A DNA stretch of 64,000 nt from Pseudomonas sp. URMO17WK12:I2 (GTDB taxonomy: Bacteria; Pseudomonadota; Gammaproteobacteria; Pseudomonadales; Pseudomonadaceae), in NCBI RefSeq assembly GCF_003253735.1, contig NZ_QKYW01000001.1, positions 62,001 through 126,000 on the forward strand, in the 5' to 3' direction. Positions 1-64,000 of the stretch are shown one piece after another. The position numbers were made by a program, and so were the translations under genes. Every line of letters begins with the position of its first letter. The first letter of the stretch is position 1. The notes below the pieces were generated by a model that was not told the origin of the DNA, searched no databases, and saw only the letters and a list, made by a program, of their open reading frames with translations.

Positions 1-1973
1 GCAAGCGCCACAACCTGCCGCTGATCAACATCTTCGACCAGGACGCCAAGGTGCTGGCCGGCGCGCAGATCTTCAACGTCGATGGCAGCGTCAACGCCCT
101 GCTCGATGCCAGCCTGCCCGCCGAATACGCCGGCCTGGATCGCTTCGAGGCACGCAAGCAGATCGTCGCCGCGTTCGATGCCCTCGGCCTGCTGCAAGGC
201 ATCGACGACCACGCCCTGAAAGTGCCGAAGGGCGACCGCTCCGGCACCATCATCGAGCCGTGGCTGACCGATCAGTGGTACGTGTCCACCAAGCCGCTGG
301 CCGAGAAGGCCATCGAAGTGGTCGAGAACGGCGAGATCCAGTTCGTGCCCAAGCAGTACGAGAACATGTACTTCAGCTGGATGCGCGATATCCAGGACTG
401 GTGCATCAGCCGCCAGCTGTGGTGGGGCCACCGCATTCCGGCGTGGTACGACCAGGCGGGCAACGTCTATGTCGGCCGCGACGAAGCCGAAGTGCGCGCC
501 AAGCACGACCTGGGCGACATCGCCCTGCGCCAGGACGACGACGTGCTCGACACCTGGTTCAGCTCCGGCCTGTGGACCTTCTCCACCCTCGGCTGGCCCG
601 AGCAGACCGATTTCCTGAAGACCCATCACCCGACCGACGTGCTGGTCACCGGTTTCGACATCATCTTCTTCTGGGTTGCCCGGATGATCATGCTGTCGAC
701 CCACCTGACCAAGCAGATCCCGTTCAAGACCGTTTATGTACACGGCCTGGTGCGCGACGGCCTGGGCCAGAAGATGTCCAAGTCCAAGGGCAACGTGCTC
801 GACCCCCTGGACATCGTCGACGGCATCGACCTGGAAACCCTGCTGGCCAAACGCACCAGCGGCATGATGCAGCCCAAGCTGGCCGAGAAGATCGCCAAGC
901 AGACCAAGGCCGAATTCCCGGACGGCATCGCCAGCTACGGCACAGACGCCCTGCGCTTCACCTTCTGCTCGCTGGCCACCACCGGCCGCGACGTGAAGTT
1001 CGACATGGGCCGCGTCGAGGGCTATCGCAACTTCTGCAACAAGCTGTGGAACGCCGCCAACTTCGTCATCGAGAACACCGATGGCCAGGACACCGGCATC
1101 AATGGCGAAGCGGTCGACCTGTCACCGGTCGATCGCTGGATCATCTCCGCCCTGCAGCGTTGCGAGCAGGACGTGACCCGCCACCTCGACGCCTTCCGCT
1201 TCGACCTGGCGACTCAAGCCCTGTACGAATTCGTCTGGGACGAGTACTGCGCCTGGTACCTGGAGCTGGTCAAACCGGTGCTGTGGGACGAGAACGCCCC
1301 GCTCGAGCGCCAGCGCGGCACCCGCCGCACCCTGGTGCGCGTGCTGGAAGTGATCCTGCGCCTGGCGCACCCGTTCATGCCGTTCATCAGCGAAGAAATC
1401 TGGCAGCGCATCAAGGGCCAGGCCGGTGTCAGCGGCGACACCCTGATGCTGCAGCCGTGGCCGGTGGCCAATGAGGCCCGCATCGACGCCGCCGCCGAAG
1501 GCGACATCGAGTGGGTCAAGCAGCTGATGCTCGGCGTGCGGCAGATCCGTGGCGAGATGAAGATCTCCATGGCCAAGCGCATCGACGTGATCCTCGCCAA
1601 CGCCAATGCCGAAGACCTGCGCCGCCTCAACGACAACGCCCCGCTGCTCAACAAGCTGGCCAAGTTCGAATCGGTGAAGGTGCTGGCTGCCGGCGAACAA
1701 GCGCCGATGTCCGCCACTGCCCTGGTCGGCGACATGCAGGTGCTGGTGCCAATGGCCGGGCTGATCGACAAGGAGGCCGAACTGGCGCGCCTGGACAAGG
1801 AAATCCAGCGCCTGGAAGGTGAAGCCAAGCGGGTCGGCGGCAAGCTGGCCAACGAAGGCTTCGTCGCCAAGGCGCCGGCCGAGGTGCTGGAGAAGGAACG
1901 CGCCAAACTGGCCGAAGCCGAACAGGCGCTGGCCAATCTGGTGGAGCAGCGCGGCAAGATCGCCAGCCTGTAA
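1..1973 (+). CDS. valS: Valine--tRNA ligase, C-terminal part (5' end outside window)
   Basis: Class I aminoacyl-tRNA synthetase that charges tRNA-Val in the cytoplasm. The reading frame is open from the first bases of the window (third base onward reads [12 protein letters not shown]), so the start and the HIGH motif lie upstream. The class I KMSKS loop is visible ([10 protein letters not shown], near base 771), preceded by the catalytic-domain segment [12 protein letters not shown]. An anticodon-binding helical domain follows. The protein ends in the tRNA-binding coiled-coil arm typical of ValRS ([17 protein letters not shown] to the end). About 656 residues of the roughly 950 usual for the family are present. 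A strong bidirectional terminator follows directly. Confidence 0.97.
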
Positions 1974-1983
1974 ACCAGCGCGT

Positions 1984-2033
1984 AACGAAAAACGGCCTGC
2001 CGTGGTGAAAGCCCCGGTAGGCCGTTTTCGTTT
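1984..2033. terminator. Intrinsic terminator after valS
   Basis: The stem AACGGCCTGCC pairs with GGTAGGCCGTT, with one mismatch. A run of A precedes it and TTTTCGTTT follows it, so it can stop transcription in either direction. Confidence 0.85.
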
Positions 2034-2107
2034 ATAGACAAGAGGTTTGTTATACCGCTCTGGCACGCAGTATCCTCGAAGCCCACCACATGATGGGATC
2101 CCTGCAA

Positions 2108-2404
2108 ATGGAAGTGAGCAAGACCAAGACCAGCTTCTACCGCCGGCTCTACGTCGCCTGGCTGATCGACAGTGGCGCTGCCGATAGCGTGCCGGCCCTG
2201 ATGGCCGCCACCGGCATGCCACGACGCACCGCCCAGGACACCCTGAGCGCACTGGAAGTGCTGGATATCGACTGCCAGTTCCAGCAGCAGGAGGGCGAGC
2301 GCAACAACGCCGGCCACTACCTGATCCGCGACTGGGGCGCCATCGACAAACGCTGGATCGCCGCCAACCTGCAGCAGATCAAGGCTGTCCTCGGCTATCC
2401 CTGA
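2108..2404 (+). CDS. Small winged helix-turn-helix protein of unknown target
   Basis: About 98 residues. The segment DSVPALMAATGMPRRTAQDTLSA looks like a DNA-recognition HTH, followed by a wing-like region (DCQFQQQEGER) and a conserved tail (WGAIDKRWI...VLGYP). It resembles the small HTH protein found next to valS in other pseudomonads (recalled, not searched). The start is uncertain: in-frame ATGs lie at 2090, 2093 and 2108, with a GTG at 2114. I prefer 2108 because conserved-looking sequence begins right after it (SKTKTSFYRRLY) and a weak GGGA lies upstream. A transcriptional or nucleoid role is inference from the fold only. Confidence 0.75.
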   Translation: MEVSKTKTSFYRRLYVAWLIDSGAADSVPALMAATGMPRRTAQDTLSALEVLDIDCQFQQQEGERNNAGHYLIRDWGAIDKRWIAANLQQIKAVLGYP

Positions 2405-2483
2405 AACACTGCAGGAAACTCATACGATCTCGCGCTAAGGCCTGAGTAACGGCCAAGGCAGCAGATCGGGGCAAGGAGCCAGA

Positions 2484-4313
2484 ATGACCCTCGATTTACT
2501 CATGGTGCTCGGCCTGCTGTTCACGGCCGTGGTGCTGTTCGTCCTGAACAAGCCGCGTATGGACGTGGTTGCCTTGATGATCCTCGTCGCCCTGCCGCTG
2601 ACCGGCGTGCTAAGCACCCAGGAAACCCTGGCCGGCTTCGCCGACCCCAGCGTGATCCTGATCGCGGCGCTGTTCGTGATTGGCGAAGGCCTGGTACGCA
2701 CCGGTATCGCTTATCGGCTTGGCGACTGGCTGGTAGCCAAGGCTGGCAGCAGCGAAACCCGCCTGCTGGTACTGCTGATGGTGGCCGTCGCCGGGCTTGG
2801 CTCGGTGATGAGCTCGACCGGCGTGGTGGCGATCTTCATCCCGGTGGTACTTGGTGTGGCGGCGCGGCTGAAGATCGCACCGGGCCGGCTGATGATGCCC
2901 CTGGCCTTCGCCGGCCTGATCAGCGGCATGCTGACCCTGGTGGCCACACCGCCGAACATGGTGGTGCACAGCGAGCTGCTGCGCGCTGGCCTGCCGGGTT
3001 TCAGCTTCTTCAGTTTCACGCCGATTGGCCTGGCCGTGCTGGTGCTGGGTGTGCTCTACATGCTCGCCACGCGGCGCTGGCTGCAACGTGACGCCGATGG
3101 CGATACCTCTGCGCCGCCGCGCCTGACCCTCGCCGACCTGGCCGACAGTTACCGGCTCAGTGAGCGCGAGCGCCGCCTGCAGGTGCGTGCCGACTCGCCC
3201 CTGGCCAACCAGGCCTTGGACGAGCTGCAGTTGCGTTCGCAGTACGGCATCAACGTGATTGCCGTGGAACGCCAGCGGCAATTTCGCACCCTGCTGTTGA
3301 TGGCTACCGGCAACACCCAGTTGCTGCCCGGCGACGTGTTGCTGGTCGACCTGGCCAGCCCCGCCATCGCAGTGCTCGGCGCCTACCAGGAACTGGGCCT
3401 GGAGGCGCTGCCGCTGCGCAGCTCCTACTACAGCATGCACTCCCACGAACTCGGCTTGGCCGAGGTGGCGTTGCCGCCGGAGTCGCACCTGCCGGGCAAG
3501 AGCATCCAGGAGTTGGGACTGCGCAGCCGTTACAAGCTCAACGTGGTCGGCTTGCGTCGCCATGGGCAGGCACTCGCAGGCTTGCTGGTGGACGAGAAGC
3601 TGACCCACGCCGACACCCTGCTGGTGGCCGGCAGCTGGAAGCAGATCCATCACCTGCAAAGCCTCAATCGGGATTTCCTGGTGCTCAGCCTGCCCGCCGA
3701 GGTCGATGAGGTGGCGCCCGCCGCGCGCAAGGCGCCCTACGCCCTGCTGAGCCTGGCGGCGATGGTCGGGCTGATGATCAGCGGCCTGGTGCCCAACGTG
3801 ATGGCCGCATTGATCGGCTGCCTGCTGATGGGCGCCTTTCGCTGCATCGACATGCCCAGCGCCTACCGGTCGATCCACTGGCCGAGCCTGATCCTGATCG
3901 TCGGCATGCTGCCGTTCGCCCTGGCCCTGCAGAAAACCGGCGGCATCGACCTGGCGGTCAACGGCCTGGTGAGTGCGCTTGGCAACGCCGGGCCACGGGT
4001 GATCCTGGCCAGCCTGTTCGCGGTCACCGCGCTGATCGGTCTGTTCATCTCCAATACCGCAACCGCGGTGCTGATGGCGCCGGTCGCCATCGCCACCGCC
4101 CAGGCACTGGGCGCATCGCCACTGCCGTTCGCCATGACCGTCGCCCTCGCCGCCTCGGCGGCGTTCATGACGCCGATTTCATCCCCGGTAAACACCCTGG
4201 TACTGGGGCCGGGCCAGTATCGCTTCGGCGACTTCGTGCGCATCGGCGTGCCGTTCACCATTCTGGTGATGATTGTCAGCGTGGTGATGGTGCCGTGGAT
4301 ATTTCCGCTGTAG
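2484..4313 (+). CDS. SLC13/DASS-type permease with two TrkA-C domains
   Basis: A 609-residue inner-membrane carrier. Two blocks of hydrophobic helices (about residues 1-195 and 415-609) flank a soluble insert holding two tandem RCK_C/TrkA-C-like domains (about 210-390). Each domain has the pattern of a charged start, an NVI/NVVG core and a GDVLLV or ADTLLVAG end. The membrane part carries DASS signatures: VATPPNMVV in the first half and FISNTATAVLMAP in the second. Members of this family move sulfate, C4-dicarboxylates or other anions with Na+ or H+; the substrate cannot be read from the sequence. The start is supported by the purine-rich GGGCAAGGAGCC just upstream. Confidence 0.9.
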   Translation: MTLDLLMVLGLLFTAVVLFVLNKPRMDVVALMILVALPLTGVLSTQETLAGFADPSVILIAALFVIGEGLVRTGIAYRLGDWLVAKAGSSETRLLVLLMVAVAGLGSVMSSTGVVAIFIPVVLGVAARLKIAPGRLMMPLAFAGLISGMLTLVATPPNMVVHSELLRAGLPGFSFFSFTPIGLAVLVLGVLYMLATRRWLQRDADGDTSAPPRLTLADLADSYRLSERERRLQVRADSPLANQALDELQLRSQYGINVIAVERQRQFRTLLLMATGNTQLLPGDVLLVDLASPAIAVLGAYQELGLEALPLRSSYYSMHSHELGLAEVALPPESHLPGKSIQELGLRSRYKLNVVGLRRHGQALAGLLVDEKLTHADTLLVAGSWKQIHHLQSLNRDFLVLSLPAEVDEVAPAARKAPYALLSLAAMVGLMISGLVPNVMAALIGCLLMGAFRCIDMPSAYRSIHWPSLILIVGMLPFALALQKTGGIDLAVNGLVSALGNAGPRVILASLFAVTALIGLFISNTATAVLMAPVAIATAQALGASPLPFAMTVALAASAAFMTPISSPVNTLVLGPGQYRFGDFVRIGVPFTILVMIVSVVMVPWIFPL

Positions 4314-4353
4314 CTGGCTGTAAAGCATGCAGGCTCGGGCACGAGGCAGAACC

Positions 4354-4416
4354 TGTGGGAGCGCGCCATGCCCGCGATTCGCGCGCATGGACTAGGCGTC
4401 CCCGCCCCCTCCCACA
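4354..4416. repeat. REP-like palindrome, copy A
   Basis: The inverted ends TGTGGGAG and CTCCCACA enclose a GC-rich core with GCCATGCCCGCG and a segment ACTAGGCGTCCCCGCCC. Copies B (41771) and C (63350) share these blocks, which makes this a dispersed family. It lies between the SLC13 gene and rlmF. Confidence 0.8.
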
Positions 4417-4505
4417 AACGCAGCGAATCAATGCTTGCACCAACAGCAAACCACCAAGCACACCACTCCCACCTGTGGGAAAATGCTCGAACCGCCACTT
4501 CTGCA

Positions 4506-5501
4506 ATGACCAGCATGCCCGCCAAACGCCCGCCCAAATCGCCCGCATCGCCCTCTGACAAAGGCCAGCTACACCCGCGCAACCGCCACCAGGGCCGCTA
4601 TGATTTCCCGGCGTTGATCAAGGCCAGCCCGGAGCTGGCGGCGTTCGTGATCATCAATCCGTATGGCAATCAGAGCATCGACTTCGCCAACCCGGCAGCG
4701 GTCAAGGTGTTCAACCGCGCGCTGCTCAAGCAGTTCTATGGCATCGCGCACTGGGACATTCCAGCGGATTATCTGTGCCCGCCGATTCCGGGGCGAGCGG
4801 ACTATCTGCATTACCTGGCCGACTTGCTGGCAGGCGACAATGACCACGAGATACCCCGCGACACCGCGGTACGGGCACTCGACATCGGCGTGGGCGCCAA
4901 CTGCATCTACCCGCTATTGGGCAATCGCGAGTACGGCTGGCGTTTCCTCGGCGCAGATATCGCGCCCCAGGCCATCGCCTCGGCACAGACCATCGTCAAG
5001 GCGAACACGGGTCTCGGCGAGCAGATCGAGCTGCGTCTGCAGCCCGATGCCGGGCATGTGTTCAAGGGTCTGCTGCGGCCTGATGAGCGCTTCGAGCTGA
5101 CGCTGTGCAATCCGCCCTTTCACGCCTCGGCAGACGAAGCAACCAGTGGCAGCAAGCGCAAATGGCGCAACCTCGGCAAACTCGACCCCAAGCGAAAACT
5201 GCCGGTGTTGAACTTCGGCGGCCAGGCTGCCGAGCTGTGGTGCCCGGGTGGCGAAGCGGCGTTCGTCGCCCGGCTGATTCGCGAAAGCGCCGAGCACCGC
5301 GAGCAGGTGCTGTGGTTCAGTACGCTGATCTCCAAATCCGGTAATCTGCCTGGCGTATACACCACGCTGAAGAATGTCGGCGTCGTGCAAACCCGCACCG
5401 TGGAAATGAGCCAAGGCCAGAAGCAGAGCCGCTTCGTGGCCTGGACCTTCCTCACTGCCGAGCAGCGTCAGCGCTGGCTGAGCACCCGCACTAGCGCCTG
5501 A
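4506..5501 (+). CDS. rlmF: 23S rRNA (adenine(1618)-N(6))-methyltransferase RlmF
   Basis: SAM-dependent enzyme that methylates A1618 of 23S rRNA. It has the RlmF hallmark opening ([16 protein letters not shown], residues ~22-37, then [11 protein letters not shown] and [13 protein letters not shown]). The SAM-binding motif I is [12 protein letters not shown] (~125-135) and the catalytic motif is NPPF (202-205), typical of N6-adenine methyltransferases. The open frame reaches further upstream, but that part is REP-derived. ATG 4506 or 4515 fits the family length (about 330 residues). There is no good ribosome-binding site, so the exact start is uncertain. Confidence 0.93.
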
Positions 5502-5539
5502 TCATCGCCAGGGGCTAGCACCGGCACTCGAGGACCGGG

Positions 5540-6166
5540 TCAGCCCGGGCGGCGCAACAGCATCAGCGCCAGCCCTGCGACCCACAGCAGCGACGCGCCA
5601 TAATTGATGCGCTGATACAGCCCGAAGTCATGGCCGCTCTCCAGCGCAGCCGCCATCAGCGGCAGCGCACCGACGGCCACCAGCGTGCACGACAGCGAAA
5701 ACCAGGCAAAAGTACGGGAGCCGAGCAGACGGCGGCCCAGAAAAATCCACAGCGTGCTGGCGAGCAACAGGCTGAACGCCATGAGCAGCCCTGCCAGGTT
5801 GTGCAGGTTCTGACTGGCCGACGGATGCTGCGGCGCACAGCCAGCATCACAGGCGAAGTAACCGGTGCCGAAACTGCCCAGACCATGAAGGATGATCAGC
5901 AGCCCGCTGAAACGCGCCCAGCGGTGGTCGAAGCTGAGCAGCACGGCCACACCAAACAGCATGAACAGCGCGCCCAACGGGAAGTTGTTGATCAGCGGTG
6001 AGAGCGTACGGGTTGGAGCGCCCTCGGCGCCCAGCAAGCTCATGGCCTGATCGAGGTGGCTGTAACCAGGATACAGCGCGCCCGCCAAAGCCACGCCCAG
6101 CGCCAGCCAGAAAGGCGTGATGAACCCGGCCAGATAACCCAGGGTGAGCATCCTGTTCGACTGCAT
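5540..6166 (-). CDS. DUF998 family membrane protein
   Basis: 208 residues with about six hydrophobic helices, starting MQSNRMLTLGYLAGFITPFW. AAAAAGGAG lies just upstream of the ATG and decides this start over a much longer open frame that is the shadow of the opposite-strand gene. The family (DUF998) is a group of small integral membrane proteins without settled function. A loop after helix 3 contains FACDAGCAP, a possible metal or disulfide site. The gene is divergent from the FAD oxidoreductase at 6353 and shares its upstream region. Confidence 0.8.
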   Translation of the reverse strand: MQSNRMLTLGYLAGFITPFWLALGVALAGALYPGYSHLDQAMSLLGAEGAPTRTLSPLINNFPLGALFMLFGVAVLLSFDHRWARFSGLLIILHGLGSFGTGYFACDAGCAPQHPSASQNLHNLAGLLMAFSLLLASTLWIFLGRRLLGSRTFAWFSLSCTLVAVGALPLMAAALESGHDFGLYQRINYGASLLWVAGLALMLLRRPG

Positions 6167-6352
6167 GCAAAGCTCCTTTTTATGCCATGAGGCACCAGGC
6201 AGTGACGCAGCCTGCTCGCTGCAAGGCACACAGTTGTGCAGCGCTGCCCGTCGAGTGCGCCGCGCGAATTGCAGCCTCGCGCGTTTTTTTCGTCCATAAT
6301 CGCCGCCCTCGAAAAGCTGCCGGGTTGCCTCCGGCCCTGAAAGGACGATCCC

Positions 6353-7972
6353 ATGCTGCGCATCACCGAACTCAAACTGCCCCTCGATCACGCCGACGAC
6401 GCCCTGCGCCCCGCCCTGGTCGAACGCCTGGGTATCGCCGACAACGAGCTGCTGGAATTCAGCGTGTTCAAGCGCAGCTACGATGCCCGCAAGAAGTCCG
6501 GCGACATGCCGTTCATCTACACCCTGGATTTCAGCGTGCGCGACGAGGCTTCGCTGCTGGCGCGCCTGGCCAACGACCGCAATATCGGCATCGCACCAGA
6601 CGTGCGCTACAAGCCGCTGAGCGTTCCTGCCCATCAGCAACCGTCGCAGCGTCCGCTGGTTATCGGCTTCGGCCCTTGCGGCATCTTCGCGGCGCTGCTG
6701 CTCGCGCAGATGGGCCTCAAGCCGATCGTGCTGGAGCGCGGCAAGGACGTGCGCCAGCGCACCAAGGACACCTGGGGTCTGTGGCGCAAGAACGTGCTGG
6801 ATCCCGAGTCCAACGTGCAGTTCGGTGAAGGCGGCGCGGGTACCTTTTCCGACGGCAAGCTGTACAGCCAGATCAAGGATCCCAACCATTACGGGCGCAA
6901 GGTGCTGGAGGAGTTCGTCAAGGCCGGCGCCCCGGAAGAGATTCTCTACGTCAGCAAGCCGCATATCGGCACCTTCCGCCTGACCGGCGTGGTGGCTACC
7001 ATGCGCGAGGAGATCAAGGCGCTGGGCGGCGAAGTGCGCTTTCAGCAGCGCGTCAGCGATGTGCTGATCGAAGACGGTCAACTGATCGGCGTGGAGCTGG
7101 AAAACGGCGAGCAGATACACAGCCGTCACGTCATCCTGGCCCTCGGCCACAGCTCGCGCGATACCTTCCGCGCGCTGCACAAGCGTGGCGTATTCATGGA
7201 AGCCAAGCCGTTCTCGGTGGGTTTCCGGATCGAGCACCCGCAATCGCTGATCGACCGCGCGCGCCTCGGCAAATATGCCGGTCACCCGAAGCTGGGCGCA
7301 GCCGACTACAAGCTGGTGCACCATGCCAAGAACGGTCGCTCGGTATACAGCTTCTGCATGTGCCCGGGCGGCACCGTGGTGGCGGCCACCAGCGAGCCGC
7401 ACCGGGTGGTCACCAATGGCATGAGCCAATACTCGCGCAACGAGCGCAACGCCAACGCCGGCATCGTCGTTGGCATCACGCCCGAGCAGGACTTCCCCGG
7501 CAGCCCGCTGGCCGGCGTCGAGCTGCAGGAGCGTCTGGAATCCCACGCCTATGTGCTGGGCGGCAGCAACTACGAGGCGCCAGGCCAACTGGTCGGCGAC
7601 TTCATCGCCGGCAAGCCGAGCGAAGCGCTGGGTAGCGTCGAGCCGTCCTACAAGCCGGGCATCAAGCTGGGCGATCTGGCGCCGGCCCTGCCGGATTTCG
7701 CCATCGAGGCGATCCGCGAGGCCTTGCCGGCGTTCGGCAAGCAGATCAGAGGCTTCGACATGCACGATGCGGTGCTCACCGGCATCGAAACCCGCACCTC
7801 GTCACCGCTGCGCATTACCCGTGGTGAAGATTTGCAGAGCCTCAACGTGCGCGGCCTGTTCCCGGCCGGTGAAGGCGCGGGCTACGCCGGCGGCATTCTG
7901 TCTGCGGGTGTCGACGGCATCCGTGTCGCCGAGGGCCTGGCACGTGCGCTGATGGATGAGCAGGCCCGCTAG
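6353..7972 (+). CDS. NAD(P)/FAD-dependent oxidoreductase (COG2509-like)
   Basis: 539 residues, cytoplasmic. An N-terminal ~95-residue domain (MLRITELKLPLDHADDAL...FKRSYDARKK) precedes a Rossmann FAD-binding motif VIGFGPCGIFAALLLAQMG followed by the acidic end LERG. Further FAD-family signals are FGEGGAGTFSDGKL and, near the C-terminus, LFPAGEGAGYAGGILSAGVDG. Close homologues are common in proteobacteria as uncharacterised FAD-dependent dehydrogenases, so the substrate is unknown. AAAGGA precedes the ATG. No partner gene is evident. Confidence 0.9.
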   Translation: MLRITELKLPLDHADDALRPALVERLGIADNELLEFSVFKRSYDARKKSGDMPFIYTLDFSVRDEASLLARLANDRNIGIAPDVRYKPLSVPAHQQPSQRPLVIGFGPCGIFAALLLAQMGLKPIVLERGKDVRQRTKDTWGLWRKNVLDPESNVQFGEGGAGTFSDGKLYSQIKDPNHYGRKVLEEFVKAGAPEEILYVSKPHIGTFRLTGVVATMREEIKALGGEVRFQQRVSDVLIEDGQLIGVELENGEQIHSRHVILALGHSSRDTFRALHKRGVFMEAKPFSVGFRIEHPQSLIDRARLGKYAGHPKLGAADYKLVHHAKNGRSVYSFCMCPGGTVVAATSEPHRVVTNGMSQYSRNERNANAGIVVGITPEQDFPGSPLAGVELQERLESHAYVLGGSNYEAPGQLVGDFIAGKPSEALGSVEPSYKPGIKLGDLAPALPDFAIEAIREALPAFGKQIRGFDMHDAVLTGIETRTSSPLRITRGEDLQSLNVRGLFPAGEGAGYAGGILSAGVDGIRVAEGLARALMDEQAR

Positions 7973-8077
7973 CGGCCCAGGGTAGTGCGCCGTTGGCACG
8001 GCGCCGGATTGAAGGGCTGCCGATCTCGACCTGCACACCAGCTCGATCGAGATCGGCGCCCAGAGCGCCAGCCCCGT

Positions 8078-8410
8078 TCAGGATTCCCAGGGCCGCCCGC
8101 GGGTGCGGCGGACCAGCTTGACCTTCTCCTGCATCGCCGATTTGGCCAGCATATGGGCACTGACCGGCGCGGTGATGAACAGGAACATGACGATCAGCAG
8201 CTCATGCAGGCTCAAGCCTTCCTCGTGGTTGCCAAAAAAGATCATCGAGGCGACCACCATGCTGCCCACACCCAGTGTGGTGGCCTTGGTCGGGCCATGC
8301 AGGCGGGTGAAGAAGTCCGGCAGGCGATACAGACCAATGGCACCGATCAACGCGAACGAGCAGCCGATCAGTAGAAAGAACGAAACCAGTGCTTCGATCC
8401 AGAATGGCAT
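8078..8410 (-). CDS. mnhG: Mrp/Sha antiporter subunit G
   Basis: 110 residues with three hydrophobic helices and the MnhG/PhaG signature GAIGLYRLPDFFTRLHGPTKATTLG. It is the last gene of the Mrp (Sha/Pha/Mnh) monovalent cation:proton antiporter operon, which exports Na+ or K+ in exchange for H+ across the inner membrane. The start MPFWIEAL is chosen because GAGGAG lies just upstream; an upstream in-frame extension overlaps mnhF and looks unlike the family. Confidence 0.93.
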   Translation of the reverse strand: MPFWIEALVSFFLLIGCSFALIGAIGLYRLPDFFTRLHGPTKATTLGVGSMVVASMIFFGNHEEGLSLHELLIVMFLFITAPVSAHMLAKSAMQEKVKLVRRTRGRPWES

Positions 8411-8423
8411 GGGTTGAATCTCC

Positions 8424-8693
8424 TCAGTCGATGATTTCGCCATGCAGCAGGTGCTTGCCAACTGCCACGGTGCCGACGAAGCCCATGACGGCGATCAGTA
8501 AGGCGGCCTCGAAGAACAGATCCGACTTCAGCCAGATACCGAACACCACGATCAGCGCCAGGGCGTTGATATACAGCGTGTCCAGGGCCAGCACCCGGTC
8601 GGGCATGTCCGGGCCGCGCACCAGGCGGATCACGTTGAGCGTCACGGCGACGCCCATCAATGCCATGCAGAAGGGAATCACGTACGCGAGCAT
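8424..8693 (-). CDS. mnhF: Mrp/Sha antiporter subunit F
   Basis: 89 residues and three membrane helices, with the MnhF signature RLVRGPDMPDRVLALDTLYINALALIV split across helices 1 and 2. Its start overlaps the end of mnhE by 16 bases, implying translational coupling, and mnhG follows 13 bases after its stop. Confidence 0.94.
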   Translation of the reverse strand: MLAYVIPFCMALMGVAVTLNVIRLVRGPDMPDRVLALDTLYINALALIVVFGIWLKSDLFFEAALLIAVMGFVGTVAVGKHLLHGEIID

Positions 8694-9181
8694 TCGAAAA
8701 TCTCCATCAGCGGGGCTTCATAGCGCGACTTGACCTCGGCGATCAGCGCCTGGTCATCGGCCACGTCCAGGCCGTGCAGCAGCAGGGTCTTGTGATCGCT
8801 GCTCAGGCCCGAGGACACGGTACCCGGGGTCAGCGACACGATGCAGGCAAGTACAGACAGTATGAAGTCGTTGTCGATGTCCATGGGCACTTCGACGAAT
8901 GCCGGACGCAGCTTGCGGGTCGGCCCGAGCACCAGTCGCGCGACGTGCAGGTTGGCAATGACGATGTCCCAGAGCACCATCAGCAGGTAGCGGCACAACC
9001 GCAGCGGGCGGCGCAGCCGCGGCACCTCGAGCATGAAACCGCTGCACAGCAAGGCGATGCCCCAGCCGAGAAACGCGCCCAGCACCAGGTGGCCGACGCT
9101 CGGCGCGTTGACCATCAGCAGCCAGATCACCGTGAGCAGCACGCTGAGCATGGGATGGGGGAACAGACGGGACAGACTCAT
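8678..9181 (-). CDS. mnhE: Mrp/Sha antiporter subunit E
   Basis: 167 residues. Two or three N-terminal helices are followed by a cytoplasmic domain with the MnhE hallmark VSLTPGTVSSGLSSDHKTLLLHGLDV. The start overlaps the stop of mnhD by four bases (ATGA type), and its 3' end overlaps mnhF. Confidence 0.95.
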   Translation of the reverse strand: MSLSRLFPHPMLSVLLTVIWLLMVNAPSVGHLVLGAFLGWGIALLCSGFMLEVPRLRRPLRLCRYLLMVLWDIVIANLHVARLVLGPTRKLRPAFVEVPMDIDNDFILSVLACIVSLTPGTVSSGLSSDHKTLLLHGLDVADDQALIAEVKSRYEAPLMEIFECSRT

Positions 9182-10680
9182 CGCTCACCTCCGCGGACGA
9201 TCTGCAGATAGGCGTTCACATCCAGCAACTGCTGGGCAACGGCCTGGGTGTACTCGTGAATCGGCTGCGCCGCCACCACCAGCAGTGGGCCACCGGCCAG
9301 CAAGCAGATCGTGGCCAGCGCGCGGATGCGGTCGAATTCGGCATTCGCCGCAGGCTCGCCCGTGCAGCGCCAGAACAGCGTGCTGCCGGCGCGCACCAGG
9401 GCGATGATCATGCCCAGCCCCCCCACCAGCACCACCGGCCAGAGCACCAGCGCCTGCCAGCTGGTTTCCACCGAACGTAGCAGCATCAGCTTGCCAAGAA
9501 AGCCGGAGAACGGCGGCAAGCCGGCCACCGAGATCGCGCCGATGAAGAACAACCCGCCAAGCAGTTTGGGCTGCAGCAGTTGCGGGCCCTTGCGCAGGCG
9601 CAGGCCGATCTCGCCGCGCTGGCGCGCCAGCAGGTCGGCCAGCAGGAACAGGCCGCCGCATATCCAGGTGCTGTGAATCAGGTAGTAAAGCGCCGCACCC
9701 AGGCTTTGCACACTGCCCATCGCGACACCGGCCAGCAGCGTGCCGACCGACACGATCACCAGGTAGCCGATCAGCCGGCCCAGGCTGCGTGCCGCCAGCG
9801 CGCCGGTCACCCCGAGTAGCAGGGTCAGCGCCGCCAGTGGCCACAGCAGGTAATCGACCAGGTGGGCCAGCTGCCCCGCTTCGCTGCCGAACACCAGGGT
9901 GAACACGCGGATGATCGCGTACAACCCGACCTTGGTCATCACCGCGAACAGCGCCGCCACCGGCGCCGTGGCCGCGGCATAGGCATTGGGCAACCAGAAG
10001 TACAGCGGCAGGATGGCGCCCTTGAGGCCGAAGACGATCAGCAACAGATAGCCGGCGGCGGCCAGCAGGTGCTGGCGGTCGGCATTGGCTTCGGCCACCT
10101 TCAGCGCCAGGTCAGCGATGTTCAAGGTGCCGAGCAGGCCGTAGAGCATGCCGATGCCGATCAGAAAGAACGACGACGCCACCAGGTTGAGCACCACGTA
10201 GTGCATACCCGCCTTGATGCGCTTTGGCCCGCCGCCGTAGACCAGTAACGAGTAGGAGGCGATCAGCAGGATTTCGAAGAACACGAACAGGTTGAACAGG
10301 TCGCCGGTCAGGAAGGCGCCATTGATGCCGAGCAACTGGAACTGCATCAGCGCATGGAAGTTCGGACCACGCTGGTCGTCGCCACGCACCGCATAGAGCA
10401 TGGCGAAGCTGGCCAGCACGGCGGTCACCAGCAACATCAGCGCCGCCAGGCGATCAAGCAACAGGATGATGCCGAACGGCGCCTGCCAGTTGCCAAGTGC
10501 GTAGACCTGCAGCGCGCCAGTGTCGGCCTGCAGCACCAGCCAGGCGCTCAGCGGCACTAGCGCCCAGGTAGCCAGCAGGGAGACCCAGCGCTTGGCGGTG
10601 ATCGACAACTGCGAGCGAATCAGCAGCAGGCTGCCGGTGAACAGCGGGATCAGGATCGGCAGGATCAGCGCGTGGTTCAT
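9178..10680 (-). CDS. mnhD: Mrp/Sha antiporter subunit D (complex I ND4/ND5-like)
   Basis: 500 residues with about 14 hydrophobic helices. It belongs to the proton-translocating quinone-oxidoreductase/antiporter superfamily shared with NuoL, M and N; the core QLLGINGAFLTGDLFNLFVFFEILLIASYSLL contains the conserved glutamate in FFEILL, and the conserved lysine lies in FGLKGAILPLYFWLPNAYA. Together with subunit A it is expected to form the ion-moving channels. Start and stop overlap the neighbours by 1 and 4 bases. Confidence 0.95.
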   Translation of the reverse strand: MNHALILPILIPLFTGSLLLIRSQLSITAKRWVSLLATWALVPLSAWLVLQADTGALQVYALGNWQAPFGIILLLDRLAALMLLVTAVLASFAMLYAVRGDDQRGPNFHALMQFQLLGINGAFLTGDLFNLFVFFEILLIASYSLLVYGGGPKRIKAGMHYVVLNLVASSFFLIGIGMLYGLLGTLNIADLALKVAEANADRQHLLAAAGYLLLIVFGLKGAILPLYFWLPNAYAAATAPVAALFAVMTKVGLYAIIRVFTLVFGSEAGQLAHLVDYLLWPLAALTLLLGVTGALAARSLGRLIGYLVIVSVGTLLAGVAMGSVQSLGAALYYLIHSTWICGGLFLLADLLARQRGEIGLRLRKGPQLLQPKLLGGLFFIGAISVAGLPPFSGFLGKLMLLRSVETSWQALVLWPVVLVGGLGMIIALVRAGSTLFWRCTGEPAANAEFDRIRALATICLLAGGPLLVVAAQPIHEYTQAVAQQLLDVNAYLQIVRGGER

Positions 10681-11006
10681 CAGCGCGACTCCTCACCATC
10701 GACATGGTCGGTGCGCAGCTCACCCAGGGCGCGCAATGACAGCACCACCACGAAGGCGGTCATGGCAAAGCCGATGACGATGGCAGTGAGCACCAGCGCC
10801 TGGGGAATCGGATCACCATGCTCGGCGCTCTTGCCGATGACCGCTGGCACGCCGGTACCCAGACGCCCCATGGCGAACAGGAACAGGTTGACCGCGTAGG
10901 AAATCAGGGTCAGGCCCATGACTACCGGATAGATGCGTGCGCGCATCAGCAGATAGACACCGCTGGCGGCCAGCACGCCCAGGGTAATGGCGAATAGTGC
11001 TTCCAT
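10680..11006 (-). CDS. mnhC: Mrp/Sha antiporter subunit C (NuoK-like)
   Basis: 108 residues and three membrane helices, similar in size and pattern to NuoK, with the segment GDPIPQALVLTAIVIGFAMTAF that marks MnhC. It overlaps mnhA and mnhD by a single base each, so the first three genes are translated as a tightly coupled unit. Confidence 0.95.
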   Translation of the reverse strand: MEALFAITLGVLAASGVYLLMRARIYPVVMGLTLISYAVNLFLFAMGRLGTGVPAVIGKSAEHGDPIPQALVLTAIVIGFAMTAFVVVLSLRALGELRTDHVDGEESR

Positions 11007-13798
11007 CAGAGTACCTCCTTGCTGGTTTCATCCTGGCTGACGTGGCCGATGTTGGACAGGATCAGCAGCGTGGAACCAACCACCGCCAGGTACACGCCCA
11101 GATCGAAGAGCAGCGCCGTGGCCAGTTCGAACTTTCCAATCAGCGGCAGGTGGAAATAGCCGAACGCCGAAGTCAGGAACGGCGCACCAAATGCCAGGCT
11201 GCCAAGGCCTGTGAGCGCGGCGATCAGCACCCCCAGGCCCGCGATGCTGTGGTAGCTCCACGGCATGCGCCGCTGGGTCCATTCCACGCCGTGGGCCACG
11301 TACTGCAGGATCAGCGCGATGGCAGTGATCAGCCCGGCGATGAAGCCGCCACCGGGCAGGTTGTGCCCGCGCAGGAAGATGAAGGCCGACACCAGCAGCG
11401 CCATGGGCAGGAGGATGCGCGCGATGCTGTCGAGCACCATCGGATGGCTGTCCCGCGACCACGGCTTGCCGTTCGGATCGGTTAGCGGATGCGGTAGGTG
11501 CAGGCCTGCCAGCAGCCCGTAGATGCCGATCGCAGCGATCGCCAGCACGCTGATCTCGCCCAGCGTATCGAAACCGCGGAAGTCGACCAGAATCACATTG
11601 ACCACGTTGGTTCCGCCGCCACCGCTGACACTGTTCTCGAGGAAGAACGAGGCGATGCTGTCGTAAGGCCGGGTCATCACCGCGTAGGCCAGCAGCGCCA
11701 CGGCGATCCCGGTGCCGCCGGCCAGCAGCACGTCACGCAGGCCACGCAGGCTGCTTGACTCCACGGGCGTGCGATCAGGCATGAAGAACAGCGCCAGCAC
11801 CAGCAGAATGATGGTTACCACCTCCACCGACAGCTGAGTCAGGGCCAGATCCGGCGCCGAATAGCGGGAAAACGCCAGGGCCACCATCAGGCCTGCACAA
11901 CTCAGGGTCATCAGCGCCTTTAGGCGATTGCGGTGGAACACCACGGTCAGCACCGCCATCACGCACAGCACCGCCATGCCGAGCACGGTAATGCCATCGA
12001 GCGGGGTCAGCGGCACATCACCGCCCAGCGATTCCATCGGCGACAAGGCGGTGATGATCAGGATCAGCGCGCTGAGCAACAGGAAGGCCACGTAGCGCTG
12101 CTGGGAGCCGCTTTCCAGCAGCTTGGTCAGCCAACGGGCGCTTTTCACCAGGCGCGCGTTGAGCAGCTCGAACATCTCCTTGGCATCCACCTCCGGCATG
12201 CCGTTGTACCAACGAAACAGCGGCTCACGGCAGGCATAGACGATGATGCCGCCGATCAGCGCGACCACGCTCATGCCCAGCGGCAGGTTGAAACCATGCC
12301 AGATCGCCAGGCTGTAGTACGGCACCTCGCCGCCCAGGGTGGCGCTGGCTGCCGAGGCCAGCAGCGGCGCCACCGTATAGGCCGGCAGCATCCCGACCAG
12401 CAAGCACAGGAACACCAGGATCTCCACCGGAATCTTCATGTAGCGCGGCGGCTCGTGGGGCGGATACTTGGGCAGATCCTTGGGTTCGCCGTTGAAGAAC
12501 ACGTCGTGGATGAAGCGCAGCGAATAGGCTACCGAGAACACCCCGGCCAGAGTCGCGGCAGTGGGAATCATCCAGTTGAAGATGCCCAGCAAATCCTGAT
12601 TGAGGGTTTCGGTAAAGAACATTTCCTTGCTCAGGAAGCCATTGAGCAGCGGTACCCCGGCCATTGCCGAAGCAGCCACCATGGCCAGCACGGCGGTGTG
12701 CGGCATGTACTTCCAGAGCCCGGCGATGCGTCGCATGTCGCGGCTGCCAGTTTCGTGGTCGATAATGCCGGCGGCCATAAACAGCGAGGCCTTGAAGGTC
12801 GCGTGGTTGATGATGTGGAACACCGCGGCGACCGAGGACAGGTCGGAATTGAAGCCGAACAGCAGGGTGATCAGGCCCAGGTGACTGATGGTCGAATAGG
12901 CGAGCAGGCCTTTGAGATCATGCTGGAACAGCGCCATGATCGCCCCGAACAGCAGGGTCGCCATGCCCGTCATGCTGACCAGATAGAACCACCATTCCGT
13001 ACCAGCGAGAGCCGGGTAGAAACGTGCCAACAGGAATACGCCCGCCTTTACCATCGTTGCCGAGTGCAGATAGGCGGAGACCGGAGTGGGCGCAGCCATC
13101 GCCTGAGGCAACCAGAAGTGGAACGGGAACTGCGCAGACTTGGTGAATACGCCGAGCAGAATCAGGATAAGGGTGATCGGATAGAGGCCGTGGCTACGAA
13201 TGGTGTCGCCCGCGGCCAGCACCTGGCTCAGCTCGAAACTGCCGGCAATGTTGCCCAGCAGCAGAATGCCGGCGAGCAGCGCCAGACCGCCGCCGCCGGT
13301 GACGGTCAGTGCCATGCGCGAGCCGCGGCGGGCATCCGAGCTACCGTTCCAGAAGCCGATCAACAGGAACGACGACAGGCTGGTCAGTTCCCAGAACACC
13401 AGCATCAGCAGCATGTTTTCCGACAGCACCACGCCCAGCATGGCGCCCATGAACAGCAGCAGATAGGCGAAGAAGCGGCCCATGGGTTCCTGCTTGCTCA
13501 GGTAATAGCGGGCGTAGAGGATCACCAGCAAACCGATGCCGAGGATCATCAGGGCGAACAGAAACCCCAGGCCATCGAGGCGCAGGCTCAGATTGAGCCC
13601 CAACTCCGGCAGCCATGTATAGCTGACCACCTGCACGTCGCCAGCAAACACTGCCGGCTGCTCCAGCCACAGCAGCAGCAAGGCGGCAGCCGGGCCGAGC
13701 GCAGCAGCCAGGGCGCAGAGCGAACGGCCCATGCGGTCAGCCAACAGCGGTAGAAAGATGCCTATAAATGGTAAGGCGATGATCAGCGCAAGCGCCAT
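11006..13798 (-). CDS. mnhA: Mrp/Sha antiporter subunit A fused to subunit B
   Basis: 930 residues, first gene of the antiporter operon. The N-terminal ~500 residues form a NuoL-like antiporter unit: [25 protein letters not shown] with the conserved glutamate, then [36 protein letters not shown] MrpA-specific middle domain follows, then a MnhB domain at the C-terminus ([43 protein letters not shown]). The fusion explains why no separate mnhB gene exists; this fused form is the usual one in pseudomonads and other group 2 operons. The start follows AAGGGG with 8-base spacing. A structured leader lies upstream and may control translation. Confidence 0.95.
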
Positions 13799-14010
13799 AC
13801 ACTAAACCCCTTGTACGAGCCCGTCATGCAGCCAAACGGCCAGTTAGTGTGTGCCAGAATGCCGGTCGCCTGGCGACCGGCCGATCCCTGCGATGGTGTG
13901 CGTGATGCCAACCCGGCAAGTGGAGAGACCACTTGCGCCAGCCCGACTCGGAGCCTGCCGAGCCAGTTACGAACCTGTGTGCGCCTATCGTGCAGCACGC
14001 TGTAACTGAC
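13799..14010 (-). promoter_or_regulatory. Structured leader of the Mrp antiporter operon (candidate cis-regulatory RNA)
   Basis: No gene fits here, but the stretch is dense in hairpins. In order from the mnhA start: ACACTAA 13799-13805 pairs with TTAGTGT 13844-13850, placing the Shine-Dalgarno AAGGGG (13807-13812) in the loop. GCCGGTCGC 13861-13869 pairs with GCGACCGGC 13873-13881. CAAGTGG 13917-13923 pairs with CCACTTG 13929-13935. CTCGG 13947-13951 pairs with CCGAG 13958-13962. CAGTTAC 13964-13970 pairs with GTAACTG 14002-14008. I do not recognise a known riboswitch class. From 14011 to 14214 the sequence is AT-richer and probably holds the promoter (for example around 14095-14150), but no site is clear enough to call. 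Confidence 0.5.
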
Positions 14011-14215
14011 TGGTGAAACACCCCGAGCGTTCGACTTGTTTTTCCAGCAAAAGCCCGCAAAAACCCGCCAGGAAGCATCGTCGATTATGCTTGCCTATCG
14101 ACTTGACGTCATGGATAGAATTATTACTAAAACTATCTCCAAGTGATTGAAGGCCCGCCCTGCTGTAATGCCTTCAGCCCGTCTAGCTCAAGGCTTTCAG
14201 CGGACCCTGAAATGC

Positions 14216-14250
14216 AAGAGGCCGGATCAGCAAGCTGATCCGGCCTCTTG
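14216..14250 (-). terminator. Hairpin terminator after the glycine-zipper lipoprotein gene
   Basis: A perfect 16-bp stem, CAAGAGGCCGGATCAG with CTGATCCGGCCTCTTG, has a three-base loop. The downstream T-tract on the minus strand is weak (GCATTT). Confidence 0.65.
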
Positions 14251-14274
14251 GCCCAACCGGGTGCAACCTGCCCG

Positions 14275-14739
14275 TTAGTGAGTGACGCGGCTGGTACCGT
14301 TGACGGTCATGATGCGCACACGTTCACCGACGCGGAAAATCTGGTTTTCCTCGACGGCCTGCACATAGGCACGCATGCTGCCATCATCTTCACGCACGGT
14401 GATTTCCACACCTTGGGTACGGGTGATGCCTTCTTCGGCTGCGGCGCCCAGCAAGCCACCGGCTACCGCGCCGATCACCGCTGCCACGGCCGAACCACGG
14501 CCGCCGCCAACACCGCTACCGGCCACACCACCGATTACCGCACCGGCGCCGCCACCAATTGGCGTCTTGGTACCTTCGATCTTCACCGGACGCAGGGATT
14601 CGATGGTGCCCATGCGCACGGTCTGCACGGCACGCGCTTCGTCGCGCGAATAGCTGTCGCCGGTCAGGCTGGATGCGCAGCCGCCGAGGGTGAGAGTCGC
14701 TGCGGCAAACAGGACAGCGAAAATACCGGGTTTAAGCAT
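14275..14739 (-). CDS. Glycine-zipper outer-membrane lipoprotein (SlyB/Pcp-like)
   Basis: 154 residues. A lipoprotein signal ends at the lipobox LGGC (Cys ~20). A glycine-zipper region follows (GGGAGAVIGGVAGSGVGGG and GAVAGGLLGAAAEE, about residues 62-100), then a C-terminal beta-rich domain (GVEITVREDDGSMRAYVQ...VGERVRIMTVNG). This layout matches the SlyB/Pcp lipoproteins, which sit in the outer membrane and are tied to envelope integrity. The gene has its own terminator and lies between the antiporter leader and glycerate kinase, with the same orientation. Confidence 0.85.
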   Translation of the reverse strand: MLKPGIFAVLFAAATLTLGGCASSLTGDSYSRDEARAVQTVRMGTIESLRPVKIEGTKTPIGGGAGAVIGGVAGSGVGGGRGSAVAAVIGAVAGGLLGAAAEEGITRTQGVEITVREDDGSMRAYVQAVEENQIFRVGERVRIMTVNGTSRVTH

Positions 14740-14919
14740 GACGATTCTCCAGACTGGACTGATAACCCTATGACAGCTTGGCTTTCAGGACGGTCACTGT
14801 GATTGCTGACAAATTGCTTCACGCGTTCAGCTGCGGTACAGCTCGGAAACCTGACCACATTCGCGACAGCAGTATAGACAGCTGCCATTGGCGATCGTCA
14901 CCGCGGTATGCGGCAGCGA

Positions 14920-16062
14920 TCAGCGCCGTGCTGCCTGGGCAAGACGCCAGAACCTGGCAAGATCGGCGGCGCGCGCTTCAAGTTCCCGGCTGGCGTGGGC
15001 GCAAGCATGCTCGAGGGTGATCGGCCCGGGCGCCAGGCTGAAACAAGCTTCGATGCCAGCCTCGCGCACCTGCTGGTAGCCCTCCCCCAGGCTACCGGCC
15101 AGAGCGATCACCGGCACACCTTGCGCCTGCGCCACACGGGCGACGCCAACCGGCGTCTTGCCATGCAGGCTCTGGGCATCCAGGCGCCCTTCTCCAGTGA
15201 TTATCAGGTCAGCGCCGCGTACCGCATCGGCGAGGCCGGAAAGCTCGGCCACCAATTCGATACCGGGGCGAAAGCGCGCACCGAGAAAAGCCTTGGCCGC
15301 GAAGCCCAGACCACCTGCCGCGCCAACGCCCGGGAAGCTGCTGAAATCCTCGCCCAGCGCCTCGCCAACCACTTCGGCCAGACGCGCCAACGCCCCGTCC
15401 AGCTCCTTGACCTGCTCGGGACCTGCACCCTTCTGCGGGCCGAACACCGCCGAGGCGCCTTTGGCCCCGCACAGCGGATTATCCACATCCGCCGCCACCT
15501 CGACCTGCACGTTGTGCAGCCGTTTATCCAGCCCGCTCAGGTCGACCCGTTGCAGCGCTGCCAGTGCCGCACCACCCTGGCGCAATTCGTTGCCGCCGGC
15601 ATCGAGAAACCTCACGCCCAGCGCCCGCAGTAACCCGCTGCCGCCATCGTTGGTGGCGCTGCCGCCGAGGCCCAGAATGATCCGCGTGGCGCCGGCATCC
15701 AGCGCAGCGCTGATCAACTCCCCGGTGCCATAGCTGCTGGTCACCCGGGCATCGCGCTGCTCGCTGGGCACCCAGTGCAGGCCACTGGCGGCGGCCATCT
15801 CGATCACCGCAGTGCCGTCCCCCAGCCAACCCCAATGGGCCTTTACCGGCGTTGCCAGCGGCCCCTTCACCGTCACTTCGCGGCGTTCGCCGCCGCTGGC
15901 AGCCAGCACGGCGTCCACGGTGCCTTCGCCGCCATCGGCCATGGGGCACAGGGCGATTTCGGCGTCTGGATACACGGCCAACCAGCCACGGGCGATGGCT
16001 TGAGCCACTTCAGGCGCACTCAGGCTCTCCTTGAAGGAATCAGGAGCGATGACGATTTTCAT
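14920..16062 (-). CDS. garK: Glycerate kinase (GarK/GlxK family)
   Basis: 380 residues. It phosphorylates glycerate to 2-phosphoglycerate (GlxK/GarK family), feeding glyoxylate or sugar-acid breakdown into glycolysis. Family signatures are the N-terminus MKIVIAPDSFKESLSAPEVA, CPMADGGEGTVDA, and the nucleotide-site loop ILGLGGSATNDGGSGLL. The C-terminal GEGRLDAQSLHGKTPVGVAR is also conserved. It is the last gene of a probable cdaR-permease-kinase cassette, 54 bases after the permease stop. Confidence 0.95.
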   Translation of the reverse strand: MKIVIAPDSFKESLSAPEVAQAIARGWLAVYPDAEIALCPMADGGEGTVDAVLAASGGERREVTVKGPLATPVKAHWGWLGDGTAVIEMAAASGLHWVPSEQRDARVTSSYGTGELISAALDAGATRIILGLGGSATNDGGSGLLRALGVRFLDAGGNELRQGGAALAALQRVDLSGLDKRLHNVQVEVAADVDNPLCGAKGASAVFGPQKGAGPEQVKELDGALARLAEVVGEALGEDFSSFPGVGAAGGLGFAAKAFLGARFRPGIELVAELSGLADAVRGADLIITGEGRLDAQSLHGKTPVGVARVAQAQGVPVIALAGSLGEGYQQVREAGIEACFSLAPGPITLEHACAHASRELEARAADLARFWRLAQAARR

Positions 16063-16116
16063 GGCAAGACCTCGATAACAGCGGGACGCCGCGAGGACGT
16101 CCCGTAGAGAAGCGAC

Positions 16117-17475
16117 TTACAGCAGCACCAGACTTAGCAGCCATACGGTGAGCATGCCGGTCACCCCCTGGATCAAGGTGGCCATGGTCTGCGCACGATA
16201 AGCAACGGCCACCGGCATCCGGCTGAACTGGGTGACCACCCAGAAGAAACTGTCGTTGGCATGGGACACCGTCATGCCGCCGGCGCCAATGGCCATCACG
16301 GTCAATACGCGGCCCATCTCGCTATCCAGCCCCAACTGCCCGAGCAGCGGCGCGACCATCGCCGAGGTAGTCACCAGTGCCACGGTGGTCGAGCCCTGGG
16401 CGGTTTTCAATGCCGCCGCGACAAGGAACGGCATGAACAGACCCACACCCAGTGCCGACAGCGTGGTGCCCAGGTAATTACCCAGGGGCGTAGCACTGAG
16501 CACTGCACCGAACGCGCCACCGGCACCAGTGATGAGGATGATCGGTGCGGCGGACATGATGCCTTCGGAAACCCGGTCATGCAGGTTCTGACGCTTGCCA
16601 TTGCCCTTGAGCAGTGTGCAGGCCAGTGCCAGACCGACCAGCAGCGCCATCACCGGGTGGCCCAGGAAACCCAGCACGCTCAGCAGCGTGCCGTCGCCCA
16701 ACGGCCGACTCGGAAACGCGGCGATCGAGCCCAGGCAAATCAGCAGGATCGGCACGAAGATCGGCGCGAAGGCCTGGGTTGCGCTGGGCAGGGTGCCGTA
16801 TTGAGCGCGCAGGGCGGCGAAGTCTTCGCTGCCTGGCATGGGCGTGCCGTCGTCGACCAGGGCAATGTCCTTGCCGATGAAGCGGTTGGCCCACAACATG
16901 CCGGCCAGCGCGGTAACCAGCGCTACGACTAGACCGACAACGATAACCAGGCCCAGGCTGGACCCCAACCCCAGATTGCCGGCAGCGGCGATCGGCCCGG
17001 GCGTCGGCGGCACGAAGGTGTGGGTGGCATACAGGCCCGTCGCCAGCGCCACGCTCATGGCCACTACCGAGACCTTCATGCGCGCTGCCAGGGCGTTTTT
17101 CAGCGAGTTGAGGATGACGTAGCCGGAATCACAGAACACCGGAATCGACACCAGGTAGCCGATGATCGACATCGTCAGCGTGGGAAAGCGCTCGCCGAGC
17201 AGCTTGATCACCGTTTCGGCCATGGTGATCGCCGCGCCACTGCGCTCCAGGATCACCCCGATGATGGTGCCAAGCACGATGACGATACCGATATTGCCAA
17301 GAATACCGCCAAACCCCGTGGCGATAGTCTTGAGGATGTCCTGATGGGGCAGCTGGTAAGCAAAGCCGGCGATCAGCGCCGCAGCCAGTAGCGCTAGAAA
17401 GGGATGCAGTTTGAGACGGGTAGTCGACACCACGATGAACGCGATAAGCGCGACCAGGATCAGAACCAGAGCCAT
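16117..17475 (-). CDS. GntP-family gluconate/glycerate:H+ symporter
   Basis: 452 residues with about 12 membrane helices. Typical GntP-family stretches are LHPFLALLAAALIAG, FGGILGNIGIVIVLGTIIGVILERSGAA, FVPPTPGPIAAAGNLG and, near the end, MGRVLTVMAIGAGGMTVSHANDSFFWVVTQFS. Neighbouring glycerate kinase suggests uptake of glycerate or a related hydroxy acid rather than gluconate, which is inference from context only. Confidence 0.92.
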   Translation of the reverse strand: MALVLILVALIAFIVVSTTRLKLHPFLALLAAALIAGFAYQLPHQDILKTIATGFGGILGNIGIVIVLGTIIGVILERSGAAITMAETVIKLLGERFPTLTMSIIGYLVSIPVFCDSGYVILNSLKNALAARMKVSVVAMSVALATGLYATHTFVPPTPGPIAAAGNLGLGSSLGLVIVVGLVVALVTALAGMLWANRFIGKDIALVDDGTPMPGSEDFAALRAQYGTLPSATQAFAPIFVPILLICLGSIAAFPSRPLGDGTLLSVLGFLGHPVMALLVGLALACTLLKGNGKRQNLHDRVSEGIMSAAPIILITGAGGAFGAVLSATPLGNYLGTTLSALGVGLFMPFLVAAALKTAQGSTTVALVTTSAMVAPLLGQLGLDSEMGRVLTVMAIGAGGMTVSHANDSFFWVVTQFSRMPVAVAYRAQTMATLIQGVTGMLTVWLLSLVLL

Positions 17476-17623
17476 GCCGGTTTCCTCATTGTTGTTATGT
17501 GATTTGCCAGGTGCCCGGCATTGTCACCCAGCGATGCCGGCCGACACCCTGTTCATTCGCACAACAAGAGAAACAAAGCTCAGACACGTTACTGTGCAGA
17601 CGCATCAAGCCGGATGACATTGC

Positions 17624-18730
17624 TTAGTCCGGCTCGATCAATCCCAGCCCCAACGACAGCTGCAGGCGGCGATCCAGACGCGTCAGCTCCACGCCGCTGA
17701 GTTCGGCGATGCGTTCGAGGCGATAACGCAGGGTGTTGCGATGGATCCCCAATGCGGCGGCGCAACTCTGCACCTGGCCATCATGCTCACACCAGGCTTC
17801 GAGGGTTTCGCGCAGCACGCCATTGCCATCCTGGGCGAGCACCCTCTTCAACGGCGCCAGCCAGCCTTGCAGCAGCCAACTGTTACGCTGGGCGTGGAGC
17901 AAGGTCGGCAGGCGATGTTCCCCGAGCACCACCAGGCGCAACGCCGGATACCGCGCCCGGGCGAAGCTTTGCAGATCGCGCAGGGCCAGGCTGGCCTGAC
18001 GTAATTGCCCAAGAGACTGCACCGGGTCGCTGACCAGCAGACGGGCCACGCCCCAGTCGCGCTCATCGGCACTCTCCAGCCAGTGCGCGTCGTCACGACC
18101 GGCGTGTAGCGGCCGGCACCAGAACATCTCGCGCATGCCCAATGGCGCGGCCAGATGCTCGCTCTTGCCCGTCAAGACACCCAGCAAACGCGCCTGCTGG
18201 GCCAGCGGCTCGGCGCCGTCCTGCAACTCCAGCAGGCAGACCTGGTGTGGCCAGGCAAGCGTCAGCCCCTGGCGCTCGGCATCCGCTGCCAGGGTGCCGA
18301 GCGGCACTGCCGGATCGAACAGCTGACGCAGCCAGGCGTCCAGCTGATGGCGCTGCCAGTGCCGCTCGGCGTGCAACTGGCGTTGCTCGACCAGCATTTC
18401 CGCGGCCATGCGTACCAGTTCGGCGTAGGGCCGCACCACCTCGGGGTCGCCGGTGATGCCCAGCACGCCGATCAGCTCATCGGCATGCAGCAGCGGTAGA
18501 TTCACACCGGGGCGCACGCCACGCAGGCAGGTTGCGGCCTGCTCGTCGATCTCGACCACCCGGCGGTTGGCCAGCACCAGCTGTGCGCCCTCATGGCGGG
18601 TGTGCAGGCGCAGCGGATCGCCGCTGCCGATGATCATGCCCTGGGCGTCCATCACATTGATGTTGTGCGGCAGGATAGCCATGGCGCGATCGACGATGTG
18701 TTGGGCCAGGGCGGAGTCGAGTTCAAGCAT
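17624..18730 (-). CDS. cdaR: Sugar-diacid/glycerate regulator, CdaR family
   Basis: 368 residues. The N-terminal diacid-recognition domain begins LDSALAQHIVDRAMAILPHNINVMDAQGMIIGSGDP. The C-terminus carries a PucR-type helix-turn-helix (AAALGIHRNTLRYRLERIAELSG, about residues 325-350). CdaR proteins activate glucarate, galactarate and glycerate genes when the inducer binds the N-terminal domain. It reads in the same direction as the permease and glycerate kinase and lies 148 bases upstream of the permease, so local activation of these two genes is likely. Confidence 0.92.
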   Translation of the reverse strand: MLELDSALAQHIVDRAMAILPHNINVMDAQGMIIGSGDPLRLHTRHEGAQLVLANRRVVEIDEQAATCLRGVRPGVNLPLLHADELIGVLGITGDPEVVRPYAELVRMAAEMLVEQRQLHAERHWQRHQLDAWLRQLFDPAVPLGTLAADAERQGLTLAWPHQVCLLELQDGAEPLAQQARLLGVLTGKSEHLAAPLGMREMFWCRPLHAGRDDAHWLESADERDWGVARLLVSDPVQSLGQLRQASLALRDLQSFARARYPALRLVVLGEHRLPTLLHAQRNSWLLQGWLAPLKRVLAQDGNGVLRETLEAWCEHDGQVQSCAAALGIHRNTLRYRLERIAELSGVELTRLDRRLQLSLGLGLIEPD

Positions 18731-18816
18731 CGTGCACTCTGCTTAGCGCGAGCCGCCAGCATGGGCGGATATCCGGGGCATACCGTGCGCCGCAGCGGCG
18801 GCGCAACGGCGAGTCG

Positions 18817-19464
18817 TCAGGGCGCCAGACGCTGGCGCAGCCAGGCTTCGCCATTGAGCCGATAGTCGAGGCGGTCATGCAGGCGGCTGGCACGCCCCTG
18901 CCAGAACTCGATGCGCTCGGGCAGCAGGCGGTAACCGCCCCAGTGTGGCGGGCACTCGGGAGCCCGGTCGGCGAAGCGCCGTTCGGTTTGCGCCAGCAAG
19001 CCTTCCAGCTCGCGGCGGTCGTGAATCACCCGGCTCTGCGGCGAGGCCCAGGCACCCAGGCGGCTGCCCAGCGGGCGCACTTGGAAATAAGCATCGGATT
19101 CGCCAGGCCTCACCCGCTCGACCCGCCCTTCGACACGCACCTGGCGCTCCAGGGTCGGCCAGAAAAAGGTCAATGCCGCAAAGGGGTTGGCCTGCAGCTG
19201 CTCGCCCTTGGCGCTCTGGTAGTTGCTGAAGAAGGTGAAGCCTCGCTCGTCCAGCCCCTTGAGCAGCAGCACACGGCAATGCGGGCGGCCATCGGCATCG
19301 ACGGTCGCCAGGGTCATGGCATTGGGTTCTACAGGAGGCTGCTCGGTTTTCACCGCATCGGCGAACCAGCTTCTGAACAGCGCGAGGGGCTCCAGCGGCG
19401 CCTGATCCTCGCTCAACCCGTCACGGGTGTAATCACGGCGCATGTCGGCCAGGGTCTGAGTCAT
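18817..19464 (-). CDS. pdxH: Pyridoxamine 5'-phosphate oxidase
   Basis: 215 residues. FMN enzyme that makes pyridoxal 5'-phosphate from pyridoxine or pyridoxamine 5'-phosphate, the last step of vitamin B6 synthesis and salvage. Visible signatures: [30 protein letters not shown] (FMN site), [27 protein letters not shown], and the C-terminal PNPOx motif [11 protein letters not shown]. Length matches the family. It probably has its own promoter. Confidence 0.96.
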
Positions 19465-19512
19465 GAGCGTACTCTCGTAAGCGACAAAGACCCTAGCTTA
19501 ACGGGGTAAGCC

Positions 19513-20343
19513 TTATTTGGCTTGATCTGCGGCAACCACTTTCTTGGCATCGGCCAGCTTGGCGGTGCTCTTGGCAGCTGGCTTGTCGGCAGTTTTGGCA
19601 ACCGCCTTGGCCGCTGGTTTGGCTGCTGCTTTTGCAGCTGCCTTGGGCTTGGAAGCCTTGGCCACGGTCTTGGCTGCGGGTTTGGCGGCAGCCTTGACAG
19701 CCGGTTTTTCGGCTGGCTTATCAGCGGCGGCAACGGCTGTGGCGGCAGCCGGTGCCGGCTCGGGCGTGCTGTATTTGGCGATCAGGGCCTGCAGGGTGTC
19801 CTGGCGGGTCAGCAGGATCTCCACGCGGCGATTCAGCTCACGACCATTGGCACTGTCGTTGGCGGCGCGCGGCATGTCCGGGCCCATGCCCTTGACCATC
19901 AGGCGATCCCCCTTGAGGCCACTGAGGCGGAAGATGGCGGTGAACGCACGGGCGCGCTCGAGGCTCAGCGCACGGTTGGTGTCCAGGGCGCCGCTGCTGT
20001 CAGCGTGGCCGAGCACCAGCACACCGACCTTGCTGTCCTTTTCCAGCACCTTGGCCACGCGGGTAATCGGGCTCAGGGTGACAGGCAGCAGCATGCCCGG
20101 GCGATCCGGATTGAACGAGCCCTTGACCGGCGCAGTGACCACCAGCAGGTTCTCGCGGCGCTCTATGGCGAAGTTGCTGTCCTTGATGGCTTCACGCACC
20201 AGCGGCTCGTATTCGTCAAGCCAGGCCTGGGTGACCTCCGGAGGTGGCATGGGAACCGGCTTGGGATCTTCCTTTTTCTCGAACAGGGAGCAACCTGTCA
20301 GCAGTACGCAAAGCGCCAGCGCGCAAGTCTTATAGGAAAGCAT
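19513..20343 (-). CDS. OmpA-like lipoprotein with Lys/Ala-rich C-terminal tail
   Basis: 276 residues. A signal peptide with lipobox LTGC is followed by KKEDPKPVPMPPP, then a DUF4398-like/linker part. The OmpA peptidoglycan-binding domain covers about residues 95-180 (VLGHADSSGALDTNRALSLERARAFT ... ANGRELNRRVEILL). The last ~80 residues are unusual: almost only K, A, P, V and T in repeats such as KPAAK and KAAAK, reminiscent of the histone-H1-like AlgP tail. A basic tail on an exported lipoprotein might bind anionic polymers in the periplasm (inference). The tail's repetitive DNA would be prone to length change. Confidence 0.85.
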   Translation of the reverse strand: MLSYKTCALALCVLLTGCSLFEKKEDPKPVPMPPPEVTQAWLDEYEPLVREAIKDSNFAIERRENLLVVTAPVKGSFNPDRPGMLLPVTLSPITRVAKVLEKDSKVGVLVLGHADSSGALDTNRALSLERARAFTAIFRLSGLKGDRLMVKGMGPDMPRAANDSANGRELNRRVEILLTRQDTLQALIAKYSTPEPAPAAATAVAAADKPAEKPAVKAAAKPAAKTVAKASKPKAAAKAAAKPAAKAVAKTADKPAAKSTAKLADAKKVVAADQAK

Positions 20344-20431
20344 CGGTTCATCCGTATCTAATCGGTCGAAGGCACCCGGGTTACCCGGAGTCAGCTAAAA
20401 GCGTTGTAGCGCAAGAGTTTAAGCGCGGTTC

Positions 20432-21592
20432 TTAAAAACACTCGCATAAGATAACCGCAAGTTTCTGTGCACGCGGATCCATTAAGACGAACGGCCCCAG
20501 GTTATTCGTAACGAAACCTACCGCCACGTCGCGCTCGGGGTCGGCAAAACCTGTGGTACCACCCGCTCCTGGATGGCCGAAGGCACGCGGTCCCATGCCG
20601 TAAGTGGCATTGCTCACGGTGGACTGATCGAGCATGCAGCCGAGGCCGAAACGCGTGGGCGTCAGCAACGTCTTGTCCTCACCGACACTGTGTTCACGGG
20701 TGAGTTCAGCGAGCAGCTGGCTGTCGAGCAGGCTGCCATCGAGCAGGCCGCTGTAGAAACCGGCCAGGCTGCGGGCGTTGCCATGGCCATTGGCCGCCGG
20801 CTGCTGCATGCGTCGCCACTCGGGCTTGTTGGTGCTGGTCATGATCGACGGCGGGTTGGTGAATGCCCGGGTGGTCATGGCCTGGGCGTCGGTCATCATG
20901 GTCTTGAGCATGCGCTGCGCCGCTGCATCGCCCAGGTTGCCCTTGCCGCGGCTGATGGTGGCGACGCGGTGAAACTCCTCGTCGGCCAGGCCGACATGGA
21001 AATCCAGGCCCAACGGCTTGGCGGTGCGGGCCACGATCGACTCGCCCGGGCCACGGCCCTCGACGCGGCGCAACAGCTCGCCGACCAGCCAGCCAAAAGT
21101 GATCGGCGCATAACCATGACCCTCGCCCAGCGCCCACCAGGGTGCCTCGGCGGCCAGCGCGGCGGTCATGGTTTGCCAGTCATACAGGGCTTCGGCAGGC
21201 AGATTCTGGCGGATCGCCGGCAGCCCGGCCTGGTGGCTGAGCAAATGACGCAGGGTAATGCGCTCCTTGCCCGCCGCCGCGAACTCCGGCCAGTAACGCG
21301 CGACCGGTGCATCCAGTTCGAGTTTGCCCTCGCCCACCAATTGCAGTGCGGTTACCGCAGTGAACGGCTTGGTGCAGGAGAACAGGTTGAGGATGGTATC
21401 GCTGTGCCAGGCCTGCTGGCCGTCCTTGTCGGCGACGCCTGCCCAGATGTCCACCACGGTTTCACCGCCGACCTGCACGCACAGGGCGGCGCCACGCTCC
21501 TGCGGATCATCGAACAAGGCGGCGAACGCGTCTTTTACCGCTTCGAACTTGAGGTCGAAGTAACCCTGAATCTGCACTGACGGCTCCTGCAT
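20432..21592 (-). CDS. Serine hydrolase, class C beta-lactamase/EstB-type esterase
   Basis: 386 residues with no clear signal peptide. The SxxK catalytic motif is FSCTKPF (Ser72, Lys75), and a family VIII esterase-type tyrosine motif lies at GHGYAPITFGWLVGEL. A C-terminal GHPGAGGTTGFADPERDVAVGFVTN stands in for the KTG-like box. This is the EstB/LACTB family, which hydrolyses short esters or beta-lactam-like substrates; the true substrate is unknown. The start MQEPSVQIQGYF is chosen because the upstream extension is low complexity and overlaps the terminator of the next gene. Confidence 0.88.
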   Translation of the reverse strand: MQEPSVQIQGYFDLKFEAVKDAFAALFDDPQERGAALCVQVGGETVVDIWAGVADKDGQQAWHSDTILNLFSCTKPFTAVTALQLVGEGKLELDAPVARYWPEFAAAGKERITLRHLLSHQAGLPAIRQNLPAEALYDWQTMTAALAAEAPWWALGEGHGYAPITFGWLVGELLRRVEGRGPGESIVARTAKPLGLDFHVGLADEEFHRVATISRGKGNLGDAAAQRMLKTMMTDAQAMTTRAFTNPPSIMTSTNKPEWRRMQQPAANGHGNARSLAGFYSGLLDGSLLDSQLLAELTREHSVGEDKTLLTPTRFGLGCMLDQSTVSNATYGMGPRAFGHPGAGGTTGFADPERDVAVGFVTNNLGPFVLMDPRAQKLAVILCECF

Positions 21593-21594
21593 GG

Positions 21595-21619
21595 AAAAAG
21601 GCGCCAGCCCGGCTGGCGC
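21595..21619 (-). terminator. Intrinsic terminator after the glycoside hydrolase gene
   Basis: Stem GCGCCAGCC with GGCTGGCGC and a one-base spacer, followed on the minus strand by a run of T. It overlaps the region just upstream of the esterase start. Confidence 0.8.
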
Positions 21620-21626
21620 GCGATGA

Positions 21627-23891
21627 TTACGGCTTGGGCTGGGCGGCTGGCGCGGCGCTGTCAGCTGCCGACTCGGTGGCCGGCGCGACACCTTGAGCAG
21701 GCACCGGGTCCGGTTCTGGTTGGGGCGCCTGGGCAGCCTGCTCGAGCACCACCGGCGGCACGCTGAGGTTGGCCTTGCGCACTGCGCTGACGAACCCGTC
21801 CCACGGCCGGTCGGTGATCGCCACCAGGCCCAGGTGGCCGTTCTCGCCATCGAGCAGACGCCCGGTAACCGGCTGATCGAGGTATTGGAACCAGTGCACG
21901 CCGACGATCTGCAGTTCTTCCAGGGCCTTTTTCAGGAAGTTGGCATAGGCCGGGCCACGTTCTTCTTCCTTGTACACTTCGGCGACGCCCCCCCAGAACG
22001 GGCCACGGTCACGGGAGCCGAAATGGAACTCGGTGACCAGCAGCGGCTTGTCCAGCTTGCGCAGGGCCTCGAAGTCATAGCCCTGCTGCGGCTCGCGGGT
22101 GTAGAAGTTGAAGCTCAGCACGTCGCAATACTCGGCACAGGCCTCGACCGCTTCGGGAATGCTCGCGGAGAAGCGGCCACCGAGCAGCAGGTGGTTGGGC
22201 GTGTGCCAGTCGAGCGAATCGGCGATGGTCTTGAAGTAGGTATCGGCGAACAGGCGCAGAAAACGCTTCATGTCGTTTTCGATGGCCGGATACGCCGGGT
22301 TGACCGGCGGCGCCTGGAAGCCAGGATCCTCCATCAGTTCCCAGGCCTTGAGGTCGATGCCCCAGGCCTTGGACAGGCCTTCCTGGTTGCGGTACTTGTC
22401 ACGCAGCTGCTTGAGGAAGGCGCGCTTGGCCGGTACGTCGGTGGTCAGGCGCAGCGTGGCGTAGGCCAGTGCATAGCGTGACAACGGATCGTCAGCCGGG
22501 CCGGCCCAGGCCAGCTCGTTGTCGGCGTAATAGCCCATCACCCAGGGATCGTCGCGATGGTCACGGGTGGCGATGGCGATGGCACGCTCGGCGGCCATGG
22601 CGAATCGCGGATCGAATGGATCGGGCATGCCGCCCCACCAGTCGATACCGGTGCTGATGGTCGCGTAGTCACCATGAATCGACAGCGGAATGCTGTAGGG
22701 CATGCGCTTGTCGATGGCGAAGTCGTTGTCGCTCCAGTTGCCCAGGGTGTTGAAGCCCCAGGCCTGCAGGCGGTTTTGCGCGCGCTCGCGCCACAGCTCC
22801 GGTTTCTGCTCACCATAGGTACGCTGCAGGTTGGCGGCGTAAAAGTCGTACCAGCGCCCCTTGTCGAAATCGCGGCCGCGGTTGGCGCCAGTATCGGACT
22901 CGTTGCTGCCACTGCCGTAGAACGCTGCCAGTGGCTCACCCTCGGCCGGCAGGGCACTGAACATTTTCTCGCGCCCTTCTACATAGGTTTGGCTCTGCGC
23001 GCCGGTCACGGTATTCACGCCCAACGAATAGAAGGGATTGCCTTCCGGAGTGATCAGGAACCAGCGCCCGCCACGCTTCTCGGTGCGGAAAAAGCCGGTG
23101 GCCTCGAAAGACGGGCCGCCGATCCAGCCACCATAGACGTCCTGCTTGGGATGATCGGCCTTCCAGGCTTGCAACTGCTTGTCTTCCTGGACAACGCCTT
23201 GGCGCAGTTGCTCGTCGTTCTTGATCTTGCCTGGCCAGTCGCGGCGGGTGAACTGGCCGTAGCCGTCGACGATTCCCTGGTAGGCCTGCTCCAGATCAGC
23301 GCTGCCACGGACGCCGAAGCGGCCTAGCAGTACGTGCTGCGCGGCTTGGGGGTTGGGGATCGACAGGGTCACGGCAGAGACGTTGTTGAGGTCGATTTCA
23401 CCCTTCACGGTTTCCGCCAAGAGCAGCAGACGGCCATCGTAGCGCCAGGGCATCGGCGCACCCGCACGCATGCCCTGGGCACGCGGCGAAGTGGCGCCCA
23501 GGGGCATCAGCAGCGTCTGCGCCGGACCTGCTGGCAAGGCGATCTGGCTGGTCAGGCGCTTGCCGTCGGCGCTTTCGATGGTCACATCCAGGGTCAGCGC
23601 CCAGTCCATGGCGTTCTGCACGCGCAGGCTCATGGCGCTGGCCTCGGACCAGTCCCAACTGCCGCTTTGCGGCGTCAGGCGCAGGGTCGGACGCTCACTC
23701 GGGTTGAAGGTCAGGCGGCGCAGGATCTCGCCCTGGGCGGCACTCTCCGCGGTGACGCTGGGCAGGTATGCGTTGTCGCCGGAGACCTGCACGGCATCCA
23801 TGGGCCGCACAAAGTTGAACAACTCCTGACGATCAGCCGCATTGCCCAGGGCCGGCAGGCCGAGCAGCGTGACAAGCGCCAGGCGCCGCAT
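21627..23891 (-). CDS. Secreted glycoside hydrolase, beta-agarase-like (clan GH-A)
   Basis: About 754 residues. The signal peptide MRRLALVTLLGLPALGNA-AD is followed by a beta-sandwich-like N-terminal domain (~20-230). The (beta/alpha)8-type catalytic domain carries YSLGVNTV, WGFNTLGNWSDND, GYYADNELAWAG (probable acid/base Glu) and LLVTEFHFGSRDRG (probable nucleophile Glu). These fit clan GH-A and resemble proteins annotated as beta-agarases (GH50-like). A Pro/Ala-rich tail closes the protein. Agar use in Pseudomonas would be surprising, so the real substrate may be another polysaccharide such as a self-made exopolysaccharide. The start is uncertain: no good ribosome-binding site precedes this ATG, and the frame stays open further upstream. 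Confidence 0.78.
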   Translation of the reverse strand: MRRLALVTLLGLPALGNAADRQELFNFVRPMDAVQVSGDNAYLPSVTAESAAQGEILRRLTFNPSERPTLRLTPQSGSWDWSEASAMSLRVQNAMDWALTLDVTIESADGKRLTSQIALPAGPAQTLLMPLGATSPRAQGMRAGAPMPWRYDGRLLLLAETVKGEIDLNNVSAVTLSIPNPQAAQHVLLGRFGVRGSADLEQAYQGIVDGYGQFTRRDWPGKIKNDEQLRQGVVQEDKQLQAWKADHPKQDVYGGWIGGPSFEATGFFRTEKRGGRWFLITPEGNPFYSLGVNTVTGAQSQTYVEGREKMFSALPAEGEPLAAFYGSGSNESDTGANRGRDFDKGRWYDFYAANLQRTYGEQKPELWRERAQNRLQAWGFNTLGNWSDNDFAIDKRMPYSIPLSIHGDYATISTGIDWWGGMPDPFDPRFAMAAERAIAIATRDHRDDPWVMGYYADNELAWAGPADDPLSRYALAYATLRLTTDVPAKRAFLKQLRDKYRNQEGLSKAWGIDLKAWELMEDPGFQAPPVNPAYPAIENDMKRFLRLFADTYFKTIADSLDWHTPNHLLLGGRFSASIPEAVEACAEYCDVLSFNFYTREPQQGYDFEALRKLDKPLLVTEFHFGSRDRGPFWGGVAEVYKEEERGPAYANFLKKALEELQIVGVHWFQYLDQPVTGRLLDGENGHLGLVAITDRPWDGFVSAVRKANLSVPPVVLEQAAQAPQPEPDPVPAQGVAPATESAADSAAPAAQPKP

Positions 23892-24205
23892 CGCCAGTGG
23901 ATGTCGAGGACGGGCTGCAGCGATGCACAGTGACAGAACTTTGGAAACCAGACCCGCGGGTGCGTGCGCAGTGCACTGCCCCGAACGATCGGCCGACAGC
24001 AGCCAGGTGTTGACCTTCAAGACCCCTTCTCCCCGCAACTCGACGACGAACATGAGTGCTCGCGACAATCCCGTCACGAGCCTTTTTCCGCGTATTACAC
24101 GCGCAGGCGCAATAGTGCGACAGATGGGGGCTCCACCGCAAAGCCCGCATGTCCGATGACGGGCCGGCGGCAAACTTTTTTATTGCGGGGCCGCGCCGCA
24201 GACGC
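23892..24205. other. Intergenic stretch upstream of the glycoside hydrolase
   Basis: The glycoside hydrolase frame remains open through most of this stretch (minus strand). GGGGAGAAGGGG at about 24030-24041 could serve a longer N-terminus beginning at a TTG. That longer form would lack a classical signal peptide, so I keep the shorter gene. I see no other gene and no convincing dinG terminator. Confidence 0.4.
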
Positions 24206-26350
24206 CTAGCTGATTTCCCGTCGAAACGGCGGCAGCGCATTGAGGATCGCCTTGCCATAACGTTGGGTGACCACTCGCCGGTCCAGCAGGGTGATGGTGC
24301 CGCGATCCTCTTCGGTACGCAGCAGGCGACCGCAGGCCTGCACCAGGCGCAGCGAGGCGTCGGGCACGGAGATTTCCATGAACGGATTACCGCCGCGCGC
24401 TTCGATCCACTCGGCCAGGGCCGCTTCGACCGGGTCATCCGGCACGGCGAAGGGAATCTTGGCGATCACCACATGTTCGCAATAGGCACCCGGCAGGTCA
24501 ACGCCCTCGGCAAAACTGGCCAGGCCGAACAGCACGCTTTCCTCGCCACTGTCGACCCGCGCCTTGTGCTTGTTGAGGGTCTCCTGCTTGGAGAGGTTGC
24601 CCTGGATGAACACGCGCTTGCGCCAGTCGCGCTCCAGGCCGTCGAACACGTCCTGCATCTGCCGGCGCGAGGAGAACAGTACCAGCGTACCGCGCGAACC
24701 CTGCACCAGCCCCGGCAGCTCGCGAATGATCGCCGCGGTGTGTTCGGCGGCGTTGCGCGGATCAGCCTTGAGATCCGGCACCCGCAGCACGCCGGCATCG
24801 GCATGGTGGAACGGGCTCGGCACCACCGCCGTGGACGCCACCTTTGGCAGCCCGGCGCGCATCCGGTAGCGGTCGAAAGTACCCAGCGCGGTCAACGTCG
24901 CCGAGGTGACCAACGCACCATAGGCAACGCTCCACAGATTGCGGCGCAGGGTTTCCGCCGCCAGGATCGGACTGGCATTGACCTCGATGTCGAATAGCGC
25001 ACCGCTCTCGGCCAGCGTCAGCCAGCGCGCCATCGGCGGACTGTTTTCAGGGTCTTCGGCGGTGAACGCCAGCCATAGCTCCCAGGTCCCCTGGGCGCGC
25101 GCCAGCAGGCTGCCAAACAGCGGGTACCACTCCTCGGCCTGATGACTGGCGATACCGATGCTGCCCTCGCCGTCCATGGCTTCCTTCAACTTCTCGGTCA
25201 CCCCGGTGAACAGGTCGTTGAGCTTGGAAAAGCCTTTTTTCAGCTCCAGCCCCAACTCGATCAGATGCTCGGGCACCACGCCGCCGATAAACCGGTGGCG
25301 CGGCCGCTCGCGGCCTTCCATGTCTTCGCCAGGCTTGAAGTCGGCCACCTGCTCACAGGCGCTGAACATGAACTGCTGATGAGTCTTGAGCTCACGCGCC
25401 AGCTCCGGCACCTGCTCGATCAGCCGGCCGAGATCGCCTGGCAGCGGGTGCTGGGCCAGCAGCTTGGTGAGGTTCTTGGCGATCTGCTCCAGCCAGTCAG
25501 CCGTGGAACGCAGGCGGGTGAAGTGGGCAAAGTGGCCAATGGCCTTGTCCGGCAGGTGATGACCTTCGTCGAACACGTACAGCGTGTCGCGCGGATCGGG
25601 CAGCACCGCCCCGCCGCCCAGGGCGAGATCGGCCAGCACCATGTCGTGGTTGGTGACGATCACGTCGACCTTGCCCATGCCTTCACGGGCCTTGTAGAAG
25701 GTGCACTGCCCAAAGTTCGGGCAATGGCGGCCGGTGCACTGGCTATGGTCAGTGGTCAGTTGCGCCCAGCGGCTGTCTTCCAGCTCCTGGGGCCAGCTGT
25801 CGCGATCACCGTCCCACTTGTTGCCGGCCAGCTTCTCGACCATGGTGGTGAACAGCTTCTGGCCTTCTTCGTCGACATCGATGCGAAAGCCTTCCTCCTC
25901 GAACAGCTGCGCCGTGGAACTCTGCGCCTGACCTTCCTGCAGCAGCACGTCGAGCTTGGACAGGCACAGGTAGCGGCCGCGGCCCTTGGCCAGCGCGAAG
26001 CTGAAGTTCAGGCCACTGTTGCGCATCAGATCGGGCAGATCCTTGTGCACGATCTGCTCCTGCAGCGCCACGGTGGCGGTGGCGAGCACCAGACGCTTGC
26101 CGGCTGCCTTGGCAGTAGGAATGACGGCGATGCAATAGGCCACGGTCTTGCCGGTGCCGGTACCGGCCTCGACGGCAACCACCGCGGGGTCACCAAGCCG
26201 GCGCCCCTCATCGTCGGCCTTGATGGCGCCCAGCACCTTGGCCACCTCGGCGATCATCAGGCGCTGCCCATAGCGAGGCTTGAGGCCCTTGGATTCGAGA
26301 AAACGGGAGTAGGCGCCCTGAATCTGGGCCTTGAGTTCGGTGCTGAGCAT
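24206..26350 (-). CDS. dinG: ATP-dependent DNA helicase DinG
   Basis: 714 residues, cytoplasmic superfamily 2 helicase of the XPD/DinG group, acting 5' to 3' on R-loops and damaged DNA. Walker A is VEAGTGTGKT (residues 60-69) and the Walker B box is VFDEGHHLPD. Between them lie cysteines for an XPD-type [4Fe-4S] cluster (YLCLSK and CTGRHCPNFGQC). Helicase C-terminal motifs follow (GSRGTLVLFSSRRQM; SVLFGLASFAEGVDLPG; QACGRLLRTEEDRGTI). Length matches the family. Confidence 0.96.
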   Translation of the reverse strand: MLSTELKAQIQGAYSRFLESKGLKPRYGQRLMIAEVAKVLGAIKADDEGRRLGDPAVVAVEAGTGTGKTVAYCIAVIPTAKAAGKRLVLATATVALQEQIVHKDLPDLMRNSGLNFSFALAKGRGRYLCLSKLDVLLQEGQAQSSTAQLFEEEGFRIDVDEEGQKLFTTMVEKLAGNKWDGDRDSWPQELEDSRWAQLTTDHSQCTGRHCPNFGQCTFYKAREGMGKVDVIVTNHDMVLADLALGGGAVLPDPRDTLYVFDEGHHLPDKAIGHFAHFTRLRSTADWLEQIAKNLTKLLAQHPLPGDLGRLIEQVPELARELKTHQQFMFSACEQVADFKPGEDMEGRERPRHRFIGGVVPEHLIELGLELKKGFSKLNDLFTGVTEKLKEAMDGEGSIGIASHQAEEWYPLFGSLLARAQGTWELWLAFTAEDPENSPPMARWLTLAESGALFDIEVNASPILAAETLRRNLWSVAYGALVTSATLTALGTFDRYRMRAGLPKVASTAVVPSPFHHADAGVLRVPDLKADPRNAAEHTAAIIRELPGLVQGSRGTLVLFSSRRQMQDVFDGLERDWRKRVFIQGNLSKQETLNKHKARVDSGEESVLFGLASFAEGVDLPGAYCEHVVIAKIPFAVPDDPVEAALAEWIEARGGNPFMEISVPDASLRLVQACGRLLRTEEDRGTITLLDRRVVTQRYGKAILNALPPFRREIS

Positions 26351-26588
26351 TAAGGATCTTGGCTGAGAAAAGGCTGGATATATTTTCAGTATTCGAAAAC
26401 GGCCGCTATCATAACGCGCCTATCGCCCGCGTGCTGACTCGCTTGCCTGCTCCCGATGAAGCGCACGACTCTCAAGCCGCCGGGCATGACGTCTGAAATC
26501 GATCAGTGCCTGGCGCAGCCAAGCATTTAGTTGCCTAGAGGGCCAAGCGGCTACCCAGGATGATCCGTTGAAATACCGGAGCGCATGA

Positions 26589-27050
26589 ATGCCACCTTAT
26601 TCTCCCCTGTACACCTTGCACCTGCTCGCGGCGCTGATCTGGGTCGGCGGCATGTTCTTCGCGTGGATGGTGCTGCGCCCGGCAACCGGCACGCTGCAGG
26701 CACCGGAACGCCTGACACTGTGGCTGGAGGTGTTTCGCCGCTTCTTCGTGTGGGTGTGGATCGCCGTCGTGGCGCTGCCGATCACCGGCGTGGGCATGCT
26801 GCACATGGGCTTCAGCGGGTTCGATGGTGCACCGCGCTACGTGCACGTGATGATCGGTCTGTACCTGGCGATGCTGGCGCTGTTCCTGCGTATTCAGGCA
26901 CTGCAGCTGCCGGCCATGCGTCGCGCCGTTCAGGCGCAGGACTGGCCGTCGGCAGGCGCCACCCTGGGACGTATCCGCCGCCTGGTGGCCTTCAACCTGC
27001 TGCTAGGTCTGGCCGTGGTAGTCCTTGCCGCGGCGCGTCCCAGCCTCTAA
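26589..27050 (+). CDS. CopD-like small membrane protein
   Basis: 153 residues with four hydrophobic helices. It starts YTLHLLAALIWVGGMFFAWMVLRPA, with a histidine in helix 1 as in the CopD copper-resistance domain and related predicted cytochrome-b-like integral proteins; a second histidine pair lies in helices 2-3 (MLHMGF; RYVHVMIG). Function is unproven: copper or heme handling is inference from the fold. The ATG at 26589 is preferred over an overlapping ATG at 26585 in another frame. A strong terminator follows. Confidence 0.8.
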   Translation: MPPYSPLYTLHLLAALIWVGGMFFAWMVLRPATGTLQAPERLTLWLEVFRRFFVWVWIAVVALPITGVGMLHMGFSGFDGAPRYVHVMIGLYLAMLALFLRIQALQLPAMRRAVQAQDWPSAGATLGRIRRLVAFNLLLGLAVVVLAAARPSL

Positions 27051-27051
27051 T

Positions 27052-27082
27052 GAAAAAGGGCCGTGCCAGGCCCTTTTCCTTT
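27052..27082. terminator. Bidirectional intrinsic terminator
   Basis: AAAAAGGGCC pairs with GGCCCTTTT around a six-base loop. T-runs on either strand serve both the CopD-like gene (plus) and the collagen-like gene (minus). Confidence 0.85.
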
Positions 27083-27846
27083 TAGAAACGCACCACGTCC
27101 AGTCGCCCTGCCCGGCCCGGGGCGCCTGGCTGCCCAGGCACGCCGGGGCGGCCATCGAGGCCGGCACGGGTGCTGTAGATCCAGCAACCTTTGCTCGCGC
27201 CACCGCTACCAGCATTGCCCGCCGCACCTGCCGGACCACCCGCGCCGCCGTCGAGACGCGCCTGTACGTGCTCGACCGGAAAATCACTGGGCACTTCCAG
27301 GCGGACCTGGCCGCCCGGCGCGCCAGGGTGACCGTCGCTGCCATTCTGGCCGTCATGGCCAACACTGGCCTTGCCCCAGGCGCAACCGCCGGCCTTGCCG
27401 TTGGCACCGTCCAGGCCGGCGTAGCCCGCCGCACCACGGCCGCCACGGGCATCGAGCAACCAGGGCTCGGTGCTCACCGACTGCATGCGAATAACCAAAG
27501 TGCGCCCAGGTATGGCAGCCTGCCGCGGCGTACCTGGCGCCCCCGGGGCGCTGATCTGCGCACCCGCGGCAATCCGACCGGTACCGATATCCAGCAACAG
27601 ACGCTCGTTCGACGGTGCGATGGCGATCTGTGCATCGTGGCCCAGGTACAACTCACCGATGCGCACTTCGCTGACACCGACAGGAATCAGCAAGGTGCCG
27701 CTGTCAGCCACCGCGACCCGGTCCAGGTGCAGAACACTGCCCTGCACGGGCAGCCGGGTGAAGTGGTGGGAGTCGACTTCGATCACCGCTGCAGCCAGCG
27801 CCGCCAGCGGGCAGCACAAGGCAGCCAGGAGAATCAGCTTGCGCAT
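27082..27846 (-). CDS. Secreted collagen-like (Gly-X-Y) protein
   Basis: 254 residues with a Sec signal peptide (MRKLILLAALCCPLAALA). The first ~110 mature residues form a beta-rich domain (HHFTRLPVQGSVLHLDRVAV; RLLLDIGTGRIAAG). The rest is glycine-rich with Gly-X-Y runs: GLDGANGKAGG, GHDGQNGSDGHPGAPGG, GGAGGPAGAAGNAGSGG and, at the C-terminus, GLDGRPGVPGQPGAPGRAG. These are too short and interrupted for a long triple helix. Two cysteines (CAW and CWIY) could form a disulfide. Function unknown; a periplasmic or surface protein is likely. Its start overlaps the DUF1145 gene by 13 bases. Confidence 0.8.
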   Translation of the reverse strand: MRKLILLAALCCPLAALAAAVIEVDSHHFTRLPVQGSVLHLDRVAVADSGTLLIPVGVSEVRIGELYLGHDAQIAIAPSNERLLLDIGTGRIAAGAQISAPGAPGTPRQAAIPGRTLVIRMQSVSTEPWLLDARGGRGAAGYAGLDGANGKAGGCAWGKASVGHDGQNGSDGHPGAPGGQVRLEVPSDFPVEHVQARLDGGAGGPAGAAGNAGSGGASKGCWIYSTRAGLDGRPGVPGQPGAPGRAGRLDVVRF

Positions 27847-28139
27847 GGCGCGGCCTCCTCGGCATTCGTCGGCACCGCCGACGCCTCGGCAGCTGGCAAC
27901 GACCAGACATGGAACATGCCGAACACCAGCACCTTGGCCCGCTCGACGGCCGCCCGTGGCTGTGCGCCGAGCAGCGCGTTGAACAACACCAGTTCGGCCA
28001 GATGCAGGCACAGCACGACGGCGCCGGCAAGCGTCAGCAACTGCGCGAACGGCTGTGCATAAGGGGAGATAAGATTGATCAGTACGACGCACCAGAACAG
28101 TGTCGCCAGCAGCTTGCCCAGCCCTGCGAGAATCCTCAT
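27834..28139 (-). CDS. DUF1145 family small membrane protein
   Basis: 101 residues: MRILAGLGKLLATLFWCVVLINL, a polar turn, then a second helix pair (LLTLAGAVVLCLHLAELVLFNALL), fitting DUF1145. An alanine-rich tail follows. Function unknown. Translation of the collagen-like gene probably depends on it because the reading frames overlap. An upstream in-frame extension lacks family resemblance; GAGGGGCTGC precedes the chosen ATG. Confidence 0.75.
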   Translation of the reverse strand: MRILAGLGKLLATLFWCVVLINLISPYAQPFAQLLTLAGAVVLCLHLAELVLFNALLGAQPRAAVERAKVLVFGMFHVWSLPAAEASAVPTNAEEAAPCAS

Positions 28140-28211
28140 TGCAGCCCCTCCCCACTTGTTATCGTGCGGCACATTACTGCTTTTATGGGCGAGGAAACAG
28201 AGGGTCAAACC

Positions 28212-28240
28212 AAAAACGATGTCCATTGCGTGACATCGTG
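28212..28240 (-). terminator. Intrinsic terminator after the OmpA-like gene at 28292
   Basis: ACGATGTC pairs perfectly with GACATCGT, followed on the minus strand by TTTTTGG. A second GC-rich hairpin (CCTGGCCGG/CCGGCCAGG, 28243-28267) lies just before it. Confidence 0.75.
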
Positions 28241-28291
28241 TTCCTGGCCGGCACCGGGCCGGCCAGGAGGCTCACGAAGGTCGAGTCAGGC

Positions 28292-28927
28292 TTATGGCCG
28301 GGCTTCGACTTCGGCTTCTACGCGACGGTTGATCGCGCGGCCTTCTTCGGTGGCGTTGTCGGCAACCGGACGGCTTTCACCATAGCCGACTGCATTGACA
28401 CGGGTGCCGCCGACACCGTACTGGTTGACCAGCACTTCACGCACAGCGTTGGCACGGCGCTCGGACAGCTTCTGGTTGTAGGCGTCGGTACCAACGGAGT
28501 CGGTATGGCCTTCAACCACGGTGGTGGTTTGCGGGTACTGCTTCATGAAGTCGGCCAGGCTCTGGATGTCGCCCATGCTCTCCGGCTTGACCTGCGCCTT
28601 ATCGAAGTCAAACTTGACGTCCAGTTCGACACGCACGGCTTCGGCAACTGGCTCAGGGGCAACAGTTTCTTCGACCATAACGGTCTCTTCGACTACTGCC
28701 ACTTCCTGGGCTTCGGCGCCGTGAACCCAGCAATAGGCGGCGGCGAAACCCGCGCCAATTACTGCACCACCGCCCGCCCAAGCCGAGCTTTCGATGGCAC
28801 CCAGAGCAGCACCGCTCACACCACCAACAGCGGCACAGGTCGGCCAGTCGGATTTCTGGACGCCAGCGCAGCCCGTCAGAAGTGTGGACGCAATGATCAG
28901 GGGTACCGCTTTCCTTGTAATACTCAT
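28292..28927 (-). CDS. OmpA-family lipoprotein
   Basis: 211 residues. Signal peptide with lipobox LTGC (Cys 19), a short glycine-rich membrane-like stretch (AGGGAVIGAGFAAAYCWV), an acidic Glu/Val-rich linker (VVEETVMVEETVAPEPVAEA) and a C-terminal OmpA peptidoglycan-binding domain (VEGHTDSVGTDAYNQKLSERRANAV ... EGRAINRRVEAEVEARP). It probably anchors the outer membrane to the cell wall. GGAGACTTGCAT lies upstream of the chosen ATG, which decides the start over an ATG 39 bases earlier. Confidence 0.9.
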   Translation of the reverse strand: MSITRKAVPLIIASTLLTGCAGVQKSDWPTCAAVGGVSGAALGAIESSAWAGGGAVIGAGFAAAYCWVHGAEAQEVAVVEETVMVEETVAPEPVAEAVRVELDVKFDFDKAQVKPESMGDIQSLADFMKQYPQTTTVVEGHTDSVGTDAYNQKLSERRANAVREVLVNQYGVGGTRVNAVGYGESRPVADNATEEGRAINRRVEAEVEARP

Positions 28928-29089
28928 ATGCAAGTCTCCTAATGGAATCGGCGCAAAAACCGACACTCTGGATTAAAGACGCCCGCTTTATAATCTGCCA
29001 GACAGCATTACGACATCACTGCAGGCCGAACAGTTCTAGTTGAATATGAGGATGCGCGGTAGTCTTTTGTGATTGTTTCGAGGTTTCCG

Positions 29090-29587
29090 ATGAGCCAAAT
29101 CACGTCCGCCCGTACCCCCCAACAATCGCTGGCCGCTCTACTGCAACGTTATGCGCCTGCTCGGCTGCTGTTGGTCAGTGCCAGTGAGCAACCCGCGGTC
29201 AGTGCCTTCCAAAAGGCGCATCCGCAGAGCCTGGTGGCCCACGCCACTCCCGGTTACCTGCCAGCAGAGCTGGCCGGGCAACGTTTCGATCTCGCCGTGG
29301 TGGTCGACTGTCTCGAGCACCTGGAGCGGCGTGCAGGCCTGCAGTTGCTCGGCGGCATCCGCAATCTGAATGCCAGTCGCCTGGCGGTACTGGTCGACCT
29401 GCCGGCCTGCGGCTGGAAAGACACCGACTTCTTCGCCCTTGCGCTGCATGTCAGCGAACGCTTCTCGCGAGATGAACAGGTGCTGAGCCTGTTCACCTAC
29501 GACCTGCTCGAATACAAACAGGCGCCCGACTGGCTGAACGCCAAGTTCTGGGCCAACCCGGAAAACTACGGCAAGTACTGGTGGTGA
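29090..29587 (+). CDS. Conserved hypothetical protein (DUF6231-like)
   Basis: 165 residues. It has an alternating beta/alpha pattern reminiscent of a shortened class I methyltransferase fold ([45 protein letters not shown]), but the glycine-rich SAM loop is missing. A conserved-looking tail [18 protein letters not shown] ends the protein. I associate it with the pseudomonad family DUF6231 from memory only. Its stop lies 5 bases before the ychJ-like start, so the two are probably co-transcribed. Confidence 0.7.
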
Positions 29588-29592
29588 GCACG

Positions 29593-30072
29593 ATGCCTGA
29601 CGCTACGCCAAGCGGCTGCCCCTGCGGCAGCGGCAACTCCCTCCCCGATTGTTGCGGGCGCTACCACGCGGGAGCCCACGCGCCCTGTGCCACCAGCCTG
29701 ATGCGCTCGCGCTATAGCGCCTATGTGCTGGGTAATGTCGATTACCTGGTCGCTACATCACTGCCAGCGCAGCAGGCGAAACTGGATATAGAAAGTATTC
29801 GTGCCTGGAGCTTGCAAAGCACCTGGCTGGGCCTGGAGGTCGAGCATTCGGAATTGCTCGGCGGCCAGCCCGAGCACGCGCGGGTCACTTTCGTGGCCCG
29901 TTGGCATGACGCCGCTGGCGAGCACAGCCACCGAGAGCGTTCAGCGTTCGTACAGAATGGCGGGCGCTGGTACTTCATCGACCCCACAGTGGGTTTGCAG
30001 GCGGGCCGCAACGACCCGTGCCCGTGCGCCAGCGGCCAGAAGTTCAAGAAGTGCTGCGCGACCTATCTGTAG
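29593..30072 (+). CDS. YchJ-like protein with two SEC-C motifs
   Basis: 159 residues. A SEC-C zinc motif lies at each end: [17 protein letters not shown] near residue 8 and [16 protein letters not shown] at the C-terminus. Between them is the YchJ/UPF0225 NTF2-like domain ([21 protein letters not shown]). SEC-C motifs bind zinc and in SecA contact SecB and ribosomes; the role of YchJ itself is unknown. The ATG at 29593 is chosen over two upstream GTG codons that overlap the preceding gene. Confidence 0.88.
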
Positions 30073-30081
30073 ACGCGCTTC

Positions 30082-30624
30082 TCAGAGCAACCTGAGGTGC
30101 GAGGTATCCGGGGCCGGCGCTGCGGGCGCGGCCTTGACCTGGCCCATATCGCTGCCCACCGGCGCCAGGCTTAGCGCAGAGAGATCCAGATCGGGCGCAG
30201 CCACCTCTGCCTTGCCATCCTGCAAATCGGCGCCCAACGCGGCCACGCCGAAATCCGGCGCGTCCACGTTGGCGAAGGCGGCCATGTATTCGTCCCGGGG
30301 CGCGACTACCAAGCGACCGGCAGGTTGTGCTGCAGCCTGGCTCGCCGGGTCGGCCGGTGGCGGCGGCGCCAGCTCGATTTCCTCGATGAGCTGCGCCTCG
30401 GGGTCGATTACCTCGACCCGCGCGCCAGCGCGCTCCAGGGTGCTGCGATACTTTTCCGCGGCGGCTTCGTCCAGGTTGTTCTTGATCACCACCCGGCGCC
30501 CGGAAAACAGCTGGGCAATGCGCTGGGCGTCGGCCTGGAACAGCTTGGCCAAGTTGGCCTGCACAACCTCCAACTGGGCACCGGGCACCAGCTCACCGGA
30601 AAATGCGATCTCGTATCGCGCCAT
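30082..30624 (-). CDS. Conserved hypothetical protein with N-terminal ~75-residue domain
   Basis: 180 residues. The first ~75 (YEIAFSGELVPGAQLEVVQANLAKLF ... GRRVVIKNNLDEAAAEKYRSTLERAGARVEV) have a beta-alpha-alpha-beta layout. That layout recalls the L7/L12-C-terminal-like domain at the front of some DUF805 membrane proteins; here there is no membrane part. The rest is Ala/Pro-rich and acidic, probably disordered. Function unknown. It is convergent with ychJ, with only 9 bases between the stops. Confidence 0.65.
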   Translation of the reverse strand: MARYEIAFSGELVPGAQLEVVQANLAKLFQADAQRIAQLFSGRRVVIKNNLDEAAAEKYRSTLERAGARVEVIDPEAQLIEEIELAPPPPADPASQAAAQPAGRLVVAPRDEYMAAFANVDAPDFGVAALGADLQDGKAEVAAPDLDLSALSLAPVGSDMGQVKAAPAAPAPDTSHLRLL

Positions 30625-30770
30625 CTTCTCGTTCCTTCCTGTCGGCTCGCCGCACCGTTTCGGTCACGGCAATAAAACCTAAATGCGTGAGGGCCAGTAT
30701 GACGCAGCTTTTCGCGCGCACACGAGCGTCGGTCGGCATTTTCCTCACGGCGAATCACACGCGACAGCAT

Positions 30771-31039
30771 TAGGGTCTGTTGCCGTTTCACGCACGGCCG
30801 CGCCGGAGCCCGTTTTGCCGCGAAGCAAGGCACGAGCCGCGAAGTTTAGCTGGCTAAATGAGTCGGCGAGAAACGCAGCGTCGCGGCAAAACGGGCCCGG
30901 CCCTTCGGGTTGCGCGGGAAATCTCGCCATGCGTCGTTGGAGGACTTGGCAAGGGAACAACCATTCCCTGCGTCCTCCGCCTAGCCTGGCGAGATTTCTC
31001 GCGGCAACGCGGCTCGCGTTGAAACGGCAACAGACCCTA
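30771..31039. mobile_element. MITE-like palindromic element, 269 bp
   Basis: Perfect 20-bp terminal inverted repeats: TAGGGTCTGTTGCCGTTTCA at the left end and its exact complement at the right end, both ending in TA as expected for TA target duplication. Inside are two large hairpins: a perfect 16-bp stem (30808-30823 with 30881-30896) and a 17-bp stem with one mismatch (30913-30929 with 30987-31003), the latter enclosing GGAGGAC/GTCCTCC and AGGGAA/TTCCCT. It codes for no transposase. An open frame through it is judged spurious. Confidence 0.75.
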
Positions 31040-31089
31040 GGGCAGACAAGCCGTCTCTTGTTACACTGAGGCTTCGAACGGAGTATGAA

Positions 31090-31587
31090 ATGTTTTCTCG
31101 GGCGCAAATGATAAGAATTCTTAGCCTAATGGTATTCCTAGGTCTGGGCTCTGCACTCGGTGGCTGCTCGACCTGGTTCTCGGACAGTTTCGAAGACCCG
31201 GACGTCCGCCTCGTCGATGTCAACGTGGTGAAGGCCAAGCTGCTCGAGCAGCGCTTCATCCTGCGCTTTCGCATCGACAACCCCAACGCCGTCAGCCTGC
31301 CGGTACGTGGCCTCAACTACGTGGTGCACCTGAACGATGTGCTGCTTGCCGATGGCGAGTCGGAGGTCTGGTTCACCGTCCCGGCCAACGGCCACCTGGA
31401 ATTCGACGTGCCCGTGCGTACCAACCTGTGGCGCCACGTGCGGCAGGTGGTCAAGCTGCTGGAGGAGCCAGATCAGCCGATCCGCTATCGCCTGCAGGGC
31501 GAAGTGAAAACCGGATTATTCTTCGGCCGCCGCGTGCACATGGCGCGCAATGGCGAGATAATTCCCGGCGATTATCTTCCGGAGTGA
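31090..31587 (+). CDS. LEA type 2-like (WHy domain) lipoprotein
   Basis: 165 residues. N-terminal hydrophobic signal with lipobox LGGC (about residue 25), then a WHy/LEA-14-type beta-sandwich ([51 protein letters not shown]...), typical of small lipoproteins found across pseudomonads. Role unknown; desiccation or envelope protection is only a family association. The next gene starts 6 bases downstream. Confidence 0.82.
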
Positions 31588-31592
31588 CCCGC

Positions 31593-31796
31593 ATGACCCA
31601 GCAACCCCACGTTCATGGCCCTGACTGCAACCACGATCACGACCATGATCATCATCACGATCACGGCCATGTGCACGGCCCGCACTGCAACCATGCTCCC
31701 CAGGAGCCGGTACGCAATTCCTTGAAGGACGTTGGCCGCAACGACCCTTGCCCGTGCGGCAGCGAGAAGAAATTCAAGAAGTGCCATGGGGCCTGA
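31593..31796 (+). CDS. Small His-rich SEC-C protein
   Basis: 67 residues. The first half is a histidine/aspartate tract built from two near-copies of HVHGPxCNH around [13 protein letters not shown]. The second half is a SEC-C zinc motif ([18 protein letters not shown]). This is a strong transition-metal-binding composition, so zinc or nickel storage or delivery is plausible but unproven. It lies 6 bases after the LEA-like gene and overlaps the DUF2489 gene by 11 bases, indicating one operon. Confidence 0.82.
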
Positions 31797-32235
31797 TAGC
31801 CTCCTGATCCTTGCCGTACTGGTCGTCGGAGCACTGGCAGTCTACGCCGCGTACCTCTGGCGCCAGGTCTGGGCCAGGCAGCGCCAGCAGGCCGAGGTGG
31901 GCCTCGCGCTACGGCAGCGCCTGCACGATGATCTTCGCGTGCTGGCCAGTTCCCTGCTCGACGGCCAGCTGCCTCTGATCGAGGGCGCCATCCGCATCAA
32001 GGTGCTGCTCGACAACTACGACAGCGCGCTGAGCCTCACGCCGCACACCCAGGTCTTTCAACAGCTTTACCAAGCGACTGCTCACGTGCCGACGCACGCC
32101 GGCTGGAAAGCCCTCAGTCGTGACGAGCGACGCCAGCATGAAGCACGTTTTGCCGAGCTGAGCGAGGCTTACCAGCAGCAGGCGCACGACGCCGCACGCT
32201 GGCTGCTCGACGAGGGCTTGGCCGCCCGGCAATAA
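31786..32235 (+). CDS. DUF2489 family membrane-anchored protein
   Basis: 149 residues. One N-terminal helix ([21 protein letters not shown]) is followed by a helical cytoplasmic domain typical of DUF2489 ([28 protein letters not shown]). Function unknown. The start overlaps the His-rich SEC-C gene. Confidence 0.8.
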
Positions 32236-32354
32236 CCCCACGTCGCGCCGCTCATCGCGCCTCTTGCCAGGCGCCATGGGGCTCTCTACCTTTAGCGCCA
32301 TTCGCGCCCGGGCAGCCGCCCACCGCCATCATTTACCCATCAGGAGTCCGCCGC

Positions 32355-34886
32355 ATGCTGCCGCGCGCTTTCCGTCCTCTGGCCACCCTGAGCCTGGCTG
32401 GCATCGTTACCGGCATGGTCGCGCTGAGCGGTTGCCAGTCCCTGTTCGACAGCCGTTACCGCAACAGCGTACACCCCGATCAGGGCTCCTTTCGCGTGCA
32501 GGGACTGGCGCAGACCGCCTCGGTACGCCGCAACCCGCTTGGCATGCCGCTGATCGAGACCCATACCTTCCATGACGCACTGTTCACCCTGGGCTACGTG
32601 CACGCCAGCGACCGCATCAGCCAGATGGTCAGCATGCGCCTGATGGCCGAGGGTCGCCTGGCGGAAATGGCCGGCCCGGGCGCGCTGGAGATGGACCGTT
32701 TCATGCGTGCGGCAAACCTCAAGAAGAGCGCCGAGGTGCTCTACAAGAATGCCTCACCACGCATGAAGGCGTTCTTCGAGGTGTACGCACGCGGCGTCAA
32801 CGCCTACCTGTTCCGCTACCGCGACAAGTTGCCGATGGACCTGGCCGAGGCTGGCTATCGCCCGCCCTACTGGAAGCCGGAAGATTCGGTGATGATCTTC
32901 TGCCTGCTCAACTTCGGCCTCTCGGTGAACCTGCAGGAAGAGATCGCCGCGCTGAGCCTGACCCAGAAAGTCGGCGCCGACAAACTCGCCTGGCTGCTGC
33001 CGACCTACCCGGACGAACCATTGCCGTTCGAGGAAGCCGACAAGCTCAAGGGCCTGTCCCTGGGCGGCAACATTGCCGGCCTGCAGGCGGTGAAGAGCGC
33101 CGCCGCGCAAGTCTCCGAGCAGCACATGCTCGGCGTCGCCGCCTCGAACAACTGGGCCATCGCACCGTCGCGCAGCCGCAGCGGCAAGAGCCTGCTGGCC
33201 AACGATATGCATCTGCCGATCGGCCTGCCCTCGGTGTGGAGCTTCGTGCAGATCCGCGCACCGAAGTTCCAGGCCTCCGGGGTGACCGTTGCCGGCATGC
33301 CGGCCGTGGTAGCCGGCTTCAACGGCAAGCTGGCCTGGGGCATGACCATGGTCATGGGCGACAACCAGGACCTGTTCCTCGAAAAGGTCAAACGTGAAGG
33401 CAATCGCCTGCTGTATCTGGCTGACGGCAAATGGGTGCCCGCCCAGGAGCGCCAGGAAACCTTTTTCATCAAGGGTCAGAAGTCGATCCGCGAAACCGTT
33501 TATGAAACCCGCCACGGCCCGCTGCTGAACAGCGTACTGGGCGAGCGCAAACATCCGCTGCAGCCGCTGCAATTGCAGAGCGGCTATGGCCTGGCACTGA
33601 AGACTGCGCAGTTCGAGGAAGACGCCAGCCTCGACGCCTTCTTCAATCTGTCGCGCGCCCAATCCGTGGAGCAGGCCTTCGAAGCGACCCGGGAAATCCG
33701 CGCCATGCCGCTGAACCTGGTGTTCGCCGACGCCAGCAACATCGGCTGGCAGGTCACCGGGCGCTTCCCCAATCGCCGCGAAGGCCAGGGCCTGGTGCCC
33801 TCACCCGGCTGGGACAGCCGCTACGAGTGGGACGGCTTCGCCGACCCGATGCTCCACCCCTACGACCAGGACCCGCAGCAGGGCTGGCTGGGCAGCGCCA
33901 ACCAACGCAGCGTGCCGCGCGGCTACGGCATGCAGCTGTCCAACTCCTGGTACGCGCCGGAACGCTACGAGCGTATCGCCCAGCTGGCTGGCAGCGGCCG
34001 TCACGACACGCCAAGCATGATCGCCATGCAATACGACCAGACCTCGCCCTTCGTGGCCAAGCTGCAGGGCATGTTCGAAGCGCAGAACATGGCCGGCCCG
34101 CTGCGCCAGGCCATCGACCGCCTGCCCGAGCCGCAGCGCGGCAAGGCCCGCGAAGCCCTTAGCCGACTGATGGCCTTCGATGGCAAGCTGTCGGCCACCT
34201 CGGCAGACGCCGCCGTGTATGGCGCCTTCCTGCAGCAGAGCGCGCGGGAGATCTTCCTTGACGAACTGGGCCCTGACACCTCGCCCGCCTGGCAAGCCCT
34301 GGTCAACACCGCCAACCTGTCCTACTCGGCCCAGGCCGATCACCTGCTCGGCCGCGAAGACAGCCCCTTCTGGGACGACGTGCGCACCGCGCAGAAGGAA
34401 GACAAACCGGCGATCCTGGCGCGCAGCCTGGCGGCCGGCATCGAGTTGCTCGAGCAACGCCTGGGCAACGAGCGCACGGCGTGGCAGTGGGGCAAGTTGC
34501 ACACCTACGAGTGGCTGAGCGGCAGCACGCAGATGGCGCCGCACCTCGGCGCCGGCCAGCGCGCCAGCATCGCATCGCTCAAGGGCTATCTGGATCGTGG
34601 CCCCTACCCGGCCGGCGGTGACCACAGCACCCTGAACGTCTCGGCCTACAACTGGGGGCAGGACTTCAATACCTGGCTGATCCCGAGCATGCGCATGATC
34701 GTCGACTTCGGCCGCGAAGAACCGATGATCGGCCTGAACAGCTCCGGGCAGTCCGGCAACCCGGCCAGCCCGCATTACGCCGACGGCATCGACGCCTGGC
34801 GCCGCGCCCAGTACGTGAGCTTCCCGGTACTGCAACAGAACCTGGAGAAGACCTACGGGCGCAAACGCCTGCTGCTGACGCCTTGA
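32355..34886 (+). CDS. quiP: Acyl-homoserine lactone acylase QuiP (penicillin-amidase family)
   Basis: 843 residues. Periplasmic Ntn-hydrolase that cleaves the acyl chain from long-chain homoserine lactones and so quenches quorum signals. The N-terminus has a lipobox-like signal (MVALSGCQS). The precursor is expected to self-cleave before the nucleophile Ser264 in [15 protein letters not shown], releasing alpha and beta chains. Other beta-chain motifs: [28 protein letters not shown] and, near the end, [14 protein letters not shown]. Length fits QuiP (about 847). AGGAG precedes the ATG. No luxI/luxR homologue is in the window. Confidence 0.93.
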
Positions 34887-34985
34887 CGCACAACAGCGGT
34901 GCGCAGCGCACCAATAGAAGTCAGCTGATGCGCTGTCATTAGGGCAGCGCGTCACGGGTAGCCTGCTATGGCGGGCTCTGCCAAG

Positions 34986-35003
34986 TTGGCACACTCCCTG
35001 CTC
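34986..35003 (+). promoter_or_regulatory. Sigma-54 (-24/-12) promoter of the nitrate reductase operon
   Basis: TTGGCACACTCCCTGCTC has GG (34988-34989) and GC (35000-35001) separated by exactly ten bases and matches the TGGCAC-N5-TTGC consensus well. It implies RpoN and probably NtrC control. No other sigma-54-like site was seen in this gap. Confidence 0.75.
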
Positions 35004-35029
35004 TTCACCTTCAAGACATAGCGCGCGCC

Positions 35030-35106
35030 GGCAAACGGCACGCTCCCCGAACGATCGGGACCGGACAAAGGCGTCCTTGCACTCACGGTGCAGGACGCTT
35101 TTTTTT
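35030..35106 (+). terminator. Leader attenuator before the nitrate reductase operon
   Basis: GCCG-GCAAA-CGGC (about 35028-35040) is followed by CCCG-AACGAT-CGGG (35046-35059). The latter's six-base loop has A first and G fourth, as in ANTAR-protein RNA targets. Next come GGACAAAGGCGTCC and a near-perfect terminator (stem 35071-35082/35088-35098, then eight T). It lies 40 bases before the start codon and should stop transcription unless antiterminated. Confidence 0.8.
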
Positions 35107-35146
35107 GGCCTCGCGGTCGCCTGGGCTGGCTCCATGGAGGTGAAGG

Positions 35147-36412
35147 ATGAAGCGACTGAAACTGGTGATGATCGGCAACGGCATGGCCGGCGTGCGCACG
35201 CTCGAAGAGCTGTTGAAGATCGCCCCGGATCTCTATGACATCACCGTGTTCGGCGCCGAACCGCACCCCAACTACAACCGCATCCTGCTCTCGCCGGTAC
35301 TGGCCGGTGAGCAGACCTTCGATGACATAGTGCTCAACGACCTCGCCTGGTACGCCAGCCACGGCATCGAGCTGCGCCTGGGCCGCACCGTGGTGGAGAT
35401 CGACCGCGTGCGTCGCCGGGTACTCGCCGATGACGGCAGCAGCGCAGCCTACGACCGCCTGCTGATCGCCACCGGTTCGCGGCCGTTCATGCTGCCGATC
35501 CCCGGCAACACGCTGGACGGTGTGATCGGCTACCGCGACATCGCCGACACCCGCCTGATGCTCGACAGCGCCACCCGGCACCGCCGCGCCGTGGTCATCG
35601 GCGGCGGCCTGCTGGGCCTGGAAGCCGCCCACGGCCTGACGCTGCGCGGCATGGACGTCAGCGTGGTGCACAACGGCGCGACCCTGCTGGAGCGCCAGCT
35701 CGATGCCCGCGCCGGGCGCCTGTTGCAAAGCGCCCTGGAGCGCCGCGGCCTGCACTTCGCCCTGGGCAAGCAGACCAGTGAGCTGATCGGCAACGCCGCC
35801 GGCCGGGTTGGCGCCGTGCGCTTTAGCGATGGCGAACAACTGCCCGCCGACCTGGTGGTGATGGCTGCCGGCATTCGCGCCAATATCGAACTGGCCCAGA
35901 ACGCCGGCCTGCCCTGCGCACGCGGCATTCTGGTCGACGACACGCTGCAGAGCTTCGACCCACGGGTGTACGCGGTGGGCGAATGCGTCAGCCACAGGGG
36001 CGTCGCCTATGGCCTGGTGGCGCCGTTATTCGAGCAGGCGCGGGTGTGCGCCAGCCACCTGGCCATGCAGGGCTTTCGCCGCTACCTCGGCTCGTTGAGC
36101 TCGACCAAGCTCAAGGTCACCGGCATCGAGTTGTTTTCTGCTGGGGATTTCGCAGGCCACCCGGGCACCCAGAGCATCACCCTGGACGATCCAACCACCG
36201 GCAGCTACCGCAAGCTGGTGCTGAAGAACGACCTACTGGTCGGCGCCTGCCTGTACGGCGACACCGCTGACGCTGCCTGGTACCTGCAGCTGATCCGCGA
36301 AGGCCGTAACGTGGCGGATATCCGCGACCTGCTGATGTTCGGCGAGCACGCCGTCGCCAGTCTCGCGCCGACGACGCCTGCCGAACCGATGCTTCTGCAA
36401 GGGGCGGCCTGA
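35147..36412 (+). CDS. NirB/NasC-like FAD- and NAD(P)H-dependent reductase of nitrate assimilation
   Basis: 421 residues, cytoplasmic. FAD site LVMIGNGMAGVRTLEEL at the N-terminus; NAD(P)H site AVVIGGGLLGLEAAHGL (about 147-163); FAD-binding end DPRVYAVGECVSHRGVAYGLVAPLFEQA. It corresponds to the flavin half of nitrite reductase NirB, but the heme and iron-sulfur half (another ~430 residues) is absent. Such short forms resemble NasC, the electron donor subunit of assimilatory nitrate reductase in Klebsiella. Its stop codon overlaps the start of the nitrate reductase gene by one base (TGATG), so coupled expression as donor and catalytic subunit is likely. GGAGGTGAAGG gives a clear start. Confidence 0.88.
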   Translation: MKRLKLVMIGNGMAGVRTLEELLKIAPDLYDITVFGAEPHPNYNRILLSPVLAGEQTFDDIVLNDLAWYASHGIELRLGRTVVEIDRVRRRVLADDGSSAAYDRLLIATGSRPFMLPIPGNTLDGVIGYRDIADTRLMLDSATRHRRAVVIGGGLLGLEAAHGLTLRGMDVSVVHNGATLLERQLDARAGRLLQSALERRGLHFALGKQTSELIGNAAGRVGAVRFSDGEQLPADLVVMAAGIRANIELAQNAGLPCARGILVDDTLQSFDPRVYAVGECVSHRGVAYGLVAPLFEQARVCASHLAMQGFRRYLGSLSSTKLKVTGIELFSAGDFAGHPGTQSITLDDPTTGSYRKLVLKNDLLVGACLYGDTADAAWYLQLIREGRNVADIRDLLMFGEHAVASLAPTTPAEPMLLQGAA

Positions 36413-39153
36413 TGAGCGGCCGCGCCACGCACTCCACCGCCTCGACCTGCTGCTACTGCGGCGTCGGCTGCGGCGTACTGATCGAGCATGACGGCGAGCG
36501 CATCCTCGGTGTCAGTGGCGACCCGGCGCACCCGGCCAATTTCGGCAAGCTGTGCAGCAAGGGCGCTTCGCTGCACCTGACCGGCGACCTCGCCGCCCGC
36601 GCGCTGTATCCCGAACTGCGCCTGGGCAAGGGCCTGGGCCGTACTCGCACCGACTGGAACAGTGCCCTGGATCACGCCGCCGAGGTATTCGCCGACACCA
36701 TCCGCGAACACGGCCCGGACAGCGTCGCCTTCTACATTTCCGGGCAGTTGCTGACCGAGGACTACTACGCCTTCAACAAGCTGGCCCGCGCCCTGGTCGG
36801 CACCAACAATATCGACAGCAATTCGCGCCTGTGCATGTCCTCGGCGGTGGTCGGCTACAAACGCAGCCTGGGCGCCGATGCGCCGCCCTGCTCATACGAA
36901 GACATCGAGCAGGCCCACACCCTGCTGATCATCGGCAGCAACATGGCCTACGCCCACCCGATCCTGTTTCGGCGCCTGGAAGCGGCCAAGGCCGACAATC
37001 CAGAGATGAAGGTGATCGTCGTCGACCCGCGGCGCACCGACACCTGCGCAGTGGCCGACCTGCACCTGGCCATCGCCCCCGGCAGCGATGTGGCGCTGCT
37101 GCACGGCGTATTGCATCTGTTGCTGGAACAAGGACGGATCGACCACGCCTTTATCGCGGCCCACACCGAAGGTTTCGATTCGCTGCAAACCCTGGTCGCC
37201 GACTACCCACCCGCCCGCGTCGCCGAGCTGTGCGCCATCGACGAAGCCGACTTGCGCCGCTGCGCCGACTGGATCGGCAGCTCGCCGCGCTTTCTGTCGC
37301 TGTGGTGCATGGGCGTCAACCAATCCACCGCCGGTACCGCCAAGAACGCCGCGATCATCAACCTGCACCTGGCCACCGGGCAGATCGGCAAGATCGGCAG
37401 CGGGCCCTTTTCCCTCACCGGCCAACCCAATGCCATGGGCGGTCGGGAAACCGGCAGCCTGTCCAACCTGCTACCGGGCCACCGTGAGGTCGCCAATCCC
37501 GAGCACCGCGCCGAAGTCGCCGCCTACTGGGGCGTCGACACGCTGCCGGAAACGCCGGGGCTTAGCGCTATCGAACTGTTCGACGCGGTGGGCAGCGGCA
37601 AGATCAAGGCGCTGTGGATAGCCTGCACCAACCCGGCTCAATCGATGCCCGACCAGCACAAGGTTCATCAGGCCCTGCGCGACTGCCCGTTCGTGGTGGT
37701 GCAGGAAGCGTTCACGACCACTGAAACCTGCCGCTATGCCGACCTGCTGCTGCCCGCTGCCAGCTGGGGCGAAAAGGAAGGCACGGTGACCAACTCCGAG
37801 CGCCGCGTCAGTCGCGTGCGCCGTGCGGTAGCGGCACCTGGCGAGGCGCGCGCCGACTGGGCGATTACCTGCGACTTCGCCCGCCGCCTGGAAGCCCGGC
37901 TGCCAGCTACAGCTGTCGGCCTTTTCGCCTTCAACAAACCCGAGCAACTGTTCGAGGAATACAAGGTGCTGACCCGTCGGCGCGACCTGGACCTGAGTGG
38001 GCTCGGTTATGCCCTGCTGGAAGCGCGTGGCCCACAGCAATGGCCATTTCCCGAAGGAGCCAGACAAGGTACGACGCGCCTCTATGGTGATGGCCATTTC
38101 CCAAGCGCCAGTGGTCGCGCACGCTTTATCACCGAGGCGTATCAGCCACCCAGGGAGCAACGCGATGAACGCTATCCGCTGACGCTCAACACCGGTCGTT
38201 TGCGTGACCAGTGGCACGGCATGAGCCGCACCGGCACCGCAGCGCGGCTGTTCGCCCATGTCGAAGAACCGCTGCTCGGCCTGCACCCCCAGGACATGGC
38301 GCAGCGGCAGTTGCAGGACGGCGCACTGGTCGAGGTGCGCAGCCGCCGTGGCGCGCTGGTGCTGCGTGTGCAGGTCGATAACAGCCTGCAAGCGGGGCAG
38401 GCCTTCCTGCCGATGCACTGGGGCGATCGCTTTCTCAAGGGGCTGGGCATCAATGCCCTGACCCTGCCAGCCTTCGATCCACTGTCCAGGCAACCCGAGT
38501 TCAAGCACGCGGGTATCGAAGTGCAGGCCATCGAACTGCCCTGGACCTTCCAGGCGCTGATCGAGGGCGATGTACAACAACGCCTGGAAGCGCTACGCCC
38601 GCTATGTGAGCGCTTCGCCTATGCCAGCTTTGGCCTGGTCGGTCGCGATACCTCAGCCCTGATGCTGCGCGCCGCCCATCATCACGCCCCCGCGGCGGAG
38701 CTGCTCGATCAGCTGCACCAGCAGCTTGGCCTGAGCAATGGCCCGCTGATGCGCTACGACGACCCGCGCGAAGGCCAGGGCTGCATGCCCATTCACAAAC
38801 GCGTGCGCATCGAAGATGGCCGCCTCACCGGTTTTGCCCTGAGTGGCGAAACCCGAGCACGCAACTGGCTGCGCGAACTCTGGCAGAACCAGACCTCACT
38901 CGATGACGACAGCGGCCGCGCCTTGCGCCGCTGGCTGCTGGCGCCCGTGGAAAGCCCACCCGGTGAAACCCGCGCACGTGCTGGCAAAACCTTGTGCACC
39001 TGCATGAACGTCAGCGAAACCGCCGTGCGCGAGGGCATCGAGCGCGGCTGCGACCTGAATGCGCTGAAACAGAATCTCGGTTGCGGCACTCAGTGCGGCT
39101 CCTGCGTACCGGAAATCAAGCGCCTGCTGGCGCTGCAGACCATCGAAGCCTAG
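36412..39153 (+). CDS. nasA: Assimilatory nitrate reductase, molybdenum catalytic subunit
   Basis: 913 residues, cytoplasmic. Reduces nitrate to nitrite. The N-terminal [4Fe-4S] motif is C13-x2-C16-x3-C20 with Cys48 (KLCSKG). The Mo-bis-MGD domains follow (NIDSNSRLCMSSAVVGYK, GSNMAYAHPILFRRLEAAK, WCMGVNQSTAGTAKNAAIINLHLATGQIG, GRETGSLSNLLPGHR) and then the molydopterin-binding domain (LNTGRLRDQWHGMSRTG). The last ~60 residues form a BFD-like [2Fe-2S] domain (LCTCMNVSETAVREGIERG...CGTQCGSC), which takes electrons from the reductase. Length fits NasA. Confidence 0.95.
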   Translation: MSGRATHSTASTCCYCGVGCGVLIEHDGERILGVSGDPAHPANFGKLCSKGASLHLTGDLAARALYPELRLGKGLGRTRTDWNSALDHAAEVFADTIREHGPDSVAFYISGQLLTEDYYAFNKLARALVGTNNIDSNSRLCMSSAVVGYKRSLGADAPPCSYEDIEQAHTLLIIGSNMAYAHPILFRRLEAAKADNPEMKVIVVDPRRTDTCAVADLHLAIAPGSDVALLHGVLHLLLEQGRIDHAFIAAHTEGFDSLQTLVADYPPARVAELCAIDEADLRRCADWIGSSPRFLSLWCMGVNQSTAGTAKNAAIINLHLATGQIGKIGSGPFSLTGQPNAMGGRETGSLSNLLPGHREVANPEHRAEVAAYWGVDTLPETPGLSAIELFDAVGSGKIKALWIACTNPAQSMPDQHKVHQALRDCPFVVVQEAFTTTETCRYADLLLPAASWGEKEGTVTNSERRVSRVRRAVAAPGEARADWAITCDFARRLEARLPATAVGLFAFNKPEQLFEEYKVLTRRRDLDLSGLGYALLEARGPQQWPFPEGARQGTTRLYGDGHFPSASGRARFITEAYQPPREQRDERYPLTLNTGRLRDQWHGMSRTGTAARLFAHVEEPLLGLHPQDMAQRQLQDGALVEVRSRRGALVLRVQVDNSLQAGQAFLPMHWGDRFLKGLGINALTLPAFDPLSRQPEFKHAGIEVQAIELPWTFQALIEGDVQQRLEALRPLCERFAYASFGLVGRDTSALMLRAAHHHAPAAELLDQLHQQLGLSNGPLMRYDDPREGQGCMPIHKRVRIEDGRLTGFALSGETRARNWLRELWQNQTSLDDDSGRALRRWLLAPVESPPGETRARAGKTLCTCMNVSETAVREGIERGCDLNALKQNLGCGTQCGSCVPEIKRLLALQTIEA

Positions 39154-39208
39154 CGAAAAACTGGGAAATACGAGAACCCTGCTCAAGTCTCGCGAGCTAG
39201 AGCAATGC

Positions 39209-39345
39209 AAGGCCTAGGCGGCCCCGCAAAAACAGGCGAGGACCGGTCGGAGTCGCGCTCGACTTTACGAGTTGTAAATGAGCAGTCCGACTGGGCTGGC
39301 ATTCCAGCCTGTTTTTAACGCCGCAGGGCCGACGCGCAGCAGACT
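39209..39345. repeat. Structured intergenic palindrome, possible relative of the 30771 element
   Basis: AAAAACAGGC (39228-39237) pairs with GCCTGTTTTT (39307-39316), with further pairing of GGCCC/GGGCC outside. The loop contains CTTTACGAGTTGTAAATGAG, similar in layout to the loop of the 30771 element (TTTA-N7-TAAATGAG). It lies between nasA and cobA. Confidence 0.5.
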
Positions 39346-39375
39346 TTAGCTGGTTCTAAAGAGAGGAATACCGTG

Positions 39376-40122
39376 ATGAATCCAAGCGTATGGCTGATCG
39401 GCGCCGGCCCCGGCGACCCGGAACTGCTCACTCTCAAGGCGGTGCGCGCCCTCGGTCTGGCCGATGTGGTACTGATCGATGATCTGGTCAACCCACAGGT
39501 GCTGGAGCACTGCCCTGGCGCCCGGGTGCTTCGCGTCGGCAAGCGTGGCGGCTGCCGCTCGACGCCACAAGCGTTCATCCACCGCCTGATGCTGCGCTAC
39601 GCCCGCCAGGGCAAGGTAGTGGCGCGCCTCAAGGGCGGCGACCCATGCATTTTTGGCCGCGGCGGCGAAGAAGCCGAGTGGCTGGCCGAGCGCGGCGTGC
39701 ACTGCGAGATCGTCAACGGCATCACCGCCGGCCTGGCTGCGGCGACTCGCTGCGGCATATCCCTGACCCTGCGCGGCATCGCCCGTGGGGTGACGCTGGT
39801 CACCGCCCATACCCAGGACGGCAGCTCGCCGAACTGGCAGGCGCTGGCCCAGGGTGGCACCACGCTGGTGGTGTACATGGGCATCGCTACCCTGGCCGAC
39901 ACCCGCCAACACCTGCTCGATGCGGGCATGACGGCAGACACCGCAGTGGCGATGATCGAAAACGCCTCGCTGCCCGATCAGCGCGAATGCCGCAGCACGC
40001 TGCAGGCGATGGCCGATGACGCCCAGGCCTTCAAGCTGAAGAGTCCGGCCATTCTGGTGATCGGCGATGTGGTCGGCGCGGCCACTCTGGCGGTCGAACA
40101 GCTGCAATTGCACAGTGCCTGA
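39376..40122 (+). CDS. cobA: Uroporphyrinogen-III C-methyltransferase
   Basis: 248 residues. Transfers two methyl groups from SAM to uroporphyrinogen III to give precorrin-2, precursor of siroheme (nitrite and sulfite reductases) and cobalamin. Signatures: VWLIGAGPGDPELLTLKAVRAL, RVGKRGG, VVARLKGGDPCIFGRGGEEAEWL, VVNGITAGLAAA (as EIVNGITAGLAAATRCG) and TLVVYMGI. It is a stand-alone CobA without the CysG dehydrogenase/ferrochelatase half. GAGAGGAA at 39361 and ATG at 39376 define the start; a GTG three bases upstream is also in frame. Position after nasA fits siroheme supply for nitrite reduction. Confidence 0.95.
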   Translation: MNPSVWLIGAGPGDPELLTLKAVRALGLADVVLIDDLVNPQVLEHCPGARVLRVGKRGGCRSTPQAFIHRLMLRYARQGKVVARLKGGDPCIFGRGGEEAEWLAERGVHCEIVNGITAGLAAATRCGISLTLRGIARGVTLVTAHTQDGSSPNWQALAQGGTTLVVYMGIATLADTRQHLLDAGMTADTAVAMIENASLPDQRECRSTLQAMADDAQAFKLKSPAILVIGDVVGAATLAVEQLQLHSA

Positions 40123-40262
40123 AGGCGGCTGGCAATGCGCGCTTGAGCCCGGAGGAGGCTCATCGTAGAGCCCCGCCGCGTCCCTGACAGGTAGCACCGC
40201 AGCCAAGCTGGACTGCTAATTGCACTGTTCTGGTTCAACACTGCGACCGATAAGACGCCCCC

Positions 40263-41570
40263 ATGCCCGATCACAAAATGCCTCCCACCCTGCGTTTCAT
40301 GCTCGCCGCCCGCCGTTGCGAGCTGCAGAGCCTGGAAAGCCTGTCCGTCACCTGCGAGCTGGTCACCCGGATCAGCCAACTGGTGCACCAGTTGCAAAAG
40401 GAACGGGGCTATTCGAACGTCTATCTGGGCAATCAGACGGATCGCTACCTGCACCATCTTGATGCACACAGCGCAGGTTCCGCGGCCGTGGAGCGCGAGG
40501 TGCACGACTTTTTTGTGTCCATGGATATCGCCCAGGCCAACACCGCCGACCGCGCCCGCCTGTTCAGCCGTATCGCCTACGTGCTGCACGGCTTCGAAGA
40601 ACTGCCCGGCATGCGCCGGCGTATCCGCGAGCGGCACCTGTCTCCTCGCCAGGCGACTCAGGCCTTTACCCGGTTGATTGGCGGGCTGCTGGCGGTGGTC
40701 TTCGAAGCAGCTGATACCGCCGTAGATCCGGGTATCACCCGGGTGCTGGTGGCGCTGTTCAACTTCATGCAGGGCAAGGAACTCGCCGGCCAGGAGCGTG
40801 CGGTCGGCGTCGAAGGTTTTTCTCGCGGTTACTTCGATGACGAGCTGCAAGCGCGACTGCTGCACCTGCAGGAAGGCCAGGAGCGCTGCTTCGACATATT
40901 CGGCGAATTCGCCGACGCCGAGGCCAACGCCCTGTGGCAACAAATCCTCAGCACCGATACCGTAGTCCAGGTGATCAGCCTGCGCGGCGTCGCCAAGCGC
41001 ACCTCGGTCGAAGCGCAAATAGATCCGGGGTTGTGCGAACCGTGGTTCGAGCTCAACACCCTGCGCATCGACGCCATGAAACAGGTCGAAAGCCACCTGA
41101 CCCAACGCCTGCTCGAACGCTGCCGGCGCAGCATCGCCGAAGCCCATGCCGACCTGGATAACCACCGCGCGCTGCTCGGCCGCGTGGCACAGATGGATGC
41201 CGGTAGCGACCAGGCGCTGCTGTTCAGCGTGCACAGCAGCACCCTCGACGTCCCACCTCAGGACGCCGTAGGCAACCACCTGGCCCGCTCGGTGCTGGAC
41301 CTTCTCCATGAGCAGAACCAGCGCCTGCAGCAGGTCAGTGACGAGCTGCAGGAAACCCGCGAAACGCTCAATGAGCGCAAGCTGATCGAACGCGCCAAGA
41401 AGCTGCTGATGAACGACTACCGTCTCAGCGAGGAAGACGCTTACGCGCGCCTGCGCCAATCGGCCATGGAGCGCAGCATGCGCCTGGTCGACGTCGCTCA
41501 GAGCCTGCTCACCTTCGCCGCGCGCAAGGGCCAGGAAAAGCCGCGAAGCGACAAGGCCCGGCGCGGCTGA
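40263..41570 (+). CDS. nasR: Nitrate/nitrite-sensing ANTAR antiterminator, NasR-like
   Basis: 435 residues, cytoplasmic. The N-terminal two-thirds (about 35-300) form an all-helical NIT nitrate/nitrite-sensing domain: ITRISQLVHQLQKERGYSNVYLG and FSRIAYVLHGFEELPGMRRRI. The last ~60 residues (KLIERAKKLLMNDYRLSEEDAYARLRQSAMERSMRLVDVAQSLL) are an ANTAR RNA-binding domain. In Klebsiella NasR, nitrate binding lets ANTAR bind the nasF leader and prevent termination. Both nitrate operons here have leader terminators, so this protein is their probable regulator. Its gene lies between them and has no leader terminator of its own that I can see. Confidence 0.9.
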   Translation: MPDHKMPPTLRFMLAARRCELQSLESLSVTCELVTRISQLVHQLQKERGYSNVYLGNQTDRYLHHLDAHSAGSAAVEREVHDFFVSMDIAQANTADRARLFSRIAYVLHGFEELPGMRRRIRERHLSPRQATQAFTRLIGGLLAVVFEAADTAVDPGITRVLVALFNFMQGKELAGQERAVGVEGFSRGYFDDELQARLLHLQEGQERCFDIFGEFADAEANALWQQILSTDTVVQVISLRGVAKRTSVEAQIDPGLCEPWFELNTLRIDAMKQVESHLTQRLLERCRRSIAEAHADLDNHRALLGRVAQMDAGSDQALLFSVHSSTLDVPPQDAVGNHLARSVLDLLHEQNQRLQQVSDELQETRETLNERKLIERAKKLLMNDYRLSEEDAYARLRQSAMERSMRLVDVAQSLLTFAARKGQEKPRSDKARRG

Positions 41571-41680
41571 GAAAGCTGTGCTTTCTGCCGAGCATCACTC
41601 GCCAGCCCCGCTTGGAATCTGCTCACGAGCATTCGGCGTAAGCCATCCGTCATGGCTGCAAGGTGGCGAAAGCGGCCCCT

Positions 41681-41756
41681 CGTAGGGTGGACGACGCTTC
41701 ATCCGTCCACCGCTCTACCATCGCAATGGTGGACAAAAAAGCGTTGTCCACCTACG
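41681..41756. repeat. GTAGGGTGGA-type intergenic palindrome
   Basis: CGTAGGGTGGACGACGCTT pairs with AAGCGTTGTCCACCTACG at the other end; an inner pair GTCCACC/GGTGGAC gives a second hairpin. The GTAGGGTGG end is familiar from pseudomonad intergenic repeats. Confidence 0.75.
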
Positions 41757-41770
41757 GGCTGATGATTACT

Positions 41771-41855
41771 TGTGGGAGCGGGCCATGCCCGCGAAAAATC
41801 ACGGGCATGGCCCGTTCCCACAGGTAAAGCAACGATGTCCGCTTCTGCCTTATTG
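41771..41855. repeat. REP-like palindrome, copy B, with conserved flank
   Basis: TTGTGGGAGCGGGCCATGCC and its inverted partner GGCATGGCCCGTTCCCACA, separated by CGCGAAAAATCACG. The right flank (41820-41855, CAGGTAAAGCAACGATGTCC and onward to GCTTCTGCCTT) is identical, inverted, to the left flank of copy C. The remaining gap between nasR and nrtA (41571-42285) holds the 41681 repeat, this element and the nrtA leader; otherwise nothing recognisable. Confidence 0.85.
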
Positions 41856-42135
41856 CTGCCTATCCATCGCAAGAAGAGTGTCCCGATACATAGAGGCCAT
41901 AAAGCGCTGAGCGCAGTGCTACCGGCCCAAGCCCGACCCTGTCATGCACCTGCGCCGCGCACTGGAGGCGTCCCGCGCCCCGCTGCTGTGCGATAGCGAC
42001 GGTGACCCGCGTGCTGCGCGGATGGCCATGATGTACCGAAAACGATCCGAAAAGCCTTCCCGCTCAGGCAGTTAACACATCGGTACAGGCTGCTCTGCGG
42101 TCACCACCTGGCCGTCGATTGGGACGACGCAATGG

Positions 42136-42153
42136 CTGGCATGCAACCTGCTA
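42136..42153 (+). promoter_or_regulatory. Sigma-54 (-24/-12) promoter of the nitrate transport operon
   Basis: CTGGCATGCAACCTGCTA has GG (42138-42139) and GC (42150-42151) exactly ten bases apart, matching the TGGCAC-N5-TTGC consensus closely. It parallels the site before the nitrate reductase operon. Confidence 0.75.
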
Positions 42154-42162
42154 AGTCCCTGA

Positions 42163-42260
42163 CAGGGAGGCAGGCTCTGCCCTCCACAATCCGAATTCTG
42201 GACAACGGCGTCCACACTCGACGCAGCCCTGCGCTGCCATGAGCGTGACGCCGTTTTTTT
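42163..42260 (+). terminator. Leader attenuator before the nitrate transport operon
   Basis: From the predicted start point a stable hairpin GGAGGCAG/CTGCCCTCC is followed by GGACAACGGCGTCC, matching 13 of 14 bases of the same element in the reductase leader. A terminator stem follows (AACGGCGTCCACACTC with GAGCGTGACGCCGTT, one bulge and one mismatch), then seven T. It ends 26 bases before the nrtA start. It should block expression unless antiterminated, most likely by the NasR-like protein. Confidence 0.8.
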
Positions 42261-42285
42261 ATGCGTGCCTTTTGGGGAGAACGAG

Positions 42286-43617
42286 ATGGACGACACGCCA
42301 CGCGAACAGCAGAACGCCGAACAAAAAGCCGGCCTGCCACGCCGCACGTTCCTCAAGCAGTCCATGGGGCTGCTGGGCGGTGGTGCCTTGATGAGCCTGC
42401 TGCCGGCGGGCCTGAGCAGTGCGGTCTGGGCTGCCGGCAGCGACGGCCTGGAAACCACCAAGGCCAGGCTTGGCTTTATCGCGCTCACCGATGCCGCGCC
42501 GCTGTTCGTCGCCGAAGAGCTGGGGCTGTTCGCCAAGCACGGCATGACCGACGTGGAAGTGCTCAAGCAATCCTCCTGGGGCACCACCCGCGACAACCTG
42601 GTACTCGGCGCCGGCAGTGGCGGTATCGACGGGGCCCATATCCTCACCCCGATGCCCTACCTGATGGCCGCCGGCAAGATCACCACCAATAACACGCCGC
42701 TGCCGATGGTCCTGCTGGCACGCCTGAACCTCAATGGCCAGGGCATCTCGATCAGCAAGGAATACGCGGACCTCAAGCTCGGTACCGACGCCAGCGCCTT
42801 CAAGCAGGCGGTCGCCGCCAAGCAGGCCAAGGGCCAGAAGATCGCGGCGGCGATGACCTTCCCCGGCGGCACCCATGACCTGTGGCTGCGCTACTGGATG
42901 GCCGCCGGCGGCATCGAGCCGAACAAGGACTTGCCGACCGTGGTCATTCCGCCGCCGCAGATGGTCGCCAACATGAAGGTCGGCAGCATGGACGCCTTCT
43001 GCGTCGGTGAGCCGTGGAACGCCCAGCTGATCAACCAGAACATCGGCTACAGCGCGGTAACTACTGGCGAGCTGTGGGCCAACCACCCGGAAAAGGCCCT
43101 GTCACTGCGCGCCGATTATGTCGCCGCCAACCCCAACGCTACCCGCGCCCTGCTCAAGGCGGTGATGGAAGCGCAGATGTTCTGCGAAGCGGCGGCGAAC
43201 AAGGAACAGGTCGCCGAAATCTGCGCCAAGCGCCGCTGGATCGGTGCCCCGGCCAAGGATCTGCTGGCCCGCCTGCAGGGCAACTTCGATTACGGCAATG
43301 GCCGCGTAGTGGAAAACAGCCCGCACCTGATGCGCTTCTGGAGCGAATTCGCCTCCTATCCCTTCCAGAGCCACGACCTGTGGTTCCTAACCGAAAACAA
43401 ACGCTGGGGCTACCTGCCGAAGGATTTCGACAGCCAGGCGCTGATCGACCAGGTCAACCGCGAGGACATCTGGCGCCAGGCTGCCGCCGAGCTGGGCGTG
43501 CCTGCCGAGCAAATTCCCCAGGGCAAATCCCGCGGTATCGAGACCTTCTTCGACGGCAAGACCTTCGACCCAGAAAACCCGCAAGCCTATCTCGACAGCC
43601 TGGCCCTGAAGGCCTAA
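42286..43617 (+). CDS. nrtA: ABC nitrate importer, Tat-exported substrate-binding protein (NrtA/NasF-like)
   Basis: 443 residues. A twin-arginine signal (PRRTFLKQSMGLLGGGALMSLLPAG) points to export of the folded protein. The CmpA/NrtA binding domain follows: RLGFIALTDAAPLFVAEELGLFAKHGM, SSWGTTRDNLVLGAGSGGIDGAHILTPMPY, TFPGGTHDLWLRYWMAAGG and VGSMDAFCVGEPWN, all typical of nitrate/bicarbonate receptors. The start is set by GGGGAGAA just upstream; an earlier in-frame ATG lies inside the leader. Three genes form the transport operon. Confidence 0.94.
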   Translation: MDDTPREQQNAEQKAGLPRRTFLKQSMGLLGGGALMSLLPAGLSSAVWAAGSDGLETTKARLGFIALTDAAPLFVAEELGLFAKHGMTDVEVLKQSSWGTTRDNLVLGAGSGGIDGAHILTPMPYLMAAGKITTNNTPLPMVLLARLNLNGQGISISKEYADLKLGTDASAFKQAVAAKQAKGQKIAAAMTFPGGTHDLWLRYWMAAGGIEPNKDLPTVVIPPPQMVANMKVGSMDAFCVGEPWNAQLINQNIGYSAVTTGELWANHPEKALSLRADYVAANPNATRALLKAVMEAQMFCEAAANKEQVAEICAKRRWIGAPAKDLLARLQGNFDYGNGRVVENSPHLMRFWSEFASYPFQSHDLWFLTENKRWGYLPKDFDSQALIDQVNREDIWRQAAAELGVPAEQIPQGKSRGIETFFDGKTFDPENPQAYLDSLALKA

Positions 43618-43630
43618 CCGGAGAAACGCC

Positions 43631-44476
43631 ATGAATGCGCCCGTAAAATCGCTGGCCTTACCGGCTGGCGTCATCGCTCCAAGCTGGCTGAAACGCCTGT
43701 CGACAACCCTGATGCAGTCGGTACTGCCACCGCTGGTGATCACCGCCGCGTTGATACTGATCTGGCAACTGTTGTGCAGCGGCTCGAACGCCGCCCTGCC
43801 ACCGCCCAGTCAGGTGATCGAAGACACCTGGGAGCTGATCATCAACCCGTTCTACGACAACGGCGGCACCGATGTCGGCATGGCCTGGCAGCTACTCGCC
43901 AGCCTCGAACGCGTGGCCTACGGCTATGCCCTGGCAGTGGTGGTGGGTGTAGCGCTCGGCGTGCTGGTCGGCCAGTCGACCTGGGCGATGCGCGGCCTTG
44001 ACCCGCTGTTCCAGATCCTGCGTACCGTGCCGCCGCTGGCCTGGCTGCCGCTGTCGCTGGCCGGCTTCAAGGACAGCCACCCTTCGGCGCTGTTCGTGAT
44101 CTTCATCACCGCCATCTGGCCGATCATCATCAACACCTCGGTGGGCATCCGCAACATTCCCGAGGACTATCGCAACGTCGCCAAGGTGCTGCGCCTCAAC
44201 GGACTGGAGTACTTCCACAAGATCATGCTGCCGGCCGCCGCGCCGTACATCTTCTCCGGGCTGCGCATCGGCGTGGGTCTGTCCTGGCTGGCGATCATCG
44301 CCGCCGAGATGCTTATCGGCGGCGTGGGTATCGGCTTCTTCATCTGGGATGCGTGGAACGCATCGCGCATCAGCGACATCATTCTTGCCCTGGTCTACGT
44401 CGGCGTGGTCGGTTTCATACTCGATCGCCTGGTGTTGTTCGTCGGCAATCGCATCACCCGCGGCACATCGGCCTGA
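43631..44476 (+). CDS. nrtB: ABC nitrate importer permease (NrtB-like)
   Basis: 281 residues with about six membrane helices. The binding-protein-dependent permease EAA loop is EDYRNVAKVLRLNGLEYFHKIMLPAAAPYIFSGLRIGVGLSW, the contact site for the ATPase. LRTVPPLAWLPLSLAGF is a family signature. It begins 13 bases after nrtA with GGAGAAACGCC upstream, and its stop overlaps the ribosome-binding site of nrtD. Confidence 0.95.
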   Translation: MNAPVKSLALPAGVIAPSWLKRLSTTLMQSVLPPLVITAALILIWQLLCSGSNAALPPPSQVIEDTWELIINPFYDNGGTDVGMAWQLLASLERVAYGYALAVVVGVALGVLVGQSTWAMRGLDPLFQILRTVPPLAWLPLSLAGFKDSHPSALFVIFITAIWPIIINTSVGIRNIPEDYRNVAKVLRLNGLEYFHKIMLPAAAPYIFSGLRIGVGLSWLAIIAAEMLIGGVGIGFFIWDAWNASRISDIILALVYVGVVGFILDRLVLFVGNRITRGTSA

Positions 44477-44486
44477 GGAGACGGAC

Positions 44487-45341
44487 ATGAGCAAGCACTA
44501 CCTGAGCATCGAGCATGTGGAAAAGTACTTCGAGCGTGACGGCGTCAGCTCCCACGTACTGAACCAGATCAACCTCAACGTCGAGCGCGGCGAATACATT
44601 TCCATCATCGGCCATTCCGGTTGTGGCAAGTCGACGGTGCTGAACATCGTCGCCGGCCTTACCGACTCCAGCAGCGGCGCGGTGATTCTCGACGGCCGCG
44701 AGGTGCGCGGCCCCGGCCCGGACCGCAGCCTGGTGTTCCAGAACCACTCGCTGCTGCCCTGGCTGACCGTGCAGGAGAACGTCGCCCTGGCCGTCGACAA
44801 GGTGTTCAAGCGCACCAAGAGCAAGGCCGAGCGCCGCGAATGGACGCTGCATCATCTGGAACTGGTGAGCATGGGCCATGCACTGCACAAGCGACCCAGC
44901 GAGATTTCCGGTGGCATGAAGCAACGCGTCGGCATCGCCCGCGCGCTGGCCATGGAACCCAAGGTACTGCTCCTCGACGAGCCGTTCGGCGCGCTGGACG
45001 CCCTGACCCGTGCGCACCTGCAGGATGAAGTGATGCGCATCCAGAGCGAACTGCACAACACGGTGATGATGATCACCCACGACGTCGACGAAGCGGTGCT
45101 GCTCTCCGACCGCATCGTGATGATGACCAATGGCCCGTCGGCGACCATCGGCGAGATTCTCACCATCGACCTGCCACGGCCACGCGACCGCATCGCCCTG
45201 GCGGACGACCCGCGCTACAACGCCTATCGACACGCTGTGCTGAGCTTCCTCCATGAGAAGCAGCGCAAGGTCGAACCGTTGAGCACACGGCGCAGCACGC
45301 TGGTCACAGAGCCTGCTACCAAGCAGCGCGCCCGCGCCTGA
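44487..45341 (+). CDS. nrtD: ABC nitrate importer ATPase (NrtD/CmpD-like)
   Basis: 284 residues. Walker A GHSGCGKST, signature ISGGMKQRVGIARALAMEP, Walker B VLLLDEPFGALDALTR and switch MMITHDVDEAV. It is a single ATPase without the extra binding domain of NrtC, so two copies probably drive the importer. GAGGAG upstream fixes the start; the longer open frame runs back into nrtB. Confidence 0.95.
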   Translation: MSKHYLSIEHVEKYFERDGVSSHVLNQINLNVERGEYISIIGHSGCGKSTVLNIVAGLTDSSSGAVILDGREVRGPGPDRSLVFQNHSLLPWLTVQENVALAVDKVFKRTKSKAERREWTLHHLELVSMGHALHKRPSEISGGMKQRVGIARALAMEPKVLLLDEPFGALDALTRAHLQDEVMRIQSELHNTVMMITHDVDEAVLLSDRIVMMTNGPSATIGEILTIDLPRPRDRIALADDPRYNAYRHAVLSFLHEKQRKVEPLSTRRSTLVTEPATKQRARA

Positions 45342-45353
45342 CGCGGGGTGCCG

Positions 45354-45581
45354 TCAGTCCTTGGCGATACCGGTAATGGTGATGCCATAACGCTCCTCGA
45401 GGCGTACTGCGGGCGTCTGCTCCTCACGGGGCTGTTCCTTCGGTTCGAGGGGTTCGAGATTTTCTTGCGCCCATTCGAGCACCCAGGTCACCGCCTGTTC
45501 CAGGCTGGGTTTCTCTTTGGATTTGACCTTGAGGACTTCGGCAGCTTCGTCTCGGCTATAGGTGATGATCCATTGGCTCAT
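45354..45581 (-). CDS. Small conserved-looking acidic protein of unknown function
   Basis: 75 residues: MSQWIITYSRDEAAEVLKVKSKEKPSLEQAVTWVLEWAQ, then Glu/Pro-rich (LEPLEPKEQPREEQTP) and an end ITITGIAKD. GGAG lies 9 bases before the ATG. It has good codon use for this genome and no recognisable domain. It is convergent with nrtD, 12 bases apart. Confidence 0.6.
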   Translation of the reverse strand: MSQWIITYSRDEAAEVLKVKSKEKPSLEQAVTWVLEWAQENLEPLEPKEQPREEQTPAVRLEERYGITITGIAKD

Positions 45582-45724
45582 GGCGAGTCTCCAGCAGGTG
45601 ATGGCACGCTGCGCGTGCCCTGATGAAGATGTAGACCTACCGGCCGTGAACAGTTCGCCCTATAAATCCGAGGGAACTTCGCTGACCCGCACCACTCAGA
45701 AATTACGCATCGATTGATTTCTCC

Positions 45725-45751
45725 GGGCGCATGAGGCGCCCATTTTTTTTT
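45725..45751 (+). terminator. Intrinsic terminator (plus strand)
   Basis: GGGCGC-ATGAG-GCGCCC followed by A and nine T. It is about 380 bases beyond nrtD, past the 75-residue minus-strand gene, so which transcript it stops is unclear; a terminator for read-through from nrtD is possible. Confidence 0.75.
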
Positions 45752-45809
45752 GCCTGAAATTCGGCATTTCAGAGGCCGCCCGGGCCGCAGCCGATGAAAA
45801 GCCAGGCAT

Positions 45810-45836
45810 AAAAAAACCGGGAGATTCCCGGTTTTT
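45810..45836 (-). terminator. Intrinsic terminator after dcd
   Basis: AAAAAACCGGGA-GAT-TCCCGGTTTTTT, a perfect stem with T-runs on both strands, 22 bases after the dcd stop. Confidence 0.9.
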
Positions 45837-45858
45837 TCTCAGCGAATCACCATGGCCA

Positions 45859-46425
<567 letters not shown>

Positions 46426-46601
46426 GGCGGGGCCTTCCTGAAAGTCTTCGCGGTGAAAAGTGCTCGCATCTTACCGGGCTGCAGAGCCGCGTTCAAAGCC
46501 TCTTGACGGGCCGCTGCAATGGGTTTGGTAGACGCCCGATGCAAGTAAATCGCAAAAAGACTGACAGAGCATTCGCACTTCGCGAAAAAAGCGGGTATGG
46601 T

Positions 46602-46751
46602 GATCCCACTGTGCTGCATGTGTCACCGCGAATCGCTACATGATGCCTAGATTTCGATCCAAACATCGTCCGACTCCTAGTACTCGTTGCACTCAGTCCC
46701 GGCCTGGTTTTATCCAGGGCTGTTAATTATTTAGTTCTTAGGAGACATCAC
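46602..46751 (+). promoter_or_regulatory. Long 5' leader of the cold-shock gene
   Basis: The stretch before the cold-shock gene is AT-rich compared with its surroundings and holds the hairpin CCTGG-TTTTAT-CCAGG (46702-46717). TAGTTCTTAGGAGACATCAC brings a strong Shine-Dalgarno to the ATG. Long leaders controlling translation are typical of csp genes. The rest of the gap back to dcd (46426-46601) shows nothing recognisable. Confidence 0.5.
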
Positions 46752-46961
46752 ATGTCCAATCGTCAGACTGGCACCGTTAAGTGGTTCAACGATGAAAAAG
46801 GCTACGGCTTCATCACCCCGCAATCCGGTGACGACCTGTTCGTACACTTCAAAGCTATCCAGAGCGATGGCTTCAAGAGCCTGAAAGAAGGCCAGCAAGT
46901 GACTTTCGTGGCCACCCGTGGTCAGAAAGGCATGCAAGCAGAAGAAGTTCAGGTTGTATAA
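46752..46961 (+). CDS. CspA-family cold-shock protein
   Basis: 69 residues forming one cold-shock OB domain. RNP-1 is KGYGFI and RNP-2 is DLFVHF, both intact. It is a nucleic-acid chaperone that melts mRNA structure. A long leader and a strong terminator frame the gene as a single-gene unit; it resembles CapB/CspD-type paralogues of pseudomonads, but the exact paralogue cannot be fixed. Confidence 0.95.
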
Positions 46962-46977
46962 CCTGCTTTAACTGTTA

Positions 46978-47008
46978 GAAAAAACCTCGCTTCGGCGGGG
47001 TTTTTTTA
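46978..47008 (+). terminator. Intrinsic terminator after the cold-shock gene
   Basis: AAAAAACCTCGC-TTC-GGCGGGGTTTTTTT; stem CCTCGC/GCGGGG (with G-T pairing) with a long T-run. Confidence 0.9.
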
Positions 47009-47077
47009 TGCCTGTAATTTGTGCCTGCGGCTCAGCTACCTGAGCCGTGCGCCCGCTTGGCGAGCGCACGTTGACCA

Positions 47078-48172
47078 TCAATCGTCGGCGATCACGATAT
47101 TCGGCATAGCCTGCGCAGTGGTGGCGCTCGATGCGATGCGCGCACCCACCAGGCGTGCGACCTGCTGATAGAGCATGGCGATCTGGCTTTCGGGGTCGGC
47201 GATGGCCGTTGGCCTGCCGCCATCGGCCTGCATGCGAATGGCCATCGACAGCGGCATCGACGCCAACAGGTCAACACCAAACTGCGCGGCCAGCTTCTCC
47301 CCACCACCCTCACCGAACAGATGCTCGGCATGCCCACAGCTGGAGCAGATGTGCACGGCCATGTTCTCTACCACGCCAAGCACCGGAATGTTCACCTTGC
47401 GGAACATTTCCACGCCTTTTCTGGCATCGAGCAGCGCCAGGTCCTGCGGGGTGGTGACGATCACCGCACCGGCCACCGGGACCTTCTGCGCCAGGGTCAG
47501 GTGGATATCGCCGGTGCCCGGCGGCATATCGATGATCAGGTAATCGAGATCGTCCCAGGCAGTCTGGGTGACCAGCTGGATAAGCGCACCGGAAACCATC
47601 GGGCCACGCCAGACCACCGGCGTGTTGTCGTCGGTCAGAAAGGCCATCGACATCACCTGAACGCCATGGGCTTGCAGCGGCACGAACCACTTCTGCTCAC
47701 GCACCTGCGGCCGCGTGCCTTCGGCGATGCCGAACATGATGCCCTGGCTAGGGCCGTAGATGTCCGCATCGAGAATGCCCACCCGAGCGCCTTCACGGGC
47801 CAGGGCCAGGGCCAGGTTGGCGGCAGTGGTGGACTTGCCCACACCGCCCTTGCCGGAGGCCACGGCGATCACGTTCTTGACGTTGGCCAGCGCCGGTACC
47901 TGAGCCTGCGCCTTGTGTGCGGCGATCACGCAATTCACCTCGACAGTTGCGCTGCGCACGCCTGCGAGGTTCTCGATGGCCAGTTGCAGCATCTGCGCCC
48001 AGCCCTGCTTGAACTGCGCAGCGGCGTAACCCAGCTCGAGCTGCACGCTGACCTGGTCACCCTGCACGTCGATGGCGCGCACGCAGCCGGCGCTGAGCGG
48101 ATCCTGATCGAGATGGGGGTCGGTGTACTGACGCAATACGGCTTCGACCGCAGCGCGGATATCAGCGCTCAT
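47078..48172 (-). CDS. apbC: Iron-sulfur cluster carrier ApbC/Mrp
   Basis: 364 residues. An N-terminal DUF59/MIP18-like domain (~1-85) precedes a P-loop ATPase with the deviant Walker A VASGKGGVGKSTTAANLALAL. The C-terminal CSSC (HICSSCGHAEHLFGEGGG) bridges a [4Fe-4S] cluster between two subunits. It delivers Fe-S clusters to apoproteins. This is the Mrp/ApbC NTPase, unrelated to the Mrp antiporter at 8-13.8 kb. It is divergent from metG except for one OmpA gene between them. Confidence 0.95.
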   Translation of the reverse strand: MSADIRAAVEAVLRQYTDPHLDQDPLSAGCVRAIDVQGDQVSVQLELGYAAAQFKQGWAQMLQLAIENLAGVRSATVEVNCVIAAHKAQAQVPALANVKNVIAVASGKGGVGKSTTAANLALALAREGARVGILDADIYGPSQGIMFGIAEGTRPQVREQKWFVPLQAHGVQVMSMAFLTDDNTPVVWRGPMVSGALIQLVTQTAWDDLDYLIIDMPPGTGDIHLTLAQKVPVAGAVIVTTPQDLALLDARKGVEMFRKVNIPVLGVVENMAVHICSSCGHAEHLFGEGGGEKLAAQFGVDLLASMPLSMAIRMQADGGRPTAIADPESQIAMLYQQVARLVGARIASSATTAQAMPNIVIADD

Positions 48173-48267
48173 GCTTGGCTCCGGAGATGGCAGGAAAGGC
48201 GCCTATCCTACCCGAGCTGCCTGGCTGATGCAGGCTGGCGGCCACCTGAGCCGCCAGCACGCAGAAC

Positions 48268-48960
48268 TCACTGCACGGGCTGGCCCGGCAGCGGCTTGAG
48301 GTTTACCTCGACGCGGCGGTTCTGCGCACGCCCCTCGGCGGAGGCGTTGTCGGCAATCGGATTGTCCGGGCCGGCACCGCGACTGGACAGGCGCGAGCCG
48401 TCGATGCCCTGGGCGGTCAGGTAGCTCGTCACACTCTGCGCACGGCGCTCGGACAGCGCCATGTTGTGCTGACGCGACCCGGTGCTGTCGGTGTAACCGA
48501 CGATCTCGATGCTGTTGTTCTGAAACTGTTTGAACGAGGTGGCCAGGTTGTTCAGCGGCGTGTAGAAGCTCGGCGCAATGTCCGCCGAGTCGGTGGCGAA
48601 GGTGATGTTGCCCGGCATGATCAGCTTGATGTCGTCACCCTGGCGCTGCACCTCCACACCGGTGCCTTCCATGCTGCGGCGCAGTTCGGCCTCCTGGCGA
48701 TCGGCGTAATAGCCGTAGCCGGCACCCGCCGCGCCGGCCAGCACCGCACCGATGGCCGCCCCCTTGCCACGGTCGTTATGGCTGATCGCTGCGCCGACAG
48801 CCGCGCCGGCAAGCGCTGCCAGGCCGCCGTAGGTCGCGGTACGGTGACCGCTGCCGCCGGGCGCCCCACCGCCGACATTGTCATAAGGATTGCTGGAGGC
48901 ACAGCCAACCAGCAGAGCCAGCGCAGTGGCACAGGCGAGCGGACGTAGAATTGCACGCAT
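48268..48960 (-). CDS. Glycine-zipper OmpA-family lipoprotein (YiaD-like)
   Basis: 230 residues. Signal with lipobox LVGC (Cys 20), a glycine-zipper pair (AALAGAAVGAAISHNDRGKGAAIGAVLAGAAGAGYGYYAD, ~50-90) and an OmpA peptidoglycan-binding domain (IEIVGYTDSTGSRQHNMALSERRAQSV ... RAQNRRVEVNLKP). The YiaD architecture ties the outer membrane to peptidoglycan. It is the third OmpA-domain lipoprotein in the window. Confidence 0.92.
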   Translation of the reverse strand: MRAILRPLACATALALLVGCASSNPYDNVGGGAPGGSGHRTATYGGLAALAGAAVGAAISHNDRGKGAAIGAVLAGAAGAGYGYYADRQEAELRRSMEGTGVEVQRQGDDIKLIMPGNITFATDSADIAPSFYTPLNNLATSFKQFQNNSIEIVGYTDSTGSRQHNMALSERRAQSVTSYLTAQGIDGSRLSSRGAGPDNPIADNASAEGRAQNRRVEVNLKPLPGQPVQ

Positions 48961-49113
48961 GGTTCATCTCCTGGATGGAGAGCGGAAGGTAATCCTTGGA
49001 ACCCGCTCACGCCTGTAAATTCAAGCCGATAGCCGCTGAATTTGCCCGCTGGCCGGAACGCGCCCGGTTACTTTATAGTGATCGACCACCCGCCAATCGA
49101 TGACAGCCTGACA

Positions 49114-51147
49114 ATGTCCCAAGCTCGCCAGATTCTCGTTACCAGCGCCCTCCCCTATGCCAACGGTTCGATCCACCTTGGCCATATGCTCGAGTACATC
49201 CAGACCGACATGTGGGTGCGTTTCCAGAAGCTGCGCGGCAACCAGGCCATCTACGTGTGCGCCGACGATGCCCACGGCTCGGCGATCATGCTGCGCGCGG
49301 AGAAGGAAGGCATTACCCCGGAACAGCTGATCGACGGCGTCAAGGCCGAGCACAGCGGCGACTTCGCCCACTTTCTGGTGGACTTCGACAATTTCCACTC
49401 CACCCACTCGCCGGAGAACCGCGAGCTGTCGGAGTCGATCTACAAGGCGCTGCGTGACAACGGCCACATCGCCACGCGTTCGGTAACCCAGTACTTCGAC
49501 CCGGAAAAGGGCATGTTCCTGGCCGACCGCTTCATCAAGGGCACCTGCCCGAAATGCGCAACGCCGGACCAGTACGGCGACAACTGCGAGAAATGCGGTG
49601 CCACCTACGAGCCCACCGAACTGAAAGACCCGCGCTCGGCGATTTCCGGCGCGGTGCCGGTGCTCAAGGACTCCAAGCACTTCTTCTTCAAGCTGCCGCA
49701 GTTCCAGGACATGCTCCAGCAGTGGACGCGCAGCGGCACCCTGCAGGAATCGGTAGCCAACAAGCTCGCCGAGTGGCTCGATGGCGGCCTGCACGAGTGG
49801 GACATCAGCCGTGATGCGCCCTACTTCGGTTTCGAGATTCCCGACGAGCCGGGCAAGTATTTCTACGTCTGGCTGGATGCGCCGATCGGCTACATGGCCA
49901 GCTTCAAGAACCTCTGCGCGCGCCGCCCGGAGCTGGACTTCGATGCGTTCTGGAACAAGGACTCCAAGGCCGAGGTGTATCACTTCATCGGCAAGGACAT
50001 CGTCAACTTCCACGCCCTGTTCTGGCCGGCCATGCTTGAAGGCGCCGGCTACCGCAAGCCGACCGCCATCAACGTGCACGGCTACCTGACCGTCAATGGC
50101 CAGAAGATGTCCAAGTCGCGTGGCACCTTCATCAAGGCGCGCACCTACCTGGATCACCTGAACCCCGAATACCTGCGCTACTACTACGCCGCCAAGTTGG
50201 GCCGTGGCGTCGACGACCTCGATCTGAACCTCGAGGACTTCATCCAGAAGGTCAACTCGGACCTGGTCGGCAAGGTGGTCAACATCGCCAGCCGCTGCGC
50301 CGGCTTCATCCACAAGGGCAACGCCGGCGTGCTGGTTGCCGCCAACCCGGAACCCGAGCTGTGGAACGCCTTCCAGAGCGCCGCGCCAGGCATCGCCGAA
50401 GCCTACGAGAGCCGCGATTTCGCCCGCGCCATGCGTGAAATCATGGCCCTGGCCGACCGCGCCAACGCCTGGATCGCCGACAAGGCGCCCTGGTCGCTGG
50501 CCAAGCAGGAAGGCAAGGCCGACGAGGTGCAGGCGATCTGTGCCCTGGGCGTCAACCTGTTCCGCCAGTTGGTGATCTTCCTCAAGCCGGTACTGCCGAA
50601 CCTGGCGCGCGATGCCGAGGCCTTCCTCAATGTCGCGCCGCTGGAGTGGAAGGACCTGACCACGCTGCTGGCCGATCATCAGCTCAATCCGTTCACCCCG
50701 CTGCTCAGCCGCATCGAGCCGGCCAAGGTGCAAGCCATGGTCGAGGCCTCCAAGGAAGACCTGGCGGCCGCCGAAGCACCCCGAGGAAACGGCGAACTGA
50801 AAAAGGATCCGCTGGCCGCGGAGATCGCCTTTGACGCCTTCGCAGCCGTCGACCTGCGCATCGCGCTGATCGAGAAATGCGAGTTCGTCGAAGGCGCCGA
50901 CAAGCTGCTGCGCCTGACCCTGGATATCGGCGACGAGAAACGCAACGTGTTCAGCGGCATCAAGAGCGCCTACCCGGACCCCAGCAAGCTGGAAGGCCGC
51001 CTGACGCTGTACGTGGCCAACCTGGCAGCACGCAAGATGAAGTTCGGCGTGTCCGAAGGCATGGTGCTGGCTGCCGGCCCCGGCGGCGAAGAAATCTACC
51101 TGCTCAGCCCGGACAGCGGTGCCAAGCCGGGCCAACGCGTCAAGTAA
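49114..51147 (+). CDS. metG: Methionine--tRNA ligase
   Basis: 677 residues. The HIGH box is HLGH (21-24) in [18 protein letters not shown] and the KMSKS loop is KMSKSRGT (~331-337). The zinc-binding knuckle has two CxxC pairs (CPKC and CEKC). The C-terminus carries the dimerising EMAP/Trbp111-type tRNA-binding domain ([29 protein letters not shown]...). The start ATG at 49114 matches the family; the frame is open 72 bases further upstream but without resemblance. Confidence 0.96.
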
Positions 51148-51163
51148 CCGATCTGGAGCAAGG

Positions 51164-51967
51164 ATGCTTATCCAACGAACCTGGTTTCTCGCCTCTGCCC
51201 TGGCCCTGCTGACCCTGGTCGGCTGCTCGCCGTCCGGTGACGGTCGCGCACCGGCAGGTGCCGCGCTGCAGGGTGAAACGGCGCAACAGGGCGCCTTTCT
51301 CGCCTACGAACACAGCGTCGGTATTCGCCTGCCGGTCGAGCAGGTCGAGCCGCGCCTGGCTGCGGTCCGTGAAGCGTGCAGCAGCCAGCGTTTCGGCCAG
51401 TGCGACCTGCTGGCCATCGAGCAGAGCCAAGGCCATTACCAGGCGGCCAGCATCACCGTGCGCATCGCGCCGGCGGGTGTCGAACCGCTGGTTGGTTTTG
51501 CCGGCGAAGGCGGCGAACTGCAGAGCCGCCATACCCGCGCCGAGGACCTGGCTCAGGCAGTCAGCGATACCGAACAGCAACGCCAACGCCTGGAACGCCA
51601 GCAGAAAACCCTGCTGCTCTATCAGGCGCGCACCGACCTGAGCGTCAGCGACATGCTCGCCCTGGCCCGCGAACTGGCCGAGGTAGAGGTGCAACTGGCA
51701 GGCAATGCCCAGCAGTCGGCGCAGCAGCAACGTCGCCTGACCACCAACCTGCTGACCATCAGCTTCAGCACCGAAGGCGAACCTGTTGGGCGCCTGGCGC
51801 GTATCGGCGACGCGGCAAGTGGCATGCTCGACAACGCCACCGAGGGCGCCACCGAAGCGCTAAAACTGCTTGGCTACGGCATCCCCTTCGTGATCATTCT
51901 GTTTCCGCTCGCCCTGCTGGTTCGCTGGCTGTGGCGTAAGGCGAGCCGCGCACGCAACACCGCATGA
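51164..51967 (+). CDS. DUF4349 lipoprotein
   Basis: 267 residues. Lipobox LVGC at about residue 20, a soluble DUF4349 domain (AYEHSVGIRLPVEQVEPRLAAVREAC ... RAEDLAQAVSDTEQQRQRLERQQKTLLLYQARTDLSVSDMLALARELAEVEVQL) with a helical coiled-coil part, and a C-terminal membrane helix (LLGYGIPFVIILFPLALLVRWLW). It may span between membranes. GGAGCAAGG fixes the start; it follows metG by 16 bases. Confidence 0.82.
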   Translation: MLIQRTWFLASALALLTLVGCSPSGDGRAPAGAALQGETAQQGAFLAYEHSVGIRLPVEQVEPRLAAVREACSSQRFGQCDLLAIEQSQGHYQAASITVRIAPAGVEPLVGFAGEGGELQSRHTRAEDLAQAVSDTEQQRQRLERQQKTLLLYQARTDLSVSDMLALARELAEVEVQLAGNAQQSAQQQRRLTTNLLTISFSTEGEPVGRLARIGDAASGMLDNATEGATEALKLLGYGIPFVIILFPLALLVRWLWRKASRARNTA

Positions 51968-52130
51968 GTGAGCGCTGGCGTGGCCGTGCCGCTGTACCGG
52001 GCGCGGCCCATGCCGGATAATGCCCGGCTCACGCGCCAGCCAGACCTGCAACAGCGATGATCGACTCCCGCAACCTTACCTATCCGTACCGCCATGGGGC
52101 GTTCCCGTGCCGGCGCGCCTGGGCGCGCCC

Positions 52131-53255
52131 ATGAGGGCCGCGCAGCGTATTGCCGCCATCGACGCGCTGCTGCCGCAGACGCAATGCGGCAAGTGCGGTC
52201 ATCCGGGCTGCCTGCCCTACGCAGAGGGCATTGCTGCGGGTGAGGCGATCAACAAGTGCCCGCCCGGCGGCACGGCGACCATCCATGCCCTGGCCGACCT
52301 GTTGCAGATACCGGAGCTGCCCCTGGCACTGCCGGCAACGGCGCCGCAGGTGGCGGTGATCCGCGAGGCCGAGTGCATCGGCTGCACCAAGTGCATCCAG
52401 GCCTGCCCGGTGGACGCCATCGTTGGCGCGGCCAAGCTGATGCACACGGTGATCAACGATGAATGCACGGGCTGCGAGTTGTGCATCGCCCCTTGCCCGG
52501 TGGACTGCATAGACCTGATTGCCCTGGCGCCGCCCGAGGCCGAGGAGCAACGCGCGCGCGCCGACCTGTTCCGTACCCGCCACCAGAATCGTCTGGCCCG
52601 CCTGGCGCGCAACGATGCCCGTCGCCGCGCGGCCCGCCCGGTACGTCCTGCGCCTGTAGAGGCGCCTGCTGTCGCGCCCCTGCAGCCCCCCGGTGCGTCC
52701 TCGCTGAAACAGGCGAAGATCGATGCCGCCATGAGCCGGGCCCAGTTGCAGAAGGCCCTGAAAGCCTTTGGTGATACGCCGGATGACGGCCAGCGTCAGC
52801 AACTGGTGGCCCTGCAACAGGCCGCCGAGCAGGATCAACGGCGTCTCGCCGAGCTGCAGGCAACGCCCGTACAAGCAGCCCCAAGCCCGGGCGAGCAGGC
52901 ACTCAAGCAGGCCAAGATCGACCTGGCCAGCCACCGCATGGCCCTCAAGGCCGGCGAACGCCGCGGCCTCGACGAACAGGCCCTGGCCCCGCTACGCAGC
53001 GCCTATGCCGCCGCCCAGCAGGCCCTGCACCTGGCCGAAGAGCGCTGTGGCAAGCCCCCGCCCGCCCGCGTGCTGGTCGACAAGGCCGGGCTAAGCGTGC
53101 GGCTGCGCCAGCTGAAGACCGACCTGGCCTACGCCCGTGCCGAGCTCAGCAAGTTACAGCGCAGCGAACCCGCTGACGCTGCCAGGATACGCGATGCCCA
53201 AGAGCGCCTTGCCGCGGCCGAACGCCGCTTGCAGGCGCAGACCAGCGCCAGTTAG
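52131..53255 (+). CDS. rnfB: Orphan RnfB-like ferredoxin with three helical repeats
   Basis: 374 residues from ATG 52131. An RnfB [4Fe-4S] domain comes first (CGKCGHPGC ... KCPPGG), then two ferredoxin [4Fe-4S] motifs ([16 protein letters not shown] and [16 protein letters not shown]). The membrane-anchoring N-terminal helix of Rnf/Rsx complexes is missing, and so are genes for RnfA, C, D, G and E. The C-terminal ~180 residues hold three copies of LxQxKxDxAxxRxxL, at bases 52704, 52902 and 53103 (66- and 67-residue spacing). This tail looks like the lysine/alanine-rich tails of RnfC. A soluble electron-transfer role is inference. An earlier GTG (52107) is also possible as the start. Confidence 0.85.
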
Positions 53256-53284
53256 AGCGCACTGACGAACCCTGATGCCCGACC

Positions 53285-53923
53285 ATGAACGCCGCCAAAC
53301 GCCTTGAAATCTTCCGCCGTCTGCACGAAGACAACCCCGAGCCCAAGACTGAACTGGCCTACAGCACGCCCTTCGAGTTGCTGATCGCCGTGATTCTCTC
53401 GGCCCAGGCCACTGACGTAGGCGTCAACAAGGCCACCGCCAAGCTCTACCCGGTGGCCAATACGCCGGAAGCGATCCTCGCCCTGGGCGTCGATGGCCTG
53501 AGCGAGTACATCAAGACCATCGGCCTGTACAACAGCAAGGCCAGGAACGTCATCGAGACCTGCCGGATACTCGTCGAGCAGCACGGCAGCCAGGTGCCGG
53601 AAACCCGGGAGGCCCTGGAGGCGTTGCCAGGCGTGGGCCGCAAGACCGCCAACGTGGTACTCAACACCGCCTTTCGCCAACTGACCATGGCGGTGGACAC
53701 GCACATCTTCAGGGTCAGCAACCGCACCGGCATCGCCCCTGGCAAGAACGTGGTGGAGGTCGAGAAGAAACTGCTCAAGTTCGTGCCCAGAGATTATCTG
53801 CTGGACGCCCACCACTGGCTGATCCTGCACGGACGCTACGTGTGCCAGGCGCGCAAGCCGCGCTGTGGCAGTTGCCGGATCGAGGACCTGTGCGAATACA
53901 AGGCGAAGACATCCGACGATTGA
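53285..53923 (+). CDS. nth: Endonuclease III
   Basis: 212 residues. DNA glycosylase/AP lyase removing oxidised pyrimidines. The helix-hairpin-helix LPGVGRKTANVVL contains the catalytic lysine (~120), and the catalytic aspartate is in VDTHIFRVSNRTG. The C-terminal [4Fe-4S] loop is CQARKPRCGSCRIEDLC. Its usual rnf-nth adjacency is kept although the rest of rnf is gone. Confidence 0.97.
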   Translation: MNAAKRLEIFRRLHEDNPEPKTELAYSTPFELLIAVILSAQATDVGVNKATAKLYPVANTPEAILALGVDGLSEYIKTIGLYNSKARNVIETCRILVEQHGSQVPETREALEALPGVGRKTANVVLNTAFRQLTMAVDTHIFRVSNRTGIAPGKNVVEVEKKLLKFVPRDYLLDAHHWLILHGRYVCQARKPRCGSCRIEDLCEYKAKTSDD

Positions 53924-54030
53924 GGCTTCATACAGTTCTTGTATGGGCTGATTGAAAAAATCTTTTTTACTCGCTTCACATTTGGCTCTATAAGGTCGGC
54001 AAATGGCCCCTGTAGCCGGGAGTGAAGCGC

Positions 54031-54207
54031 ATGAGCGGCAAAGAAGACCTGGAACTGGAAGACGACTTCGTCAGCGAAGACTCGGACAACAGCGAAGCAC
54101 CTGTAGAAGTGGCGAAAACCAACCTAACCAAGCGACGTATCATCGACAACTTTCTCGAAGAACGACGCCTGCACAAGCAATTGGCCGAGTACGATTTCGA
54201 TCTGTAA
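54031..54207 (+). CDS. Small acidic/basic protein, PA3496-family (putative envelope integrity)
   Basis: 58 residues: SGKEDLELEDDFVSEDSDNSEAP is strongly acidic, the middle TKRRIIDNFLEERRLHKQL is basic and helical, and it ends AEYDFDL. It matches the PA3496-type family, which sits beside nth in pseudomonads; NCBI names it a putative envelope integrity protein, from memory. Function unproven. GGGAGTGAAGCGC precedes the ATG; a GTG nine bases upstream is also in frame. Confidence 0.75.
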   Translation: MSGKEDLELEDDFVSEDSDNSEAPVEVAKTNLTKRRIIDNFLEERRLHKQLAEYDFDL

Positions 54208-54232
54208 GCCACCGGCATGATCCAGATCCAAT

Positions 54233-54268
54233 GAAAAATGCCCGTATCGATGGACACGGGCATTTTTG
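54233..54268. terminator. Bidirectional terminator between the PA3496-like gene and trxB
   Basis: AAAAATGCCCGT pairs with ACGGGCATTTTT around a loop of nine bases. T-runs on both strands stop both convergent genes. Confidence 0.88.
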
Positions 54269-54289
54269 CTTCTTAGCGCAGTGCGCCGA

Positions 54290-55441
<1,152 letters not shown>

Positions 55442-55463
55442 TCACTTGTTGGAGACAACCTCG

Positions 55464-56231
55464 ATGCGCGCTCCCGTGCTGTCCGGCCCGCAATACCTCG
55501 GCGAAGGCCTGAAGCTGGTGATGAGTCCCGGCCTGCGGCTGTTCGTGCTGCTACCGCTGGCGATCAACCTGATCCTGTTCAGCCTGATGATCGGCTTCGC
55601 CGTGCAGCAGTTCAGCGGCTGGGTGGACACCTTCATGCCATCGCTGCCAGGCTGGTTGAGCTTTCTGCAGTACATTCTCTGGCCGCTGTTCGTGGTGCTG
55701 GTGGTGCTCATGGTGTTCTTCACCTTCACCATGCTGGCCAATATCGTCGCAGCACCGTTCAACGGCTTTCTCGCCGAGAAGGTCGAAGTGGTGGTGCGTG
55801 GCCAGGACAACTTTCCACCGTTCAGCTGGGGTGAGCTGATCGCCATGGTGCCGCGTACCCTGGGCCGCGAAGGCCGCAAGCTGGCGTATTTCCTGCCGCG
55901 CGCCCTGGGCCTGCTGATCCTCTCGTTCATTCCGGTGGTCAATCTGGTCGCGGCGCCGCTGTGGCTGCTGTTCGGTGTGTGGATGATGGCCATCCAGTAC
56001 ATCGACTACCCCGCCGACAACAACAAGGTCAGCTGGCAGGACATGCTCGCCTGGCTGCGCGAGAAGCGCTGGCAGTCGCTGGGCTTTGGCGGCATCACTT
56101 ATGCGGCGCTGCTGGTGCCCTTCGTGAACATCGTGATGATGCCCGCAGCAGTCGCCGGCGCGACCCTGTTCTGGGTGCGTGAAGGTGGCGTGAGCTCGGG
56201 GCCCGGCGCTGTCATGCAAACGCCACGCTGA
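55464..56231 (+). CDS. cysZ: Sulfate transporter CysZ
   Basis: 255 residues. Hydrophobic bundles with the CysZ start ([32 protein letters not shown]) and conserved helical-hairpin motif ([67 protein letters not shown]). CysZ imports sulfate into the cytoplasm for cysteine synthesis. GGAGACAACCTCG precedes the ATG. It is divergent from trxB. Confidence 0.95.
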
Positions 56232-56270
56232 TGTCACAAACGCTACATGACGGCAGCCCAGACTGCTGTC

Positions 56271-57476
56271 ATGAGCACTCCCCCGCTATTCATCGCCCTG
56301 GTCAGCGAGACCTACAGCCCGGAAATCAACGGCGTGGCCAATACCCTTGGTCATCTGGTCAGCGGGCTGCGCGCACGCGGCCATCGCCTGCAGTTGATTC
56401 GCCCCCGGCAGCACCATGATGCCCAGGCCGCCAATGACGACGACCTGCTGCTGACCCGCGGCTGGCCGCTACCCGGCTACCGTGGCCTGCAGTGGGGCCA
56501 GTCGGCTCGTCACAAACTGCTGCGCCTGTGGCGGCGCCAGCGCCCGGATGTGCTGTATATCGCCACCGAAGGCCCGCTTGGGCTATCCGCTCTGCGGGCG
56601 GCACGGCGCCTGCGGATTCCGGTGATCAGCGGCTTTCACACCAACTTCCAACAGTACACCGGGCATTACGGCATCACCCTGCTGACCCGCCTGCTGACCA
56701 ACTACCTGCGCTGGTTCCACAACGCTTCACGCATGACTCTGGTACCCAGCCTCAGCCAGCGCTGCGAACTGCAGCGCCGCGGCTTCGAGCGCCTGGAACT
56801 GCTCGCCCGTGGCGTCGATGCCGGGCTGTTCAACCCGGCCCGACGTAGCGACGAGCTGCGCCGCAGCTGGGGCCTGGCCGAACAGGATATCGCCGTGCTG
56901 CACGTCGGCAGGCTGGCCGCCGAAAAGAACCTGGATCTGCTGGTCAGCACCTTTCAGGCACTGCAGCAACAAGCGACAGGGCTGCACCTGAGGCTGGTGG
57001 TGGTCGGTGACGGCCCGTTGCGCGAGCGCCTGCAAAAGCAACTACCGGACGCGCTGTTCTGTGGCATCCAGCGTGGCGAGACGCTGGCGCAGCATTACGC
57101 CAGTGGCGATATCTTCCTGTTTCCGAGCCTCTCGGAAACCTTCGGCAACGTACTGCTCGAAGCCATGGCGTCAGGGCTCGGCGTGGTCGCCTTCGATCAG
57201 GCAGCTGCCGCGCAGCATGTCGAAGACGGCCACAACGGCATGCTGGCCAGCGCCGATGATCAGCGCACCTTCATCGAAGCGGCCGGCTGGCTGATGGAGA
57301 ACAGCGAGAATCTGCGCCGGGTTCGCCTCAACGCCCGCCAGCATGCGGCCAGACAGAACTGGTCGAGCATCGTCGAGCAGTTCGAACAGCACCTGCACGC
57401 CGCGCTGCAGAGCAACGCCGTGCCCGGCAACGGGCGCAATCCGCCCTTGGTGATCGAAAGCAAGCGCGCCCACTGA
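56271..57476 (+). CDS. Glycosyltransferase family 4 protein
   Basis: 401 residues. GT-B fold: N-terminal acceptor domain (SETYSPEINGVANTLGHLVSGLRARGHRLQLIRP) and C-terminal nucleotide-sugar domain (VLHVGRLAAEKNLDLLVSTF; PSLSETFGNVLLEAMASGLGVVAFD, with the EX7E motif of GT4). It resembles mannosyl- or glucosyltransferases acting on lipids or glycans, but donor and acceptor are unknown. ATG 56247 is also possible; neither start has a good ribosome-binding site. Confidence 0.88.
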   Translation: MSTPPLFIALVSETYSPEINGVANTLGHLVSGLRARGHRLQLIRPRQHHDAQAANDDDLLLTRGWPLPGYRGLQWGQSARHKLLRLWRRQRPDVLYIATEGPLGLSALRAARRLRIPVISGFHTNFQQYTGHYGITLLTRLLTNYLRWFHNASRMTLVPSLSQRCELQRRGFERLELLARGVDAGLFNPARRSDELRRSWGLAEQDIAVLHVGRLAAEKNLDLLVSTFQALQQQATGLHLRLVVVGDGPLRERLQKQLPDALFCGIQRGETLAQHYASGDIFLFPSLSETFGNVLLEAMASGLGVVAFDQAAAAQHVEDGHNGMLASADDQRTFIEAAGWLMENSENLRRVRLNARQHAARQNWSSIVEQFEQHLHAALQSNAVPGNGRNPPLVIESKRAH

Positions 57477-57519
57477 AACGTCAGCAAGGATGCAGGGCCG
57501 CATGGCGCAGCCCCGAGGC

Positions 57520-58002
57520 TCAGGCCAAAGCCTTCTCGATGGCCTGGATCAAGGCCGGATCGTCCGGCGCGGTGCGCGGCGAGAACCGCGCAAGCACTCG
57601 GCCGTCCTGGCCGACCAGGAATTTCTCGAAGTTCCAGGTGATGTCACCAGGGAATTCGGCGCCCTCGCCAGCCAGCAAACGATACAGCGGATGACGACCG
57701 CTGCCGTTGACCTCGAGCTTGCTGCTCAGCGGAAAGGTCACGCCGTAATTCAGGCTGCAGAACTGGGCAATGGCCGCCTCGTCGTCGGGCTCCTGCCCGG
57801 CGAACTGGTTGCAGGGCACGCCCAGCACGCTGAAGCCCTGTGCGGCATAGGTCTGCTGCAGGCGCTCGAGGCCGGCATATTGCGGCGTGAGCCCGCATTT
57901 GGACGCGACGTTGACCACCAGCACCACCTTGCCCTTGAGCGGGGCCAACGGCAGCTCCTGGCCGTCCAGTGCGTGCAGTGTCAGGTGGTGAAAGGCGCTC
58001 AT
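57520..58002 (-). CDS. Glutathione peroxidase family protein (cysteine type)
   Basis: 160 residues. Catalytic Cys36 (NVASKCGLTPQY) replaces selenocysteine; the Gln (CNQFAGQEP) and Trp (WNFEKF) of the catalytic tetrad are present. Bacterial members of this type often use thioredoxin and reduce lipid or organic peroxides. The start MSAFHHLTL follows GGAGCACCC. It converges on the glycosyltransferase gene, 43 bases apart. Confidence 0.94.
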   Translation of the reverse strand: MSAFHHLTLHALDGQELPLAPLKGKVVLVVNVASKCGLTPQYAGLERLQQTYAAQGFSVLGVPCNQFAGQEPDDEAAIAQFCSLNYGVTFPLSSKLEVNGSGRHPLYRLLAGEGAEFPGDITWNFEKFLVGQDGRVLARFSPRTAPDDPALIQAIEKALA

Positions 58003-58077
58003 GATGGGTGCTCCGGGTAACGCGAAAAGGCATGAAGAACGTTCGTCGACGACGATTTGCCGCGGCTGGCAAGGCAT

Positions 58078-58106
58078 AAAAAAGGCGCCTGAAAAGGCGC
58101 CTTTTC
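58078..58106 (-). terminator. Intrinsic terminator after slyD
   Basis: AAAAGGCGCC-TGAA-AAGGCGCCTTTT: a perfect GGCGCC-based stem with six T on the minus strand, 68 bases beyond the slyD stop. Confidence 0.88.
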
Positions 58107-58174
58107 ACGACTGCAGCTTAGCAGCCGTTCATGACCATCTGCCAGCAGCGACAATTGCGCTGCCGACATACGGA

Positions 58175-58660
58175 TCAGTGCTGGTGACCGCCTTCGCCAT
58201 GGATGTGACCATGGGCGACTTCTTCCTGGCTGGCGTCACGCACGTTGACCACCTTGACCGCGAAATGCAGGCGCTGGCCGGCCAGCGGGTGGTTGCCGTC
58301 GACGATCACGTCGTCGCCTTCCAGCTCGCGAATGGTGACGATCTGCATGCCGCCGTCCGGGCCGGAAGCGTGGAACTGCATGCCGACTTCCAGCTCGTCG
58401 ACGCCTTCGAACATCGAACGGTTCAGGGTGGCGACCAGCTCGGCGCTGTATTCGCCGTAGGCTTCTTCCGGCTCGACGGAAACCTTGACTTCATCACCGG
58501 CTTGCTTGCCGACCAGCGCCTTCTCGAGACCGACGATGATGTTGCCGGCACCGTGCAGGTAAACCAGCGGCGCGCCGCCAGCGGAACTATCGATCACCTC
58601 ACCGGCATCGTTGGTCAGGGTATAGTCGATGGAAACGGCCTTGTTGGCGGCGATCTGCAT
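58175..58660 (-). CDS. slyD: FKBP-type peptidyl-prolyl isomerase SlyD
   Basis: 161 residues. FKBP domain (VSIDYTLTNDAGEVIDSSAGGAPLVYLHGAGNIIVGLEKALVGKQAGD) with the insert-in-flap chaperone domain (SMFEGVDELEVGMQFHASG...). The C-terminal tail is His-rich (HGHIHGEGGHQH), typical of nickel-binding SlyD. Starts MQIAANKAV after GAGCAAAAGG. It has its own terminator. Confidence 0.95.
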   Translation of the reverse strand: MQIAANKAVSIDYTLTNDAGEVIDSSAGGAPLVYLHGAGNIIVGLEKALVGKQAGDEVKVSVEPEEAYGEYSAELVATLNRSMFEGVDELEVGMQFHASGPDGGMQIVTIRELEGDDVIVDGNHPLAGQRLHFAVKVVNVRDASQEEVAHGHIHGEGGHQH

Positions 58661-58762
58661 GGGGCGAACCTTTTGCTCGAGGAAAATGAACCTAAGATTG
58701 TAACCAACGGCGGGGTTGAAAGCGACCCAAGCCCAGACGGGCGGGCCGCGTGCGCGGTTACC

Positions 58763-58972
58763 GTGGTCGCTTTTGAGCAAGATCATGACGGGCACTGGGT
58801 CGCCGTCTTATCTTGTGGTCATACTCAACACCTGCGCCATCAGCCGCCCTGGCAAAATCGCGCCTGGGTGCTCGACGCTGCGCAGCGGCACGCGCATATC
58901 GGCACGAACTTCACCTGTGGCTGGTGTGTCGCAACACTGGCTCCAACGCCTTCCGATGCTAAGGACTTCTGA
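58763..58972 (+). CDS. DUF3565 family small protein
   Basis: 69 residues from GTG 58763, ending exactly where ackA begins (TGAATG). The core DGHWVAVLSCGHTQHLRHQPPWQNRAWV followed by CGWC matches DUF3565, a small zinc-ribbon-like family (Cys and His pairs). The start is uncertain: no ATG is in frame between here and the previous stop, and no ribosome-binding site is clear. Function unknown. It is the only gene in the gap between slyD and ackA. Confidence 0.62.
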   Translation: MVAFEQDHDGHWVAVLSCGHTQHLRHQPPWQNRAWVLDAAQRHAHIGTNFTCGWCVATLAPTPSDAKDF

Positions 58973-60157
58973 ATGCCCGCACGCAATATTCTGGTGATCA
59001 ACTGCGGTAGTTCCTCCATCAAGTTCGCCCTGGTCGCCCCGGACCAGCAGGCGTTCGCCATCAGCGGCCTGGCGGAACGTCTGGGCAGCGTCGACGCGGC
59101 GCTGCACTGGCAGCGAGATGGCGTCAAACATACCCAGGCCATCCCCGGGGACGATCACCGCGCGGCACTCGCTAACCTGCTGCAGCGGGTGCAGGAGGCT
59201 GCCGGCGGCCAGTTGCACGGCATCGGCCATCGCATCGTGCACGGCGGTGAACACTTCACCAGCGCCCAACGGCTGGATCCCAACGTGATTGCCACCATTC
59301 GCGCCGTTGCGCCCCTGGCGCCGCTGCACAACCCGGCCGGCCTGCTGGGCATCGAGGCGGCCCTGGCGTTGTACCCCGAGCTGCCCCAGGTGGCGGTGTT
59401 CGATACCGCTTTCCACCAGACGTTGCCCGAGCATGCCTTCCGCTACGCGCTGCCCGAGCAGCTGTACCGCGACCACGGCGTGCGCCGCTATGGCTTCCAC
59501 GGCACCAGCCACCGTTTCGTCAGCGCCCGCGCGGCGGAGCTCACCGGGCTGCCGGCGGACGACAGCGCCTGGCTGATCGCCCACCTGGGCAATGGTTGCT
59601 CGACCTGCGCCGTGGTCAATGGCCACAGCCGCGATACCAGTATGGGCCTGACGCCTCTCGAGGGCCTGGTGATGGGCACCCGCAGCGGCGATGTCGACCC
59701 CAACCTGCACAGCCACCTCTCACGCACCCTGGGCTGGAGCCTCGAACAGATCGACCGCATGCTCAACCATGACAGTGGCCTGCTGGGGCTGTCCGGCCTG
59801 TCCAACGACATGCGCAGCCTCGAACAGGCCCGCGAAGACGGCCACGCCGGCGCGACCCTGGCCATCGAGGTGTTCTGCTACCGCCTGGCCAAATCCCTGG
59901 CGGCCATGAGCTGCGCCCTGCCACGCCTGGACGGGTTGATTTTCACTGGCGGCATCGGCGAGAACTCACCGCTGATCCGCAGCAAGACGGTGGCTCACCT
60001 GAGCCTGCTCGGCCTCAAGCTCGACGAAGCGGCCAACGCGCGCTGCCTGCGTGGCGTCAGCGGGCCGATCCACACCCACGACCATACCCGGGTGCTGGTG
60101 GTGCCCACCAACGAAGAACGGCAGATCGCCCTCGACACCCTGGCACTGCTCGACTGA
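58973..60157 (+). CDS. ackA: Acetate kinase
   Basis: 394 residues. Interconverts acetyl phosphate + ADP and acetate + ATP. ASKHA signatures: [12 protein letters not shown] (8-19), [34 protein letters not shown] and [20 protein letters not shown] lies 7 bases before the ATG. It precedes pta by 13 bases: a standard ackA-pta operon. Confidence 0.96.
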
Positions 60158-60170
60158 TACGGAGAACCCC

Positions 60171-62264
60171 ATGCACACCTTTTTCATCTCGCCGACCGGC
60201 TTTGGGGTCGGTCTCACCTCCATCAGCCTGGGCCTGGTTGGGGCGCTGGAGCGCGCCGGTCTCAAGGTCGGTTTCTTCAAGCCCATCGCCCAGCCGCACC
60301 AGGGCGATGCAGGCCCCGAGCGCTCCAGCGAACTGGTGGCGCGCACCCACGGCCTGCATTCGCCCAAGCCCCTGGCCCTCGCCCATGTAGAACGGCGCCT
60401 CGGCGACGGCGACCTGGATGAGCTGCTCGAGGAAATCATCAGCCTGTATCAGGAGGCCGCCAAGGACAAAGACGTGGTGATCGTCGAAGGCATGGTGCCG
60501 ACGCGCCAGGCCAGCTACGCCGCACGGGTCAACTTCCACCTGGCCAAGAGCCTGGATGCCGACGTGATCCTGGTCTCGGCGCCGGAGCAGGAAAGCCTCA
60601 GCGAGCTGTGTGATCGCGTGGAGATTCAGGCTCAACAGTTCGGCGGCCCGAAGGATCCCAAGGTGCTCGGGGTGATCCTCAACAAGATCCGCAGCGACGA
60701 TGGGCTGGACGCCTTCACCGCACGCCTGCGCGAACAATCCTCGCTGCTGCGACACCCGGAGTTCCGCCTGCTCGGCTGCATCCCCTGGCTCGACGAGCTG
60801 AATGCCCCGCGTACCCGTGACATCGCCGAGCTGCTCGGCGCGCGCATCCTCAATGCCGGCGACTACGAACAACGGCGCATGCTCAAGATCGTGCTCTGCG
60901 CCCGCGCCGTGGCCAACACCGTGCAGTTGCTCAAGCCCGGCACCCTGGTGGTGACGCCAGGCGACCGCGACGACATCATTCTCGCTGCCAGCCTGGCCGC
61001 CATGAATGGCATGCCGCTGGCCGGCCTGCTGCTGTGCAGCGACTTCGCCCCCGACCCACGCATCATGGAACTGTGCCGGGGCGCCCTGCAGAGCGGCCTG
61101 CCGGTAATGACCGTGAGTACCGGTTCCTACGACACGGCCACCAACCTGAACCGCCTGAACAAGGAAATCCCGGTCGACGACAAGGAGCGCGCCGAGAAGG
61201 TCGCCGACTTCGTCGCCAGCCACATCGATCACGACTGGCTGGCCGCCCGTTGCGGCAGCCCGCGCGAGCTGCGCCTGTCGCCGCCGGCATTCCGTTACCA
61301 ACTGGTGCAGCAGGCCAAGGCCGCCAACAAACGCATCGTCCTGCCTGAAGGCGCCGAGCCGCGCACCGTGCAGGCCGCCGCCATCTGCCAGGCCCGCGGC
61401 ATCGCCCGTTGCGTGCTGCTGGCCAAGCCCGAGGAGGTGCACAGGGTGGCCCAGGCCCAGGGCATCGAGCTGCCGCCTGGGCTGGAGATCCTCGACCCGG
61501 ACCTGATCCGCGAGCGCTACGTCGAGCCGATGGTCGAGCTGCGTAAGGGCAAGGGCCTCAACGCACCAATGGCCAGCGCCCAGCTCGAAGACACCGTGGT
61601 GCTGGGCACCATGATGCTGGCCCTGGACGAAGTCGACGGCCTGGTGTCCGGTGCCGTGCACACCACCGCCAATACCATCCGCCCGGCGCTGCAGCTGATC
61701 AAGACCGCCCCCGGCTACAACCTGGTGTCCTCGGTGTTCTTCATGCTGCTGCCGGATCAGGTGCTGGTCTACGGCGACTGCGCGGTAAACCCGGACCCCA
61801 ATGCCGAGCAACTGGCGGAAATCGCCCTGCAGAGCGCCAGTTCCGCCCAGGCCTTCGGCATTCCGCCGCGGGTAGCGATGCTCAGCTACTCCACCGGGGA
61901 TTCGGGCAGTGGCGAGGAAGTGGAAAAGGTCCGCGAGGCCACACGCCTGGCCCGCCTGGCCAACCCGGAACTGCTGGTCGACGGCCCGCTGCAGTACGAC
62001 GCCGCCGCCATCGAAAGCGTCGGCCGGCAAAAGGCCCCCAACAGCCCGGTGGCCGGTCGCGCCACGGTATTCATCTTCCCCGACCTGAACACCGGCAACA
62101 CCACCTACAAGGCGGTGCAGCGCAGCGCCGACTGCATCAGCGTCGGGCCCATGCTGCAGGGCCTGCGCAAGCCGGTGAACGACCTGTCACGCGGTGCGCT
62201 GGTCGACGATATCGTCTTCACCATCGCCCTGACCGCCATCCAGGCCGCCAACATGCGCCAGTGA
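60171..62264 (+). CDS. pta: Phosphate acetyltransferase (long form)
   Basis: 697 residues. Three domains as in the long enterobacterial Pta: a P-loop-like N-terminal domain (MHTFFISPTGFGVGLTSISLGLVGALERAGLKVGFFKPIAQP), a DRTGG regulatory domain and a C-terminal catalytic PTA domain (RIVLPEGAEPRTVQAAAICQARGIA; DGPLQYDAAAIESVGRQKAPNSPVAGRATVFIFPDLNTGNTTYK). Converts acetyl-CoA and phosphate to acetyl phosphate. GGAG upstream of ATG 60171 fixes the start. Confidence 0.96.
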   Translation: MHTFFISPTGFGVGLTSISLGLVGALERAGLKVGFFKPIAQPHQGDAGPERSSELVARTHGLHSPKPLALAHVERRLGDGDLDELLEEIISLYQEAAKDKDVVIVEGMVPTRQASYAARVNFHLAKSLDADVILVSAPEQESLSELCDRVEIQAQQFGGPKDPKVLGVILNKIRSDDGLDAFTARLREQSSLLRHPEFRLLGCIPWLDELNAPRTRDIAELLGARILNAGDYEQRRMLKIVLCARAVANTVQLLKPGTLVVTPGDRDDIILAASLAAMNGMPLAGLLLCSDFAPDPRIMELCRGALQSGLPVMTVSTGSYDTATNLNRLNKEIPVDDKERAEKVADFVASHIDHDWLAARCGSPRELRLSPPAFRYQLVQQAKAANKRIVLPEGAEPRTVQAAAICQARGIARCVLLAKPEEVHRVAQAQGIELPPGLEILDPDLIRERYVEPMVELRKGKGLNAPMASAQLEDTVVLGTMMLALDEVDGLVSGAVHTTANTIRPALQLIKTAPGYNLVSSVFFMLLPDQVLVYGDCAVNPDPNAEQLAEIALQSASSAQAFGIPPRVAMLSYSTGDSGSGEEVEKVREATRLARLANPELLVDGPLQYDAAAIESVGRQKAPNSPVAGRATVFIFPDLNTGNTTYKAVQRSADCISVGPMLQGLRKPVNDLSRGALVDDIVFTIALTAIQAANMRQ

Positions 62265-62271
62265 GAAGGGC

Positions 62272-62309
62272 CGATCCGAACGCGGTGACACACTCCGCAT
62301 TCGGATCGA
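62272..62309 (+). terminator. Hairpin after pta
   Basis: CGATCCGAACGCGG pairs with CCGCATTCGGATCG with one mismatch. It lacks a T-run, so it may be a Rho-assisted or mRNA-end-protecting structure rather than a true intrinsic terminator. Confidence 0.5.
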
Positions 62310-62398
62310 CTTGCAGTTCGGTCACCAATCATTAATCTGTGCGCCAATTGCTGCCAGCGCTATCGCGGGCAGCCAACCTGCCTGAGGTTCGCACGTCC

Positions 62399-63298
62399 AT
62401 GCTGCACTTTCTGCCTGCCCCGCTGCTCGGCCTGTTGGGTAGCGTCTCGCTGGCGCTCAATACCCTGTTCTGGTGCGTCCCTCTGTTCGCCATCACCCTG
62501 CTGCGTATCCTGCTGCCACTGTCGGTTGTGCAGCGTGCCAGTGATCGCCTGATGACATTCATTCAGGAAGGCTGGATCAGCTGCAACAAGACCTGGATGC
62601 AGGTGCTGGGTAAAACCCGCTGGCACATCCAAGGGGATCAGAATTTCGACTATCAACACTCCTACCTGATAACCAGCAACCACCAGAGCTGGGTGGATAT
62701 TCTGGTGCTGCAGTACCTGCTCAACCGACGCGTCAGGCCGCTGAAGTTCTTCCTCAAACAGGAATTGATCTGGGTGCCGGTAATCGGCCTGTGCTGGTGG
62801 GCACTGGGCTTTCCCTTCATGAAGCGTTACTCGAAGGAATACCTGGCCAGGCACCCGGAGAAAAAAGGCAAGGACCTGCAAACCACCCGCCGCACCTGCG
62901 CCAGGTTTCGCCACAACCCGGTGGGCATCTTCAACTTCGTCGAAGGTACGCGTTTCACCCCGGCCAAGCACCAGGAACAACAATCGCCGTACCGCTACCT
63001 GCTCAAGCCAAAGGCGGGCGGCCTGGCCTTCGTGCTCGATGCCATGGGCGAGCAGTTGCACGGCATGATCAACGTTACCCTGCATTACCCCCAGGGCAGC
63101 CCAGGCTTCTGGACCTTGCTCAGCGGTCAGCTGGATGAAGTGGTGGTGGTGGTCGAGCAGCTACCGATTCCGGATCGTTTCATCGGCCGCGCCTATGACC
63201 AGGACGAAGCCTACCGCAAGGATTTCCAGCAATGGATCAATGCGCTCTGGGAGACCAAGGACGCCTTGCTCGAGCGCCTGCACCAGCAACACCCTTAG
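62399..63298 (+). CDS. 1-acylglycerol-3-phosphate-type acyltransferase (YihG/PlsC-like)
   Basis: 299 residues. N-terminal membrane helices (LLGLLGSVSLALNTLFWCVPLFAITLLRILLPL) and the PlsC active-site motif HxxxxD (NHQSWVD). Second motif FKRYS-like FMKRYSKEYLARHPEKKGKD and EGTRFTP box. It acylates a glycerophospholipid; position and acyl chain are unknown. GAGG precedes the ATG; a longer open frame starts 60 bases upstream. Confidence 0.9.
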   Translation: MLHFLPAPLLGLLGSVSLALNTLFWCVPLFAITLLRILLPLSVVQRASDRLMTFIQEGWISCNKTWMQVLGKTRWHIQGDQNFDYQHSYLITSNHQSWVDILVLQYLLNRRVRPLKFFLKQELIWVPVIGLCWWALGFPFMKRYSKEYLARHPEKKGKDLQTTRRTCARFRHNPVGIFNFVEGTRFTPAKHQEQQSPYRYLLKPKAGGLAFVLDAMGEQLHGMINVTLHYPQGSPGFWTLLSGQLDEVVVVVEQLPIPDRFIGRAYDQDEAYRKDFQQWINALWETKDALLERLHQQHP

Positions 63299-63349
63299 AA
63301 CCTGTTCAGGATCTTTTTAGGCGACATGAAAGAGGCTGCTACAAGGCAG

Positions 63350-63445
63350 AAGCGGACATCGTTGCTTTACCTGTGGGAACGGGCGGGGACGCCTAGTCGA
63401 TGCCCGTGATTTTTTCGCGGGCATGGCCCGCTCCCACAGGTAATC
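63350..63445. repeat. REP-like palindrome, copy C, in inverse orientation to copy B
   Basis: CTGTGGGAACGGGC ... GCCCGCTCCCACAGG with an internal GGGGACGCCTAGTCG matching copy A. The left flank (from AAGGCAGAAGCGGACATCGT through GGGA) is the exact complement of the flank of copy B. The whole gap 63299-63534 runs from one stop codon to the next and has AGAACCT/AGGTTCT at its edges; no gene fits. Confidence 0.85.
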
Positions 63446-63534
63446 ACCAGTCAGTCCTATGGAAGCGACCGGCCGCCCCCGCCACTTAGCTACCAAAATC
63501 GACGAACCTCGGTTTGAAGACTTTGAACAGGCTC

Positions 63535-64000
63535 TTAGGTTCTTGCCGCCTCGTAGAAGCGGTACTGCCGGCGCCCACCACGCTTGGCCTCGTACATCGC
63601 CGTGTCTGCCGCCCGCAGCAGGTCTTCGACCGTGTCGCCATCGGTGGGTAAGCAGGCGATACCAATGCTCACGCCCAATCCCGACAGGTCGCCCTCGCCG
63701 GCCTGCTCGGATACCTGGTGAACCAGTTTCTGCGCCACCGAGGCCGCCTCGGCCGGGCTACCCAGGCTGTCGAGGATCACCGTGAACTCATCGCCGCCGA
63801 TCCGCGCCAGGCGATCATAGGGGCGCAGACACCCCTTGAGCTGACTGCTGACCTGGCGCAGCACCTGGTCACCGCGCTCATGGCCCAGGGTGTCGTTGAT
63901 ACGCTTGAAGCCATCCAGATCCAGGTACAGCAAGGCGGCCTTCTGGCCGGTGCGCTGATGACGGGAAATCGAGGCCTGCAGCTCCTGCAGAAACCCACGG
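63535..64000 (-). CDS. Diguanylate cyclase (GGDEF) domain protein, C-terminal part
   Basis: The last ~155 residues of a larger protein; the start lies beyond the window edge. The frame is open from the edge: RGFLQELQASISRHQRTGQKAALLYLDLDGFKRINDTLGHERGD. The active site GGDEF is intact in RIGGDEFTVIL. An I-site RPYD lies five residues upstream (RPYDRLARIGGDEF), so product inhibition by c-di-GMP is likely. No EAL domain follows; sensor domains would be upstream. Confidence 0.94.
   Translation of the reverse strand, partial: RGFLQELQASISRHQRTGQKAALLYLDLDGFKRINDTLGHERGDQVLRQVSSQLKGCLRPYDRLARIGGDEFTVILDSLGSPAEAASVAQKLVHQVSEQAGEGDLSGLGVSIGIACLPTDGDTVEDLLRAADTAMYEAKRGGRRQYRFYEAART

Follow-up and report, generated by a model that had tools for sequence, protein, structure and literature searches.

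Two nitrate operons of a pseudomonad with sigma-54-like promoters and candidate ANTAR antitermination leaders of one or two hexaloops

The operons for nitrate reductase and nitrate transport of Pseudomonas sp. URMO17WK12:I2 are very probably started by sigma-54 and NtrC and then controlled by NIT-ANTAR antitermination at a terminator within each leader. We analyzed the sequence of a window of 64,000 nucleotides (GCF_003253735.1, contig NZ_QKYW01000001.1, positions 62,001 to 126,000, forward strand), for which an initial annotation had proposed RpoN/NtrC control plus ANTAR antitermination at both loci. This is still the best reading, given the mutual exclusivity of the P2 hairpin and the terminator, the covariation of the terminator pairs and the single ANTAR gene found in the genome; its NtrC part consists of consensus matches, and the nitrate response is taken from the NIT domain and the kinship with NasR. 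In outline, the predicted mechanism is antitermination of the NasR/NasT type, and what appears to be new are the leaders with a single hexaloop and the change of regulator.

Table 1 Features of the two operons (positions in the window)
Feature	Position	Strand	Remarks
NtrC-like palindrome, reductase side	34887-34903	+	9/12 consensus positions, 82 nt 5' of the -24 box; weak
Match to Rfam RF00625 "P11"	34975-35099	+	81.7 bits, cut-off 70
Sigma-54 promoter, reductase operon, TTGGCACACTCCCTGC	34986-35001	+	GG-N10-GC, 1 mismatch; predicted start ~35012
First hairpin, reductase leader	35023-35043	+	Site of the distal A1/G4 hexaloop in NasT-type P11; no such hexaloop here
P1, CCCG-AACGAT-CGGG, A1/G4 hexaloop	35046-35059	+	Pattern and folding
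P2 antiterminator hairpin GGAC-AAAGGC-GTCC, A1/G4 hexaloop, block GGACAAAGGCGTCC	35063-35076	+	Scan and folding
Intrinsic terminator, reductase leader	35067-35106	+	5' arm takes in P2 loop and P2 3' strand
FAD/NAD(P) oxidoreductase, like N-terminal half of NirB	35147-36412	+	Probably nitrate reductase electron-transfer subunit
Molybdopterin oxidoreductase with C-terminal BFD domain	36412-39153	+	Probably assimilatory nitrate reductase; below NCBIfam cut-offs
Uroporphyrinogen-III C-methyltransferase (siroheme synthesis)	39373-40122	+	Profile search
NIT-ANTAR regulator, NasR-like	40263-41570	+	NIT 39-283, ANTAR 364-416
NtrC-like palindrome TGCACCTGCGCCGCGCA, transporter side	41945-41961	+	10/12 positions, 174 nt 5' of the -24 box
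Sigma-54 promoter, transporter operon, CTGGCATGCAACCTGC	42136-42151	+	GG-N10-GC; predicted start ~42162
Stable 5' hairpin, transporter leader	42166-42185	+	Without A1/G4 hexaloop
P2 antiterminator hairpin GGAC-AACGGC-GTCC, block GGACAACGGCGTCC	42200-42213	+	Only A1/G4 hexaloop seen in transporter leader
Intrinsic terminator, transporter leader	42204-42260	+	Overlaps P2; compensatory changes across relatives
ABC transporter substrate-binding protein (NMT1_2 family, NrtA-like)	42286-43617	+	Profile search
Nitrate ABC transporter permease	43631-44476	+	TIGR01183
Nitrate ABC transporter ATPase	44484-45341	+	TIGR01184; start codon inferred

The NIT-ANTAR gene does sit between the two operons, and its product carries both domains in one protein (PF08376, 185.9 bits; PF03861, 62.7 bits), with the nitrate regulatory protein 4akk as its best match among solved structures (E 5e-54, both parts matched). 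No other ANTAR protein was found in this genome, where a search at E 1e-20 returned no NasT. Judging by motif spacing, Y394 and M402 of the NIT-ANTAR regulator stand at the places of Tyr164 and Met172 of EutV, described as RNA-contact residues (PMC8934654). NasR is described as binding a two-hairpin RNA in the presence of nitrate or nitrite (PMC7496416), and we can predict that the window protein is a one-component regulator of the NasR type with nitrate-dependent RNA binding.

For comparison we assembled 43 reductase/P11 leaders from 48 sources and 40 transporter leaders from 69 sources, with exact copies removed. They were picked for P2, terminator and a sigma-54-like site (the reductase set for the exact P2 GGACAAAGGC), so the conservation of P2 and promoter is partly or wholly built in; an upstream hexaloop was no selection criterion and could vary freely.

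The sigma-54 sites that had been claimed at the head of both operons are present. The GG-N10-GC element is conserved in the aligned leaders of both sets, which were partly selected by this site, and that of the reductase operon shows no variation across its 43 leaders, likewise picked in part for it. Such sites are not rarer than chance in the 64 kb (22 with at most two mismatches versus 28.5 expected), and the transporter site has three mismatches and hence falls outside these 22; its CTGGCATGCAACCTGCT recurs at a leader before nirB elsewhere in the genome. Upstream palindromes were scored over the 12 positions of the NtrC consensus. The best scores average 8.9 versus 7.6 in shuffled sequences for the reductase/P11 set and 9.55 versus 7.7 for the transporter set, the sequences being related and matches of like quality being common by chance in the window. 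The transporter-side palindrome lies 172 to 174 nt 5' of the -24 box in close relatives, and the best score at nirB is 8/12. As weak consensus matches, all of these are candidate NtrC sites.

Both leaders hold the hairpin, the GGACAAxGGCGTCC block and the terminator of the initial annotation, the transporter hairpin being one without an A1/G4 hexaloop. The annotation had placed the terminators 26 to 40 nt before the start codons; 40 nt is right for the reductase operon (U-tract end 35106, start codon 35147), and the transporter value is 25 nt rather than 26 (42260 and 42286). What it had overlooked is that the shared 14-mer, identical at 13 of 14 bases between GGACAAAGGCGTCC and GGACAACGGCGTCC, is the second ANTAR hairpin (P2) itself, and that the 3' half of this hairpin is the 5' arm of the terminator. 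Both window leaders thus have the A1/G4 P2 overlapping an intrinsic terminator by which ANTAR targets are recognized. Folding of full-length leaders gives the terminator and folding of leaders that end before its 3' arm gives P2, so that the two are mutually exclusive in the predicted structures. Scanning both strands of the window for A1/G4 hexaloops in which the 3' side can pair with an arm before a T-run gave three matches, namely the two leaders with a sigma-54 site and a weak one without; the scan allows bulges, and a bulge-free version missed both leaders.

The covariation across relatives that had been suggested as a check was found for the terminator pairs of both sets. Five pairs are altered on both sides among the 43 reductase/P11 leaders. 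In the transporter alignment (37 of the 40 leaders, the near-copies L058, L067 and L074 being excluded), the two pairs involving positions 5 and 6 of the P2 loop are intact in 37/37, with 4 and 9 sequences, respectively, changed on both sides, and further pair types are no more numerous than in shuffles (125 of 500 reach the count). Conserved positions of the aligned leaders are mainly stems and ANTAR loops.

In the mechanism that we propose, a sigma-54 promoter would start each operon, probably via NtrC under nitrogen limitation. Without nitrate, the leader terminator would form and a short leader RNA, of the type named P11 in P. aeruginosa, would be released. When nitrate or nitrite is present, the ANTAR domain would be freed by the NIT domain and would then bind the P2 hexaloop. 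Since P2 shares the 5' arm of the terminator, a held P2 would block it and the operon would be read. The predicted elements here are protein binding, the response to nitrate (by analogy, from the NIT domain and the NasR relative), activation by NtrC and the functioning of one-hexaloop leaders.

The leaders differ in their number of hexaloops. That of the reductase has the dual-hexaloop motif (P1 and P2), including the CCCG-AACGAT-CGGG hairpin already noticed in the initial annotation, whose energy fold pairs A1 with U6. An upstream A1/G4 hexaloop is present in 42/43 reductase/P11 leaders versus 1.0 expected from shuffles. It is lacking in the window transporter leader and occurs in 1/40 of its relatives. 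The leader before nirB, outside the window, is of the same kind, with terminator, sigma-54 site and P2 as its one A1/G4 hexaloop, none being found upstream of P2. One NIT-ANTAR protein would thus probably serve at least three leaders: reductase (two A1/G4 hexaloops), transporter (one) and nirB (one). The two-hairpin rule is broken at two of these three, which makes antitermination there less certain.

A covariance model of P2 plus terminator (R1), built on 25 of 49 leader pieces, detected only the two window leaders in this genome at E < 0.1. A regulon of two, as R1 would have it, is ruled out by the nirB leader, which was found by a search at nirB and by a 12-mer pattern; as R1 overlooked it, further leaders may exist. 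The pattern, which reaches only leaders fitting GRCAAMGRYGYC, occurs at 88 places (87 stretches), three of them with P2, terminator and sigma-54 site; one additional stretch has a hexaloop and a terminator, away from its pattern site and with no sigma-54 site. A gapped pattern of sigma-54 site and hexaloop gave 39 matches, the two window leaders among them, versus 12 in a reversed control.

Tentatively, and with nearly as much confidence as doubt, we suggest that the leaders of the transporter and of nirB in pseudomonads act as natural antiterminators with a single hexaloop, at which an ANTAR dimer would capture P2 during transcription without a recruitment hexaloop. One NIT-ANTAR protein would then read leaders with one and with two hexaloops within a single cell (and a three-hexaloop P11 in another species), the strength of each operon's response could depend on how many hexaloops its leader has, and the target RNA would have persisted through a swap of sensor between NasS-NasT and NIT-ANTAR. 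According to one published model, a single ANTAR dimer holds both hairpins together (PMC3369936), and according to another they are bound in succession, with P1 as the recruiter (PMC8934654). It is conceivable, if on balance rather doubtful, that the transporter leader has a working first site of another type, either a different loop or the CACAA..CGAAT linker, and is contacted at two sites. By plain count, a 5' hairpin with a folding energy of -3 kcal/mol or lower is retained in all 40 transporter leaders, and five of them could form an upstream hexaloop with G4 and any base at position 1. The CACAA..CGAAT stretch between this hairpin and P2 is also partly conserved, with a comparable CACA..CCGAATCC upstream of P2 in the nirB leader. 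Against this, the loops of the 5' hairpin are predicted at 3 to 11 nt and have no common sequence, and the EutV work describes G4 as the sole base-specific contact, with Met172 possibly filtering out smaller loops (PMC8934654).

We consider it unlikely that the leaders of the transporter and of nirB are simple attenuators rather than ANTAR targets, with nitrate control confined to the reductase leader. Their single A1/G4 hexaloops would fit such an arrangement, as would the roughly tenfold weaker NasR binding described for a lone P2 hairpin (12 versus 1 uM; PMC7496416). However, of 66 NIT-ANTAR loci retrieved purely by protein similarity, 55 have a leader with P2 before the gene for the binding protein. 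Covariation also links the P2 loop to the terminator arm, and the 5' part of the 40 transporter leaders varies freely while P2, for which they were selected, is constant. These 66 are the loci, among 80 fetched, in which a gene for a nitrate-binding protein follows within 1.5 kb; the 11 with no leader at this gene are L053, L054, L088 to L093 and L099 to L101. A longer path to the U-tract as compensation in one-hexaloop leaders was also considered and rejected, as this path is of similar or greater length in transporter leaders with two hexaloops from other bacteria.

By sequence, the leader of the reductase operon represents a divergent version of P11, a much-discussed P. aeruginosa "sRNA" associated with worm avoidance. 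This family was the sole above-threshold match in an Rfam search of the leaders; the transporter leader scores 17.9 bits, under the cut-off of 70. The Rfam name, "Pseudomonas sRNA P11," and effects of P. aeruginosa P11 reported on Caenorhabditis elegans (PMC10977744) could indicate that the released leader is mainly a trans-acting small RNA and its place before the operon incidental. This seems improbable, as all 43 leaders lie before the reductase gene, between promoter and gene, the terminator overlapping P2 covaries, and P11 has been described as a regulator of a nitrogen assimilation operon (PMC12080996); cis and trans roles could be compatible for the released leader. All 40 transporter leaders, for their part, lie before nrtA. 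A riboswitch sensing nitrate or a metabolite directly, or leader-peptide control, would typically share the layout of terminator and alternative hairpin, but is very improbable given a reductase leader with no ATG from the predicted start to the terminator, conserved positions that are mainly stems and ANTAR loops, and P11 as the only Rfam family above threshold.

Romeo 2012 and Marogi 2024 are said to have dealt with the P11/nirBD leader of P. aeruginosa together with NasS-NasT. The reductase leader shares with it the Rfam family, the promoter and the P2/terminator core and differs from the NasS-NasT/P11 system in that no NasT was found, a NIT-ANTAR protein is present instead and the distal third hexaloop is absent. 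P11 leaders of NasT genomes mostly have three A1/G4 hexaloops; a link between loss of the distal one and NIT-ANTAR was ruled out by a genome with NIT-ANTAR only (G017) that retains all three. The consensus of Rfam narK RNA (RF03032) likewise contains a sigma-54 box and a hairpin with a hexaloop, and 11/16 matches have P1, P2 and terminator, but the window leaders score below its threshold (20.2 and 19.4 versus 43.2 bits). The nasF system of Klebsiella oxytoca, as described, also combines a NIT-ANTAR protein (NasR), an A1/G4 P2 overlapping the terminator and a nitrate operon (PMC3369936, PMC7496416); there, one nasF leader is present, whereas here reductase, transporter and nirB stand behind three separate leaders, two of them without an A1/G4 P1. 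The eut leaders bound by EutV have A1/G4 hexaloops and a P2 overlapping the terminator as well (PMC3369931, PMC8934654) but are dual, with P1 as recruiter in the published model, and the transporter and nirB leaders lack such a hexaloop. The range from one to three hexaloops per leader provides a natural test series for the need of a first hairpin, and in one genome a single protein apparently serves two of the three classes. P11 small RNA and narK RNA, an Rfam motif published without a regulator, would be joined to one mechanism.

NasT is present in most sampled pseudomonads and missing in 34/298 genomes. Among the latter, P11 was found in 4/7 with NIT-ANTAR (the other three gave no P11 match) and in 2/27 with neither regulator, both incomplete assemblies. 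P11 with a one-piece NIT-ANTAR in place of NasT was seen in the present lineage and one other, which suggests that one and the same RNA can work with different nitrate sensors. All 10 close-relative NIT-ANTAR loci that hold the reductase gene have a reductase leader with P2. No leader was found within 500 nt of 8/19 close reductase homologues (>60%) at NIT-ANTAR loci, all eight titled as bacteria other than Pseudomonas. Last, a beta/Nitrincola set of 15 rows and 13 loci (L095 present twice, rows with other P2 loops removed) includes a leader before a siroheme gene (L101) and one before the reductase (L111).

The window (contig C1 of G000, positions 62001-126000) lies in a Pseudomonas genome of 5.28 Mb in 29 contigs, with a completeness of 100%. 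In it, the reductase operon is followed downstream by the NIT-ANTAR gene, the product of which has its nearest relatives among named genomes in P. punonensis (94%), Pseudomonas sp. G34 (93%), and P. argentinensis and P. straminea (92%). The initial annotation had described attenuator leaders ahead of both nitrate operons, and this description matches the sequence; the 14-mer that it found shared by the two leaders is present and is, in addition, a hairpin with an A1/G4 loop (P2, the antiterminator hairpin). Both strands of the window were scanned for hairpins of this kind that overlap a terminator, which gave three places, the two leaders and a weak one that has no sigma-54 site. In the window scan, the sigma-54 sites of the two leaders score 10/12 and lie at -79 and -66, and a sigma-54-like site by itself is nothing unusual. 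In the gap between the genes for nitrate reductase and methyltransferase, at 39292-39316, lies a hairpin with TTTTT after it that could uncouple NIT-ANTAR from the reductase transcript.

Features of the nitrate locus and of nirB in G000 (window positions unless a contig is named)
Feature	Position	Strand	Remark
NtrC-like palindrome	34887-34903		consensus match
P2 of reductase leader	35063-35076		GGAC-AAAGGC-GTCC; A at loop position 1, G at position 4
FAD reductase gene	35147-36412		
Probable nitrate reductase gene	36412-39153		
Uroporphyrinogen methyltransferase (siroheme methyltransferase) gene	39373-40122		
NIT-ANTAR gene	40263-41570		
NtrC-like palindrome	41945-41961		consensus match
P2 of transporter leader	42200-42213		GGAC-AACGGC-GTCC; A at loop position 1, G at position 4
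Nitrate ABC transporter genes	42286-45341		
nirB	C1:830234-832615	minus	

The nirB gene is preceded by the same CTGGCATGCAACCTGCT promoter, an AGGC-AAAGAC-GCCT hairpin, and an overlapping terminator, its ATG lying 81 nt past the point where the GGC of P2 begins; no upstream A1/G4 hexaloop was seen in this leader. The motif GRCAAMGRYGYC has 88 matches in G000, covered by 87 stretches, and P2, terminator, and sigma-54 site come together in 3 of these 87 (reductase, transporter, and nirB). Such leaders thus precede the genes for uptake, nitrate reduction, and nitrite reduction alike, and two of the three have a single hexaloop. In P. matsuisoli, a similar one-hexaloop leader (CAGGC-AAAGGC-GCCTG) precedes a reductase gene of NirB/NasB type (37% to the reductase of the window).

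Among 80 loci collected solely via NIT-ANTAR protein similarity, 66 have a nitrate-binding-protein gene at most 1.5 kb downstream, and in 55 of the 66 this gene is preceded by a leader that combines P2, terminator, and sigma-54 site, with no such leader ahead of it in the other 11. The reductase leader is present in 10/10 close-relative loci holding the reductase gene and, within 500 nt, in one of the nine more distant ones. P. oryzihabitans and relatives (loci L088-L093) have a two-hexaloop leader with the P2 GGAC-AAAGGC-GTCC, which in L088 sits behind the transporter genes, ahead of the siroheme methyltransferase gene, and is P11-like (48.3 bits, under the Rfam cut-off).

Folded at full length, each window leader forms the terminator and consumes the P2 loop; truncated before the terminator 3' arm, each folds into P2. 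The covariation across pseudomonad leaders that the initial annotation called for was seen in the terminator, with five pairs changed on both sides among 43 reductase/P11 leaders; P2 itself is invariant in these, but it was a selection criterion. The leader sets were picked by P2, terminator, and sigma-54-like site, the conservation of which is therefore partly built in, and the structures used for covariation were derived from one aligned sequence, which favors them. In the transporter alignment (37 of 40 leaders), the terminator pairs using P2-loop positions 5 and 6 are paired in 37/37, with double-sided changes in 4 and 9 sequences, and the P2 loops AACGGC, AACGGT, and AACGAT co-occur with matching terminator arms (e.g., GACGCCG, GACACCG, and GACATCG), so the bases that would be read by ANTAR double as terminator bases. 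Pairing, double-changed cells, and covariation score of this alignment exceeded all 500 shuffles; the count of pairs changed on both sides was equalled in 14/500 and that of further pair types in 125/500.

The upstream hexaloop was outside the selection and could be present or absent. At least one A1/G4 hexaloop with a stem of at least 4 lies upstream of P2 in 42 of the 43 reductase/P11 leaders (1.0 expected from shuffles). In NasT genomes, the A1/G4 hexaloops of P11 leaders sit at about -41, at -17/-18, and in P2 itself, with at least two upstream of P2 in 26 of 28 distinct leaders, which are among the best P11 scores and hence no random sample; the reductase leaders of the P. straminea group retain one. 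The Pseudomonadaceae transporter leaders, 40/40 of which stand ahead of nrtA, have an upstream A1/G4 hexaloop in 1/40 (0.5 expected from shuffles), a possible upstream G4 hexaloop with any base at position 1 in 5/40, and an A1/G4 hexaloop downstream of P2 in 1/40. All 40 retain a 5' hairpin, the loop of which measures 3 to 11 nt, so this lineage of transporter leaders is without the upstream hexaloop yet with a 5' hairpin. In betaproteobacteria and Nitrincola, 10 of 12 binding-protein-gene leaders at NIT-ANTAR loci have the upstream hexaloop, and four NrtA-like leaders (L250-L253), which come from NasT genomes, have two hexaloops each.

The general scheme, NasR/NasT antitermination, is known, and so is the P11 leader. 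Transcription is probably started by NtrC and sigma-54; the promoters are consensus matches. Without nitrate the terminator would stop the transcript, and with nitrate NIT-ANTAR would hold P2 and the operon would be read. Expression of nasB and nasF is reported as NtrC dependent in P. stutzeri A1501 (PMC8443478). Best NtrC-like scores in relatives are above shuffles on average, single matches being common by chance, and the best match in the nirB leader is just 8/12. The reported affinity of NasR, with nitrate or nitrite, is ~1 uM for two-hairpin RNA and ~12 uM for single P2 (PMC7496416). EutV is described as contacting one hexaloop at a time, with the upstream hairpin P1 proposed as recruiter, and single ANTAR sites as allowed where the transcribing polymerase imposes no time limit (PMC8934654). 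The transporter and nirB leaders depart from this recruiter picture; that another element stands in for P1 appears less likely to us, and that they function with one hexaloop somewhat more likely. One-hexaloop leaders were not found in the parts of the literature consulted, after a limited search for them as such.

The reductase leader is Rfam P11 (RF00625; 81.7 bits, cut-off 70), an RNA found at E 1e-3 in 205 of 298 sampled genus genomes (178 above the cut-off) by a search with strict filters that may miss weak copies. P11 reportedly regulates the nitrogen assimilation operon of PA14 (PMC12080996) and has a role in C. elegans avoidance (PMC10977744). Its description as an ANTAR leader was not seen among the literature matches listed and may well already be in print (Marogi 2024, Wang 2012, and Romeo 2012 are known to us by citation).

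The sole ANTAR domain found in G000 is that of the NIT-ANTAR protein, and no NasT was found there. NasT is present in 264/298 genomes, 199 of them with P11, and a full-length NIT-ANTAR homologue (E below 1e-100) in 12/298, five with NasT and seven without. The 34 NasT-less genomes have P11 (E 1e-3) in 4/7 with NIT-ANTAR and in 2/27 with neither (88% and 77% complete), genomes outside the lists being assigned by elimination. The four with P11 and NIT-ANTAR form two groups: G000, G146, and G163, where reductase leader, NIT-ANTAR, and transporter adjoin, and G017, with 1.2 Mb between P11 and the transporter leader. By this distribution, most of the sampled pseudomonads pair the RNA family with a two-protein sensor, and at least two lineages pair it with a one-piece sensor; such a sensor change on P11 was not found in the literature portions consulted. 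By motif spacing, Y394 and M402 of NIT-ANTAR correspond to Tyr164 and Met172 of EutV; in 81 sequences (window plus 80 loci), the first position holds Y in 63, H in 17, and F in 1, and the second M in 81/81. Weak matches (E 0.002 to 0.004) to R1, our covariance model of P2 plus terminator, lie upstream of nasS-nasT in NasT genomes (loci L255, L256, and L257) and possibly reflect autoregulation; a stricter scan saw no P2 in them. Two further frames of G000 of ~655 aa (C12:140712-141443 and C1:257075-257863), 27% to the NIT part of the regulator, are possibly nitrate chemoreceptors.

The Rfam narK RNA (RF03032) gave 16 matches, 2 of them above the cut-off, in 15/369 genomes of the class. By scan, 11/16 have P1, P2, and terminator (three of these 11 without a sigma-54-like site) and 1/16 has no such hairpin; most of the matches (L259-L274) are thus ANTAR-type leaders with two hexaloops, and in 9/16 the fetched stretch also holds a gene for a NasT-like or NIT-ANTAR protein. 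A link of this RNA to ANTAR leaders was not found in the literature portions consulted. At two other loci, L254 (G125:C10) and L258 (G082:C111), the gene for a methyl-accepting chemotaxis protein (PF00015) comes directly after an ANTAR-type leader that has two hexaloops, a terminator, and a sigma-54 site, which suggests that this chemoreceptor is produced only when nitrate is present; in G082, a transporter leader lies ~2 kb from that of the chemotaxis gene.
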